Positions 1-64,000 of a stretch of DNA of 64,000 nucleotides are shown piece by piece. Position 1 is the first letter of the stretch, and every line of letters starts with the position of its first letter. This DNA comes from Rickettsia typhi (GTDB lineage: Bacteria; Pseudomonadota; Alphaproteobacteria; WRAU01; Hepatincolaceae). The DNA lies in NCBI GenBank assembly GCA_945888065.1, contig CAMCZU010000001.1, positions 1 through 64,000 of the forward strand, in the 5' to 3' direction. The position numbers and the translations under genes are program-made. Under the pieces are notes generated by a model. That model was not told the DNA's origin. It did not search any database and worked only from the letters and a program-made list of their open reading frames with translations.

Positions 1-277
1 TTTTAAATTCTACAGAGTTTATATATTTACCTCTGTGGATACTAAATAATATAGGTATATTACATTTTATAGGAATGTTCCAATCTTTTATGTTAATATT
101 CGGTATATAAAACATTGAGCTACAAGATGTATAGGAAAAATCGTGAATAAAAGAACATTCAACCCTATTTGCAAAATGAAAAATCAAATAATATGCTAAA
201 AATGACCCAAAAGAAATAGGAAAAATAGCAAATTTATATAAATTATTTTTATTTAATTGCTCTTCAATATAGTTTCT
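1..277 (-). CDS. Partial ORF running off the left edge; no ATG/GTG/TTG near its 5' end (ATT at 266-268 is a candidate start); possibly a membrane protein (ComEC-like N-terminus is only a guess)
   Basis: Minus-strand frame open from an in-frame TAA at 278-280 to base 1; reads RNYIEEQLNKNNLYKFAIFPISFGSFLAYYLIFHFANRVECSF...; not in the supplied ORF track. Confidence 0.35.
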
Positions 278-318
278 TTAAATAAAAATATTATTGCATA
301 TAATAATAAAATATTAAA

Positions 319-354
319 AAGCAAAAAGCTATTAAAAATAATAGCTTTTTGCTT
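319..354. terminator. Perfect 16-bp hairpin terminator
   Basis: AAGCAAAAAGCTATTA / AAAA loop / TAATAGCTTTTTGCTT, immediately 3' of the 380..1540 minus-strand gene. Confidence 0.8.
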
Positions 355-379
355 ATATAATTATATTAAAAGCTTAATA

Positions 380-1540
380 TTAATTTAAATTTAAAAAAAT
401 TTCTACTTTAGAAACATTAAAATCATTTCCTGAAATATTTTGTAAAATAAAATTAAATCCTTCATTAATAGTTCTATCACCCAGTGGCACTACAAAATTA
501 AAATCACAAGGTTTATTTGTATCCCCTACTTTTTTACTTGCATAATCACTATCTAAAAGTGAGTTAGCTTTAGATACCAAAGATAAAGAAAGCTCTTTAA
601 TATCATTAGATGATGCCATATCAAAACTACCAAAAACACGCACCTTTATATTTAGTGAAGCTAAGCTAATTTTTGGTAATAAATCATTTGATGTAAGCTC
701 AACATCAAATGGCACAAAAGCATTTGCTATTGAACTAAAATATTGCCTAAAATTAGTTCCATCGATATTTTTAAATACTACACTTGCATCTCCTTGATTT
801 AAAAGCTCAGAAAAAGAAAATGTATTAAAATTTAAACTTTGCGTATTTTGTATAAAAATATTATCTAAAGGAGAACAAATTAATTTATCAAACCTAGCTA
901 TTGATGCAATTTTAGCATTTTTTAACTTAAATAAGCTAATAACTCCAAAATTATCACCCCTTGTCTCTGTAGCTCCGCTTAGAGTTGTGCTAGCATTGTG
1001 AATATGCGCTCCTGCTACACCTGTTATATTACGAGTGCAATTGGTTGTTTGAGAATTTCTATGGGTATCTAAAGCATCACTCCCACCTCCACCTGTAGAA
1101 TTATTTCTATATCCTTCTATATAAGTATGTTCATGACTCATATCATGAGAGTGCTCTCCGCCTTGTGCAATAGAAGTAGAAGCAGAAACCCCATTTACAC
1201 TAGTTGCAAAATTTTGTAATTCTTTATATATAATTTTGCTTCCAATGTGGCGTTTTGTTCTATTTTGCACATCTGGCAAGTAAAACATATTGTTGTCATT
1301 AGTATTTCCATTTTCACCAAATACTCCAAAAGCTTCTGCAAACTCACTTTTATTAAATTTTCTTCTCTCTCCTAAGCTTCCATCTACATTAATAATGTAG
1401 GCGCTATACCAACCCTTAGCTTCTAAACTTGGTAATTCTAATACACTTCCCATATATTCTATTGTTGCTCCAATAAATACATTATCTAAAGCTAAATCAT
1501 TAACTTTTATATTATTATTTATGTTGTTATTATTTGTCAT
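380..1540 (-). CDS. Phage tail-collar domain protein with additional C-terminal domain
   Basis: Collar-like N-terminal pattern (GATIEYMGS...GWYSAYIINVDGSLGERRKFNKSEFAEAFGVFGEN...FYLPDVQNRTKRHIG), His motifs HSHDMSHEH and HIH, and ETRGDNFGVISLFKL resembling the end of tail-fibre collar domains. Confidence 0.7.
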   Translation of the reverse strand: MTNNNNINNNIKVNDLALDNVFIGATIEYMGSVLELPSLEAKGWYSAYIINVDGSLGERRKFNKSEFAEAFGVFGENGNTNDNNMFYLPDVQNRTKRHIGSKIIYKELQNFATSVNGVSASTSIAQGGEHSHDMSHEHTYIEGYRNNSTGGGGSDALDTHRNSQTTNCTRNITGVAGAHIHNASTTLSGATETRGDNFGVISLFKLKNAKIASIARFDKLICSPLDNIFIQNTQSLNFNTFSFSELLNQGDASVVFKNIDGTNFRQYFSSIANAFVPFDVELTSNDLLPKISLASLNIKVRVFGSFDMASSNDIKELSLSLVSKANSLLDSDYASKKVGDTNKPCDFNFVVPLGDRTINEGFNFILQNISGNDFNVSKVEIFLNLN

Positions 1541-1767
1541 CTCTCTTATCCACCTTATATTTTAGCTTAATTAAATGTTATTTGATATTAAGTAATTTTA
1601 TGCTCTACACATAATTTATACTTAACAAACATAATTATACATTTAAAACATAAAAATGTCAAGCACTTTTGTATTAACTTATTTGACAACTAAAAATTTT
1701 AATTGTAATATTGAATAACTAAATGTTTTTAATTAAAGTGCAATAAAAAATTAAGGTTGCAAAAAAA

Positions 1768-2643
1768 ATGAATTTTAAAAAAGTGTTATTTATATTTATT
1801 TTGAGTATTTATGTATTTAATACCAATGTTTTATATTCTCAAGAAACAACAAATACAACAATAAATAATAATTCACAAAATGAAATAACTATTAATGGAG
1901 TTAAATATGCTCCTATTACAACTCCTTCAAACTCAACCAATACTGCTTCTACCACCACCCCTGTTGATACTTCAACACAAAAGCAAAGCACTCCTAACTT
2001 AGCTATTGATGATTTAATTGTAGGCGGATATGTATCTGCTGGATACCTTTTTAATTTAGGTTCTACATATAAATCTAGCATTACATTTTATAAATATAAA
2101 GACCCCAATTATTATGGTCCAAGTGATTCAAGAGAAGAAGAGTTAAATACAGATTCTTCAAATGGCAATGCTTTTTATGTAAAAGTTGGTTATCAAAGCA
2201 TTATGGCTGGGGTTGAAGTTGAACTTAAAAGCACATCTGATTTAAGTAATACTTTTGAATCTCAAATAGATCCAAAATATAATGTTAGAGTTTACAATTA
2301 TTCTCCAGAATTTGGTTTTAATTTTTATTTAGATTTTTTAAGCTCAAAACAATATCTGTTAGCTCCTGTTTTTGGGGTTTCCACTGCTAAATTTGCTACT
2401 CAAACACTATCAGATGGAAAAGTGTATAAAGATAATTATTTTCCAAATTTCGGTATAAAATATGGTATTTTATACAGGCAATTTGTATATAAAAATTTTG
2501 GCTTTGAAGCTTCTTGGTATGGAATGTCTAGATTTAGCAACCATAAAATTGAAGGATGGGATTACATATCTGAAGGACATCACAAATTAATAACTAACTT
2601 TCATAATTCTGAACTATCTATTGGCTTAGTTTATGATTTTTAA
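1768..2643 (+). CDS. Predicted outer-membrane beta-barrel protein with T/S/N-rich linker
   Basis: Signal peptide MNFKKVLFIFILSIYVFNTNVLYSQ, low-complexity linker, alternating aromatic strands, C-terminal ...GLVYDF. Confidence 0.6.
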   Translation: MNFKKVLFIFILSIYVFNTNVLYSQETTNTTINNNSQNEITINGVKYAPITTPSNSTNTASTTTPVDTSTQKQSTPNLAIDDLIVGGYVSAGYLFNLGSTYKSSITFYKYKDPNYYGPSDSREEELNTDSSNGNAFYVKVGYQSIMAGVEVELKSTSDLSNTFESQIDPKYNVRVYNYSPEFGFNFYLDFLSSKQYLLAPVFGVSTAKFATQTLSDGKVYKDNYFPNFGIKYGILYRQFVYKNFGFEASWYGMSRFSNHKIEGWDYISEGHHKLITNFHNSELSIGLVYDF

Positions 2644-2655
2644 ATTATAACAATT

Positions 2656-2693
2656 ATAAAGCTAGATAATTAAAACATATTATCTAGCTTTAT
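2656..2693. terminator. Perfect 15-bp hairpin terminator
   Basis: Stem 2656-2670 / 2679-2693 around ...AAAGCTAGATAAT-taaaacat-ATTATCTAGCTTT... Confidence 0.8.
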
Positions 2694-2724
2694 TTTGCTT
2701 AAAATTAAGCTTATAATAGTATTT

Positions 2725-3654
2725 ATGAAAGCACATAATTTTTTTGCAAAAATTTTTGATAAAATTTTAAATATTGTTGGCTATAAATACTATTTATTTA
2801 TTCCTAAAAATACTATTTTTACAAATAATCCACCTCCTCATATTATAAATAATCTTAAAGCTAATTTAAATACCCCAGATATTAAACTTATTAATAGTAT
2901 TTTATTACTTAACACAATTGATAAAAAAATTATTAAACTTAAAGATTTATCTATTTATTCTAAATTTTATAAATTATCTATTTTTACAAAAATTTATCTT
3001 AAAATTAAATACAAATTACCTAAAAATGTTAAGCTATTAGATGAAGTGTTTAAGCACCATAATGGTTTAAAATTTTTAAGCTCCACTATTTTAAAATCTC
3101 TTGCAAATAAATCTTGTATAACCGCAGGTGCAAGTTGGGGCGATAGCCCCCTTATTTTCAGCAAATATTGCTCCCAAGTTTATGCTTTTGAACCCTCAGA
3201 TGAATTTTACACAATGCTAGTAAATGTAATTGCTAAAAATAGTTTAACAGATAAAATTTCTCCATATAAAAAAGCTTTATTTAATGCTAACACAGATGTT
3301 TTTTTAAGAAATGATATACAATATAACCTAGGCCATTATTTAGAGTTTAGCAAAAATCCTTATAATCAATCAATTTCTACCACAACTATAGATAGATTTA
3401 TACAAAATAACAATATAACAAACTTAGGGCTACTTCATTTAGATATAGAAGGAGCAGAATATAATGCAATTGAAGGTGCAATAGATACAATAAAAAAGTT
3501 TAAACCAATTTTGCTAATTTCTATTTACCATAATGAAAAAGATTTTTTTACAATTAAACCTCTAATAGAAAGCTTAAATTTAGGCTACAAATTTAAAATT
3601 AAAAAGCTTTCAAGAATTCGCTTAGAGGTAATGCTTATTTGCTATTTTGATTAA
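2725..3654 (+). CDS. FkbM family methyltransferase
   Basis: ITAGASWGDSPLIFSKYCSQVYAFEPS ... TTTIDRFIQNN...LLHLDIEGAEYNAIEGA typical of FkbM; ATG at 2725 preferred over TTG at 2695, which lies next to the terminator hairpin. Confidence 0.8.
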   Translation: MKAHNFFAKIFDKILNIVGYKYYLFIPKNTIFTNNPPPHIINNLKANLNTPDIKLINSILLLNTIDKKIIKLKDLSIYSKFYKLSIFTKIYLKIKYKLPKNVKLLDEVFKHHNGLKFLSSTILKSLANKSCITAGASWGDSPLIFSKYCSQVYAFEPSDEFYTMLVNVIAKNSLTDKISPYKKALFNANTDVFLRNDIQYNLGHYLEFSKNPYNQSISTTTIDRFIQNNNITNLGLLHLDIEGAEYNAIEGAIDTIKKFKPILLISIYHNEKDFFTIKPLIESLNLGYKFKIKKLSRIRLEVMLICYFD

Positions 3655-3675
3655 TAAATTATAAAAAAATTCAAT

Positions 3676-3714
3676 AAAAAAAGCCCTTTAAAACCAAAGT
3701 TAAAGAGCCTTTTG
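3676..3714. terminator. Imperfect hairpin terminator between convergent genes
   Basis: AAAAGCCCTTTAA ... TTAAAGAGCCTTTT with small internal loop. Confidence 0.5.
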
Positions 3715-3748
3715 TATAAAAGATAACATATAACTACTTTGTTTTAAT

Positions 3749-5323
3749 TTACTTTAAATAGCTAGTTTTTACATAGTTTTGAGCTATTTTTGTAAATTCT
3801 TCTACTTGATTATCTATCCAAGATACATCTTTCTTTAATAATTTAGCCATATATATAGCAACCTCTTTAGCAATTAATATACACACTTGTGGATCTAAAA
3901 ACAAAAGCCTAATTCTACGAGCTAACACATCATCTAAACTTAAAGCTTGTTCATACTCAATTGCATACCTTACTTGTGCATAATTATAAACATATTTAGA
4001 ACTTAAAAGCCTATCAAAATCTTCTTCATAGCTTTGTAAAATTTTATATGCCGATCCATAAAATCTAAATTCAGATGGAATACTATATTGCTCTGCCTTG
4101 CTTAAGTAATTATGAATTTTAATTTCAGTTGTTTTACTTTTTGCATTTTGTAATAAATTAGTTTGACTTATAATATTATCTACTAATTTTTCACAAATTC
4201 TTCTGTATGAAGTCCATTTTCCACCAACTAAAGAAATTAAATTAGAAGAAGAAATTTCTATATGCTCTTCCCTAGAAATAGAAGAAGTAGAAGATTTATT
4301 TTGCTTTATTAAAGGCCTAATACCTGCATATACTGCCATAATATCTTCTTTTTTTATCTTTTTTTCTAAATAAGCATTCAAATTATCTATAATAAAATCT
4401 ACCTCAACTTGTTGTGCTTTAGGCTCAATAGATGGATTTTCTACAGGGGTATCTGTAGTTCCTACAATAATAAAATCGTGCCAAGGAACAGAAAATAAAA
4501 CTCTACCATCTGATGTTTTTGGAACTAAAAGAGATTGCTGTGTATTAAATAAATCTTTATGAAACATCAAATGCACCCCTTGAGATGGTTGCACTATTTT
4601 TGCTACATTTTTATCATCTAACAATCTTACAGAATCCGAAAAAATTCCTGTAGCATTAATTACACATTTAGTATTTATTTTGTATGTTTGATTTGTTTGA
4701 GTATCTGTAAACTCTACCTGATTTATTTTTCCATCACTATCTTTATTAAAAGCTACAACTTTTGCATAATTTAAACAAAACGCACCCTCTTCAATAGCAG
4801 AATTACTTAATTCTAAAGCTAATCTTGCATCATCAAAGGTTGCATCCCAATAAACAATACCACCAACTAAACCATCTTTTTTTACATTTGGATATTTTTC
4901 AATTAAGCTAGCTTTAGAAATTGTATAAGAACAATGTCCTTTTGGAAATTTAGCTAAGGTATCATATAAAAATAAACCTGCTCTATAAAATGCTAAATCA
5001 ACATAACTATAGCAAGGAATTATAAATTCGCACCAACTAGCTAAATGAGGTGCATTTTTTAATAATAACCCCCTCTCTCTTAGAGAATCCATAACTAAAT
5101 GAAAATGAAACTGCTCTAAATAACGAACTCCGCCGTGTAATAACTTAGTAGAACGAGAAGAAGTTCCTTTAGCAAAATCAAAGCTTTCTAATAATAATGT
5201 TTTATACCCACGAGATGCACAATCCAAAGCACTACCAACTCCAACTGAACCACCGCCTATAATGACTACATCAAAATTATTATCTTTTTGTATTGTTTGT
5301 AAAACTTCTTCTCTTTTTAACAT
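3749..5323 (-). CDS. glpD: FAD-dependent glycerol-3-phosphate dehydrogenase
   Basis: Rossmann motif VVIIGGGSVGVGSALDCASRG, GTSSRSTKLLHGGVRYLEQ; next to glpK and glpF. Confidence 0.93.
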   Translation of the reverse strand: MLKREEVLQTIQKDNNFDVVIIGGGSVGVGSALDCASRGYKTLLLESFDFAKGTSSRSTKLLHGGVRYLEQFHFHLVMDSLRERGLLLKNAPHLASWCEFIIPCYSYVDLAFYRAGLFLYDTLAKFPKGHCSYTISKASLIEKYPNVKKDGLVGGIVYWDATFDDARLALELSNSAIEEGAFCLNYAKVVAFNKDSDGKINQVEFTDTQTNQTYKINTKCVINATGIFSDSVRLLDDKNVAKIVQPSQGVHLMFHKDLFNTQQSLLVPKTSDGRVLFSVPWHDFIIVGTTDTPVENPSIEPKAQQVEVDFIIDNLNAYLEKKIKKEDIMAVYAGIRPLIKQNKSSTSSISREEHIEISSSNLISLVGGKWTSYRRICEKLVDNIISQTNLLQNAKSKTTEIKIHNYLSKAEQYSIPSEFRFYGSAYKILQSYEEDFDRLLSSKYVYNYAQVRYAIEYEQALSLDDVLARRIRLLFLDPQVCILIAKEVAIYMAKLLKKDVSWIDNQVEEFTKIAQNYVKTSYLK

Positions 5324-5378
5324 ATTTTTAACATATTTTTAACACACTCTTTTAAATTAAAACTTATTTATTATAAGA

Positions 5379-6884
<1,506 letters not shown>

Positions 6885-6915
6885 TTATAAAGATTTACTT
6901 ATCTTTATTCTTAAC

Positions 6916-7674
6916 CTATTTTTTTACATTACTTTTAATAAAGCAACCAATTGTCCAGTCATAAACAACTGCTCCTAATACTCCACCAACGATAGGAGCA
7001 ACAACAGGAACAATCCAAACTCCATTTTCAAAACCTGTATTTTTAAAACCAGCAACTAAGGCAAACAATCTAGGACCAAAATCACGAGCAGGATTAATTG
7101 CATATCCGTGCATTCCACCAAAAGATATTCCAATTGCCATTACTAAAAAACCTACAATAACAGGAGTTAAATTGCTAGGATTGTTAGATGTTTTATCTGT
7201 AATTGCTAAAATTACAAACACTAATAAAAATGTTCCTACTATTTGATCAACAAAACCAGCTAAAACATTTTTCACTGCAGGAAAAGTTGCAAACACACCA
7301 GCACTATGAGAAAAAGTAGGATCAAACTCAATCCATTTATAATAATAAACAGCAAATACAATCATTGCACCAACAAAAGCACCAATTATTTGAGATATAA
7401 TATAAGGTATTACATCTGCCCAAGGAAATCTTTTAGTAATAGCCATTGCTAAAGTTACCGCAGGATTCAAATGTGCACCAGAAATTGAAGCAACATAACA
7501 ACCAAACATCACACCAAAACCCCAACCCAATACAATATTTGTATAACCACCATTCACAATTGTAGATGAAGGAGTAGCAAACACTACAACCATAGCTACA
7601 ACACCACAACCAAATAAAATTAATACCGCTGTTCCTAATATTTCAGAAACATATTTTTGCATACTAGAATACAT
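6916..7674 (-). CDS. glpF: Glycerol uptake facilitator (aquaglyceroporin, MIP family)
   Basis: Two NPA motifs SGAHLNPAVTLAM and GYAINPARDFGPR; six hydrophobic segments. Confidence 0.93.
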   Translation of the reverse strand: MYSSMQKYVSEILGTAVLILFGCGVVAMVVVFATPSSTIVNGGYTNIVLGWGFGVMFGCYVASISGAHLNPAVTLAMAITKRFPWADVIPYIISQIIGAFVGAMIVFAVYYYKWIEFDPTFSHSAGVFATFPAVKNVLAGFVDQIVGTFLLVFVILAITDKTSNNPSNLTPVIVGFLVMAIGISFGGMHGYAINPARDFGPRLFALVAGFKNTGFENGVWIVPVVAPIVGGVLGAVVYDWTIGCFIKSNVKK

Positions 7675-7781
7675 AATAAAAACTCCTTAGTTAATTATTT
7701 TAATAAATTAAATTATTTACTATCTTAATAAGCATTTTTAAGAATGTCAACATATAAAACATTTTATCACAAAAGGTAAAG

Positions 7782-8195
7782 CTATTTATATAATACAATA
7801 TTAGATGAATTAATCAATGAATTATAAAAATGAACCTTATTAATATAAAAGCTATGCTTGATATTATTAGATTCATTTTTTAATAATTCTTCGTATTTGT
7901 TTATTAATTTGTTTATGCCAGATAAATCTAGGTTGTCTAAATCAAATAAATCTCCATCAATGCTAACAATGATTTCATTTTCAGATGATACAAACCTTCC
8001 TTGCTGAATAAAAAATCTTTTTTTTTCATTTCCTTCAAACACATAAATTGTTCCGCTTTTTAACACATAAGCAAAATATCTACCCATAGAAGAAATAGAA
8101 ATATCACCAAAAGCTCCTGGTAAAACAACCATTTCAACTGATTTACTATATAGAGTTTTGTCAAAAGATACTATTTTTAAATTTAAAGATGACAT
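7782..8195 (-). CDS. atpC: F1-ATPase epsilon subunit
   Basis: Position after atpD; LNLKIVSFDKTLYSKSVEMVVLPGAFGDISI. Confidence 0.88.
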   Translation of the reverse strand: MSSLNLKIVSFDKTLYSKSVEMVVLPGAFGDISISSMGRYFAYVLKSGTIYVFEGNEKKRFFIQQGRFVSSENEIIVSIDGDLFDLDNLDLSGINKLINKYEELLKNESNNIKHSFYINKVHFYNSLINSSNIVLYK

Positions 8196-8215
8196 AAATT
8201 TGCTACCTATTATTT

Positions 8216-9652
<1,437 letters not shown>

Positions 9653-9665
9653 TTAACCTTAATTT

Positions 9666-10553
9666 TTATACAGATTCAGACCCAGAAATGATTTCTATCA
9701 ATTCTTTTGTTATTAAACCTTGCCTTGTTCTATTATATTCTAATTTTAAATCTTTTTGTAATTGCTTACAATTTTCATTTGCTCCATCCATAGCATTAAG
9801 CCTAGCAGAATATTCGCTTAAAAAACTTAATGTTAATTTTTTATAAAGCACATAAGATAAAAAATTTGTTAAAAAATACTCAATATTATGTTGCAACCCT
9901 TTAAAGTCTGTAGCAACATAAGAATTTTTGTTTTCATTTGCTTGTAATGATAGCTTATGCAATAATTCTACCACATCTTCTAAGACTATTTTTTGCTCTA
10001 ATACAGAAATATTTTCTGTAGAAATAATTTTTATTCCATCTATATTGTTAGCATTTATTTGTTCAACAATAGCATCAACTAATATAGCAATATCATCAAA
10101 ATAAAATTTTTTAATGTCAGAAGAAATTCCTAAATTTATAACTTTATTATTTGATAATTTTTTAGAAAAATAACTTGCCTTATTTCCAATTGGTAAAAAA
10201 CAAGCTTGAGTGTATTGCAACAATTGTTTTTTTACTTCTTTAAATACATTTACATTATAACCACCACATAATCCTTTATCTGATGCAATAAAAATAATTA
10301 AAGGATTTTGTAAATCTTGTTTTTTTGTAAATAAAAAATTATACAAAATAGAATCTTGCAATTTAATATTATTATATAAATTAAACATAAAACCAAAAGT
10401 ATTTGCAGAAGATGTGTAATAATCTTTAGAATTATGCAATAAGTTTTTAATAACCCCTAAACGAGCTGTAGAAATAGCCTTCATTGAGTTTGTAATTTTT
10501 TCAATTACCCCAACATTGTTAATGCGTTTTTTTATGTCTTTTAAGTTTGCCAT
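9666..10553 (-). CDS. atpG: F1-ATPase gamma subunit
   Basis: MANLKDIKKRINNVGVIEKITNSMKAISTARL; SDKGLCGGYNVNVFK. Confidence 0.95.
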   Translation of the reverse strand: MANLKDIKKRINNVGVIEKITNSMKAISTARLGVIKNLLHNSKDYYTSSANTFGFMFNLYNNIKLQDSILYNFLFTKKQDLQNPLIIFIASDKGLCGGYNVNVFKEVKKQLLQYTQACFLPIGNKASYFSKKLSNNKVINLGISSDIKKFYFDDIAILVDAIVEQINANNIDGIKIISTENISVLEQKIVLEDVVELLHKLSLQANENKNSYVATDFKGLQHNIEYFLTNFLSYVLYKKLTLSFLSEYSARLNAMDGANENCKQLQKDLKLEYNRTRQGLITKELIEIISGSESV

Positions 10554-10566
10554 TATAAATTATTAC

Positions 10567-12117
10567 TTATTTATTTTCTAGTTGCTTTAAAAATTTTTTA
10601 TTAAACTGAGTTAAAAAATTGCTTATATTATCCATATCTTCTTTTGTCATATCTAGCTTTGTTTTAATGTTGTTTAATACATTTGCTAAATCAACTTTTG
10701 CTAGTTCTTGCATTTCTTTTTCGTATTCTTGAATATGAATCACATCTATTGCATCTAAAAATCCTTTTCCTACTGCAAACAAGCTTAAAACTTCTTCTTC
10801 TAATGATAAAGGCTTATATGGAGGTTGTTTTAAAATTTCTGTCCATCTTTTTCCTCTTTCTAGTAATTTTTTTGTTGATGCATCTAAATCTGAGGCAAAT
10901 TGACTAAATTTTAACATTTCTCTATATTGAGCTAACTCTAATTTAATAGGACCTGTCACTTTTTTCATTGCTTTAGTTTGTGCAGATGAACCAACACGAC
11001 TTACAGAAGTTCCAACATTTACTGCGGGTCTTATACCCTGAAAAAATAAATCTGTTTCTAAAAATATTTGTCCATCTGTAATAGATATAACATTAGTTGG
11101 AATATATGCTGTAATATCATTAGCTTGAGTTTCTATTACAGGAATTGCTGTTAAAGAACCGCCTCCTAGTTCATCTGACATTTTTGCTGCTCTTTCTAAA
11201 AGACGAGAATGTAAATAAAATACATCTCCTGGGTATGCTTCCCTTCCTGGTGGTCTTCTTAATAACAAAGAAACTTGACGATAAGCAACCGCTTGTTTAG
11301 ATAAATCATCATAAAACACAACACAATGCATAGAGTTATCTCTAAAATACTCTCCAATAGTTGCACCTACATAAGGAGCTAAATATTGCAAAGTAGCAGA
11401 ATCTGAAGCTGTAGCAGATACAACACAACTATATTCCATTGCACCCATTTGCTCTAATGTTTTTACCAAACGAACCACAGAAGATTGTTTTTGTCCGATT
11501 GCAACATATACACAAAACATTTTTTCAGAATCTTTAGTAGCTTTATCATTAATAGCTTTTTGATTTAAAATAGAATCTAAAATAAGAGTTGTTTTACCTG
11601 TTTGCCTATCTCCGATAATTAATTCTCTTTGACCACGACCTATTGGAATCAAAGAATCAATAGCTTTAATTCCAGTTTGAAATGGTTCACAAACACTTTT
11701 TCTTTCCATAATACCTGGAGCTTTAGTTTCTACAAACCCAAATTGTTTACAAGCTAAGTCTCCCTTACCATCTATTGGTTGCCCTAAAGCATTTACAACT
11801 CTACCTAATAACTCCTTACCTACAGGAACTTGTATTTGTTTGTGTAGCCTTTTTAAAGATTCACCACTTTGAATTTTTTCATCTTCACCTAAAATTAAAA
11901 TCCCTACATTATCTTCTTCTAAGTTAAAGCAAAGCCCTTGTGCACCACTTTGAAATTCAACCATTTCTCCAAAAGAAACACCTAAAAGCCCATAAGCTTT
12001 ACATACACCATCTCCAACAGATAACACAACCCCTGACTCTTCTAAATTTACATCCATATCCATTGCATCTAATTCTTGCTTTAACACTTCAGTTAAATTA
12101 GTTTTATCTTTAGCCAT
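10567..12117 (-). CDS. atpA: F1-ATPase alpha subunit
   Basis: [46 protein letters not shown]. Confidence 0.98.
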
Positions 12118-12118
12118 T

Positions 12119-12697
12119 TTAAATTTTACCCCTTAAATTGTGTTCTATTTTGCTTAATTTTGATTTTAAACTATCATCATATACTTTATCTTTAATATGA
12201 ATAATTAAACCGCCTAAAATACTTTCATCTATAATTTTTTCAATATAAAAATTACTTTTTAGTGTTTCTGTTAGTTTTTTTTCAATTTTATTTTGTTGAA
12301 GCTCTGATATTTCAATAGCAGAAATTAATTTAACCTTAATATAATCATTAAATTCATAAAAAATCTTATCCCAACTTAAACTTAAGTGCCTTAAAATTTT
12401 TAATTTATTAGATTTTAATAGCAACAACATAAAGTTTTTACATAAAGCTGATAATCCTACTTGATCTATAATAGATAGCAATACTTCTTTTTGCTTTATT
12501 TTAGGTAGCATATAAAATTTTTGCCCGTATTTGTCAAAATTTTCTTTAGACTTAGATGTATTAAAAACATCATTGAATAATTGTTGAACCTTTAACATAT
12601 CAATATTTACAACATCTAAAGAATTGCGTTCTTTAGCAGTTTCTAACAAAGCTTGTGAATATTTTTTTATATCTCTTTGTATATTAAGTGTTGTCAT
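12119..12697 (-). CDS. atpH: F1-ATPase delta subunit
   Basis: Size, operon position, C-terminal [32 protein letters not shown]. Confidence 0.9.
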
Positions 12698-12780
12698 TAT
12701 TTAATTGTTAGTTAATTAGATTTTTACTTCCTATAACATTATATATCAAATATTAAACTAAATACAAATTATTTTTTTAT

Positions 12781-14949
12781 TTAGTAAAAATTAATTGGAT
12801 CTACATCAATTTGCAACTTAATGTTGTAAAGATTATTATTATCTATCCAGTGTTTTAAAAGCTTTTGAATATTAACATTTATATTTGTTTTTACTAAAAA
12901 TCTTTTTCTATAAAACCCTCTTAAAAAAGCAATTGGGGCATCTATTGGTCCTAAGATAGAATATTGATTAGAGCTATGTGGGGAAATTTGTTGCAAATAT
13001 TTACAATAGTTTTCTAAATCTACTTTGTTTTTTGATGATACAATAACTCCAGCTAATTTACCAAAAGGAGGGAAATTTAAGTTTTGCCTATTATTTAATT
13101 CATTTTGTATAAAATTTTCATAATTTTGGGATACCAAAGATTCAATCAAACTACTATTTGGATTATAAGTTTGAATTGCAACCTTACCAGCTTTTTCACC
13201 TCTACCTGAGCGACCAGATACTTGATATAAAAGTTGCCAACTTTTTTCTGAAGATTTTAGATCTAAATTATACATATAATCTCCATCTAAAATTCCTACA
13301 AAAGTAAGATTAGGAAAATGATACCCCTTAGAAATAATTTGAGTTCCAATTAAAATATCATATTTATTATTATTAATATCTTCTAACATTTCAACTGCTT
13401 TGTTGTGAGTTGTAAGAGTATCTGAAGATAGTAAAGCGATTTTTGCATCTTTAAATTTATCTTGAACTTCTTCAAATATTTTTTCAATTCCAAAACCAAA
13501 AGAAATAACCTCACCTTCACAACTAGAACATACTTTTGTAATTGCAATAGAATATCCACAATAATGACAAAGCAATGAATTTTTTTGCCTATGCTCTACA
13601 AGTGGAATATCACAATTAACGCATAAAACTTTTTCACCACAAGATTTACATAAAGATGTGTTGCAATATCCTCTTTTATTAATAAAAATTAAAGATTGTT
13701 CTTTTGCATTTAGGTTCTCTTGAATTTGTTTTTCAAATACTTTAGATACATAATGCCCTTTTGCCAAAGCTTCTTCTCGCATATCTACTACTTTAAACTG
13801 AGGCATTTGATGTTTGTTAAATCTACCTTGTAATTTAAAAAGTTGATACTTGTTTTTTTGTGCATTATGTAAACTCTCTAAAGATGGAGTAGCTGATGCT
13901 AACATAATAGGAATATTATGTAATTTTGCCCTCATTACTGCCATATCTCGGGCATTATAAATTACTCCTTCTTCTTGTTTATAAGAACTATCGTGTTCTT
14001 CATCTACTATTATTAATCCTAAGTTTTTAAATGGTAAAAATAAAGAAGATCTTGCACCAATAATTACTTTTAAATTTCCTGTTCCTGCATTTACCCAAGC
14101 ATCTTTTTTAACTTGCTTAGTAATTCCAGAATGCCAAACATATGGCTTTACATTAAATCTTTCTTCAAATCTTTGCATAATTTGAGTAGATAAAGCAATC
14201 TCAGGAAGCATAATTAATACTTGTTTGTTTTGCTTTAATACTTGTGTTAAGACTTCAAAATAAACTTCTGTTTTTCCTGCACCGGGGACTCCTTGTAAAA
14301 GGCTTACACAAAATGCAAATTTTTTATCTTGATAAAAATTTAAAATATCTTGAGAAATTTTTTGTTGATCACAAGATAATTCAAGTGGTTGATAATACAA
14401 ATTTTGTTGAAAATTTGAATATAAGGATTGTGTTTTAAGCTCTAAAAAATTTTCTTTTATTAAAGTATTAATTACCCCTATGCTTACACCTGCAATATTT
14501 GCAAGATATTTTTTTTCTAAATAATCTTTATTTGCTAAAGCTTCTATAATGTTAGCACGACCCTTATTTATAGTGATTTTTTTATTAAAAAGTGGGTTTA
14601 ATCCAACTAAATGCTCTACTTTGTTAAAATCAAATCCTGCAACATTAATAGCTAATTTTAATACATTGCCAAAATTACATACATAGTAATTAGATAATTT
14701 TTGTAAAAACAACAATAAATTTTCACTTAAAGATGGAATATCTTGAACTTTTTCAATAATAAACTTTAATTTAGAGGCATCAAAATCTATTGTATCAACA
14801 ATTTCACTTACAATTCCATACATATTTTTATTACCTAAAGATACTAATACTATATCTCCTATCTGAATATTTTGATTATCATAAAAACCATATGTATATG
14901 CTTTTTGTAGCTTTAAAGGTAAATAAATATTAGCAAAGTTTATTTTCAT
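12781..14949 (-). CDS. priA: Primosomal protein N' (PriA helicase)
   Basis: LLQGVPGAGKTEVYFEVL, LIIVDEEHDSSYKQEE, Cys-rich CKSCGEKVLCVNCDIPLVEHRQKNSLLCHYCGY. Confidence 0.96.
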   Translation of the reverse strand: MKINFANIYLPLKLQKAYTYGFYDNQNIQIGDIVLVSLGNKNMYGIVSEIVDTIDFDASKLKFIIEKVQDIPSLSENLLLFLQKLSNYYVCNFGNVLKLAINVAGFDFNKVEHLVGLNPLFNKKITINKGRANIIEALANKDYLEKKYLANIAGVSIGVINTLIKENFLELKTQSLYSNFQQNLYYQPLELSCDQQKISQDILNFYQDKKFAFCVSLLQGVPGAGKTEVYFEVLTQVLKQNKQVLIMLPEIALSTQIMQRFEERFNVKPYVWHSGITKQVKKDAWVNAGTGNLKVIIGARSSLFLPFKNLGLIIVDEEHDSSYKQEEGVIYNARDMAVMRAKLHNIPIMLASATPSLESLHNAQKNKYQLFKLQGRFNKHQMPQFKVVDMREEALAKGHYVSKVFEKQIQENLNAKEQSLIFINKRGYCNTSLCKSCGEKVLCVNCDIPLVEHRQKNSLLCHYCGYSIAITKVCSSCEGEVISFGFGIEKIFEEVQDKFKDAKIALLSSDTLTTHNKAVEMLEDINNNKYDILIGTQIISKGYHFPNLTFVGILDGDYMYNLDLKSSEKSWQLLYQVSGRSGRGEKAGKVAIQTYNPNSSLIESLVSQNYENFIQNELNNRQNLNFPPFGKLAGVIVSSKNKVDLENYCKYLQQISPHSSNQYSILGPIDAPIAFLRGFYRKRFLVKTNINVNIQKLLKHWIDNNNLYNIKLQIDVDPINFY

Positions 14950-15050
14950 AGTGTTTTTTAAAAATTATTGCATACATAATCTTACATTATATAATATAAT
15001 TTTATGAGTGTATAATAATTAAACTATAAGGATTTTTTTGTGTTTTTATT

Positions 15051-16052
15051 ATGGATAAATTAGAACAAAAAATTTTATCTCTTTTATGCAAGGCATCTCT
15101 TAAAGAAGAATTGCTAAATTTTATGGAAGATATTTTATCTGTAAAAAGAAAATCCAACCTTACCGCACAATCTTATTGCACAGATTTATGTGAGTTTATT
15201 AACTTTATGTCTAATCATTTAGGATTTAATATTTCTTTATCTGATTTAAATAGTATCAAACTAATAGATTTTAGAAGTTTTTTATCTTTACTTCATAACA
15301 ACAAACTAACTAAAACTTCAATTTCTAGAAAACTTTCTGCTTTAAGATCATTTTTTAAATATCTAAGTGAAAAAAATATGATTAATAATAGTGATTTACA
15401 AATGTTAGCTATGCAAAAAATATCTCAAAAATTACCTAGGTCGCAAAGTGAAAACCTTATTTTTGATGTTCTTAACTACGCTTGTAAATCTTCTAAAATT
15501 TCTTGGGTTCAAAAACGTAATCAAAGTATTCTTTATGTGCTTTATGGCTGTGGGCTTAGAATTGATGAAGCACTATCTTTAAAAATTAATCAAATACACT
15601 CTAAGCTTAGCAATGAATATGTTAGCATCAGAGTTTTAGGCAAAGGCAACAAAGAAAGGCTTGTTCCACTTCTTCCACAAGTATATAATGTTATTAAAGA
15701 TTATTTACAATCTATTCCTCAAAATGTTTTGCTTTCCAACAAAACGTTAGCTAACTCTAATGTAAAACAAGAATACATTTTTATTGGAACTCGTGGTGAA
15801 AAGCTTTCTGCAAGAGTAGTGCAAAGAATGCTTAGTGATATTAGAAAAAAACTTAATTTAGATGAAAACTTTACCCCTCACGCACTAAGGCATTCTTTTG
15901 CAACTCATCTATTAAATTCAGGAGTAGATTTAAGAACAATTCAAGAACTCTTAGGGCATTCATCTCTTGGGGCAACTCAAAGATACCTAAAAATAGATTT
16001 AAGAGAACTACAAAAAACTACTCTTAATTTCCATCCAAGAGGAGACTTATAA
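15051..16052 (+). CDS. xerC: Tyrosine recombinase XerC/XerD
   Basis: LYGCGLRIDEALSL, PHALRHSFATHLLNSGVDLRTIQELLGHSSLGATQRYLKI; adjacent to priA as in many alphaproteobacteria. Confidence 0.88.
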   Translation: MDKLEQKILSLLCKASLKEELLNFMEDILSVKRKSNLTAQSYCTDLCEFINFMSNHLGFNISLSDLNSIKLIDFRSFLSLLHNNKLTKTSISRKLSALRSFFKYLSEKNMINNSDLQMLAMQKISQKLPRSQSENLIFDVLNYACKSSKISWVQKRNQSILYVLYGCGLRIDEALSLKINQIHSKLSNEYVSIRVLGKGNKERLVPLLPQVYNVIKDYLQSIPQNVLLSNKTLANSNVKQEYIFIGTRGEKLSARVVQRMLSDIRKKLNLDENFTPHALRHSFATHLLNSGVDLRTIQELLGHSSLGATQRYLKIDLRELQKTTLNFHPRGDL

Positions 16053-16141
16053 TTAAAATCTATCTGTAAATAAAGTTGAATTTTTTTATAATCTTACTAT
16101 TATATTAATAATATTATTAATTTTTTAGATTATCTTAAAAA

Positions 16142-16450
16142 ATGGAACAACTACAAAAACGTTGCAATAATTGTGGCTACTTTTACCATATAGATGCTTA
16201 TTTTTGCCCAAAATGTGGTAAGCCTTCAAGCTTTACAAATTCTCATAAAAATAATTTAGTATTACTTTTATTATGTTTGTTTTTAGGTTGGGCAGGAATT
16301 CATAGATTTTATGTTGGTAAAATTGCATCAGGAATTTTTCAATTTTTATTATGCCTTATAACTATTGGATATATTTGGGTAATAATAGATTTTATTGTAA
16401 TTGCTTCTGGTAATTTTAGAGATGCAAACTTTAAAAGAATTAGCTGGTAA
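16142..16450 (+). CDS. Zinc-ribbon plus TM2 domain membrane protein
   Basis: CNNCGYFYHIDAYFCPKCG followed by LFLGWAGIHRFYVGKIASGIFQFLLCLITIGYIWVIIDFI. Confidence 0.85.
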   Translation: MEQLQKRCNNCGYFYHIDAYFCPKCGKPSSFTNSHKNNLVLLLLCLFLGWAGIHRFYVGKIASGIFQFLLCLITIGYIWVIIDFIVIASGNFRDANFKRISW

Positions 16451-16459
16451 ATAACCTTA

Positions 16460-17446
16460 TTAGGCTACAAACTTTAATTTTTCATAAATATTTAACATAT
16501 TTACAACTTCTACTTTCATATTATCTGCTACAACCCACATTGCAAGATTATTATTAACCATACGAACCCTGCTAATATATACATCTTCTTCACCGATTGC
16601 TTCAAATGGGCTTACATAACCATCATTTGCTCTGTAATCTACTACTTTTACATTTTCTATATTGGTTATGATATTTTTAATTTCTTCTTCTGTTCCATCT
16701 ACTTCTATCATTACAGAAAGTGCCTCTCCTATAAAAATAGGAACACGAACACAAGTTGCAACAATGTCTAAATTTACATTTAATACTTTATTACTTTGCA
16801 TACACAATAATTCTTCTTCTTGAGTATTACCATTAGTTGTAAAATCTTTAATATGTGGAATTAAATTAAATGCAATTTGTTTAGTAAAAATATTTTTAGT
16901 TTCAACAATGCTAGAATTAGCATAAATACAACGTGTTTGTTCAAATAATTCACCTAAAGCTTCTTCTCCCTCATTTGATACCCCCTGATAAGTAGATACA
17001 AATACTTTCCCTATATTTTGTATATTATATAAAGGGTGCAAGATTTTTGATAACATTATACAAATAGCACTAGGAGAATTAACAATATTACTTTGAATAT
17101 TACTTAATATATTATCATTAACCCCAACTACCACAGATGGAATCATATAATCATAGGCAAAGCATTCGCTTGAATCTATGACATATGCTTTTGTTTCTTT
17201 TAATTTAGTTGCATAAGGTTCAATATTTTTTTTATTCATCAATACAAATATTACATCTAAAGAATCTAACTCAAATGTATCTAAATTTTCTACCTTAAAT
17301 GATAGTTCTTCTATTTTTAAACGCTTTCCTACTTTATCTTGATTATCTAAAATTACAAGTTTATCAAAAGAGGTATCTTTATCTATCATTGTATTAATTA
17401 ATTCTTCTGTTAAACGCCCACAACCAATTATTCCTATTTGCAACAT
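16460..17446 (-). CDS. Aspartate-semialdehyde dehydrogenase homologue, predicted catalytically dead
   Basis: VSTYQGVS, TKQIAFNLIPHI, TCVRVPIFIG and WVVADN align with Asd, but NPNC is SPSA and FIGHS is FIGEA. Confidence 0.85.
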   Translation of the reverse strand: MLQIGIIGCGRLTEELINTMIDKDTSFDKLVILDNQDKVGKRLKIEELSFKVENLDTFELDSLDVIFVLMNKKNIEPYATKLKETKAYVIDSSECFAYDYMIPSVVVGVNDNILSNIQSNIVNSPSAICIMLSKILHPLYNIQNIGKVFVSTYQGVSNEGEEALGELFEQTRCIYANSSIVETKNIFTKQIAFNLIPHIKDFTTNGNTQEEELLCMQSNKVLNVNLDIVATCVRVPIFIGEALSVMIEVDGTEEEIKNIITNIENVKVVDYRANDGYVSPFEAIGEEDVYISRVRMVNNNLAMWVVADNMKVEVVNMLNIYEKLKFVA

Positions 17447-17475
17447 TTTTTACCTATATTTATGTTTAAAATACA

Positions 17476-17513
17476 AAAAGGTAAGATATGTAATAAAACA
17501 CAACTTACCTTTT
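17476..17513. terminator. Hairpin terminator downstream of rplS
   Basis: AAAAGGTAAG ... CTTACCTTTT 10-bp inverted repeat. Confidence 0.6.
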
Positions 17514-17545
17514 AACTTAATTTAACTTATTAAAAACATAATAAA

Positions 17546-17917
17546 TTAGTATGTTTTTACTTTAAATCCTGTAGTTTGTTCAGCTATTTTTGCAGATTTA
17601 CCTAATCTATTTTTTAGGTAATATAATTTTGCTCTTCTAACTTTACCTTTTTTAATTAAAGTAATAGAATCTATATTTGGATTATAATAAGGAAAAACTC
17701 TTTCTACCCCTTCCCCATAAGATAATTTTCTTACTGTAAAAGAAGAATTTAACCCTCTATTTTTTACAGCTATGCAAATTCCTTCGTAATTTTGAAATCT
17801 ATCACCAATTTTTACCTTAACATTAATAGTATCACCAGGTGTAAAATGCACAGATTTTTTATTTTCTACTAATTTAGCTATTTGTTCTTTTTCAAAATCT
17901 TCTAATATATTTGCCAT
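17546..17917 (-). CDS. rplS: 50S ribosomal protein L19
   Basis: [58 protein letters not shown]. Confidence 0.96.
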
Positions 17918-17939
17918 AATTACTCTCTTTTTACTTTAA

Positions 17940-18647
17940 TTAACTTTTTTTATTTATTTTTTTATATTTTTCCCACAAATCTAACCGAATCATCTTTGTT
18001 TTTTCTTCTGCCTTTTGTAATCTCCAAGAAGCAATTTTTTGGTGATTCCCACTTAATAAAACCGCTGGAACCTCCATATTATCATAAACAACAGGCTTTG
18101 TGTATTGTGGATACTCTAATAAATTATCCTCAAAACTTTCTTTTGTAATACATTCTTTTGAGTTTATCACATTTGGTAAAAATCTCAAAATAGAATCTAC
18201 TATTACCATAGCACCAAGCTCTCCACCTGATAAAATATAATCTCCAATACTTATTTCTTTTAAATTATATTTTTTAATAACCCTATTGTCAATACCTTCA
18301 AAATGCCCACAAATAAAAGTAATTCCTTTTTGTTCAGACATTTCAAATGCTTTACCTTGATTAAAAACCTCCCCTGCAGGAGATAAATAATACATATTAT
18401 CCGAGGCACCACTATTGAGGGCAAAATCTATACAATCTCCTAGCACATCAGGCTTTATTAATAATCCTGCTCCACCTCCAAAAACTTTATCATCTACTTT
18501 TTTATATTTATCTTTAGCAAAATCTCTTATATTAAAAACTTTAAAATCCCAAATTTTTTTCTCTAGAGCTTTTTTTGCTAAGGAGTGTCCTAAATAACCT
18601 GGAAACACTTCAGGATACAAAGTTATAAAAGATACTTGATAGGTCAT
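17940..18647 (-). CDS. trmD: tRNA (guanine-N1)-methyltransferase
   Basis: VSFITLYPEVFPGYLGHSLAKKAL, ISIGDYILSGGELGAMVIVDSILR. Confidence 0.96.
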   Translation of the reverse strand: MTYQVSFITLYPEVFPGYLGHSLAKKALEKKIWDFKVFNIRDFAKDKYKKVDDKVFGGGAGLLIKPDVLGDCIDFALNSGASDNMYYLSPAGEVFNQGKAFEMSEQKGITFICGHFEGIDNRVIKKYNLKEISIGDYILSGGELGAMVIVDSILRFLPNVINSKECITKESFEDNLLEYPQYTKPVVYDNMEVPAVLLSGNHQKIASWRLQKAEEKTKMIRLDLWEKYKKINKKS

Positions 18648-18662
18648 TTATTATTTTTATAA

Positions 18663-19205
18663 TTAATTTTTTTCTATTATATCTTCATTGATAGGAATTT
18701 CAGTTGGAAGATTTATTTCAATAAATTTTTTTTCTAAATTAATATTAATTACATTAGCTTTATTAAAAACTAACATAAATAAAGAATTATCTAATTTTTG
18801 AATTTCTAAAATATCCCCTGCACCAAAATTATCTACAGAGTAAACTTTACCTATAAGATTTTTAGTTTTAAAATCTATCACATCTAAATTAAGTAAATCT
18901 ACATAATAAAAATCATCTTCTTGCAAAGATGGGAGAGCACTTTTTTTTATATATAAGTTTTGATTAATTAAATTTTGAGCAACTTCAATAGAATTAATAT
19001 TTTCTAAGGTTGCAATTATTGTATCACCCTTAAAATAATAAGATTCTATAAAATAAGTATTAAGTTGAGAATCAAAAAGTTCATAATCTACAATAGATTC
19101 TAAATCTTGAGTGAAAGATTTAATTTTTAATTCACCCTTTAATCCTTTAGTTCCAACAATTTTTCCAACAATTATATAATCTTTATTAGTTTCTAAATTA
19201 TCCAT
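18663..19205 (-). CDS. rimM: Ribosome maturation factor RimM
   Basis: IIVGKIVGTKGLKGELKIKSFT; PTEIPI near C-terminus; between rpsP and trmD. Confidence 0.92.
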   Translation of the reverse strand: MDNLETNKDYIIVGKIVGTKGLKGELKIKSFTQDLESIVDYELFDSQLNTYFIESYYFKGDTIIATLENINSIEVAQNLINQNLYIKKSALPSLQEDDFYYVDLLNLDVIDFKTKNLIGKVYSVDNFGAGDILEIQKLDNSLFMLVFNKANVININLEKKFIEINLPTEIPINEDIIEKN

Positions 19206-19231
19206 TGTTTAGATTATATACCCAAAAGTTT

Positions 19232-19696
19232 TTACTCGGTTGGTTTAGCTTCATCAGTTGATTTAACTTCTGCTTGAGCTTGTTTTTCTGCATCAATTTT
19301 AGCTTGTTTTTCAGCCTGAGCTTGTGCTTTAGCATCTGCCTCTGCTTGAGCTTTTTTTTCTATTTCAGCTTGTTGAGCTTTTAGTTTTTCTTGAGCTTTA
19401 GCTTTTGGTAAGCTTTTTTTAGTTTGCACATGAATTTCTTTTTTTTCTACAATAGAAAATTTAGCTAAAATGCTTCTAACTTTATCAGTTGGTTGAGCAC
19501 CTACAGATAGCCAATATTTAATTCTATCTTCTTTTAGTGTGTATTTATTTTCAGCATTATTTTCTAGCATTGGATTATATTTACCAATAGTTTCTAAAAA
19601 TTTACCATCTCTTGGGCTTCTGCTATCAGTTGCCACTATATGATAATAAGGGTTTTTTCTTGCTCCCCATCTTGCTAAACGAATTTTAACAGACAT
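19232..19696 (-). CDS. rpsP: 30S ribosomal protein S16 with long Ala/Lys/Gln/Glu C-terminal tail
   Basis: MSVKIRLARWGARKNPYYHIVATDSRSPRDGKFLETIGKYNP; tail KAQAEADAKAQAQAEKQAKIDAEKQAQAEV. Confidence 0.96.
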   Translation of the reverse strand: MSVKIRLARWGARKNPYYHIVATDSRSPRDGKFLETIGKYNPMLENNAENKYTLKEDRIKYWLSVGAQPTDKVRSILAKFSIVEKKEIHVQTKKSLPKAKAQEKLKAQQAEIEKKAQAEADAKAQAQAEKQAKIDAEKQAQAEVKSTDEAKPTE

Positions 19697-19773
19697 TTAA
19701 ATGCTTCTCCAAAAATTTAAAAATTTATATATATGCTATAATATAGCAATTTATGTAAATATCAACAACTTAT

Positions 19774-20163
19774 TTATTTATTATTAATTTTTGAAGATAC
19801 AAAACTAGTAATAGCAATTGTTACAATATAACTTGCTAATATTTTTAGTTCTGTATCAACATAATCAAAATATTGTTTCCAAAAAAATGATGATAAAAAT
19901 GAATTAGAATTAATTTCTATTTTAGAGAAAGGGAAAACAATTAATACATACAAAGCTAATAATGATAAAAATACTTTTTTTAATAAAAAAAATTCTATCA
20001 AGCTACCGATTTTATGTTTAATTCTTTCAGGTAATAACTCATTTTTTGCTTTAGCTTTTTTACCTTCAATATCTTCAAATGGTTTATCATTCAATATTGT
20101 ATTTTGTGTATATTTATCTTTTGTATTTATCAAGAATTTATTAAATTTAAAATTTGGACTCAT
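19774..20163 (-). CDS. Small two-TM protein downstream of a Panacea-domain gene (candidate toxin/partner)
   Basis: Hydrophobic segments KKVFLSLLALYVLIVFPF and LKILASYIVTIAITSFV; starts 5 bp after the stop of the 20169..20648 gene. Confidence 0.6.
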   Translation of the reverse strand: MSPNFKFNKFLINTKDKYTQNTILNDKPFEDIEGKKAKAKNELLPERIKHKIGSLIEFFLLKKVFLSLLALYVLIVFPFSKIEINSNSFLSSFFWKQYFDYVDTELKILASYIVTIAITSFVSSKINNK

Positions 20164-20168
20164 TTGAT

Positions 20169-20648
20169 TTATACTTCTTTATCAGTTGTTAAAGATGGAA
20201 TATGCAATTTTTTAAATTCTTCTTTAATATCTTCATTTTCCAAATAATCACCTAGCTTTTTAGCTTTGTCCCAAGCCCCTTCTTTAATATGGCTAATATC
20301 AGATAATTCCCAAGCATCCATTGTTCCAAAAATACGATCTATAGATTCTAACAAAGGAATCATTTCTTCAGAAATCTCTTTAGAATTATCATTTTGAATA
20401 ATTTTATTTACTGCATTACTTCCAAAATTTTTTAACTCATCATACAACTCTGGTATAACAGGTCCATACTTCCAAGCTTGAATTTTTTCTTTTATTAATG
20501 GGTAACCTTCATAATGCATATAAATACCATTTGTAAAATATACTAATTTTTGTAATTGCATATTTGTTATTTGATTATTAGTATTTTTGTGTTTTTTAAT
20601 AAAATAATTTGCTATATCTATACAAGAATATGTATCTTGTTTTTCCAT
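20169..20648 (-). CDS. Panacea-domain (DUF4065/SocA/GepA-like) protein, candidate antitoxin
   Basis: MQLQKLVYFTNGIYMHYEGYPLIKEKIQAWKYGPVIPELYDELKNFG; ATG at 20648 preceded by AAGGAG ribosome-binding site. Confidence 0.85.
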   Translation of the reverse strand: MEKQDTYSCIDIANYFIKKHKNTNNQITNMQLQKLVYFTNGIYMHYEGYPLIKEKIQAWKYGPVIPELYDELKNFGSNAVNKIIQNDNSKEISEEMIPLLESIDRIFGTMDAWELSDISHIKEGAWDKAKKLGDYLENEDIKEEFKKLHIPSLTTDKEV

Positions 20649-20811
20649 TATATACTCCTTAAGCACACTTAATGCTATTATTAATTTTATTTTATAATTT
20701 TATAATATATAGATAGTTGTAAAATACCAGCTATATTTTTTATATTGTCATTTTTTTATAATTTTAATACATTGAAATTATAAAGTAAAGAAAAAATTCT
20801 TTAAATGTATA

Positions 20812-22194
20812 CTATTTTAATTTTTTAAACATATCTTCAAGATTTCCTCCAGCACCCATATTTTTAAGTTGCTTCATCATATTCATCATTCCACCGCCAC
20901 CATTTTTAAACTGCTTAATCATTTTTGCCATTTGCTCGTATTGTTTTAGTAATTTATTAATATCTGATAGCTCTGTTCCTGAACCTTTTGCTATTCTTTT
21001 TTTACGAGAAAAATTTAAAATTTTTGGATACATTCTCTCTCTTTTAGTCATTGAATCTATAATAGCTACTTGTTTTTTAATATTTTTTTCTGCTAGGGTT
21101 GTATCACCTAATTTGTCTGCAACACCAGGAATCATAGATATTAAAGATGTTATTCCACCTAGTTTTTTCATTTGTAAAATTTGCTTTTTTAAATCATCTA
21201 AAGAAAAAATTCCTTTTTCTAAGTTTTCTTTTAATTTTTGTGCCTCAACTTCTTCAATTTCATCAAATTTTTCTACTAAGGTTAGGATATCTCCTTGAGA
21301 TAACACTCTATCTACAATTTTTTTAGCATTAAAAATTTCTAGATTATTGATTTTTTCTCCCATACCCATAAATTTTATAGGAATGTTGGTAATATATTTA
21401 CAAGATATAATAGCTCCACCTCTGCTATCTGCATCTACTTTTGAGGCAATAATTCCACTTAAAGCTACTTTTTCATTAAAGCTTTTAGCAACATCAAGTG
21501 CAATTTGACCAGAAGCAGAATCTATAACCAGTAATACTTCTTTTGGATTGATTTTTTTGTAGATTTCACCGAGTTCACTCATTAATGCTTCATCTATAGA
21601 TAGCCTACCTGCTGTATCTAAAATTACTACATCGTAGTTATTTTGTTTTGCATAAATATCTACCTCTTGTAAAATTTTAAATAAATCTGATTTATAAGAT
21701 TCATAATCATAAGTAAAAAAATCTAATCCATTAGATGTAGCTAAAGATTGCAATTGATTATAAGCTGCTGGGCGATGTAAATCTAGGCAACACATTAAAA
21801 CTTTTTTATTTTCTTTAATTTTTAAAAAATTAGCAATTTTAGCACAAGTGGTAGTTTTACCACTACCTTGTAAGCCTACCATCATATAGTAAGATAAAGC
21901 TTTTGTGTGTAATTTTGTTGATATCTCATCTTCATTTAACAAATTAAATAAGGCATCATAAACAGCTTTTGTGATTACAATTTTTGGGGAGATGCTTCTA
22001 TAAATTTCACGACCTAATAGATCTTCCTTAATTTGTTCAATTAAAGATTTTGCAACTTGTAGTGCTACATCTGCCTCTAGCAATACTAGCCTTATTTCTC
22101 TTAATACTTTCGTTAAATCTTCTTCATTAATTGAGGGATTTTTACCAATTGATGTAAAAATTTCTTGAAATCTATTTTTTAAATTATTAAACAT
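20812..22194 (-). CDS. ffh: Signal recognition particle protein Ffh
   Basis: GLQGSGKTTTCAKIANFL, DTAGRLSIDEALMSEL, Met-rich M domain GGGGMMNMMKQLKNMG. Confidence 0.97.
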   Translation of the reverse strand: MFNNLKNRFQEIFTSIGKNPSINEEDLTKVLREIRLVLLEADVALQVAKSLIEQIKEDLLGREIYRSISPKIVITKAVYDALFNLLNEDEISTKLHTKALSYYMMVGLQGSGKTTTCAKIANFLKIKENKKVLMCCLDLHRPAAYNQLQSLATSNGLDFFTYDYESYKSDLFKILQEVDIYAKQNNYDVVILDTAGRLSIDEALMSELGEIYKKINPKEVLLVIDSASGQIALDVAKSFNEKVALSGIIASKVDADSRGGAIISCKYITNIPIKFMGMGEKINNLEIFNAKKIVDRVLSQGDILTLVEKFDEIEEVEAQKLKENLEKGIFSLDDLKKQILQMKKLGGITSLISMIPGVADKLGDTTLAEKNIKKQVAIIDSMTKRERMYPKILNFSRKKRIAKGSGTELSDINKLLKQYEQMAKMIKQFKNGGGGMMNMMKQLKNMGAGGNLEDMFKKLK

Positions 22195-22293
22195 TATTTT
22201 AATATTTTGGTTACTTATTTTTTTTAATTTGAGTATATATAATAAAAATTAATATTAACATTAAATATAGGGCATTCATATAATCATTTATTG

Positions 22294-23592
22294 TCATTTT
22301 TTAGATTTAAAAAATCCAAACAAGGATTTTTCTTTGTTTGCTTGTTGTATCAATTGAGATTTTTGGTTGTTATCTTGTTGATTATCATCTTGTGATTGTT
22401 GATACTCTTGTGGTTGTGATTGTGCTATATTAACATTACTTAAATTAGCTATATTTGATTGATTATTATCTTTCATAGCTTTAATAGCATCATCTTTGTT
22501 ATACAAAGAATCATCTTTATATTCATTTAAAATATCATTTAGTTCATTTTTATCTAATTTTTTTATAAAAGAGTCTAAATCATTATCATCATAGGTTGAA
22601 GATAATAAATCTTCTACTTCTTTTTTATGTTTTTTTAAAGTATTAGCCAGATTCTCTTGTTTTTTTTGAATATCTAAATTTAAACTATCTTTAACAGCAT
22701 TATAATTGGCATCTAAATTTAATTTAAACCCGCTATGATGTGGTTCTTTATTTACTAAAGATAGCAAATAACTATCTAAATTAAATTTTTCATAATCAGT
22801 TTCGCTCTCTCCTGTTCCTACAAAATATATAGGAGCCAAAAGATTTTTCATAATATTAATTAACACTCCACCTTTTGCTTGGGAGTCCATTTTTGTAATT
22901 ATAATACCAGTAATATCTATAACTTTATTAAAAGATTTAGCTTGTTCTACTGCAGATTGACCTATGGTAGCATCTACTACAAATATTGTTTGATGAGGAG
23001 CTGAAAGAAAATATTTTTTTAAAGATTTATCAATTTTTTGCAATTCATTCATTAAATCTACATTATTTTCTTGCCTACCTGCTGTGTCTATAATTAAGAC
23101 ATCATATTTATTTATAGTGGCATATTCTAAAGATTTATAAGCTAAAGCTGAAGGATCTTTTGTTTCATCTTCAAACATATCTACTTGCAACTTTTGTGCC
23201 CAAATGTTTAATTGTTCTTTTGCACCTGCTCTAAATGTATCACAAGGAGCAAGTAAAACTTTATATCCACCTTGTTTTAACATATAAGATAATTTTGCAA
23301 TAGAGGTTGTTTTACCAGATCCATTTGTGCCTACCATAGTTATTACAAAAGGTTTTTTATCTATTACAATACTATTTTTTACAAAAAAAGGAGAGAGATC
23401 TTCTTTTAAAATTTCAAAAATTTGTTTTTTTAACTCTCCTATAGATACCTCTTTAGAAAAAGAAGTTTTTTTTAAACGATTCATAACAAACATAGTAGAT
23501 CGCACACCTACATCAGCTTTAATTAAATCTTCTTCAATTTGTTCTAACAATGTATCATCTAAAACTTTTTTAGAAGCAAACAAACGTAGCAT
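22294..23592 (-). CDS. ftsY: SRP receptor FtsY with C-terminal Q/N-rich extension
   Basis: GTNGSGKTTSIAKLSYML, DTFRAGAKEQL, DTAGRQENNVDLMNEL; NG domain begins at residue 1, extension ends in EKSLFGFFKSKK. Confidence 0.95.
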   Translation of the reverse strand: MLRLFASKKVLDDTLLEQIEEDLIKADVGVRSTMFVMNRLKKTSFSKEVSIGELKKQIFEILKEDLSPFFVKNSIVIDKKPFVITMVGTNGSGKTTSIAKLSYMLKQGGYKVLLAPCDTFRAGAKEQLNIWAQKLQVDMFEDETKDPSALAYKSLEYATINKYDVLIIDTAGRQENNVDLMNELQKIDKSLKKYFLSAPHQTIFVVDATIGQSAVEQAKSFNKVIDITGIIITKMDSQAKGGVLINIMKNLLAPIYFVGTGESETDYEKFNLDSYLLSLVNKEPHHSGFKLNLDANYNAVKDSLNLDIQKKQENLANTLKKHKKEVEDLLSSTYDDNDLDSFIKKLDKNELNDILNEYKDDSLYNKDDAIKAMKDNNQSNIANLSNVNIAQSQPQEYQQSQDDNQQDNNQKSQLIQQANKEKSLFGFFKSKK

Positions 23593-23641
23593 TTATAATA
23601 TTCCTTATATTCCTTATATTTATTATATTTTAATCATCATC

Positions 23642-24943
23642 TTAAATTTTAGCAATTAAAGATTTTTGGTTATAATCTATAACTTTTGCTATTACAATAC
23701 TTCCCTTTGGAACTTTATTTCCTATAATTTCACTTAGGCAGTAATCTTGGCTATAACCCATATTATTAGATTCAACAAGAACCTCTATGTAGGTATTTAA
23801 TTTACTTTTAAATAATTCTAATTTTAAATTTTCACTTAAGGTATACATTACTTGAGTTCGTCTTTTAAGTTCATTGCTATCTATATTTTTCATATTATAT
23901 GCTGGGGTTCCTTCCCTTGGAGAGTATGGAAAAATATGTAAAAATGATAATTTTGCTTGTTGTATTGATTGCAAGGTATCTAAGAATTGACTTTCTGATT
24001 CTCTGGGAAATCCACAAATAAAATCCGCTCCTAACAAAACCTTTGGATTAGCTGTTTTTATATCATCAATCCATTGCAATGCACTTTCTTTGCTATGCCT
24101 TCTTCCCATATTTTTTAAAACAGAATTATTAAAAGATTGTAAAGATAAATGCAAATGAGGCATAAATTTTTCTTCATTTTTTAATAAATCTAAAATATTG
24201 TTATCAACAACCGCAGGATCTAATGAACTAAGGCGAAGACGTGCTAAATTTTTTACTTCATATAAAATTTGCTTACACAACTTACCTATCTGTGATTCTT
24301 CATCATTAAATACATTGCGATTATAAGAAGAAATATCAACACCTGTTAGCACAACTTCATTATGCCCAAAGTTAACCGCTTTTTGAATTTGTTCAATAAT
24401 ATGGCTAAAGGGCAATGAAACAGACCCACCTCTTGCCTTATTTATAATACAAAAACTACATTTATGATCACAACCCTGTTGAATTTGAATAAAAGCTCTA
24501 GTTTTATTTTCAAAACCATCAATTTGAGGAATGCTATTACTATCAACTTTAAAAATATTCTTATCATCATCATTAATAACAATTTTTTCATCACTAAGCA
24601 TAGCTTCTATAGAAAATTTATGATTATTACCAATTACTTTATCTACCTCTGGCATTTGAGCAAATTTTTTATGATCAATTTGTGCCCCACATCCTGTAAT
24701 AATAATTTTAGCACTTGGATTGTTTTTTTTTAATTTTCTAACAAGTTGCATAGATTGCCTGTTTGCTTGATTTGTCACCGTGCAAGTATTTACAATAATT
24801 GTATTTTTCATACCACTCGCATTTACTTGTTTTTTTAATAGCTCTGCTTCAAAAAAATTTAATCTACAACCCAGTGCAAATACCTGATTATTGTTATCAA
24901 GATTAATTTGGTTTTGTGTATTATTATTAAATTTATCACTCAA
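23642..24943 (-). CDS. mtaB: tRNA t6A37 methylthiotransferase
   Basis: ALGCRLNFFEAELLKKQ, radical-SAM GCDHKCSFCIINKARGGSVS, next to ftsY. Confidence 0.92.
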   Translation of the reverse strand: MSDKFNNNTQNQINLDNNNQVFALGCRLNFFEAELLKKQVNASGMKNTIIVNTCTVTNQANRQSMQLVRKLKKNNPSAKIIITGCGAQIDHKKFAQMPEVDKVIGNNHKFSIEAMLSDEKIVINDDDKNIFKVDSNSIPQIDGFENKTRAFIQIQQGCDHKCSFCIINKARGGSVSLPFSHIIEQIQKAVNFGHNEVVLTGVDISSYNRNVFNDEESQIGKLCKQILYEVKNLARLRLSSLDPAVVDNNILDLLKNEEKFMPHLHLSLQSFNNSVLKNMGRRHSKESALQWIDDIKTANPKVLLGADFICGFPRESESQFLDTLQSIQQAKLSFLHIFPYSPREGTPAYNMKNIDSNELKRRTQVMYTLSENLKLELFKSKLNTYIEVLVESNNMGYSQDYCLSEIIGNKVPKGSIVIAKVIDYNQKSLIAKI

Positions 24944-24990
24944 AATTACAAAAATCCTAAAACTATTAGCTGATTTATACTTATTTTGTT

Positions 24991-25077
24991 TGGTGCCCCC
25001 GGGGAGAATCGAACTCCCACTTCTTTACAGAAAATAGATTTTGAGTCTACCGCGTCTACCAATTCCACCACAGGGGC
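24991..25077 (-). tRNA. tRNA-Leu (anticodon CAA)
   Basis: Minus strand GCCCCTGTGGTGGAATTGGTAGACGCGGTAGACTCAAAATCTA...GGGAGTTCGATTCTCCCCGGGGGCACCA; acceptor GCCCCTG/CGGGGGC, anticodon loop CTCAAAA, encoded CCA. Confidence 0.95.
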
Positions 25078-25217
25078 TAATATTAGCAAAAATATTCTTA
25101 CAAATTATAATCTTATTGTATATGTTTTACAAATAAATTTAAAAAAATATACAATAAAAAAAAATTAAGATACAATAATTAAGTTTATAAATAATAATAA
25201 TATACTTGCTTTTAAAT

Positions 25218-25892
25218 ATGTTTTTTAAATTTTTACTTGTTTTTTTGTTTTTAGGATTACAAAATATTTATGCAGAAGAAGATTCACAAATTATTTATGC
25301 TCCACAACTTGCAATTACAGAACAAGATATAGAAAATGCACTAAATTATATATCAAAAGCTTATGTAAATTTAACTTTTACATATAATAGTGGAGCTAAC
25401 AACAACACTTTAGGATCTGAATTTTTTGCTACCAATGAATATATTTATGCAAAAGGTGAACTTAATATTAATCAAGATTCTAGTATTTCTTATATGCAAT
25501 TAGATCCTAAAATACTAATTTATGGTGATATGCGTTATTATAGTTTTAATATAGCTGGATCTTATATATTTTATGATAATACCCCTTATATGTTTTTAGG
25601 GCTTGGTATTACAAGCCCTTTATTTAGTGTGTCTTATCAAAAACAATACGAAACAAGTTATGATAGATTTTATGTGTATTCTCAAAGAAATTTATTTATA
25701 ATTAATAAAATTGTTTATGTTTCTTTTGTTGGAAAACTTGATTATATTTACCAAAATAAATATGTTAAAGTGAACCCTGCAATTTATGTAAATTTTAATC
25801 AACACTCTGTTGGATTTGAATATACATACTCTAATCTTTATTTTAATAACTCTAAAAATCTTTTTTCTTTGGTATATAAAATATCTTTATAA
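25218..25892 (+). CDS. Exported hypothetical protein, possible outer-membrane beta-barrel
   Basis: Signal peptide MFFKFLLVFLFLGLQNIYAEE; Tyr/Phe-rich strand pattern; ATG at 25218 (track uses TTG at 25206). Confidence 0.5.
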   Translation: MFFKFLLVFLFLGLQNIYAEEDSQIIYAPQLAITEQDIENALNYISKAYVNLTFTYNSGANNNTLGSEFFATNEYIYAKGELNINQDSSISYMQLDPKILIYGDMRYYSFNIAGSYIFYDNTPYMFLGLGITSPLFSVSYQKQYETSYDRFYVYSQRNLFIINKIVYVSFVGKLDYIYQNKYVKVNPAIYVNFNQHSVGFEYTYSNLYFNNSKNLFSLVYKISL

Positions 25893-25902
25893 TTTTTTTA
25901 AG

Positions 25903-26532
25903 TTATTCTTGTTTTATAAATTCATTTGTATCATTGCTTAATGAATAAAGGGAACCATCTTTAATATCAAAATACCATCCATATAAACTCAAGGTATTAT
26001 TTTCAACATTTGTTTTAATAAATGGAAATGTTAAAAGATTTTTCATTGACCCTTTTATTGATTCTAATTCACAATGTTTACATACCTCTTGATGTTCTAA
26101 TAAATTAGGTATGCTATCTTTTAAATGAGAAGAAATATTAATCCATCCCTGCACAAAATTTAAACCAATAAAATCATCTTTAAATGATTTTACCAATGCT
26201 TCAATTCCACCACAATTGCTATGACCTAAAATAATTATATTTTCAACATTTAACACATTTACAGCAAATTCAAGCGCAGCAGATGTGCCGTGTTTAGAAT
26301 CCCATTTTGGTTCAAAAGGAGGAACTAAATTAGCAATATTACGAACCACAAAGATGTCTCCAGGATCACTATTAGTTAAAATAGCAGGATCAACCCTAGA
26401 ATCACAACAACTAATTATTAATGTTTTTGGATTTTGCTTATATTCTAATTTTTTATATAAGGTATCACTAATATCATAATATTTTTTTTTAAATAAGCTA
26501 TAACCTTCTAAAAGTTTTTTTATATCTGCCAT
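25903..26532 (-). CDS. Beta-carbonic anhydrase
   Basis: LIISCCDSRVDPAIL, NIIILGHSNCGGIEALV zinc-ligand motifs. Confidence 0.94.
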   Translation of the reverse strand: MADIKKLLEGYSLFKKKYYDISDTLYKKLEYKQNPKTLIISCCDSRVDPAILTNSDPGDIFVVRNIANLVPPFEPKWDSKHGTSAALEFAVNVLNVENIIILGHSNCGGIEALVKSFKDDFIGLNFVQGWINISSHLKDSIPNLLEHQEVCKHCELESIKGSMKNLLTFPFIKTNVENNTLSLYGWYFDIKDGSLYSLSNDTNEFIKQE

Positions 26533-26549
26533 TACTTGTAAAATTTACC

Positions 26550-27941
26550 TTATTTTTCTACATTAATTGTTATCATCATTCCACTTATCATATGAAATAA
26601 ATTATGGCAATGCAACAGCCACTTTCCATTTTCATCTGCAACAAACTCCATTTGCAAACTTTCCATATGATCTAAATTAAAAGTATGCTTAATTAATACA
26701 TTTGGATTATTAACAACTTTAAAAAAATATCCGTGCAAATGTATAGGATGTGGCATATGTGTATGATTTGTAATAGTAATTTTAACTTTATCACCTGCTT
26801 TAATATTAAGATTATCTATAGCTTTTTTATTTTGAGTAATAGACCAATTATAATCTTTATGATTACCTTTTAAGCTTAATTTATATTCTTGCATATTGCT
26901 AAATTTATCAAAATTAAGCCATTCATAATTAATAGATTGCAAATATTTATAAGGTTGCTCTTGAGAGTAATTATTATAATCATAATTAGTTAACTTTATT
27001 AACTTACCTTTTCCAACAATTACCCTAGAGTATTTATTAGTTCCTAACATAAAAGCTATTAATTCATAGGACTTATTATTAGGCACATTTAAAATTATAT
27101 CATATGTTTCACCCATTGCTACTCTTAGAGTTTTTAATTTTTTAGGTTTTACATCAATGCCATCACTTGCTATTACTTCAATTTCTCCACCTGAGTATAC
27201 AAAATTTATATACCCATCTACATAAGCATTTACAATCCTTAATTTAATTTTATTATGTTGAATGTTTTTAAATTCAACATAATCAGGCTTACCATTAATT
27301 AAGTAATTTGCATATATAATATCTGAATAATGATTTTTCATATTCATAGATTGCATATTATCTTGCTTATTATCTTGCATTTGCATATGATGATGACTAT
27401 GTTGATTTTCATTACTATGTGTTGTAGCTTTAGGCATTAGAGAATTTACAATCTCAAGGGGAGATTTATCAATTTCACCAGAATATATTAACAAATTATC
27501 TTCTTCTTGATTTTCTTTAGCATCTTTATCTTTAAAAATTATTCCACCATAAATACCCTGAGATTCTTCTAAGCCGTGTGCGTGATACCAGTATGTTCCA
27601 ACTTGCTTTACTTGATATTTATAAGTAAAAGAACTATGAGGCTTAATAGCTACCATATTTACATTAGCTACTCCATCCATATTATTTGGCAATAACACTC
27701 CGTGCCAATGAATTGTTGTGCTTATATCTGTATTATTTTTAACCTTAATAATTAAAATATCATCTTTATTTGCTTTAATTATTGGGGCAAAATCTAATCC
27801 ATTGATTTTATATTGAGTTATTTTGTTATTATTAATAGTTTTAACAACAGGACTAACCTCTAAATTGTATGTAATTTCTTTTTGACCTTGCGAATTAATA
27901 TTCACAAAAAATAAGTTAAACATATAACTAAGAAATAACAT
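26550..27941 (-). CDS. Multicopper oxidase with His/Met-rich insertion
   Basis: Copper motifs HWHG, YHAHG, HPIHLHG, HCHNLFHMISGMM; insertion HSNENQHSHHHMQMQDNKQDNMQSMNMKNH. Confidence 0.93.
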   Translation of the reverse strand: MLFLSYMFNLFFVNINSQGQKEITYNLEVSPVVKTINNNKITQYKINGLDFAPIIKANKDDILIIKVKNNTDISTTIHWHGVLLPNNMDGVANVNMVAIKPHSSFTYKYQVKQVGTYWYHAHGLEESQGIYGGIIFKDKDAKENQEEDNLLIYSGEIDKSPLEIVNSLMPKATTHSNENQHSHHHMQMQDNKQDNMQSMNMKNHYSDIIYANYLINGKPDYVEFKNIQHNKIKLRIVNAYVDGYINFVYSGGEIEVIASDGIDVKPKKLKTLRVAMGETYDIILNVPNNKSYELIAFMLGTNKYSRVIVGKGKLIKLTNYDYNNYSQEQPYKYLQSINYEWLNFDKFSNMQEYKLSLKGNHKDYNWSITQNKKAIDNLNIKAGDKVKITITNHTHMPHPIHLHGYFFKVVNNPNVLIKHTFNLDHMESLQMEFVADENGKWLLHCHNLFHMISGMMITINVEK

Positions 27942-27957
27942 TTATATATCCTTTTTG

Positions 27958-28992
27958 TTAAATTGGAGACCACTGCTTTTTTATATTATCATTTTCATCT
28001 AACAAAGTATATTCTTTATATAAATATTCAACCAAATCTTTTATTCCTTGCTGATTAATATTAGAAATGCATAAAATATTTGACTTTAATTTTGCTTTTT
28101 TAATTTTATTTAATTGATTTACTTTAGTTTGTTCATCTAGCAAATCTATTTTACTTAACACAATCAATTGCTTTATATTAGATAAATCTTGTTCATATTG
28201 TGCTAATTCATTGTTAATAATTTTAATATTTTCTACAAAATTAGGGTTGCTAATATCTACTACATGTAAAAAAGATTTGCATCGCTTAATATGAGACAAA
28301 AATCTACTTCCCAAACCAACTCCATCTGATGCACCCTCAATAAGACCTGGCATATCTGCTAAAATAATTTGCTTATCATAAATTTCTAAAACTCCTAAAT
28401 TAGGATGAAGAGTTGTAAAAGCATAATTAGCAGACTTTACATTAGCATTAGTAAGCACATTAATTAAACTAGATTTTCCTGCATTTGGCAAACCTATAAT
28501 CCCAAAATCTGCTATCATTTCTAACTCTAGCCAAACCCATAACTCTTGACCTTCAATACCAGGCTGTGCAAACCTTGGAGCCCTATTTGTAGAAGATTTA
28601 AAACTAGCATTTCCTCTTCCACCCATTCCACCTTTTAAAAATAACACTCTTTCTTTATCAAAAGCAAAATCATAAATAACCTCAGATTTATCTTCATTAT
28701 AAACTTTAGTTCCCACAGGAACTTTGATAATTAAATCTTCAGATCGCTTCCCGTGACGATCTTTACCCTTGCCACCTTCACCACTTTTTACTACAAAATG
28801 TTGCTTGTATCTAAAATCAATCAAGGTATTTAAAGAATTTGTAGCCTCAATGTATAAATCTCCACCATCTCCACCATCTCCACCATTTGGACCACCATAC
28901 TCAATAAATTTTTCTCTTCTAAATGCTACTGCACCCTTACCACCATTACCCGATTTAATGTATATTTTAGCTGAATCTAAAAATCTCAACAC
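27958..28992 (-). CDS. obgE: Obg family GTPase
   Basis: RFLDSAKIYIKSGNGGKGAVAFRREKFIEYGGPNGGDGG, GLPNAGKSSLINVLTNA; GTG at 28992 (or TTG at 28989) fits the family start better than the track start at 29022. Confidence 0.95.
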   Translation of the reverse strand: MLRFLDSAKIYIKSGNGGKGAVAFRREKFIEYGGPNGGDGGDGGDLYIEATNSLNTLIDFRYKQHFVVKSGEGGKGKDRHGKRSEDLIIKVPVGTKVYNEDKSEVIYDFAFDKERVLFLKGGMGGRGNASFKSSTNRAPRFAQPGIEGQELWVWLELEMIADFGIIGLPNAGKSSLINVLTNANVKSANYAFTTLHPNLGVLEIYDKQIILADMPGLIEGASDGVGLGSRFLSHIKRCKSFLHVVDISNPNFVENIKIINNELAQYEQDLSNIKQLIVLSKIDLLDEQTKVNQLNKIKKAKLKSNILCISNINQQGIKDLVEYLYKEYTLLDENDNIKKQWSPI

Positions 28993-29080
28993 ATCACCTA
29001 TTAAAAACAAAAAAGTAATCACACATAAATATATATGATTACTTTTTATAATTTACCAAAAAATATTATATAAGTATATT

Positions 29081-29332
29081 TTACACACTAAGAATATTTA
29101 CTATTTTTCTTCCGTGTAATTCAGAAAAATAAACCTGACCATTTTCTAATGCAAACAAAGTATGATCCCTTCCCATTCCAACATTTTTACCTGGGTGAAA
29201 TTTAGTTCCCCTTTGTCTCATTATTATATTGCCAGTTATAACTTTTTCACCACCAAATTTTTTAAAACCTAACCTTCTACCTGCGGAATCTCTTCCATTC
29301 CTAGAGCTACCACCTGCTTTTTTATGAGCCAT
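29081..29332 (-). CDS. rpmA: 50S ribosomal protein L27
   Basis: [29 protein letters not shown]...[26 protein letters not shown]. Confidence 0.98.
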
Positions 29333-29341
29333 TTTTTCCTC

Positions 29342-29650
29342 TTATTTTATATCTGTAATTTCAATTTTTGTAATATATTGTCTGTGTCCGTTTTTTCTTT
29401 GTGAATGCTTACGTCTTCTTTTTTTAAATACAATTAACTTTGTGTCTCTTTTTTGTTCAATTACCTTAGCAACCACAGATCTATCTAAAACTAATGGTTG
29501 TCCTAAAATAACTTTTTCTCCATCTATTACAGATAATACATCTGTAATATGCACCTCAGAACCAACTTCAGAATCTAGTTTGTTTACTCTTATTACATCA
29601 CCTTTTTTTACAATATGCTGTAATCCACCAATTTTTATTACTGCTAACAT
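29342..29650 (-). CDS. rplU: 50S ribosomal protein L21
   Basis: MLAVIKIGGLQHIVKKGDVI...KKRRRKHSQRKNGHRQYITKIEI. Confidence 0.96.
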   Translation of the reverse strand: MLAVIKIGGLQHIVKKGDVIRVNKLDSEVGSEVHITDVLSVIDGEKVILGQPLVLDRSVVAKVIEQKRDTKLIVFKKRRRKHSQRKNGHRQYITKIEITDIK

Positions 29651-29764
29651 TTTAATTTTTTCCTTTTTTAGCTATAAAATTTATATCATTTTTTAAAAAA
29701 ATATAAACTAATCAATATATTTTATCAATAAAAATTATTTAATCAATAATAATTTTTACATTTT

Positions 29765-29986
29765 TTATTCTGGCAAATAAATTGTTCCATTTGTATAATC
29801 AACAAACAAAGCAATCATACCTGGAAATATTAACAATAATAAACCCAAAGAGTCTAATATTACTATTGTTCCATCAAAATTATTACTATGAGGTTTGTTA
29901 ATTTGATAAGACTTTAAAATTGTTCCACAATTACAAAGACTTATTAACAATATTATTATTAAGCAATACTTTTTAAGACACCTCAA
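29765..29986 (-). CDS. Small lipoprotein, paralogue of the next gene
   Basis: Lipobox-like LCNC, CGT followed by ILDSLGLLLLIFPGMIALFVDYTNGTIYL. Confidence 0.6.
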   Translation of the reverse strand: MRCLKKYCLIIILLISLCNCGTILKSYQINKPHSNNFDGTIVILDSLGLLLLIFPGMIALFVDYTNGTIYLPE

Positions 29987-30013
29987 TTTTTATAATTCCA
30001 ATTTTTATAAATA

Positions 30014-30301
30014 TTAATCAAATACTATGCTTCTTACTGAAGGTGCTTCTAAACCTTCTTCTTTGTATCTAGCATTTTCTTCTTTACTAAGCCACAAAGC
30101 ACCTGTAGCATAATCTATAGATAAAAATAATATTCCTGGAGCTACAAAAACAAATAACCCCATAGAATCTAATCCTAATACAAAATAATCTATTCTTTCT
30201 GATTTTTCAACAAAGCTTCTATCTTTATACATTAAAGTTCCACAAGAAGATACATAAAAAAACATTGCCAATAATAGCAAACTTAACAGCTTTTTATTCA
30301 T
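30014..30301 (-). CDS. Small lipoprotein, paralogue of the adjacent gene (YceK/YidQ-like layout)
   Basis: Lipobox-like VSSC, CGT followed by GLDSMGLFVFVAPGILFLSIDYATGALWL. Confidence 0.6.
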   Translation of the reverse strand: MNKKLLSLLLLAMFFYVSSCGTLMYKDRSFVEKSERIDYFVLGLDSMGLFVFVAPGILFLSIDYATGALWLSKEENARYKEEGLEAPSVRSIVFD

Positions 30302-30326
30302 TTTGTTTTACTTCACTCGCTTTATT

Positions 30327-31088
30327 TTATTTTGTTTCTTCAGTTTCTTTTTTAGCTTGACCAATAACAGAAATATCTTGTTCTTTCATAAAGGCTACTT
30401 TATCACCTGGAAAATCAATAAAAATGTAGCTATCTGTTTGTGAATCATATAACTCCATCATACCTAAAGATGGGTATTTATCTTTAGAGTTAGATCCCAT
30501 ATAATCTATCATAGTTCCTCTATCTAGAGATCTTTTTTCCATTGTATAAACATTTTTAGATAATCCAATAAAATATGTTTGCCTTACTCTTGCTTTAGTT
30601 GGCTTTACATTGTAAACTTTAATATTATCAGCAGATAAAATAGTTTCATTTGGCATAATTAATACACCTACCAATACTTTTCTTGTTGTTCCAAAAAAGC
30701 TTTCCCCATATTGTTCATACAAAAACTTTTTATCTATTTTACTAGGATTTTTATCTTGTGTTTGTAATTTATAACGTCCTCCATCTTCAGGGGTATCTAA
30801 GTCTAAAAATAAAATTCCAACTTTTCTATCAGGAATACCATAACGCAATACATAAGATGATACAATATCTATTTCTCTTTGGAATGTATCTTCTAAAGAC
30901 CCTTGTGTTTCAACAAAAACATATTGTAAGGCAGATATTTTAACTAAATTTGCTTCTTTAACAAGGATAGCATTTTGCTCTCCTTCACCTGAATATTCTG
31001 AACTAGAATCCTCATCAGCACCATACAAAACAAAAGATGAGCTTAACAAAACAGCCAACAATAATAAGAATTTTATTTTATTATACAT
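30327..31088 (-). CDS. Exported hypothetical protein
   Basis: Signal peptide MYNKIKFLLLLAVLLSSSFVLYGADE followed by acidic/Ser linker; no family recognised. Confidence 0.6.
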   Translation of the reverse strand: MYNKIKFLLLLAVLLSSSFVLYGADEDSSSEYSGEGEQNAILVKEANLVKISALQYVFVETQGSLEDTFQREIDIVSSYVLRYGIPDRKVGILFLDLDTPEDGGRYKLQTQDKNPSKIDKKFLYEQYGESFFGTTRKVLVGVLIMPNETILSADNIKVYNVKPTKARVRQTYFIGLSKNVYTMEKRSLDRGTMIDYMGSNSKDKYPSLGMMELYDSQTDSYIFIDFPGDKVAFMKEQDISVIGQAKKETEETK

Positions 31089-31197
31089 TTTATTTCCACT
31101 AAAGGATGTTATTTAATAAAAATTATATAGAATTTAACTAAAAAATCAATTATATATTTTATACAATTTTATTTAACCTTTATTTTATAAAATAAGC

Positions 31198-31223
31198 TAT
31201 GTGTATTCCATATGTGTATTCCA
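31198..31223. repeat. Perfect 13-bp tandem duplication (TATGTGTATTCCA x2) containing two ATGs at the aroA start
   Basis: Direct reading of 31198-31210 and 31211-31223. Confidence 0.95.
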
Positions 31224-32552
31224 AAAAAAATTACCTCTCAAAAAACTTTTAAAATCAATAGTGAAATAAATGTTAATGGTGATAAATCTATTTCTCATAG
31301 GGCAATTATTTTTTCATCTTTATCTCCTTTTGTTAGTTCTATTGATGGATTGCTAGAATCTCAAGATGTATTTAATACTATGAATGTTTTTAAGCAACTA
31401 GGTGTTATTTTTGAAAAAAAACAACATCAATACATTGTAAAAAATGGTGGTATTAAAAATTTTAATAAAAGCAACCATTCTTTTAGCTTTGATATGGGAA
31501 ACTCTGGAACATCTGCTAGGTTGCTAAGTGGATTATTTAGTTCACTTGAAAATTTAAAATGCACAATAACAGGTGATTCTTCTTTAAATAAAAGACCAAT
31601 GGAGCGTATTTTAACCCCTTTAAAAAAAATGGGTGCAATGATTTCATCTAACAATGGATTTTTGCCCCTAAATATAGTTGGGCAAAAATTAACAGGAATA
31701 ACCTATAATTTGCCCATACCATCTGCTCAAATTAAATCTGCAATTTTATTGGCAGGGTTAAATGCTAGTAAGCCAACTACAATTATAGAATCTTCTTTGT
31801 GTAGGGATCATAGTGAAATAATGATGAAAAATTTAGGTATAGATATTGTATGTAATAAAAACAATGCTTTAAATACAAATACTATTACATTAACACCTTA
31901 TACATCAGATATTCCAAGTTATGATTATAAAATTTGCGGAGATTTTTCTTCTGCTTCTTTTTTTATAGTAGCTACCTTGCTACTTGATGATTCTAAATTA
32001 TTAATAAAAAATGTTAATTTAAATCCTTTAAGAAATGCTTTTTTAGATGTATGCATTGCTATGGGTGGTAAAATTAGCATTTTAAACAAACATATTCTCG
32101 CTGGAGAGGTATGTGGAGATATTTATATTGAATCTTCTAAGCTTACATCTCCTACTATTAAAGATTATCAAATTCCTATTATGATTGATGAATTTCCAAT
32201 TTTTTTTGTGCTTTGTTGCTTTGTAAATGGTGTTAGCACATTTCATAATTTACACGAATTAACACATAAAGAAAGCAATAGAATTTCATCTATGGCACAC
32301 AATCTAATGTTATGTGGATTTAACATTGAGTATGGGGATGCATTTATAACAATATATGGTGAAAATAAAGATATTACTAAAAAAAATCTTATTCTAGATA
32401 GCTTTAAAGATCATAGAATTGCAATGTCATTAATAATTATGGGATTACGAAGTGAAAATGCTATAACAATTGATAATTGTGAAAACATTAATACCTCTTT
32501 TCCAGATTTTTTAAAAATTTGTAAGAAACTAAATTTTAATATAAAATACTAA
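31212..32552 (+). CDS. aroA: 3-phosphoshikimate 1-carboxyvinyltransferase (EPSP synthase)
   Basis: INVNGDKSISHRAIIFSSL, MGNSGTSARLLSGL, PSAQIKSAILLAGL, DSFKDHRIAMSL. Confidence 0.95.
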   Translation: MCIPKKITSQKTFKINSEINVNGDKSISHRAIIFSSLSPFVSSIDGLLESQDVFNTMNVFKQLGVIFEKKQHQYIVKNGGIKNFNKSNHSFSFDMGNSGTSARLLSGLFSSLENLKCTITGDSSLNKRPMERILTPLKKMGAMISSNNGFLPLNIVGQKLTGITYNLPIPSAQIKSAILLAGLNASKPTTIIESSLCRDHSEIMMKNLGIDIVCNKNNALNTNTITLTPYTSDIPSYDYKICGDFSSASFFIVATLLLDDSKLLIKNVNLNPLRNAFLDVCIAMGGKISILNKHILAGEVCGDIYIESSKLTSPTIKDYQIPIMIDEFPIFFVLCCFVNGVSTFHNLHELTHKESNRISSMAHNLMLCGFNIEYGDAFITIYGENKDITKKNLILDSFKDHRIAMSLIIMGLRSENAITIDNCENINTSFPDFLKICKKLNFNIKY

Positions 32553-32598
32553 GTTAATTATTAAAGCTAAAAAACATATAATATAAGATTATTTAAAA

Positions 32599-33249
32599 AT
32601 GATTATTGCACTAGATGGAACATCTGCATCAGGAAAAGGAACAATTGGAAAATGGTTAGCAAATAAAATAAATTTTGCATATCTTGATACCGGGTTAATG
32701 TATCGCTTTGTAGCATTTCAATCTGTTGAAACAAATTGCTATACAAATGAAGAAAAAATTATTGCATTGACTAAAAATTTAAATTTTCATAACTTAGATT
32801 CCATTGCAGAAAAACTAAAATCAGATGAGATTGCGTCTATAACTTCAAAATATATTGCTAAAATTCAACCAGTAAGAGATATATTAATTCAATATCAACA
32901 AAGCTTTGGTAATAATCCATCTGAGTTTATAAACAATCAAGTATTAGGTGCAGTTATAGATGGTAGAGACATAGGAACAAAAGTTTTTCCAAATGCTAGT
33001 TTAAAATTTTATATTACAGCCTCTCCACAAGAAAGAGCAAATAGAAGATACAACGAATTAAAAAACACTTCTCTTAAAATATCTTATGATGATATTTTAG
33101 AATCTTTAATTTTAAGAGACAAACAAGATGTAGCTAATGGAAATTTTAATAAAAGCCCTCAAGCAATTGAAATAGATACAACCAACCTTACAAAAGAACA
33201 ATCTTGCAATGTTGTATATAAGTATGTATTAGAAAAATTTAAATTATAA
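32599..33249 (+). CDS. cmk: Cytidylate kinase
   Basis: MIIALDGTSASGKGTIGKWLA, LDTGLMYRFVA, VIDGRDIGTKVFPNA. Confidence 0.95.
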   Translation: MIIALDGTSASGKGTIGKWLANKINFAYLDTGLMYRFVAFQSVETNCYTNEEKIIALTKNLNFHNLDSIAEKLKSDEIASITSKYIAKIQPVRDILIQYQQSFGNNPSEFINNQVLGAVIDGRDIGTKVFPNASLKFYITASPQERANRRYNELKNTSLKISYDDILESLILRDKQDVANGNFNKSPQAIEIDTTNLTKEQSCNVVYKYVLEKFKL

Positions 33250-33375
33250 AAAAAATTATATACTTTTATATAATTTTATTATAAAATTTATACACTTAAG
33301 TATGTTTAACCATCTAATCTTTTTTAGAAATTACATCTTAAAATTTTTTGATAACCATAAGGAATAAATAAATAA

Positions 33376-35067
33376 ATGAAACAACAAAACAATTTTAACA
33401 ACGAAAACTTTGAAGACCTTTTTAAACAAAACATCAGTGGTGTTGGTAGCTTTGAAAATAATATTGTAAAAGGTATTATTATCAATATAGATCAATATTA
33501 TTTAACTGTTGATGTTGGTCTAAAATCAGAGGGTAAAATTCTTATTAATGAATTTAAAGATGCACAAGGAAATGCTCCAGAATTTACAATTGGGCAACAA
33601 GTAGAAGTATTTATAGATAAATATGAAGATCAAGATGGTAATATAATTTTAAGTAGAGAAAAAGCTAAAAGAGAAGAAAGCTGGTATGATCTAGAAAAAC
33701 TTTACAACGAACAAGCAATTATAAATGGTTTAATTTCTAAAAGAGTAAAAGGTGGTTTTGCAGTTATTGTAAATGATACATTAGCTTTTTTACCAGGTTC
33801 GCAATTAGATGTAAAGCCAATTAAAAATATTAATGCTTTAGTTGGAACTATACAACAATTACAAATTTTAAAAATGGATAAAAAAAGATTCAACATAGTT
33901 GTATCTAGAAAATCAGTAATCAATCAAAATAACATTGATAACAACATAGATATAAATTCAGAATACTCAGAAGGTCAAATTGTAGAAGGTGTAATTAAAA
34001 ACATCACAGGTTATGGTGCCTTTGTAGACTTAGGAAATGTAGATGGTTTATTACACGTTACTGATATTTCTTGGAGTAGAATAAATCATCCATCTGAAAT
34101 TTTACAACTTGGTCAAAGTGTAAAATTACAAATTATAAAAATCAATCCAGAAAATAAAAGAATCTCTTTAGGTATGAAGCAATTAAGCAAAGATCCTTGG
34201 GATGAAGTAGTAGAAAAATACAAAATTGGCGAAGCTTATAAAGTAAAAATTTCTAATACTACAGATTATGGCATTTTTGTGGAATTAACAAAAGGTATTG
34301 AAGGCTTGGTTCATATTTCTGAAATGAGTTGGGTAAAAAAAGATATTAATCCAAAAACAGATTATGCTCAAGGTCAAGAAGTAGAAGTAAAAGTTTTAGA
34401 AATAGACATCAAAAAAAGAAGAATGAATCTATCTATGAAGCAATGCACAAGTAATCCTTGGTTAGAATATTCAAATGCAAATCCAGAAACAAGTGTTGTA
34501 GATGTAGTAGTAAAAGAAATCAATGATAGTGGTCTTGTTGTAAAATTAAACGACATTTTAGATGGTTTTATTAGGTTATCTGATGTTTCTTGGGATAATG
34601 TTGATAAAAGCATTTTAAAAACTTTTAATATAGGTGATAAAATATCTGCTAAAATTATAAAAAATGATTTAGAAAAAGATAAAATCTTATTAGGTATTAA
34701 GCATTTAAGTCAAGATCCTTTTTCTTCTGTTTTAGAAAATCTTACAAAAGGTAGCATTGTTAAATCACATATTACTAATATAACAGAAAATGCTTTAGAA
34801 TTAGATGTTAAAGAAGGAGTATTAGGTATAATTAAAAAAAATGATGTGTCTTCTGATAAAGATGAACAAAATTTTGATACCTTTAAAATTGGTGATGAAG
34901 TAGAAGCTATTATAACTCAAATAGATAGTGCTAAAAAAATTATCTTTTTATCAATTAAAGCTTTAGAAATTTCTGAACAAAAAAAAGCTATGTCTAGTGG
35001 TGATAGCTCTGGATCATCTTTTTCTGATATTTTTGCAGAAGCAATGAGCAAAAAAGAAAAAAAATAA
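33376..35067 (+). CDS. rpsA: 30S ribosomal protein S1
   Basis: Tandem S1 domains (GYGAFVDLGNVDGLLHVTDISW, DYGIFVELTKGIEGLVHISEMSW); downstream of cmk. Confidence 0.96.
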   Translation: MKQQNNFNNENFEDLFKQNISGVGSFENNIVKGIIINIDQYYLTVDVGLKSEGKILINEFKDAQGNAPEFTIGQQVEVFIDKYEDQDGNIILSREKAKREESWYDLEKLYNEQAIINGLISKRVKGGFAVIVNDTLAFLPGSQLDVKPIKNINALVGTIQQLQILKMDKKRFNIVVSRKSVINQNNIDNNIDINSEYSEGQIVEGVIKNITGYGAFVDLGNVDGLLHVTDISWSRINHPSEILQLGQSVKLQIIKINPENKRISLGMKQLSKDPWDEVVEKYKIGEAYKVKISNTTDYGIFVELTKGIEGLVHISEMSWVKKDINPKTDYAQGQEVEVKVLEIDIKKRRMNLSMKQCTSNPWLEYSNANPETSVVDVVVKEINDSGLVVKLNDILDGFIRLSDVSWDNVDKSILKTFNIGDKISAKIIKNDLEKDKILLGIKHLSQDPFSSVLENLTKGSIVKSHITNITENALELDVKEGVLGIIKKNDVSSDKDEQNFDTFKIGDEVEAIITQIDSAKKIIFLSIKALEISEQKKAMSSGDSSGSSFSDIFAEAMSKKEKK

Positions 35068-35077
35068 TATTAATCAT

Positions 35078-35116
35078 AAATAGGCTTATTAATCAAAATA
35101 TTATTAAGCCTATTTT
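35078..35116 (+). terminator. Hairpin terminator downstream of rpsA
   Basis: AAATAGGCTTATTAAT ... ATTATTAAGCCTATTTT inverted repeat. Confidence 0.6.
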
Positions 35117-35140
35117 ATAGCTAAATGGTATAAAACATCA

Positions 35141-35998
35141 ATGAACTGGATTAATAAATTAATAAAAAAAAATAGTGATTCTATAAAAATCAAAAAAGAT
35201 ATCCCTGATAATTTATGGATTAGATGTAATTCTTGTAATTCAATATTATTTAAAAAAGATTTAATAAAAAATAATATGGTTTGCACGAATTGTAATTATC
35301 ACTTTTTTTTAAATGTTAATAAACGTTTACAATCTATTTTTGACAATGAAGATTTTATTTTGTTATCTTTGCCTCAAGCGATAAAAGATCCTTTAAAATT
35401 TAAAGACAAAGATAAATACATAGATAAACTGAAATCTTACAAAGAAAAAACTAATCACTCAGATGCCATAGTATCTGCTATGGGAAAAATTAATAATGTT
35501 CTTAGCATTGCCTCTGTTATGAATTTTGAATTCCTTGGTGGCTCAATGGGTTCTGAAGTTGGTGATGGAATTGTATATTCAATTGAAGAAGCTATAAAAC
35601 AAAAATGTCCTTTTATTATTTTTACTGCAAGCGGTGGTGCTAGAATGCAAGAAGGTATGTTTTCTTTAATGCAAATGGCAAAAACATCTATAGCAGTAGA
35701 AAAATTAAAAGAAGCTAATTTACCTTATATAGTAGTGTTATGCAACCCTACTACAGGCGGTGTTACAGCTTCTTTTGCAATGCTTGGAGATATTCATATT
35801 GCAGAAAAAGGTGCAGTTATTGGGTTTGCAGGTGCAAGAGTAATAGAACAAACTATTCGTAAAAAATTACCTGAGGGCTTTCAAAGTGCAGAATATTTGT
35901 TAGAACACGGAATGGTAGATTATGTATCCCACAGAAAAAATTTAAAAACTATTTTAGGAACTATTTTAGATTTATTAATAAACAAAACTAGCAAATAA
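35141..35998 (+). CDS. accD: Acetyl-CoA carboxylase carboxyltransferase beta subunit
   Basis: Cys4 zinc finger CNSC...CTNC; SGGARMQEGMFSLMQMAKT. Confidence 0.95.
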   Translation: MNWINKLIKKNSDSIKIKKDIPDNLWIRCNSCNSILFKKDLIKNNMVCTNCNYHFFLNVNKRLQSIFDNEDFILLSLPQAIKDPLKFKDKDKYIDKLKSYKEKTNHSDAIVSAMGKINNVLSIASVMNFEFLGGSMGSEVGDGIVYSIEEAIKQKCPFIIFTASGGARMQEGMFSLMQMAKTSIAVEKLKEANLPYIVVLCNPTTGGVTASFAMLGDIHIAEKGAVIGFAGARVIEQTIRKKLPEGFQSAEYLLEHGMVDYVSHRKNLKTILGTILDLLINKTSK

Positions 35999-35999
35999 G

Positions 36000-37268
36000 T
36001 TGACTAAACATTTACAATATATTGATTTATCTTTATCTCGTATTCGTAATTTTTTAAATAACATTGATAACTTACAAAACAAAATACCAAATATTATTCA
36101 TATAGCAGGAACTAATGGTAAGGGATCTACCTTGTCTTTTTTAAAATATATATTACAATATAATGGTTTTTCTGTTAATACATTTACATCTCCTCACTTA
36201 GTAGATTACAATGAAAGGTTTTATTTAAATGGTAAATATATAACCACAGAACAATTAACTTTATATCAAAAACATTTATCTTGTATTGATGGTTTTAATG
36301 ATTTATCAATTTTTGAAGCTACAACAGCAATAGGTTTTTTTGCTTTTTTTAACAATCCTGCCGATTATACTATTTTAGAAACAGGTCTTGGTGGAAGATT
36401 AGATGCAACAAACGTAGTAGACAACCCTATTTTAAACATTATTACTAAAATTGATTTTGATCACGAAAATTTTTTAGGAAATACCTTAACAAAAATTGCA
36501 TATGAAAAAGCTGGTATTATTAAAAAAAATGCTATTGTATTAAGTGATTATCAAGATGAATCTGTTATTAGAGTATTAATAAACTCTACTAAAAACAATA
36601 AATTAATTTTAGGTGGTAGAGATTACAATATAAATTTAAAAGAAAAAAATATTACTTACCAAAATTACACCTATAAGCTAGATAGCCTATCTTTACAAGG
36701 AGAGCATCAATTATATAATAGCTCTTTAGCTTTAATTAGTGCTTTAAATTTACCAAATATTACTCTTAACCACAATAAAACACAAAATGCTTTAAATAAT
36801 ACTTTTTGGGCAGGAAGATTACAAAAAATGCCCTCCTTATATGGTATTACAATAGATAATTCAGAAATTTATTTAGATGGAGCACACAATGTTTCTGGGA
36901 TAAAAGCATTAATAAAATTTATTTTATCTAAGTTAAATGCAAATCCTAACTTACAAGTGCATATTGTTTTTGGAATGCTAAAAAAAAAAGATATACAAAA
37001 TTGCTTAATAGAATTTAAAAAAATTAATTGCATTATTTATCCTTTAGATTTTTCTACCAACAACCCTTCTGATTATGACAAATGCTTTTCTAATAAAAAT
37101 ATTGAAGCTATTTGTAAAAGCTTGAATTTAACATCTTACAATTTTGATAATATTACAAATATTTTAAATTATATTAAGAAACAAAATGGAAATAACCTAA
37201 TTATTATTTGTGGATCATTGTATATGCTAGGTGGAATTTTAGCTAACAATCCACAAAATTTACAATAA
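36000..37268 (+). CDS. folC: Folylpolyglutamate synthase/dihydrofolate synthase
   Basis: IHIAGTNGKGSTLSFL, TSPHLVDYNERF, LETGLGGRLDATNVV; TTG start one base after the accD stop. Confidence 0.93.
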   Translation: MTKHLQYIDLSLSRIRNFLNNIDNLQNKIPNIIHIAGTNGKGSTLSFLKYILQYNGFSVNTFTSPHLVDYNERFYLNGKYITTEQLTLYQKHLSCIDGFNDLSIFEATTAIGFFAFFNNPADYTILETGLGGRLDATNVVDNPILNIITKIDFDHENFLGNTLTKIAYEKAGIIKKNAIVLSDYQDESVIRVLINSTKNNKLILGGRDYNINLKEKNITYQNYTYKLDSLSLQGEHQLYNSSLALISALNLPNITLNHNKTQNALNNTFWAGRLQKMPSLYGITIDNSEIYLDGAHNVSGIKALIKFILSKLNANPNLQVHIVFGMLKKKDIQNCLIEFKKINCIIYPLDFSTNNPSDYDKCFSNKNIEAICKSLNLTSYNFDNITNILNYIKKQNGNNLIIICGSLYMLGGILANNPQNLQ

Positions 37269-37330
37269 ATTTTTTACAATCAATACATTTTAAGATATAC
37301 TTACACATAAATTATAAAGAGGAGATTTTT

Positions 37331-37939
37331 ATGAATTTTTTAAAAAAATGCTATATGAGTTGCTATAATTTAGCGGTTTCTTATACAAACTCTAAATATG
37401 CTTTGTATATATTAATTTTAACTGCTTTCACTGAAAGTTCATTTTTTTTACTTCCTCCTGATGTTTTATTAATTCCTATGGCTTTTGCAGTTCCATCTAA
37501 AGCATTATTTTATGCTTTTATTACTACTATATCCTCTGTATTTGGTGGAATTTTTGGATATGTTTTAGGATATTATGCTTATGATGGATTTTTAAAATCT
37601 ACTATTGAATTTTTAGGTTATAGCAATAAATTTGCTGAATTTCAAAGTTTTTATAATAATTATGGTGTTCTAGCTGTATTTATTGCAGGTTTTACACCAA
37701 TACCTTATAAAATTGCAACCATTGCTAGTGGAATTTTTAAAGCTAATATTATTCCTTTTGTTGTGGCATCATTATGTTCTAGGGGATTAAGATTTTTTTT
37801 ACTAGCATTTATAATTAAATTTTATCATACTCGTGGCAAAGATTATATTGTAAAAAACTTTAAACAATTAAGCATTTTATTTTCTATTATTATAATACTC
37901 TTTGTATTTTTATATATTATGTATCAACAATTTAGGTAA
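37331..37939 (+). CDS. YqaA/DedA-family membrane protein
   Basis: TAFTESSFFLLPPDVLLIPMAFAVP, FGYVLGYYAYDG, FTPIPYKIATIASGIF. Confidence 0.85.
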   Translation: MNFLKKCYMSCYNLAVSYTNSKYALYILILTAFTESSFFLLPPDVLLIPMAFAVPSKALFYAFITTISSVFGGIFGYVLGYYAYDGFLKSTIEFLGYSNKFAEFQSFYNNYGVLAVFIAGFTPIPYKIATIASGIFKANIIPFVVASLCSRGLRFFLLAFIIKFYHTRGKDYIVKNFKQLSILFSIIIILFVFLYIMYQQFR

Positions 37940-37948
37940 AAGCTTACA

Positions 37949-38194
37949 ATGAAAACAATAGATTTTATGCTAATAGGGATTATTATTATATGTATTTTTG
38001 TTATTATTATTACATTACAAGCTATTAATAATGCTACTTTTTTAAATGTTTTATCTAATTTAGGTATAATTGAAAATTCAAAAAATGGACTTAGAACTAT
38101 TTTTTTTACCATTATTTACTCTTCGGCTATTATTTTTGTTTCTTTGTTATTATTAGCAGGAAGATTTTTTAAAAGAATTTTAATAAAAGATTAA
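37949..38194 (+). CDS. Small two-TM hypothetical membrane protein
   Basis: 81 aa with two hydrophobic segments, between yqaA-like and dsbB-like genes. Confidence 0.5.
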   Translation: MKTIDFMLIGIIIICIFVIIITLQAINNATFLNVLSNLGIIENSKNGLRTIFFTIIYSSAIIFVSLLLLAGRFFKRILIKD

Positions 38195-38208
38195 AATATA
38201 TATTATAT

Positions 38209-38601
38209 ATGAGATATTTTCAAATTTTTATTTGCATTGTGTTATTACTTACAACCTTAAGCGAGTTGTTGTTAAACACACACCCTTGCCAATTATGCTT
38301 GTATCAAAGATTGTTTTGGATATTAATTTTAATAGTATGTTTTGTTAAAACAAAAACTTCTTTATTGCTATGTTGTATATTGTTATTAGGCACTATAAGT
38401 GTTGGATTTTACCAATTCTTAACTCAAGTAGGATTCATAAATACTATTTGCAATATTAATTTTAATAACCTTAACACTCCTTGCAATACTTTTGATATTT
38501 ATTTATTTGGTAAAGGTATTTCATTTGCTTTAATTAATGCCTTAATTGGATTCTTTTCTTTAATATATTTAACTTTTAATTTAACAAAAAAACACATATG
38601 A
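38209..38601 (+). CDS. dsbB: DsbB-family disulfide bond formation protein
   Basis: HPCQLCLYQRLFW CxxC motif, second Cys pair ICNINFNNLNTPC, four hydrophobic segments. Confidence 0.82.
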   Translation: MRYFQIFICIVLLLTTLSELLLNTHPCQLCLYQRLFWILILIVCFVKTKTSLLLCCILLLGTISVGFYQFLTQVGFINTICNINFNNLNTPCNTFDIYLFGKGISFALINALIGFFSLIYLTFNLTKKHI

Positions 38602-39023
38602 TATACACATATCTAAATTATAAAATTACTAAATTATCTTATTTTTTTGGAATTTATATTAATTTAATTTTAGATTTTTTTATTTTATGGTTTTTGTATC
38701 ACCAAGAATTAAAAATTGCTTGTGTTATATTTATTATTAAAAATCTATGGTTTTGTTTAACACCTAAACTTCAATCTACATCATCTTTTAATTATCATAT
38801 ATATAATGGGATTAATATTTTACTTAAATCTATCCATAAAAGAGGAAAAATTTTAATATTTTATGTATTTATTTATAACATAATATATATTTTGTTATTT
38901 TATATGCTATACAATAAAGAATTATTAGCTTTGTATTTATCTATATTTTTGTATATAAGTAAAATATTTATTAGTTTAGCCTTTTTAAAATTATCTCAAT
39001 TTAATAATAAAAAATCTATTTAA
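38598..39023 (+). CDS. Hypothetical polytopic membrane protein
   Basis: Overlaps the upstream stop by 4 bp (ATGA); several hydrophobic segments. Confidence 0.5.
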   Translation: MIYTYLNYKITKLSYFFGIYINLILDFFILWFLYHQELKIACVIFIIKNLWFCLTPKLQSTSSFNYHIYNGINILLKSIHKRGKILIFYVFIYNIIYILLFYMLYNKELLALYLSIFLYISKIFISLAFLKLSQFNNKKSI

Positions 39024-39734
39024 TTAAAAATTTTTTTGTTGGCGTCCATAAAGCATTTTATTAATGCCTATCAATGTTTTTATTTCATTTGAAGTTAAAT
39101 TAGCTTTTTTAAAAATAGCTTTTACATTATTTTTAGTAATTTGCTCTCTTGTTCTTTCTGAAAAAAATCCAACTGAAGATAATTTAGTAAATAGATCATT
39201 ATAAAAATAATCTAGTTCTGTAAATAAAGCCATATTATTGATGCTTTTCACCTTGTTATAAGATAAATTTTGCTTTATATAAAAGCATACAATAGCCACT
39301 GCATTGGCAATATTTAACGAACCAAAATCTTTATTAGTTGGAATACTAACAATATAATTAGCATTGGCAATATCATTATTTGATAGCCCATTTTTTTCAC
39401 AACCAAATAATATAGCAATCTTAGAGTCATTGCTTTGTTGATTTATAATATGTGGTAAATCTGTAATGCTTAAATGCTGTGTTGTTAAATCTCTTTGCCT
39501 AGCAGATAATGCTACTACTAAATTAGCATTAGATAAAGCATTAGATAAATCATCATAAATATTTACATTAATAATATCTAAAGCTCCACAAGAAGATGCT
39601 TTGGCATCGTTTATAATATCTGCATATAAAGGATTTACAACAGACAAATTCATAAGGTTAAAATTTAACATACTTCTTGCAATCATACCTAAATTTTCAG
39701 GTAGCTGAATATCTTTTAATACAATTGTGATCAT
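39024..39734 (-). CDS. TrmJ/TrmH-type RNA 2'-O-methyltransferase
   Basis: ITIVLKDIQLPENLGMIARSMLNF, LFGCEKNGLSNNDIANANYIVSIPTN...SLNIANAVAIV (SPOUT knot). Confidence 0.9.
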   Translation of the reverse strand: MITIVLKDIQLPENLGMIARSMLNFNLMNLSVVNPLYADIINDAKASSCGALDIINVNIYDDLSNALSNANLVVALSARQRDLTTQHLSITDLPHIINQQSNDSKIAILFGCEKNGLSNNDIANANYIVSIPTNKDFGSLNIANAVAIVCFYIKQNLSYNKVKSINNMALFTELDYFYNDLFTKLSSVGFFSERTREQITKNNVKAIFKKANLTSNEIKTLIGINKMLYGRQQKNF

Positions 39735-39757
39735 AACAAAATTTACCTTATAGCTTA

Positions 39758-41602
39758 TTAGTTTTGCAAAGCTTCTTTAGCATAATTCTCTTTAATTCTT
39801 TTTATTTCTTTTTTAGATGGATGATAATAAATAGGTTGACCATTTTGCACTATAGAGGATAAAGAATGAGTTTGTAAGCCTAATTTTGTTTGATAAATCC
39901 AATAATCGGTTAATACACTTTTAATATAGTTTCTTGTTTCATAATAAGGAACACTTTCAATAAAAAACAAAGCATTATTAGGCATTCTATGTGGTTCATT
40001 TATCCATTTTATTACCTTTCTGAAACCACCATTATAACCTGCAATAACATAAATTAAATTACCTTTAGAATTTTCATTTTGAATTAAAAAGTTCAAATAT
40101 TTTTGACCCAACTCAACACTTACAGGTTTAGTATTAAGATAGTTAGTCATTTGAGAATCAAAATTATATTTTTTTATCATTAAATTTGCTGTGTTAGGTA
40201 ATAATTGCATTAAACCTTGTGCTCCTACCGAACTTTGAGCTCCTGCATAAAAATTAGATTCTCTTCTAGAAATAGCTAACAACAATGATGGATCTACTTC
40301 ATATCCGTCTCTTAAATTTATAATAAAAATAGGGTAAGATAAATGAGCAAATCCGTAATACATACCCATTTCCCCTGCTATTTTTAAACTCAATGCTGGC
40401 ATATAATGTGTGCTAGATAAATAAATTAAAGCATTTAAAATAGAAATTTCTAATTTTGTATTAAAAGAAGATACTTCATAATTAGCTAAATAAATTAATT
40501 CTTGTTCTGCCCAATCATTAAAACCCATTTGCAACAAGGCTAAAGCTCTTTCTCCGTATCTAGTTTGTGATAAATTTTTCATATCATTTTCATAATATTC
40601 TACATAATCAACACTACTATCATATTTGACATCAATTCCTAATTCTTTTAGTGCTAAAATTCCATAAAAATTATATTTATATTTAGAAGCTAATTTTAAA
40701 GATTTATAATAGTTATCCATATCTTTTAATTGCAAACAAACTCTTGCATACCAGTAAGATCCCTTTGCAATATTTTCAGATGATAAATATTTAGCATTAG
40801 CATAAAAAAACTTAAAAAACCTTGCAGATTCTTTAAAATTTTTCAAACGATAATAAGATAGCCCTAAAGAAAACATAGAATCTGAATAAAGGGCAGGATT
40901 ATGTAAAGTTGCTACTTTATTCCAATAAATAGCTTGAATGTCATCTCCATCTAAAAAGTAAGACCTTCCTAGCTTAGATGCATAATAATCATAAGTTTTT
41001 GCATCTAAATATTTTTTTACTTTATTAGATAATAAAATATTTTTTACATTAAGTGTTTTACCTTTTTTTAAGTAAAAATTAAGTTTTTTAGTTGTTGAAT
41101 TTTGCAATAATGATGGCTTATATTCTTTAGAAAAATCTATATTTTCAATTTGATTGCTAAAAACTTCGTGCCTTAAATAAATTGGTATAAATCTATCATA
41201 AAAACTATTTGGTTTTTTTAAGGTAATTTTTAAATTAGATTTTTTAATTTTTTTATTAATAATACTATACATTTCAGATGAAACAGCAGTTGTATTATAG
41301 TTTTCTAACCAGTCTATTAATTCTTGAATAGTTGGATTATAAGATGAAGTTTTGTATCTTAAATACAAATAATACGGAACTAAAATTTGGTTGTTTAATT
41401 CTTCTATTTGCAAGTCGGCTTCATCATATAAACTTTTTTCTTGTAAAGATAAAATTTTTTTATAAATTTCAATATCAGATTCACTAAGAATTTTAGGTAA
41501 TGTAATACTAGAATGGTTATTTGATACAAAATAAGTAGGACTAGCATTTAATACAAAACTAACCAAAAAGCAACTAATGAGACAGAAAATAAAAGACTTC
41601 AT
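39758..41602 (-). CDS. slt: Soluble lytic murein transglycosylase
   Basis: Signal peptide; LLLAISRRESNFYAGAQSSVGAQGLMQLLPNTA and VIAGYNGGFRKVIKW. Confidence 0.92.
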   Translation of the reverse strand: MKSFIFCLISCFLVSFVLNASPTYFVSNNHSSITLPKILSESDIEIYKKILSLQEKSLYDEADLQIEELNNQILVPYYLYLRYKTSSYNPTIQELIDWLENYNTTAVSSEMYSIINKKIKKSNLKITLKKPNSFYDRFIPIYLRHEVFSNQIENIDFSKEYKPSLLQNSTTKKLNFYLKKGKTLNVKNILLSNKVKKYLDAKTYDYYASKLGRSYFLDGDDIQAIYWNKVATLHNPALYSDSMFSLGLSYYRLKNFKESARFFKFFYANAKYLSSENIAKGSYWYARVCLQLKDMDNYYKSLKLASKYKYNFYGILALKELGIDVKYDSSVDYVEYYENDMKNLSQTRYGERALALLQMGFNDWAEQELIYLANYEVSSFNTKLEISILNALIYLSSTHYMPALSLKIAGEMGMYYGFAHLSYPIFIINLRDGYEVDPSLLLAISRRESNFYAGAQSSVGAQGLMQLLPNTANLMIKKYNFDSQMTNYLNTKPVSVELGQKYLNFLIQNENSKGNLIYVIAGYNGGFRKVIKWINEPHRMPNNALFFIESVPYYETRNYIKSVLTDYWIYQTKLGLQTHSLSSIVQNGQPIYYHPSKKEIKRIKENYAKEALQN

Positions 41603-41645
41603 ATTTTTTAAATAAAAAATTACACAATTGTAATTTCATTATATA

Positions 41646-42506
41646 CTAATTTTTATTTAAAATATTCAATTCAATGCATTTTATTTTTATATCTAATAAA
41701 TCGTGCCATAATAATTTTTTTTGAGTTGGATTTCTTAATAAATATGCAGGATGAAAAACTCCTTTTGCTAAGCAATCTAAGTTAGACTTAACAAAAGATA
41801 AACTTAATTTATGCCAAGTTTTTCTTATAGTGCTAATAGATTCTTCATTGTTTAATAAATTATTAGAAGCTTTAGTTCCAACTAAAATGATAATCTTAGG
41901 CTTAATTATTTCAATTATTTTATTTAAAAAAGGCAAACATAACGACATTTCTTCAAATGTTGGATTTCTATTCCCTGGGGGTCTCCAAAACACACTATTA
42001 GTAATAAAAGAATTGCTACTATCTATACCTATATCTAACAAAGCTTTTTTTAATAATATTCCACTTCTACCAACAAATGGTTTGCCACTTTCATCTTCTT
42101 CTGCCCCTGGAGCTTCCCCTATAATCATTATTTGTGCATTTTCATTTCCTTCACCAAACACGGTGTTGATAGCTGTTTTTTTTAATAAACATTTATCAAA
42201 GCTTAATAATTCATTCTTTAAGTCATTTAGGGTTTCAATATGAGATAAATCAATGCTAAAATTTTTTTCTATTTCTTGTTTTTTAAATAAAATTTTTTCA
42301 TTTTTTTGTTCATTAATTACATTTTCTGGGTTTGCTTCTTTATTATTGTTTTTATCATTATTTATTTGTATTGATTTAATATTAAGTGCATTCCCCTTAT
42401 AAAAAAAATATTCAATATTTAACAAAGAATATAAATTAATGATTTTTTTAAGTTTTTCTTTATTCATTGTGTTATAATAGTAGCATCTTATGTTTTTATT
42501 AAACAA
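41646..42506 (-). CDS. Uracil-DNA glycosylase family 4-like
   Basis: IMIIGEAPGAEEDESGKPFVGRSGILLKKAL, WRPPGNRNPT, VFHPAYLLRNPTQK. Confidence 0.88.
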   Translation of the reverse strand: MFNKNIRCYYYNTMNKEKLKKIINLYSLLNIEYFFYKGNALNIKSIQINNDKNNNKEANPENVINEQKNEKILFKKQEIEKNFSIDLSHIETLNDLKNELLSFDKCLLKKTAINTVFGEGNENAQIMIIGEAPGAEEDESGKPFVGRSGILLKKALLDIGIDSSNSFITNSVFWRPPGNRNPTFEEMSLCLPFLNKIIEIIKPKIIILVGTKASNNLLNNEESISTIRKTWHKLSLSFVKSNLDCLAKGVFHPAYLLRNPTQKKLLWHDLLDIKIKCIELNILNKN

Positions 42507-42597
42507 TTTTATAAAAAATTTTATTTACAATTATGAAATAATTTTATAATAATAACATATAATATTAAATTTAATTATATAATCTGCTAGAAAAATT

Positions 42598-44310
42598 ATG
42601 AATAAAAAAAGTTTTATCTATATATTAACAATTTTACTAATTTGTTTAGTATCATTTTTTGCTATAAAATCTATCAATGAAACATCTTCAACGTTATCAC
42701 AAAAAGAGGTATTTAATTATCTTTTTAAAGCACGTCAAGCAAATATGGCTTTTAAATACAACGAGGCTGACCAATTTTATCAACATATTGTAAATTCTAA
42801 TAATAAAAAAGATGTTTTAGAAGAATATTTATTTTTTTTAGTAGCTCAAAGGGATTTTAAAAAATCATTTGATGTAGCTCAACAAATTTTATTATTTGAA
42901 CCAAAACACTATTTAGCAAATTTAATTTTAACATCTTATTTAATAAAATCTAATCAACTAGATGAAGCAATATATCATTTAAGCTCTATTAATGCAGATA
43001 AACAATCAATTCATGATATTATTTTAATAATGTTAAAAGGCATTAAAAGCTATGAAAATAATCAAGAAACCAAATTTGAACAAGAAGCTACATACATTAA
43101 AGAAATGGCTCCTGACCTATATTACTATGAAATAGGTATGTTTAATTTATATGTAAACAACACAAACAAAGCAAAAGAAATTTTTGAATATGTTAATAAT
43201 AATTATCCTAATACAGAATCAGTAATTAATTATGCTAAATTGCTTTATGTTGAAAATCCTACAAAGTCTACAGAATATTTTAAAGATTATTTAAGTGATA
43301 ATTTTTTAAGCAATGAAAAAGCTGTTAGCTACATTCAAGACAAACCTATATTAACTTTACAATCAATTTATTCTGATATTTTATTACGCTTAGCCTTGCT
43401 TATTCCATCTGAATTAAATCAAAATCTTATGGTATCTAATAGCTTTATTTTATCTAATTTAGCATTTATGCTAGATGATGAAAATGATGTAGCTAAACTA
43501 TCTATTGCAAACTTTTATGATAGTCTTGGCAACTACAACGATGCTTTAACATTTTACCTAAAAATTGAAGATAGCAGTTTTTATAAAAGAGTAATAATTT
43601 ATAAAATTTTAGATATTTATACAACTCTCCAACAAGAAGATAAATCTATATCTTTGCTAAAATCTTATTCTTCAACAGATAATGATAACCCTACTCCTTT
43701 GCTAGAGTTAGGTAGAATATTTCATAAACAAGGAGATTATGAAAAAGCAATTTCTTTATATAAAGATGCTTTAGATATTTCTTTAAAAAATAATTATGTT
43801 TTAGGGAAATACTTGTCTTATTATTATTCTGGAGTATCTTATGATAAAATGGGCAATTGGAATTTAGCTGAACAAAATTTATTATTAGCAAAAAATATCA
43901 ACAATCAAGATCCTCTATTGGTTAATTATTTAGCTTATTCTTGGATAGATAGAAATATCAATCTTAAAGAGGCTTTATTTATGTTAAAAAATGCTCTTAA
44001 AATATCTCCTGTTGATGCAAATATTTTAGATAGCTATGCTTGGGGATTATTTAAAACTAAAGATTATAAAAATGCACTTAAATATTCTATTCAAGCAAAT
44101 AAAATTAACTCTTATGATGCACAAATTAACGATCATTTAGGTGATTTATATTTTGTTAATAAAAACCCTAAACAAGCTCATTATTATTGGCAATCAGCGG
44201 TTAATTTAACTCAAGATGAAATTTTAAAAGAATCTATAAATAAAAAACTAAACAAAGATATTCCAGCATACCTTGTAGGAAATAAATCTAAAATGGTTAA
44301 AAAAACATAG
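42598..44310 (+). CDS. TPR-repeat protein with N-terminal signal/anchor
   Basis: N-terminal hydrophobic segment and repeated TPR-like helices (LLELGRIFHKQGDYEKAISLYKDAL). Confidence 0.82.
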   Translation: MNKKSFIYILTILLICLVSFFAIKSINETSSTLSQKEVFNYLFKARQANMAFKYNEADQFYQHIVNSNNKKDVLEEYLFFLVAQRDFKKSFDVAQQILLFEPKHYLANLILTSYLIKSNQLDEAIYHLSSINADKQSIHDIILIMLKGIKSYENNQETKFEQEATYIKEMAPDLYYYEIGMFNLYVNNTNKAKEIFEYVNNNYPNTESVINYAKLLYVENPTKSTEYFKDYLSDNFLSNEKAVSYIQDKPILTLQSIYSDILLRLALLIPSELNQNLMVSNSFILSNLAFMLDDENDVAKLSIANFYDSLGNYNDALTFYLKIEDSSFYKRVIIYKILDIYTTLQQEDKSISLLKSYSSTDNDNPTPLLELGRIFHKQGDYEKAISLYKDALDISLKNNYVLGKYLSYYYSGVSYDKMGNWNLAEQNLLLAKNINNQDPLLVNYLAYSWIDRNINLKEALFMLKNALKISPVDANILDSYAWGLFKTKDYKNALKYSIQANKINSYDAQINDHLGDLYFVNKNPKQAHYYWQSAVNLTQDEILKESINKKLNKDIPAYLVGNKSKMVKKT

Positions 44311-44322
44311 CTTTAGCAAATT

Positions 44323-45183
44323 ATGTTAATTTTAAAAGCTAAAGCTAAGGTTAACTTGTTTTTACATTGCCTTGGTAAACTTGATAATGGATATCATAAT
44401 TTGCAGTCTTTATGTGCCTTTGCAGATGTTTATGATGTTTTATATTTTAAATTTTCATCTAACTTTAAATTAAATATTATAGGTGATTTTGCACAATCTT
44501 TAAGTAGCTTAGATTCTATTAATAACAACCTTATTATACAAATATTTAATTTTTTTTCTTCTAATTATAATCTTAAAAAACCCTTAGAAATAACCTTAAA
44601 TAAAAAATTACCTCTTAATGCAGGGTTAGGCGGTGGATCATCAAATGGTGCAATAACAATTTTAGCTATAAACAAATTATATAATTTAAAATTATCTATA
44701 AATGATTTAATTAACATAGGTATTAAGTTTGGAGCAGATATACCAACTTGTTTATATCAAAAAGCTAATTTTTTTGAAAATATTGGAGAAAAAACAACCT
44801 CAATTAATTTACCTAAAAAGCTTCCTGTAATTTTAATTAATCCATTGCATCACGTATCTACTAAAGAAATATTTTTAAACTTTAAAAATCCAAATACACT
44901 ACCTATTAATGTTAAAGATATAACACACATAAAAAACACAAATCACTTGCTAAATTTTTTATCTAAACAAAAAAATGATTTAACAAGCTCTGCTATAGAA
45001 TTAAATTCAGCTATAAATCCTATTATCAACGAACTCAGCAAATCATCTACCTTAGTTAGAATGTCGGGCAGTGGTAGTAGTGTATTTGCAATTTATCCTA
45101 ATTTTTCAGTTATTAATAATATTTTGCCTTCTTTATATAAAAAATTTCCTAATTATTGGATAAAAGCTAGTTATTTACAATAA
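44323..45183 (+). CDS. ispE: 4-diphosphocytidyl-2-C-methyl-D-erythritol kinase
   Basis: AKAKVNLFLHCLGKLDNGYHNLQSL, LPLNAGLGGGSSNGA, RMSGSGSSVFAI. Confidence 0.95.
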   Translation: MLILKAKAKVNLFLHCLGKLDNGYHNLQSLCAFADVYDVLYFKFSSNFKLNIIGDFAQSLSSLDSINNNLIIQIFNFFSSNYNLKKPLEITLNKKLPLNAGLGGGSSNGAITILAINKLYNLKLSINDLINIGIKFGADIPTCLYQKANFFENIGEKTTSINLPKKLPVILINPLHHVSTKEIFLNFKNPNTLPINVKDITHIKNTNHLLNFLSKQKNDLTSSAIELNSAINPIINELSKSSTLVRMSGSGSSVFAIYPNFSVINNILPSLYKKFPNYWIKASYLQ

Positions 45184-46549
45184 TTGATATGTCTCTTTGC
45201 AATTTATTTTTATAAGAATAATCTAATTTAATATTGAGTTTTTTAAAAATATTTAAAGCTAAAATTACATCATATTTTACTTTTACATCTTCATCGCTTA
45301 AGATTGGAGATTTTGCTGAATCTTTAATATTAATAATAGTTTGATTGTTTTTTTGCATAATATTAATAGTAATTTCTGCATTATTAGAATTTTGATCCAC
45401 AATATATAGCAAAAACAAGCTACAGGCTTTTACAAGCAAACTTTCAGAAGAATTAATATAAGATAGCTTAGGGGGAAAATTAATTTTAATATTGATATTT
45501 TTTAAAGAAATTCTAGCTTTAGCTTGATTTAAAATATAAGCAACTACAATATTTAAATCTAGGTTATCTTTTGGGATTGTTTGTATTTGATTAAGCTCTA
45601 GTAAATCTAGTTTATAAGTTAATTCTTGATTAATTAGCTGTGCTTTATCTAGTATTTTGTTAATATATTCCATTTGTTTTATATTTAAATTTCCTACATA
45701 TTGATTTTTTAACATTTCAGAAAAACCAATAATACTATTTAAAGGATTGCCAATTAAAATATTTAAATCATATACCAAATCATTTTGCAAATTAGATAAG
45801 TTTTTTAATAACTCAGGGCTATCAAACACAATATCTTTATTAGTTTTATCGTATGAAAAAACTACAAACATAGAGGTATTTGGTAAAGCAATTCCATTAA
45901 TTACTAATGCTTTATCATCAATATTAGATGTGTAAGAAAAACTCCTATTGCTTAAAATATTACCAATAATTTGTGGTTTATCTGTATCATTTATATTTAT
46001 GTATGCAAAAGCATCTCTAATATGCGATGGATATAAATTTTCTGAAGATATATTAAATAATTGTAAAAATTTTCCATTATAATCTTCTATTTGACCCGTG
46101 GTAGATACCACTATAATTGCTTGTGGATTTTTTTCAATAATTTTATTATAAAGATTTTTTTGATTATTTAGATTATATGTAATATCCCATACTTCTGTTG
46201 TATCTTGCCAACTAAACATTAAGTAATCAGAATATTTAATAATTTTTTGTTCTAAATTTTTTCCATTTGGTAATAAAATATTTTGAGTTTCTTCAAAGTC
46301 TTCTTTTGTTAAACTTGCTACTATTTGTTGGCACATTTTTCTAAAATCATCTTGCGGAGGATAAATTTTATACTCTCTTAAAATTTCAAAAAAATCTACA
46401 ATATATATATTATGCTGTAAAAAATTTTTAGGAATCCCCCACATCTCTTCAAGTTGATTATTAAAAAATAGCAACTCTCCTTCTTTGCTAAATAAAGCAA
46501 TAGATGCATTTACCTTATGTAATATTTGTTCTAAATAATTTATTGTCAT
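45167..46549 (-). CDS. PAS-domain pseudo-histidine-kinase (DivL-like architecture)
   Basis: Tandem PAS-like segments, then NILIGNPLNSIIGFSEMLKNQYVGNLNIKQMEYINKIL aligning with a HisKA box that lacks His; no N/G1/G2 boxes. Confidence 0.72.
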   Translation of the reverse strand: MTINYLEQILHKVNASIALFSKEGELLFFNNQLEEMWGIPKNFLQHNIYIVDFFEILREYKIYPPQDDFRKMCQQIVASLTKEDFEETQNILLPNGKNLEQKIIKYSDYLMFSWQDTTEVWDITYNLNNQKNLYNKIIEKNPQAIIVVSTTGQIEDYNGKFLQLFNISSENLYPSHIRDAFAYININDTDKPQIIGNILSNRSFSYTSNIDDKALVINGIALPNTSMFVVFSYDKTNKDIVFDSPELLKNLSNLQNDLVYDLNILIGNPLNSIIGFSEMLKNQYVGNLNIKQMEYINKILDKAQLINQELTYKLDLLELNQIQTIPKDNLDLNIVVAYILNQAKARISLKNINIKINFPPKLSYINSSESLLVKACSLFLLYIVDQNSNNAEITINIMQKNNQTIINIKDSAKSPILSDEDVKVKYDVILALNIFKKLNIKLDYSYKNKLQRDISIIVNN

Positions 46550-46562
46550 AGTTTTAATATAG

Positions 46563-47102
46563 TTATAATTGCAAAATTGATTCTATTTCATCAACAGACA
46601 TTTTTAAAACTTTTTTAATAATATCATAGTTAAAACCATTTCTATACATTATTGCTATTTCTTTATTTATATCAAACTCAATTTTTTTTCTATATATGCC
46701 TAAAGATTTTTTTTTTAAAAATTTACAAGCACTAAATAATTCTACATCAATATTTTGATGACCATCTTGAATAATATTGCTTATAATACTTGGATTCAAA
46801 CCCTTTTCTTGAAATTTATAAGAAATTTGCACCATAGATTTTCCCCTGTTTAACAAGCTATTAAATTGATATTTAGCATAAATATCATCGTTTAAATAAC
46901 CAAGTTGTTGTAAATACAAAATTACATCATCAAGTTGGTTAAGATATTCATCAATAAAAGAACTATCTTGCAGTAATTCATTGTAAAAAATTTTTTTTAA
47001 TTTTTTTCTTAAATGAGATTTTAATTTTTCACAAGAGCAATTATATTTAGATAAATAGCTAAAAGATAGTTTTTTTAGCATTTGTAATTGCTTGTTTTCC
47101 AT
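46563..47102 (-). CDS. recX: RecX-family regulatory protein
   Basis: SYLSKYNCSCEKLKSHLRKKL, LQQLGYLNDDIYAKYQFNSLLNRGKSMVQISYKFQEKGL. Confidence 0.82.
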   Translation of the reverse strand: MENKQLQMLKKLSFSYLSKYNCSCEKLKSHLRKKLKKIFYNELLQDSSFIDEYLNQLDDVILYLQQLGYLNDDIYAKYQFNSLLNRGKSMVQISYKFQEKGLNPSIISNIIQDGHQNIDVELFSACKFLKKKSLGIYRKKIEFDINKEIAIMYRNGFNYDIIKKVLKMSVDEIESILQL

Positions 47103-47193
47103 ATATTCATATAAATTGTATTTTATTTTGCCATATAATATAATATTATATTTAATATATTAGCAAATACAAGTATAGGGAATAAAAAATTTT

Positions 47194-47964
47194 ATGGTAA
47201 AGCAATCTATGTGGGTATCTTTTTATACTTTTTATCTTAAAGAAGTTAAACGTTTTTTAAAAGTGTGGGGGCAAACTTTATTAGGTCCTATCATTCAAAC
47301 ATCGTTGTTTTTACTTGTATTTGGGGTCTCTTTATCTGGTAGCCACAATAATAATGCTTATACATATACACAATTTTTGATTCCTGGATTATTAATGATG
47401 ATGATAATTCAAAACTCTTTTGCTAATACATCTTCTTCTCTGTTAATTGCTAAAATAAATGGTAATATTATAGATATCTTAATGGCTCCATTGAGTCCAT
47501 TTTTAGTAATTAGTGGGTATATTTTAGGATGCATTACACGATCTGCTGTGGTAAGTATTTGTATTTTGCTTTATATAAGTTTATTTTCAACATTAATATT
47601 TCATAATATTTTTTTACTTTTTTATTATGGAATTTCTGGTTGTATTCTTTTAGGATTATTGGGTTTAATTGCAGGAATGTTGTCTGTAAAATTTGATCAA
47701 GTAGCAAATTTTACTAATTTGATAATAACTCCATTATCATTTTTATCAGGAACATTTTATTCTATAGCTAAATTACCTGTTTTCTTTCAAAATATTTCTC
47801 ATTACAATCCGTTTTTTTATCTTATAGACGGCTTTAGATATAGCTTTATTGGGGTCAGCGATTTTAGTATAATGTATGGTAGCGTAACACTTTTAATTAT
47901 AAATATTATCTTGTTTGTAGTATGTATTCATATATGGAAAATTGGCTATAAAATTAAATCATAA
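47194..47964 (+). CDS. ABC-2 type transporter permease (YadH-like)
   Basis: FYLKEVKRFLKVWGQTLLGPIIQTSLFLLVFGVSL, QFLIPGLLMMMIIQNSF, six hydrophobic segments; no ATPase gene adjacent. Confidence 0.85.
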   Translation: MVKQSMWVSFYTFYLKEVKRFLKVWGQTLLGPIIQTSLFLLVFGVSLSGSHNNNAYTYTQFLIPGLLMMMIIQNSFANTSSSLLIAKINGNIIDILMAPLSPFLVISGYILGCITRSAVVSICILLYISLFSTLIFHNIFLLFYYGISGCILLGLLGLIAGMLSVKFDQVANFTNLIITPLSFLSGTFYSIAKLPVFFQNISHYNPFFYLIDGFRYSFIGVSDFSIMYGSVTLLIINIILFVVCIHIWKIGYKIKS

Positions 47965-47978
47965 TAAATATAGCAATA

Positions 47979-49436
47979 TTAGTTTGACCAAAAATTTTTA
48001 CTAAAAATAATAATTACACCTAAAATTTCTAGTCTTCCAAGGAGCATTAACATAACTAATATCCATTTTCCTCCATCTGGAATAGAAGCAAAAGTACCAC
48101 TAGGACCTACCACTTGACCAATACCTGGTCCAACATTTGTTAAACAAGCAACACTTGCAGAAAATGCTGTAATAAAGTCTAAATTCATTGCCGATAAACA
48201 CACAGAACCAAAAGCTAAAAATATTAAAAAAAGAAACAAATAAGAAAAAATATTAATAGACATATCAGAAGTAATAATTTTATTATTATAATAAGAAACA
48301 GAAATATGCTTATTTAAAAATAATTTATCAACTGCAGATTTTAATACTTGATATGCAATTTGAAAGCGATAAACCTTAATTCCACAGGCAGTAGATCCAC
48401 CGCATCCACCAATAAACATTACAAAAAATAGCATCATTGTAGGAAAATATCCAAAACCTGTATAATCAACATTTACAAGCCCTGTCCCTGTTAATAAAGA
48501 TACAACAGAAAATGATGCATACCTAAAAGAATTAAAACTAGATAACCCATTATGAAAATATAAATAACTAAACAATAACAACACCGAAATAATTAATATT
48601 TTAAAATAACCAATAACTTGTGAGTCACTAAATAAATTTATTTTTCTTAAAAATATAAAATAATATAATAAAATATAAGGCATGCCACCAATAATCATAG
48701 ATATCATTAAAATTATTTCTGCAGTTGGATTATTAAAATATGCAATTGAACTATTTTTATTTGAAAAACCCGCGGTTGATACAGATGTAAAAGAGTGAAT
48801 TAAAGAATCAAAAAAATTCAAATCTGCAACATACATCAACAATATAATTATAATTACAGTAATTACACTATAAATAAGCAAAATACCCAAAGCAATTGTT
48901 TTTACTTTTTTAAATGCACTATCAAAAGTTTCAAATGCTTCTAACTTAAATAGTTGCATTCCCCCGCCTTGAATAGATGGAAATAACAAAATACCAATTA
49001 CAATAATACCAATTCCCCCAATCCACTGCATTAATGCTCTCCAAAAATGCAATCCATAAGAAAGCTGATCTAAATCTGTTATAACAGTAGCACCTGTGGT
49101 AGTAATCCCTGACATAATTTCAAAATAAGCATCGGTATAACTTAAATTTAAATAACTAAAACTCAAAGGTAGTGCTGCAAAAGCAACTACAATAATCCAA
49201 GATAAAATTGTAATTAAAAATCCATCTTTAGCAGACATTACACCTAAATTTTCTTCTTTATTTGCAAATGCAAAAGTAAAACCAATAAATGTAGTAAAAA
49301 GAGAAAAAATAAAAAAACTTTTAGATGAACTTCTATTAAAAAAAAAGTCTATAAAAGCAGGAATCAACATCAATACACCAACTAAAGATATAATGTATCC
49401 AATAAAATGTAAGATTAGCCTAAATTTAATATTCAT
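47979..49436 (-). CDS. trkH: TrkH-family potassium uptake protein
   Basis: SGITTTGATVITDLDQL, QWIGGIGIIVIGI, SVSTAGFSNKNSS, FIGGCGGSTACGIKVYRF. Confidence 0.93.
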   Translation of the reverse strand: MNIKFRLILHFIGYIISLVGVLMLIPAFIDFFFNRSSSKSFFIFSLFTTFIGFTFAFANKEENLGVMSAKDGFLITILSWIIVVAFAALPLSFSYLNLSYTDAYFEIMSGITTTGATVITDLDQLSYGLHFWRALMQWIGGIGIIVIGILLFPSIQGGGMQLFKLEAFETFDSAFKKVKTIALGILLIYSVITVIIIILLMYVADLNFFDSLIHSFTSVSTAGFSNKNSSIAYFNNPTAEIILMISMIIGGMPYILLYYFIFLRKINLFSDSQVIGYFKILIISVLLLFSYLYFHNGLSSFNSFRYASFSVVSLLTGTGLVNVDYTGFGYFPTMMLFFVMFIGGCGGSTACGIKVYRFQIAYQVLKSAVDKLFLNKHISVSYYNNKIITSDMSINIFSYLFLFLIFLAFGSVCLSAMNLDFITAFSASVACLTNVGPGIGQVVGPSGTFASIPDGGKWILVMLMLLGRLEILGVIIIFSKNFWSN

Positions 49437-49560
49437 AATAAACCATTAATAAAAAATTTTTTTCTAGTGTCTTAATACTAAGATTAATACAAGTAAGTGT
49501 CAAGGAATTATAAAACTTAAATATCCCTAAATAAATTAAATAATATTATTTAAATAATTC

Positions 49561-49761
49561 TTAACTTTTACCTGCTATCATAGTAAATAGAATGATTTTA
49601 GCAAATAAAATTATTAAAAAATAAATATAATCAATGAGGGTATGTATGTCTAATTCTTTAACATTTTTATCACAATTTTTAAAAAACACTAAAAACCCTA
49701 ATACAAACCCTAATACAAATATATCTACTATAGAATCTACAATATTAAAAATAAAAAACAC
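49561..49761 (-). CDS. Small hypothetical membrane protein
   Basis: 66 aa with two hydrophobic segments; weak. Confidence 0.35.
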   Translation of the reverse strand: MFFIFNIVDSIVDIFVLGFVLGFLVFFKNCDKNVKELDIHTLIDYIYFLIILFAKIILFTMIAGKS

Positions 49762-49803
49762 AAATATAATTGATAAGAAAACAAAAAAATTAGAAAAATA
49801 AAG

Positions 49804-49879
49804 TGGCTGGGGTGGAAGGATTCGAACCCTCGGAATGATCGGATCAAAACCGATTGCCTTACCGCTTGGCTACACCCCA
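49804..49879 (-). tRNA. tRNA-Gln (anticodon TTG)
   Basis: Minus strand TGGGGTGTAGCCAAGCGGTAAGGCAATCGGTTTTGATCCGATCATTCCGAGGGTTCGAATCCTTCCACCCCAGCCA; cloverleaf and encoded CCA. Confidence 0.96.
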
Positions 49880-49954
49880 ATTTAAAAATCATAGAGATTT
49901 ATACAAATTAACAAGAATGATTATAAGATAAAATAGGCTAAATAGCAATCTTTT

Positions 49955-50818
49955 TTATCTTATAATGTAAGATTTATTACAAAATTCGCACTTAACTTCT
50001 ATTTCTCCACTTTCATTTTTTAAATCTTGTTTATCTTTAGTAGAAAAATTTATTATCATATCTTGAACTTTTTCTAAAGAACAAGAACAATTATATTGAT
50101 AATATTTTTTATCATAAGTAATAACTTCAAATTCATTATAAAGCTTATATAAAATATCATACAAATTATCACTAAACATTTCTTCTTGTGTAAGAGTATT
50201 AGATAAAATCTCTAAGGTATTAAAATCTTCTTTATGTTTTGCACTTTCTTCAAATGTTTCATAAACATTAGGAATCATTTGTAAAAATAAAGCACCGCAT
50301 TTTTTAGACTTAACATCAGAAAAAAATTTAATATAAGTTTTAATTTGTTCAGAATCTCTAAACCATCCATTTGCAACATCAGTTATATCTTTACCATCCA
50401 TAGCAACAATAGCTTGATATGGTTGTTGTTGAATGTTCTGATTCAAATGAAAAATCAAAAATCCTTTACCTATTAAATCTTTAAAATCTAATTGATCTTT
50501 GGTTGTTTGAAATTCTTTGTTTTGAGTCACAAAGGCTCTAATATCTCCATTTGATTTGTTATCTACTAGCAAAACTTTAATTAAACCATCAAAACAATTT
50601 ACTTGCAGTTTAAACACACCATCAAATTTAAAATTACTAGAAATAATTGTATTAAAAGCAATAGTTTCTAAAACAATTTGTTCTATTAATTGAGAAACAT
50701 TAAAATTATTAACAACAGATTCGCATACTTTGTTTAATCTTAAAATTTTACCCTTAACTCTAATATCTTTAAAGCTAAATGGAATTAAGATATCATCTTC
50801 ATTAAAAATAATTGCCAC
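49955..50818 (-). CDS. hslO: Hsp33 redox chaperone
   Basis: C-terminal zinc Cys motif YNCSC...VKCEFCNKSY. Confidence 0.92.
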   Translation of the reverse strand: MAIIFNEDDILIPFSFKDIRVKGKILRLNKVCESVVNNFNVSQLIEQIVLETIAFNTIISSNFKFDGVFKLQVNCFDGLIKVLLVDNKSNGDIRAFVTQNKEFQTTKDQLDFKDLIGKGFLIFHLNQNIQQQPYQAIVAMDGKDITDVANGWFRDSEQIKTYIKFFSDVKSKKCGALFLQMIPNVYETFEESAKHKEDFNTLEILSNTLTQEEMFSDNLYDILYKLYNEFEVITYDKKYYQYNCSCSLEKVQDMIINFSTKDKQDLKNESGEIEVKCEFCNKSYIIR

Positions 50819-50820
50819 AA

Positions 50821-51831
50821 TTATTCCTTAGATGTTGAATGCACAAAATGAAATACCTTGTTTGGAAAAACATATCTCCAAGCACTATGGACTGCCATTG
50901 CAGCCTCTCCAAATCCTGTGGTTATTAACTTTAATTTGCCTTCATATTGAGCAACATCACCAACTGCAAAAATACCAGGTAGCTTAGTTTCACAAACAGA
51001 ATTAATAACTTCTATAGATGAATGTAGCTTGTTAATGTTAAAGCCCCACTTTTCTAATTCTCCCAAGCTTCTTGATAGCCCAAAAAAAGCTAATAAGCAA
51101 TCTGCTTGTAAATCTAACACTTCAGAGTTCATATTTTTAATACTTACTTTATTTAACATTCCATCGGTCCCTGTAATTCCATCTAAATTATAGGGTATCA
51201 TCATTTCAATTTTTTTATCTAATACTAAATCATTCAAAGTATTTAAAGAAGATGGTGAAGCCCTAAAATTATTACGTCTATGCACAACATATATTTTTTT
51301 AGCAATTCCAACAAGACCAATTGCCCAATCAACTGCAGAATCTCCGCCCCCTGCAATTACAACTACTTTATTTTTAAAATCTTGCGGATTTTTAACTGAA
51401 TAAAAAACTGATTTATTTTCATAAGATTCAATATTATCAAAAGGTAAACGATTAGGACCAAAAGCACCTGCCCCCGCTGCTATTACAATTGCTTTGCAGT
51501 TAATGCAATCATTTTTAGATGTAGATACTTTAAAAGTTTTATTATCATTAATATGCAAATTAGTTATAAAGCGAGACATCAAATAAGTATTTTTATTAAA
51601 TTGATTCGCTTGAAGAGTTAAATTATTAACTAAATCTTTTGCTAAAATTTTTTCAAACCCAGCTACATCATAAATATTTTTATAAGGATAAAGAGCATTT
51701 AATTGTCCACCAATTTCATCTAAAGCATCTACAACAATGTTATCCATAGATAAAAATCCCGCTTGATAACTTGCAAACAAACCAACAGGACCAGCACCAA
51801 CGATAAGCATATCTGTATTATATTCTTTCAT
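50821..51831 (-). CDS. Thioredoxin-reductase-like ferredoxin/flavodoxin-NADP+ reductase
   Basis: DMLIVGAGPVGLFASYQAGF, VVIAGGGDSAVDWAIGL, GIFAVGDVAQYEGKLKLITTGFGEAAMA. Confidence 0.92.
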   Translation of the reverse strand: MKEYNTDMLIVGAGPVGLFASYQAGFLSMDNIVVDALDEIGGQLNALYPYKNIYDVAGFEKILAKDLVNNLTLQANQFNKNTYLMSRFITNLHINDNKTFKVSTSKNDCINCKAIVIAAGAGAFGPNRLPFDNIESYENKSVFYSVKNPQDFKNKVVVIAGGGDSAVDWAIGLVGIAKKIYVVHRRNNFRASPSSLNTLNDLVLDKKIEMMIPYNLDGITGTDGMLNKVSIKNMNSEVLDLQADCLLAFFGLSRSLGELEKWGFNINKLHSSIEVINSVCETKLPGIFAVGDVAQYEGKLKLITTGFGEAAMAVHSAWRYVFPNKVFHFVHSTSKE

Positions 51832-51945
51832 TTTTTTTTATTACCAATTTATATTAATGTTAATTAAAATATACAAAAGTTTAACATATTTATATATTTA
51901 TTGTTTATAATTTATATATTAATATAAATATTAAAACAAATTACA

Positions 51946-52404
51946 ATGAATAATAAAAACTCTACTATTGCTTTACACAACTTAGAAGACACTAAAAAAA
52001 TAGCTTATCAATTAGCTAGTCATACACTTGCAGGTGATGTTTTTTGTATGAAAGGAAATATTGGAGTTGGAAAAACTACATTTTGCCAATTTTTTATTGA
52101 ATATTTTCTTCCTAAAAGCACAGCTTTAAGCCCTACTTTTAGTATAATTAATTCTTATGATACTAAAAAATTTAGTATTTATCATTTAGATTTATACCGA
52201 ATTCAAAATCCTCAAGAATTGATTGAACTAGGATTAGATGAAATTTTAAACAACAATGTTGCATTAATTGAATGGAGTGAAAATTTAAAAAATTATTTTA
52301 TATATAATCCTATTTATTTAACACTAAGTGTGCAAAATAATATTCATTATATAGATATTGCTTGTTCAAATGAATCTCAATTTAATAGATTTTTTCCAAA
52401 ATGA
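51946..52404 (+). CDS. tsaE: tRNA t6A biosynthesis ATPase TsaE
   Basis: KGNIGVGKTTFCQFFIEYF, SPTFSIINSYD, IYHLDLYRI, LIEWSENL. Confidence 0.94.
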   Translation: MNNKNSTIALHNLEDTKKIAYQLASHTLAGDVFCMKGNIGVGKTTFCQFFIEYFLPKSTALSPTFSIINSYDTKKFSIYHLDLYRIQNPQELIELGLDEILNNNVALIEWSENLKNYFIYNPIYLTLSVQNNIHYIDIACSNESQFNRFFPK

Positions 52405-55340
52405 TATACAACATTCCTTTTTGCAAATCTCTTTTAGACGATTTTAGTAATTTATTATTAAATGAAGTTAAACATCACAAAGAAAAGCTAAACGAATATA
52501 TTATTTTATTACCAAACTTACGATTGTTAAGCTCTTTACAACGATCTTTTTTAAACAATTCTAATGCTCAAAGCTTAATTTTGCCAAAAATGATATCAAT
52601 TGAAAATCTTGATTATTTTTTAAGTGATATAAGCATCTTAACTAATAAACAAAAAAAAGACTTACATTATGAAGATTTTTTTAAAAACACTATTTCTCTA
52701 ACCCAAAGAAACTTTATTTTATCTAGGCTAATTATAAAAAAAGATCCTCAGCATACTCCATCACAAGCTTTGCACAAAGCTCAACTTTTAGGAGAAATTA
52801 TAGATAGAGGATACGAAGAAAATTTAGATTTTAATTCTATTACAAAAATTATTGATTCTAACTTAGCAAATCATTGGCAAGAAATTATTCAATTTTTAGA
52901 TATAGCTTTAAATTCTTGGCATCAAATTTTATCTCAAAAAAATATGATAGATATTGCATACAAAAAAACTTTAATATACAACATTCAAAATGAATTATGG
53001 AAAATTCAGCCTCCAAATACTCAAATTATTGCTTTAAATATTTCTTCTTATTTTAAGAGTGTAATTAGCTTACAACATACTATTAATAATTTAAAAAATG
53101 GTAGGTTATTTTTTTATGGCATAGATAATAATATTTTTACAGAAACAACTCTATCATACAATCATCCTCAAAAAGTTTATCAATATATGTTTGAAGCAAT
53201 GAATGTTAAGCAAAACAATATTAAGCAACTTTGTAAAATAGAAGATAAAAAAGAAACATTTATTCATAGATTATTTGATACAAATATTTACAAAAAATTT
53301 AGCATTGCAAATATTAAAAATATAACTAATAAGCTATCTATAATTGCTACAAAAAATGAAGAAATTGAAGCAAAAACTATAGCTTTAATTTTAAGAGAAA
53401 CACTCCAAACACCTAATAAAACAGCAGGTTTTATTAGCAACAACCAAAGTTTAATTTTTAGGGTAAAAAATGAATTACTAAAATGGAACCTTGAAATTAA
53501 CGACTATTTAGGAGAAAAATTAACACAAAGCAATCAAGCTAAGTTTTTTTTACTTGTAGGTGAAATAATTAACAATAATTTTGAACCTACTTCTTTTTTA
53601 TCTTTACTAAAGCATCCATTTTTTCATATACAAAAATATAATCAAACAGAGCTAAAATTGCTTATTGATAACCTAGATTTACATATTATGCGAAACAGCT
53701 TTTATAACAATGGTTTTGAAGAGCTATATAACAATTGCAATAAAAATAAATATCCAGATCTGTTTTTGTTTCTTAAAAATTTAGAAGAATATTTTAAAGA
53801 TTTTAAAAAAATTTCTTCTCAACCTACTAAAAAAATTAATTTTTCACAAACACTCATCAAGCATATTCAATTATGTGAAGCTTTATGTAAATATGAAGAT
53901 AATTTTTTAATATGGTCAAATCAAGAAGGCAAAGAATTATCACTCTTATTAGCTAAGCTAATTGAAGAATCTCAAGAGCTAGATTTGTTAAACTTTAAAG
54001 AATACCTCAATATTTTAACATCAATTATAGATGAAAATAAATTAACACATTTTTATAACAAGCATCCTCGCCTATTTTTATATGGTAATTTACAAAGTAT
54101 AGGAATTCAAAATGATATAATGATAATTAGCAATTTGAATGAAAATGCTACCCCTTATATTGATAAACAAAATCCTTGGCTAAATAAATATATGATGAAA
54201 AATATAGGAATGCTTAGCAATGACTATAAAATAGGGCTTCAGGCAAATGTTTTTTGCCAAATTTTAGGTAGTTCTGAGGTAGTGCTTTCAAGATCTCAAA
54301 AAGATAAAGGTAATTTAACCACCCCATCTCGTTGGTTATTAAAATTAATTACAACTTTACAATACTACAAAATTGATTCGTTAAATCATAAGGCTTATTT
54401 AAGCGATTTTGCACAGCATTATTTTAATAATACAAACATATCAACCAAAATTTCTCTGCCATTTTTTTCAACAACACAAGATAATTTTAAAAAAATTTCA
54501 GCTACAAAAGTAGAGCTTTTAATTCAAAACCCATATGTGTTTTTTATCCAAGAAATTTTAAAAATTAAATATTTAGAAAATATTAATCCTCCAATTCAAG
54601 CATCTGTAATTGGAACCTTGCTTCATAATGTATTAGAAGATTTTTTTAAAAATTTACATATAAAAAAAGATTTATCTTATGATCAAATGATTTTTTTATT
54701 ATTAGATTTATGTAAAAAATATTTTAATAAATTAAATAATGATATTATTTTCTCTTTATTTAAACTTCCTGCTCTTAAAAATACTCTTAATAAATTTATT
54801 GAACTTAAAATTAATGATATTCATTTAGCAAAAGAACATTTTATTGAATGTTTAGGAGAATTAAATTTAACATTGCATAATAATACAAATATAACATTAG
54901 TAGGCAAAGCAGATAGAATAACACTATATAAGAATAATTCTATAGAAATTGCAGATTATAAAACAAGCTCAAAAGATAGTATTTTAACTTACCAAAGACA
55001 GCTTGAAATTCTATCTTTAATTTTATATAACAATGGATTTAAAAATATAACTTTTAACCCAAAATTACATAATTTATATGCAAATTATATATATTTACCT
55101 AAAACATTTACAAAAGATATTAAAATTTTAAACATTAGTTATCAAGATGATATACAAAATCAAATAGATACTTGGAAAGATGAAATAATAAATTTGCTAA
55201 ATAATTATCTTGTTAACAATCAACCATATCTTTGGACTACTCACAAAAACATAGCAAGTCCATATTTGCATTTTGCAAGATATTTAGAATTTAACACAAA
55301 TTTAGACGACTTAATTGAAGAAGAAGAAAATAATGAATAA
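52401..55340 (+). CDS. addB: Double-strand break repair protein AddB
   Basis: Position between tsaE and addA; C-terminal nuclease motifs GTLLHNVLEDFF and GKADRI...IEIADYKT. Confidence 0.9.
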   Translation: MIYNIPFCKSLLDDFSNLLLNEVKHHKEKLNEYIILLPNLRLLSSLQRSFLNNSNAQSLILPKMISIENLDYFLSDISILTNKQKKDLHYEDFFKNTISLTQRNFILSRLIIKKDPQHTPSQALHKAQLLGEIIDRGYEENLDFNSITKIIDSNLANHWQEIIQFLDIALNSWHQILSQKNMIDIAYKKTLIYNIQNELWKIQPPNTQIIALNISSYFKSVISLQHTINNLKNGRLFFYGIDNNIFTETTLSYNHPQKVYQYMFEAMNVKQNNIKQLCKIEDKKETFIHRLFDTNIYKKFSIANIKNITNKLSIIATKNEEIEAKTIALILRETLQTPNKTAGFISNNQSLIFRVKNELLKWNLEINDYLGEKLTQSNQAKFFLLVGEIINNNFEPTSFLSLLKHPFFHIQKYNQTELKLLIDNLDLHIMRNSFYNNGFEELYNNCNKNKYPDLFLFLKNLEEYFKDFKKISSQPTKKINFSQTLIKHIQLCEALCKYEDNFLIWSNQEGKELSLLLAKLIEESQELDLLNFKEYLNILTSIIDENKLTHFYNKHPRLFLYGNLQSIGIQNDIMIISNLNENATPYIDKQNPWLNKYMMKNIGMLSNDYKIGLQANVFCQILGSSEVVLSRSQKDKGNLTTPSRWLLKLITTLQYYKIDSLNHKAYLSDFAQHYFNNTNISTKISLPFFSTTQDNFKKISATKVELLIQNPYVFFIQEILKIKYLENINPPIQASVIGTLLHNVLEDFFKNLHIKKDLSYDQMIFLLLDLCKKYFNKLNNDIIFSLFKLPALKNTLNKFIELKINDIHLAKEHFIECLGELNLTLHNNTNITLVGKADRITLYKNNSIEIADYKTSSKDSILTYQRQLEILSLILYNNGFKNITFNPKLHNLYANYIYLPKTFTKDIKILNISYQDDIQNQIDTWKDEIINLLNNYLVNNQPYLWTTHKNIASPYLHFARYLEFNTNLDDLIEEEENNE

Positions 55341-58300
55341 AAACCTTATCCCAAATTCCAAACAAATTTTAGCTTCTAATCCTAATGTTAATGTATGGGT
55401 AAGTGCATCAGCAGGAACAGGTAAAACCAAAATTTTAGTTGATAGAGTATTAAGATTACTCCTAAATGGTGAAAGTATTGAAAATATTTTGTGCATAACC
55501 TATACAAAAACAGCTTCTCAAGAAATGATAAACCGATTAATGGATATTTTAGCTAATTGGAGTATTTTAAAACCAGAACAGCTACAACGTAAGCTTTATG
55601 CTTTAACAAACGAACCTCCATCATCAGAACAAATTATCCTAGCAGAAACTTTATTTTCTAAATTATTAAATAATATGGAAAAAATTCAAATTCAAACAAT
55701 TCATTCTTTTTGTCAAAAAATTTTATCTCAGTTCCCTCTTGAAGCAAACTTGCCTACTAATTTTTATGTAATTGAAGATTCTTTAGCTAAAAATTTAAAA
55801 AAACAGGCAATTTATTATATATTAAATTTAAAGTTTAATAATTTAAGCAATGAAGATAATGAAAGTAAAAGCTTACTAACAAAAATCATTACCAATATGT
55901 CTGGCTTTACATTTGAATCTCAAATGGAAGATATGCTAACAAATTCCTATGAATTAGAACACATTATAGAGTTTTACAACCTTAATGCATCTTGGGATAA
56001 ATACGAAGATTCTTTATATAAATACCTAAACGCAAACAAAAACATTAAAAGTAATTCCTTAAAAGAGTCTTTGCTTAACAACCCAGAGACTATAGAATCT
56101 TTAAAAAAAATTACCTTAGAGCTAAATTCAAAAGAATCTAATCCGACCGCATTTAACAATGATTTTTTACTTTTTTTAAACAAATCTTTACCTGAAAGAA
56201 TTTTGCAGTTTAATTATTATCAACAAATATTTTTAACAGAAAAACTAACTCCTAGAAAAATCATAGTATCTAAAAAATACCTGCAAGGCTTTTCTCAAGA
56301 AACTCAAGATTTTATAAACAATACAATCTCAAAAGCTACAAACGATCTTGTTAATTTTCAACAAAGCTATAATAACCAACTAACTGCAGAAATTAACCTA
56401 GCTTTTATGAAAATTTCAATTGAAATTTATAATACTTATCAATATTTAAAAGAAGAATCTTCTTTGGTAGACTTTAATGATTTAATTATAAAAACTCATA
56501 AACTACTTAGCAAATCTACTATGAAAGATTGGATTTTATACAAGCTAGATAGCAAAATTAATCATATTTTAGTAGATGAAGCACAAGATACAAGCTTTTT
56601 ACAATGGGAAATTATTAAGCATTTTAGTGAAGATTTTTTTTCAGGACTTAGTGCCAAAGAAAATAAAAGAACAATTTTTATAGTTGGTGATATAAAGCAA
56701 TCTATTTACAGCTTTCAAGGGGCAGATCCTTATATTTTTAATACAATAAACTCTTATTTTAAAAATAAAATACTAAGCTCTAATTGTGCTTGGCATCAAA
56801 TTCCTCTTAATTTATCTTTTAGATCCAACAAAGGAATTATAAATACAATTAATAGCTTTATACCTAATTTATTTGACAATACAAAAGCACCCTATTTGAA
56901 AGAAGAATTTACACATACATCTAATTCTAAAGAAAACGATCCCTACAATGTTGAAATTTGGCCAAGCATATCACAAAACAAAGATAGCACTAACAAATAT
57001 GAAAGATATAAAAATTTAGCTCAAGCTATTACTAAAAAAATACAAAACCTCCATTTTGAACATAATATCGATTATTCTGATATTTTAATTTTATATAAAA
57101 AAAGGCAAAATAATAAAACTTTAACTTATTTAATTAAATTATTTAAAAATAATAATATTCCTATCTTAGGATTAGACAAAATAAATCTTAATGATAGCAT
57201 AGCAATCTTAGATTTATTATCTTTAACAAAATTTTTATTACAACACAATGATGATTTTTCATTGTGCTGTGTATTAAAAAGTCCTCTGTTTAATTTAAGT
57301 GATAATGATATTGTAAACCTAAAAACTCTAAGTAATACTTTAAAAGTAAACATATTTGAATCCCTTGAAAGTTCTTCTTTTAAACACATATATCAAGAGC
57401 TTAAATCTTTAATTGAAGATTCTAAAATATTAGGTGTGTTTGAATTGTTTTTTAAAATTTTATATACAAATAATGGTGTAAAAAAATTTGTTTCTAGATT
57501 AGGACAAGAAGTTATAGAAGCACTAAGTGAGTTTATGAACCTTATTTTAAACCAGTTTTTACCTAATAATACTAATACTTTACAAGTTTTTTTAAAATAT
57601 CTCTTAGAGCACACTCAAGATATTTCCAGAGACTCATCTGATAACACAAATAGTGTAAAGCTAATGACAATTCACGGAGCAAAAGGACTTGAGTCAAAGG
57701 TTGTATTTTTATTACAAGATCTAGATGATAAAACATCTTACACGAGCTTAATTCACAATAATAGTCCAACCAGTCCCCTTTTGTTATTAACACTATCATC
57801 TCAAAATAGAGCCAACATTTTAAATGAACTTTTAGAAAATTTACAAATTAAACAACAAGATGAATTAAAAAGATTATTTTATGTAGCAATTAGTAGGGCA
57901 AAAGAGCATTTATATATTTGTTCAGTATGCAAACAATTACCTACAGATACTAAGCCTAACCAAGTATGGTATAATTGCATTAACAACACTTTAATATCTA
58001 ATCAACATTGTTTTATTGAAGAAGAAAGCAGTTTTTTTACTGAAGATCTAAATTTTATATCAAAAACATATTATAAAACAACTCAAATTAAATCTAGCAC
58101 AAAAGATTCTTCACAATCTTTGGTAAATACAAATAGTCCATCTTGGTATGAAGAAACACCAATAGCAGAGAGTTCTTTATCTAAACCAATTAGTCCTTCT
58201 AAAATAGAAATAGATGAAAAATATTTTATCTCACCACTTGATATGCTATCTAAACAAATTAATCCTAAAATTAATAAAGGATTAGTTATTCATAAAATCT

Positions 58301-58728
58301 TAGAACAACTTAATTATGTATCAAATAATCATTTAGAATATGCTAAAAAATTTCTTGATAATTTATATGCTAAACTTTCTTTAGAGGATAAAAATCAAAT
58401 TTTACACGACATACAAAATATTTTAACTCATCCAAATTTAGATTTTTTATTTACACATCCAAGTTTAAATGAAGTTTTTATAAGTGGTATGATACAACAC
58501 AACAATGAAATGCAAATAATATCTGCAAGGGTAGATAAAATAATAAAATTACAAAATAATATTATCATTATTGATTACAAATTTGCTAAATCTAAAGCTA
58601 TTATGCCTAAAAATTACATTACTCAAATGACTTTATACAAAAAAATTCTTAAACAAATATATCCACATCACATAGTTAAATCTTATATTTTATTCACTCA
58701 AGACATATCTTTAGTAGAAATACAATAA
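55333..58728 (+). CDS. addA: Double-strand break repair helicase AddA
   Basis: VWVSASAGTGKTKILVDRVLRLLL, LVDEAQDTS, FIVGDIKQSIYSFQGADP, TIHGAKGLESKVVFL; nuclease VIHKILEQL...IIDYK. ATG at 55333 overlaps the addB stop. Confidence 0.95.
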   Translation: MNKNLIPNSKQILASNPNVNVWVSASAGTGKTKILVDRVLRLLLNGESIENILCITYTKTASQEMINRLMDILANWSILKPEQLQRKLYALTNEPPSSEQIILAETLFSKLLNNMEKIQIQTIHSFCQKILSQFPLEANLPTNFYVIEDSLAKNLKKQAIYYILNLKFNNLSNEDNESKSLLTKIITNMSGFTFESQMEDMLTNSYELEHIIEFYNLNASWDKYEDSLYKYLNANKNIKSNSLKESLLNNPETIESLKKITLELNSKESNPTAFNNDFLLFLNKSLPERILQFNYYQQIFLTEKLTPRKIIVSKKYLQGFSQETQDFINNTISKATNDLVNFQQSYNNQLTAEINLAFMKISIEIYNTYQYLKEESSLVDFNDLIIKTHKLLSKSTMKDWILYKLDSKINHILVDEAQDTSFLQWEIIKHFSEDFFSGLSAKENKRTIFIVGDIKQSIYSFQGADPYIFNTINSYFKNKILSSNCAWHQIPLNLSFRSNKGIINTINSFIPNLFDNTKAPYLKEEFTHTSNSKENDPYNVEIWPSISQNKDSTNKYERYKNLAQAITKKIQNLHFEHNIDYSDILILYKKRQNNKTLTYLIKLFKNNNIPILGLDKINLNDSIAILDLLSLTKFLLQHNDDFSLCCVLKSPLFNLSDNDIVNLKTLSNTLKVNIFESLESSSFKHIYQELKSLIEDSKILGVFELFFKILYTNNGVKKFVSRLGQEVIEALSEFMNLILNQFLPNNTNTLQVFLKYLLEHTQDISRDSSDNTNSVKLMTIHGAKGLESKVVFLLQDLDDKTSYTSLIHNNSPTSPLLLLTLSSQNRANILNELLENLQIKQQDELKRLFYVAISRAKEHLYICSVCKQLPTDTKPNQVWYNCINNTLISNQHCFIEEESSFFTEDLNFISKTYYKTTQIKSSTKDSSQSLVNTNSPSWYEETPIAESSLSKPISPSKIEIDEKYFISPLDMLSKQINPKINKGLVIHKILEQLNYVSNNHLEYAKKFLDNLYAKLSLEDKNQILHDIQNILTHPNLDFLFTHPSLNEVFISGMIQHNNEMQIISARVDKIIKLQNNIIIIDYKFAKSKAIMPKNYITQMTLYKKILKQIYPHHIVKSYILFTQDISLVEIQ

Positions 58729-58792
58729 TTGCATTTTATAAAAAATATACTATATACTAATAAAGTATATTAACAATTATTAGGGTAAAAAA

Positions 58793-59104
58793 ATGGTAAA
58801 AAGCATAAAAGAATCTGAGTTTGAAGTAGAGGTATTACAAGCATCTACTAATCAAAAAGTATTAGTTGATTTTTGGGCTCCGTGGTGCGGACCTTGTGTT
58901 GCAATGGCTCCTGCTTTAGAAGATGCTTATACAGAAAATCCAAACATTAAAATTATTAAAATTAATGTAGATGAAAACCCTCAAATAAGCGGACAATATG
59001 GAATTCGTTCAATACCTACTTTGCTAATGTTTGAAAATAAAAAAGTAATCAAAACTGAAGTTGGATTAAAAAACAAATCTCAAATTTTAGAAATGTTTAA
59101 CTAA
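58793..59104 (+). CDS. trxA: Thioredoxin
   Basis: VDFWAPWCGPCVAMAPALE, YGIRSIPTLLMFENKK. Confidence 0.97.
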   Translation: MVKSIKESEFEVEVLQASTNQKVLVDFWAPWCGPCVAMAPALEDAYTENPNIKIIKINVDENPQISGQYGIRSIPTLLMFENKKVIKTEVGLKNKSQILEMFN

Positions 59105-59119
59105 AGTGTAAAAATATAT

Positions 59120-59167
59120 TTACTACTAAAAATATCCTGTAAAATAAAGCTGTATTTTTAGTAGTAA
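59120..59167. terminator. 15-bp inverted repeat between trxA and tRNA-Arg
   Basis: TTACTACTAAAAATA - 18 nt - TATTTTTAGTAGTAA. Confidence 0.6.
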
Positions 59168-59171
59168 GTAT

Positions 59172-59248
59172 TGGTGTGAATGGCGGGATTTGAACCTGCG
59201 ACCCTCAGATTAGGAATCTGATGCTCTATCCTACTGAGCTACATCCAC
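59172..59248 (-). tRNA. tRNA-Arg (anticodon CCT)
   Basis: Minus strand GTGGATGTAGCTCAGTAGGATAGAGCATCAGATTCCTAATCTGAGGGTCGCAGGTTCAAATCCCGCCATTCACACCA. Confidence 0.95.
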
Positions 59249-59360
59249 ATAAAATATCAAATTAACTTTTTTTCTTCAATATTATCTTTATATCTTATAT
59301 AATAATTTTGTTGATTTTACAATCATATTTTTATAATGACCACATACAAAATTTTTTATA

Positions 59361-60212
59361 ATGAAAAATCTTTTTAATATATTGTTTTGTTTTTTATTGT
59401 TGTTTATTACTATTTTTTCTCAAAACTTATATTCTGCACAACAAAAAAAGAAATTACATTCAAAATCAAGCAATAAAAACATACAAAACAACTCTATAGT
59501 TGAAATTAATAATGTATCTTTAATTAAAGTAATAGATGGAGATACAATTGAAGCATTAGTAAACAACAAACCTACAAAAATTAGGTTGTTAGGAATCCAA
59601 GCACCAGAACTATATACAAATCCTCCGTGGCCATTTGCCAATGAAAGCAAACAAGCCTTAGAAAATATTTTAGCAGATGCCCCAAATTTTAAAATACAAT
59701 ATGTAGCTTCCAATAAAAAAGACAAATATGGTAGAATCTTAGCAGATATTTTTACTTATGATGAAATCTGGGTTAATGGTTATTTAATAGATAAATCATT
59801 AGCTTATGTGTATATATTAAACAATTCTTACATACCTTATATAGATAAATTATTGCAAATAGAAAATAAAGCTATTAAAAAAAATAATCTTTTTTGGAAA
59901 AATGAAAAATATGAAGTAATTAAAGCTAACAGGGCTTATCAATTTGTAGATAATTATAAAATTATTGATGGCAAAATTATAAATATCTTAGATTCTAAAT
60001 ATTCTATTTGGTTGCAATTTGAAGAAACAAAACAAAAAGGTTTCTCTGGTAGAATTGATAAAGAATATGCTAATATTTTTGGTGGTATTAAAGAAATTAA
60101 AAAATTGAAAAACAAAAATGTTAGAATTCGTGGCTTTGTAGAAAAATACAGCAAAGACTTTGGACCTTTTGTAGATATTCAATCAGCTTTTGCATTAACA
60201 TTAATAAAATAA
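59361..60212 (+). CDS. Exported thermonuclease (SNase-like) family protein
   Basis: Signal peptide; KVIDGDTIEALVNNKPTKIRLLGIQAPEL, KKDKYGRILADIF. Confidence 0.88.
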   Translation: MKNLFNILFCFLLLFITIFSQNLYSAQQKKKLHSKSSNKNIQNNSIVEINNVSLIKVIDGDTIEALVNNKPTKIRLLGIQAPELYTNPPWPFANESKQALENILADAPNFKIQYVASNKKDKYGRILADIFTYDEIWVNGYLIDKSLAYVYILNNSYIPYIDKLLQIENKAIKKNNLFWKNEKYEVIKANRAYQFVDNYKIIDGKIINILDSKYSIWLQFEETKQKGFSGRIDKEYANIFGGIKEIKKLKNKNVRIRGFVEKYSKDFGPFVDIQSAFALTLIK

Positions 60213-60295
60213 TCTATTACAACAAGTGTTATTTATGTTATAATAAATAACATAAATATTATTTTTAATAAAAAATTAATTATAAGGAAAATAAA

Positions 60296-61495
60296 ATGAC
60301 TAACTTTATTACATTAGATGATATATCTGTTGAAAATAAAAAAGTATTAATTAGGCTAGATTTAAATGTTCCAATTAAAGATGGAAAAATTTTAAACAAA
60401 GAAAGAATACTACGCTCAACTCCAAGCATTAAAGAGTTATCAAACAAAGGTGCTAAAGTAATTATTTTATCTCATTTAGGTAGACCATCAGGAGATGGTT
60501 TTGAATCAGAATTTAGCTTAAAACCTATAGCAAAAGCTCTTGAAGAATGCTTAGGCAAAAAAGTTTCTTTTGCAGATGATTGCATTGGAGATAAAGCAAA
60601 AGATGCAATAAATAATTTGCAAAGCGGTGATATATTAATGCTAGAAAATGTAAGATTCTATAAAGCAGAAACTAAAAATGATCCTGACTTTACTAAAAAA
60701 TTAGCATCTCTTGGAGATATATTTGTATCTGATGCTTTTTCAGCTTCGCACAGAGCGCATAGTTCTACAGAAGGCTTAGCACATTTGCTACCTTATGCGG
60801 CAGGTAGATTAATGGAAGAAGAACTAAAAGCTTTGCAACAAGCATTAGAAAATCCTAAAAAACCTGTATTAGCAATTGTTGGTGGTGCTAAAATCTCAAC
60901 AAAATTAGATGTATTCCATAACTTAGTAAAAAAAGTTCAATACATTATTATTGGAGGAGGAATGGCAAATACATTTTTATATGCAAATGGAGTAAATGTT
61001 GGAGAATCTTTGTGTGAAAAAGATATGAAAGATGAATGTTTAAATATTATATCTGAAGCAAAATCTAATAATTGCCAAATTATTTTACCTGTAGATGGAG
61101 TGGTTGCAAACGATCTTAAAGAAGGTGTATCAACTTATAATGTTGCCAATGGTAATTTATCTTCGGGGCAAAAAATTTTTGATGCAGGTGAAAAATCTAT
61201 TATAAATTTTATAGATGTTATCAAGCAAGTAAAAACTTTAATTTGGAATGGTCCATTAGGTGCATTTGAAATAAAGCCTTTTGATAATGCTACAAACGAA
61301 GTTGCTAAAATAGTAGCTGAGTTAACAAACAAACAACAACTTATAAGTATTGCTGGTGGTGGAGACACTGTTTCTGCATTACAAAATGCCAATGTAGATA
61401 GGAGTTTTACTTATATATCTACAGCAGGTGGAGCATTTTTAGAATGGATGGAAGGTAAAAAACTACCTGGAGTAATTTGTTTAGAAAAAAAATAA
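60296..61495 (+). CDS. pgk: Phosphoglycerate kinase
   Basis: VLIRLDLNVPIKDGKI, VIILSHLGRPSG, LAIVGGAKISTKLDVFHNL, ISIAGGGDTVSALQ. Confidence 0.98.
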   Translation: MTNFITLDDISVENKKVLIRLDLNVPIKDGKILNKERILRSTPSIKELSNKGAKVIILSHLGRPSGDGFESEFSLKPIAKALEECLGKKVSFADDCIGDKAKDAINNLQSGDILMLENVRFYKAETKNDPDFTKKLASLGDIFVSDAFSASHRAHSSTEGLAHLLPYAAGRLMEEELKALQQALENPKKPVLAIVGGAKISTKLDVFHNLVKKVQYIIIGGGMANTFLYANGVNVGESLCEKDMKDECLNIISEAKSNNCQIILPVDGVVANDLKEGVSTYNVANGNLSSGQKIFDAGEKSIINFIDVIKQVKTLIWNGPLGAFEIKPFDNATNEVAKIVAELTNKQQLISIAGGGDTVSALQNANVDRSFTYISTAGGAFLEWMEGKKLPGVICLEKK

Positions 61496-61502
61496 ATACT
61501 AA

Positions 61503-61551
61503 AGTATAACAAAAAAGGGGAAATAAATTATTTCCCCTTTTTTGTTATACT
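61503..61551. terminator. Perfect 23-bp stem, 3-nt loop bidirectional terminator
   Basis: AGTATAACAAAAAAGGGGAAATA-AAT-TATTTCCCCTTTTTTGTTATACT between convergent genes. Confidence 0.92.
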
Positions 61552-61562
61552 AATAATGCTAA

Positions 61563-62126
61563 TTATTTTTTAGCTGAGAATTTTGATTTTAATTTAGACA
61601 TTAACCCAGGGGAGTCATCTTCATCGTCGTCGTCATCAAAATCATCTTCATCGTCATCGTCATCAAAATCATCAAAATCATCTTCATCGTCATCTTTAGG
61701 CTTTTCTTTCATAGCAGCTTTCTTTTTAGAACTTAATTCTTCTTCGTCTTTGCTATTTTTTTTCACTAATTTACCTTTGCCCTGTAAAGTTGGCTTAAGC
61801 TTAGATTTTCTTACATTTCCTAAAAACGAATCAACATCAAACTCACCATCTAAAGCAGACAAATAATCCCTTTTAGTATCCCAGTTTAAAACAGAACTAC
61901 TAGAAGAATTAGAGTTATTATATGGCGAAAATGGTTGCATATCATTAAATTTATTAGGTTGATTTGGAAAAGATTGTTGATCATTGTTATTATAATTTTG
62001 TTGAGAGTTATTATATTGATTAGAGTTCATACTATTATAATTATTTAAACCACCAGTATTAGAAGCAAAAGAACTTTTATTTTGGTTATAATTACTATTA
62101 GTTTTAAATCTGCTATTATATGCCAT
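61563..62126 (-). CDS. Low-complexity protein: N/Q/S-rich N-terminus and Asp/Glu repeat C-terminus
   Basis: N-rich MAYNSRFKTNSNYNQNK... and DDDEDDFDDFDDDDDEDDFDDDDDEDD; no family recognised. Confidence 0.7.
   Translation of the reverse strand: MAYNSRFKTNSNYNQNKSSFASNTGGLNNYNSMNSNQYNNSQQNYNNNDQQSFPNQPNKFNDMQPFSPYNNSNSSSSSVLNWDTKRDYLSALDGEFDVDSFLGNVRKSKLKPTLQGKGKLVKKNSKDEEELSSKKKAAMKEKPKDDDEDDFDDFDDDDDEDDFDDDDDEDDSPGLMSKLKSKFSAKK
61615..61694. repeat. 27-bp tandem repeat (two copies with one mismatch, a 9-bp spacer and a partial copy) encoding the Asp/Glu-rich tract
   Basis: TCATCTTCATCGTCGTCGTCATCAAAA / TCATCTTCATCGTCATCGTCATCAAAA / TCATCAAAA / TCATCTTCATCGTCATC. Confidence 0.9.
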
Positions 62127-62198
62127 AATACTACACTTTACTTGTTAAGTTAAAAATTATATTCACTTCAACTGATATATAGGTTAAAATATATTTGT

Positions 62199-62846
62199 AT
62201 GCAACTTTACCTACACTACATTATAGATTATAAGAGACATAAAATGATAAATCAACTAAAAAATACAAGTTATTTCTCTGAATTATCTTTTTTAAAAATT
62301 AATTATAATACAAAAATTGGTATTTTTGGAGGATCATTTAATCCGCCTCATATGGGTCATTTGTATATTGCTAACACTGCAATTAAAAAGCTTAATCTAG
62401 ATTTTATTATTTTTATGATCACCCCTCAAAATCCAAATAAAAAAAATATTGACACCTATTCCTTAAATGAAAGAATAAATTTATCCAAAAAATTATGCAA
62501 CAACAATCCTAAAATTAAAATTATAAGCATTGAAAAATCTCTACATCTGCATTATACTTACCTAAGTATGTTATTCATAAATAAATTTGTTAGTAATAAA
62601 ACACAATTATTTTGGATAATGGGAGAAGATAATTTAACTAATTTTCATTTATTTAAATATTGGAAAAATATTGCAACTAGCTTTAATATTGCTGTATTTT
62701 CTAGAAATAAACATTCTATAAAATCTTTATATTCAAAAGCTTCTATTTTTTTAAAATATCAAAAAATAAATAAATTAAAATTTTTTTTAATACCTAAAAA
62801 TGATTTATCTTCTACTAAAATTAGAAATAAAATAAAGGAATCATAA
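62199..62846 (+). CDS. nadD: Nicotinate-nucleotide adenylyltransferase
   Basis: KIGIFGGSFNPPHMGHLYIANTA, DLSSTKIRNKIK; internal ATG at 62244 is an alternative start. Confidence 0.92.
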   Translation: MQLYLHYIIDYKRHKMINQLKNTSYFSELSFLKINYNTKIGIFGGSFNPPHMGHLYIANTAIKKLNLDFIIFMITPQNPNKKNIDTYSLNERINLSKKLCNNNPKIKIISIEKSLHLHYTYLSMLFINKFVSNKTQLFWIMGEDNLTNFHLFKYWKNIATSFNIAVFSRNKHSIKSLYSKASIFLKYQKINKLKFFLIPKNDLSSTKIRNKIKES

Positions 62847-63185
62847 TTGAATAACTCTGAAAAGTTAAAAGAATTAATTTTACAAACAATTGATGATCAA
62901 AAGGGTCAAGATGTATTGTGTATACCTTTGCAATCAAAAAGCGATATTGCAGACTATATTATAATATCTAGTGGAACCTCTTCTAAGCATATTTTTAGTA
63001 TTAAAGAAAAAATTTATGAAAATATAAAAAAATCTGGATATAAAAAAATTTCTATAGAAGGAGAAGATGGTCTAAATTGGATTGTAATTGATTTAGAAGA
63101 TATTATAATTCATTTGTTTAAACCTGAAGTGCGTGATTATTATAATCTTGAAAAAATTTGGAATTATGAAACAAATAAATTATAA
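62847..63185 (+). CDS. rsfS: Ribosomal silencing factor RsfS
   Basis: SDIADYIIISSGTSSKHIFSIKEKI, EGEDGLNWIVIDLEDIIIHLFKPEVRDYYNLEKIW; between nadD and rlmH. Confidence 0.94.
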   Translation: MNNSEKLKELILQTIDDQKGQDVLCIPLQSKSDIADYIIISSGTSSKHIFSIKEKIYENIKKSGYKKISIEGEDGLNWIVIDLEDIIIHLFKPEVRDYYNLEKIWNYETNKL

Positions 63186-63188
63186 CAA

Positions 63189-63638
63189 ATGAAAATAAAT
63201 TTAATTTGTGCATCAAAAATTAAACAAAACTCTCCTCTTTTAGCAATATTTAATGATTATTACAAACGAATTACTTCATTTAAAATATCTTTATTTGAAA
63301 TTGATGATAAAAACTTTTCTCAATTAGATACAAATAAAGCCCTTTTCTCTTTTGTTAAAGAATCATCTTTTACAATATTACTAGATGAGCAAGGAAAATT
63401 AGTTAGTTCACAAGACTTATGCAATATTTTTTATAAATTTCCACATCAAAATATATCAGTAATAAATATTTTAATTGGCGGAGCAGATGGATTTTTAACA
63501 GAATATAAAAAAAAAGCAGATATGATGCTTTCTTTAAGCAAATTAACATTTCCACATCAACTTGCAAGGATAATATTAATAGAACAACTATATAGAATAC
63601 AAACTATTAATCAGGGTCATCCATATCATAGGGAATAA
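63189..63638 (+). CDS. rlmH: 23S rRNA pseudouridine1915 N3-methyltransferase
   Basis: LLDEQGKLVSSQDL, ILIGGADGFLTEY, LSKLTFPHQLARIILIEQLYRIQTINQGHPYHRE. Confidence 0.94.
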   Translation: MKINLICASKIKQNSPLLAIFNDYYKRITSFKISLFEIDDKNFSQLDTNKALFSFVKESSFTILLDEQGKLVSSQDLCNIFYKFPHQNISVINILIGGADGFLTEYKKKADMMLSLSKLTFPHQLARIILIEQLYRIQTINQGHPYHRE

Positions 63639-63655
63639 TTTATTACTTATTTTTA

Positions 63656-64000
63656 TTATATTGGTAAAATAATGTTTATTTCTAAGCCTCCTAAGTGCTT
63701 TGATTTATTTAAAAAAATATTACCGCCATTTTTTACAACAATATCTTTTACAATATATAACCCTAGCCCTACACTACTATTATTTGATGTTCTTGCTTCA
63801 TTTATTCTAAAAAATGGTTTAAAAACATTTGCATAATCTTTTTCATCTATGCCAATACCATCGTCACTAATTTGAATAGATATAGAATTATAACCTATAT
63901 TTTTTACTATAATTTCAATGTTTTTAGCATATTGCATAGCATTAACAATTAAATTATCAATAGCTCTTTTAAATAAAACTTCATTAATTTCAATATGTTT
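63656..64000 (-). CDS. Sensor histidine kinase, C-terminal ATPase domain (partial, 5' end beyond window)
   Basis: RAIDNLIVNAMQYA N-box read upstream of the track start; SDDGIGIDE G1, SSVGLGLYIVKDIV G2. Confidence 0.9.
   Translation of the reverse strand, partial: KHIEINEVLFKRAIDNLIVNAMQYAKNIEIIVKNIGYNSISIQISDDGIGIDEKDYANVFKPFFRINEARTSNNSSVGLGLYIVKDIVVKNGGNIFLNKSKHLGGLEINIILPI

Follow-up and report, generated by a model that had tools for sequence, protein, structure and literature searches.

A degenerate aspartate-semialdehyde dehydrogenase homologue, probably kept as a non-catalytic protein, at the rplS-linked asd locus of a Hepatincolaceae genome

The 64,000-nucleotide stretch of DNA analysed here (the window) contains an open reading frame at 16460..17446 on the minus strand whose 328-amino-acid product is identified as an aspartate-semialdehyde dehydrogenase (Asd)-like pseudoenzyme by the ORF list, profile matches and predicted fold. 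Here, in a genome that is shrinking, the old locus still holds a dead relative of an enzyme that is usually essential. Pseudoenzymes of core amino acid biosynthesis have rarely been traced in bacteria, and in several families similar copies have survived the loss of the pathway. We consider it probable that the gene is the original rplS-linked asd, that it has lost Asd chemistry and that its product, folded and probably dimeric, has been retained for a non-catalytic binding role.

The frame starts with ATG and has no internal stops, and its product matches both Asd domains above their cut-offs (PF02774, 104 bits; PF01118, 39 bits). Together with the complete predicted fold, this architecture places the protein in the Asd fold superfamily and confirms the full-length Asd homologue described in an earlier note on this DNA. 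By sequence, the nearest solved structures are Asd2 of Vibrio cholerae, followed by Porphyromonas gingivalis Asd and Pseudomonas aeruginosa Usg-1. The features of a catalytic Asd are missing: neither the Cys, the His nor the GATGxVG loop is present, and the score against the equivalog model TIGR01296 is 214.4 bits against a cut-off of 324.2. The protein barely exceeds the cut-off of the NCBIfam Asd model PRK14874 (223.4 versus 223 bits), and automatic annotation would therefore name it Asd, so that an active enzyme, and hence a lysine/diaminopimelate (DAP) step, would be reported where none exists.

Residue columns were read from alignments in which the window protein was compared with 31 to 70 relatives. 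SPSA (residues 124-127; 17066..17077, minus strand) takes the place of the nucleophile motif NPNC, both asparagines having become Ser (positions 124 and 126) and the catalytic Cys being Ala127 (codon 17066-17068). This is the substitution proposed earlier; the alternative of a Ser under a shifted alignment was not borne out, as Ala stands in the Cys column. Cys129 lies two residues downstream of Ala127, at the start of a helix. In the column of the acid/base His stands Glu241 (16724..16726, minus strand; FIGE for FIGH), again as anticipated. The GATGxVG region reads GCGRLTEE (residues 8-15; 17402..17425, minus strand), with one residue deleted, and resembles a GxGxx Rossmann loop, and strand 2 ends in Asp34 (17345..17347, minus strand), at a position that holds the A/S of LASxRS in NADP-type Asd proteins. 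The SxRS, SAG, PEVN and RKGAA motifs are gone as well, which, apart from SxRS, had been part of the same claim as the loop. The Arg that contacts the substrate carboxylate, Arg234 of CVRVP (16745..16747, minus strand), is retained, as is Gln154 of TYQ. The GxG loop and Asp34 might still allow the protein to bind NAD.

In a genome with a GC content of 25.4%, the probability that a random frame of 328 codons lacks a stop is about 1e-13, and the GC contents at codon positions 1, 2 and 3 (0.42/0.26/0.14) are similar to those of priA, ffh and trmD. A chance frame was ruled out on these two grounds, and a single sequencing error was rejected as the cause of the replacements since the altered codons are several and lie at distant sites. 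AlphaFold2, run on a 39-sequence alignment, predicted a complete Asd fold (pLDDT 84.6, pTM 0.82) whose best match in the PDB is Vibrio Asd2 (2qz9; TM 0.85), with Usg-1 (2hjs) at 0.84. Two stretches, about residues 155-200 and 270-290, were modelled with low confidence, perhaps because they depend on a partner subunit. The PF02774 match covers the C-terminal dimerisation domain (about residues 135-309; 16520..17044, minus strand), which is the better conserved half, with 44-49% identity to relatives versus 24-25% for the N-domain. Judging from codon-position GC, the lack of stops and a decay focused on the N-domain, the gene still looks selected. The suggestion that it is a retained pseudoenzyme is supported by the intact frame, the coding signature and the complete predicted fold, and by the purifying selection on dead homologues of another family described below.

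The gene follows rpsP (19232-19696), rimM (18663-19205), trmD (17940-18647) and rplS (17546..17917, minus strand), the last lying upstream of it and serving as the marker of the ancestral asd locus, and the same linkage is seen in three other genomes of the family (G001, G002 and G003). At canonical alphaproteobacterial asd loci, where neighbours were named by reading the sequences, the order is rplS-leuC-leuD-leuB-asd, often with sdh, zapE, mdh and sucC beyond it. Because the rplS-linked place is common to the family and to canonical asd, the window gene is the positional orthologue of the original alphaproteobacterial asd, as had been supposed. The protein forms a clade with the Asd orthologues of G001-G003 in trees (support 97-100). 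Between rplS and the asd-like gene, an A/U-rich and stable terminator-like element is present, a 10-bp hairpin followed by a U-run (17476..17513, minus strand; fold z = -3.8), which a simple terminator scan did not list. Convergent with the asd-like gene is a gene for a TM2-domain protein with a weakly matching N-terminal zinc ribbon (16142-16450, plus strand). A gene for a SocA/Panacea-domain protein (PF13274, 76 bits) and one for a 129-amino-acid protein without a Pfam match (19774-20666, minus strand) are inserted between rpsP and ffh; the two may be a toxin-antitoxin pair.

A search of the window genome (G000; 867,558 bases in 26 contigs, 86% complete) for a second, intact asd, proposed earlier as a check, succeeded. 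One further PF02774 protein is encoded on contig C2 (83931-84869, minus strand); it has 313 amino acids, carries GATGLVG, NPNCST and RVPILYGH and shares 23-32% identity with the window protein. Its gene belongs to a cluster on one strand, dapB-dapA-lysC-dapF-aminotransferase-asd (C2:83931-89627; locus L036:3928-9606, minus strand), in which the aminotransferase is closest to LL-DAP aminotransferase models yet below their cut-offs. Since this Asd has intact motifs and lies in a DAP cluster, the Asd chemistry needed for DAP is covered outside the window copy. No homoserine dehydrogenase was found in the genome, and neither the ThrC nor the LysA of E. coli, used as queries, gave a match; with lysA not found by that query, the compact cluster probably serves peptidoglycan DAP. 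The C2 Asd is a long branch, which one tree places with Vibrio Asd2 and the other beside the window family, and we therefore do not claim horizontal transfer.

The three family members (98, 98 and 92% complete) each have a single Asd homologue, at the same rplS locus. The catalytic Cys is present in all three and the His in G002 and G003 only, G001 having His replaced by Ser and Arg by Gln; the nucleotide loop is altered in all of them. Within the four family genomes sampled, the Ala/Glu state is thus seen in the window genome alone. In G001-G003, single-model searches of mostly draft genomes detected neither aspartokinase nor homoserine dehydrogenase, and likewise no DapA or DapB; DapF is retained in G001 and G002. 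That these relatives have lost the aspartate pathway and kept the gene is the main reason to suspect another function, although their Asd proteins may, by their residues, be active enzymes of unknown use. As asd is kept without the pathway in all other sampled members of the family, the simplest reading is that pathway-free retention preceded the loss of catalytic residues in the window lineage. Asd identity is 38-41% between the window genome and the three and 46-55% among the three; control genes evolve alike across the four genomes, and the window copy has evolved faster than its orthologues.

Retention without the pathway was followed through a class sample of 387 alphaproteobacterial genomes, mostly drafts. 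Asd scored above the TIGR01296 cut-off in 338 and gave some match in 365; the 27 genomes with weaker matches only include the window genome, and the other 26 were inspected together with G024. A Cys-less homologue is the sole Asd in 14 genomes (G050, G063, G084, G091, G159, G166, G176, G184, G239, G245, G262, G307, G328 and G369) from families f48, f60, f81, f88, f136 and f139, with the motif of G328, whose protein is very divergent, read from an alignment. Aspartokinase, searched for with a single model at E <= 1e-30, was detected in 336 genomes and not in 51, among them all 14; for 31 genomes its status was obtained manually by subtracting one list from the other. A Cys-less homologue as the only Asd is therefore seen in 14/51 genomes without detected aspartokinase versus 0/336 with it (Fisher 8e-14, a value that ignores kinship and so overstates the significance), several of the weak Asd matches in genomes with aspartokinase being fragments. 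The other 37 genomes without aspartokinase comprise 19 with no Asd, the three members of the window family and 15 with Asd above the cut-off, which perhaps reflect assembly gaps at aspartokinase. As in the window genome, a Cys-less copy occurs alongside a second Asd in G036, G038 and G054. Copies linked to rplS were found in G050, G024 and G036, and sdh genes adjoin those of G176, G084 and G166; in the stretches read, the copies of f60 and f88 and most of those of f48 are not near rplS. In f48 and G024 (L152, L154, L232, L235, L236 and L237), a gene read from its sequence as an MscS-like channel gene follows the dead asd, with a gene similarly read as murD-like in 4/6. A further Cys-less group, with SPHP or similar for NPNC, is formed by the Asd-like proteins of L069-L076, mostly from Acidobacteriota.

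Across ten dead lineages, the Cys is kept in 0/10 and the His in 1/10, and E166, Q170, A192-F193-N194 and E211 are conserved in 10/10 and P197 in 9/10 (the underlying comparison numbers these positions one higher); these non-catalytic columns may merely be requirements of the fold. For one dead pair, G159 and G369 (88% amino acid identity), differences at the three codon positions are 0.08/0.06/0.46, and the NG86 method gave a dN of 0.073 and a dS of 1.76, which is near saturation, for a ratio of about 0.04. Purifying selection on these two homologues is supported by this comparison of coding sequences, with the same reservation as to dS; the nearest relatives of the window gene are only about 40% identical to it. 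Parsimony gives at least three independent losses of the Cys, including that of E. coli Usg, in trees where long branches attract. The window lineage lost its Cys separately, since its family members keep the residue; the dead copies of the other families may represent one old lineage or several.

The preferred reading builds on the lost catalytic and loop residues, the intact gene and predicted fold, the second Asd, the ancestral locus and the pathway-free retention in relatives. The original asd would have stayed at the rplS locus while its nucleophile, acid/base and nucleotide-loop residues were lost; its product would be expressed, would dimerise and would bind a partner (a protein, an RNA or a metabolite) through the conserved dimerisation domain. 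Such a binding role may have been a second task of the enzyme beforehand, saving the gene when the pathway was lost, as in the relatives, or borne by another cluster, as in the window genome. More generally, and with a little less than even confidence, we propose that alphaproteobacterial Asd has a second selected function independent of catalysis and that lineages which lose the pathway or possess a second asd repeatedly keep the dead original. The locus thus offers a testable case that Asd does more than make aspartate semialdehyde. We found no paper on Asd pseudoenzymes in the literature, and E. coli Asd is merely entered in a table of a paper on moonlighting proteins (PMC4307903).

Three other explanations were weighed. 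With the C2 asd present, the window copy could be a young decaying gene, drifting functionless and so far free of stops, and it is indeed the fastest in its family, on a long branch of 2.0-2.3 changes per site and with an N-domain at 24% identity. With that amount of neutral change at 25% GC, however, stops would almost surely have arisen, given the random-frame probability of about 1e-13, and its codon-position GC is that of selected neighbours while the dimerisation domain remains at 44-49%; we regard this decay as unlikely. A changed enzyme, with another nucleophile (e.g., Cys129 or Glu241) and NAD held by the GxG loop and Asp34, seems a slim prospect. The GCGRL loop and Asp34 are reminiscent of a classical NAD-type Rossmann motif, there is a weak match of residues 1-89 to aspartate dehydrogenase (8e-5), Arg234 and Gln154 are retained, and the family members have the Cys; Cys129, however, sits two residues along at the helix start, pocket columns vary among dead lineages with no common new residue, and no obvious pathway gene adjoins the window gene.

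The protein might instead regulate the active Asd of its genome or serve it as a non-catalytic subunit, as in a hetero-oligomer with a pseudoenzyme. The conserved half is the dimerisation domain and an intact-looking Asd is encoded in the same genome, but the two proteins are only 23-32% identical, and the idea is further weakened because the family members and the f48 genomes keep the homologue without another Asd to regulate, which makes such a role very improbable.

Compared with bacterial-type Asd (TIGR01296/PRK14874; V. cholerae Asd2, 2qz9), the window protein shares the fold, both Pfam domains, the locus, Arg234 and Gln154 but lacks the Cys nucleophile, the His base, the NADP loop and the RKGAA tail (214/324 bits with TIGR01296). 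The second Asd of the window genome has a parallel in Wolbachia of plant-parasitic nematodes, which carry a second, transferred asd2-lysC (PMC9084900), a parallel that we do not extend to the transfer.

The Usg proteins, which the earlier note had named as a precedent, are the nearest one in kind but hold as an analogy and not as kin. Usg/Usg-1 (b2319 of E. coli, which lies between pdxB and truA, and 2hjs of P. aeruginosa) are likewise degenerate Asd relatives that have lost the Cys (VPDS, SPCA); 2hjs carries SPxA and FFGD where the window protein has SPSA and FIGE, and E. coli Usg coexists with a true Asd, as the window copy does with the C2 Asd. However, Usg keeps GATGxVG and has other neighbours and another origin, E. 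coli Usg grouping with Vibrio Asd2 (support 100 in one tree) and the P. aeruginosa protein being a long branch of unsure place. PRK05671 and PRK08040 are the Usg-type NCBIfam models, and the window protein falls far below their cut-offs (142.4 versus 284 and 122.4 versus 273 bits). No truA/pdxB neighbourhood exists at the window gene, which is flanked by rplS and the TM2 gene, the truA homologue being on C3. The models and the tree led us to reject membership of the Usg family, whose function is also unproven; in Salmonella, the usg operon has been tied to intracellular survival (PMC6358828). A further parallel is with the Cys-less Asd proteins of other alphaproteobacteria (f48, f60, f81, f88, f136, f139 and f22; G036, G038 and G054), several of which keep GATGxVG, unlike the window protein, but which have likewise lost the Cys and in several cases remain at the ancestral locus.
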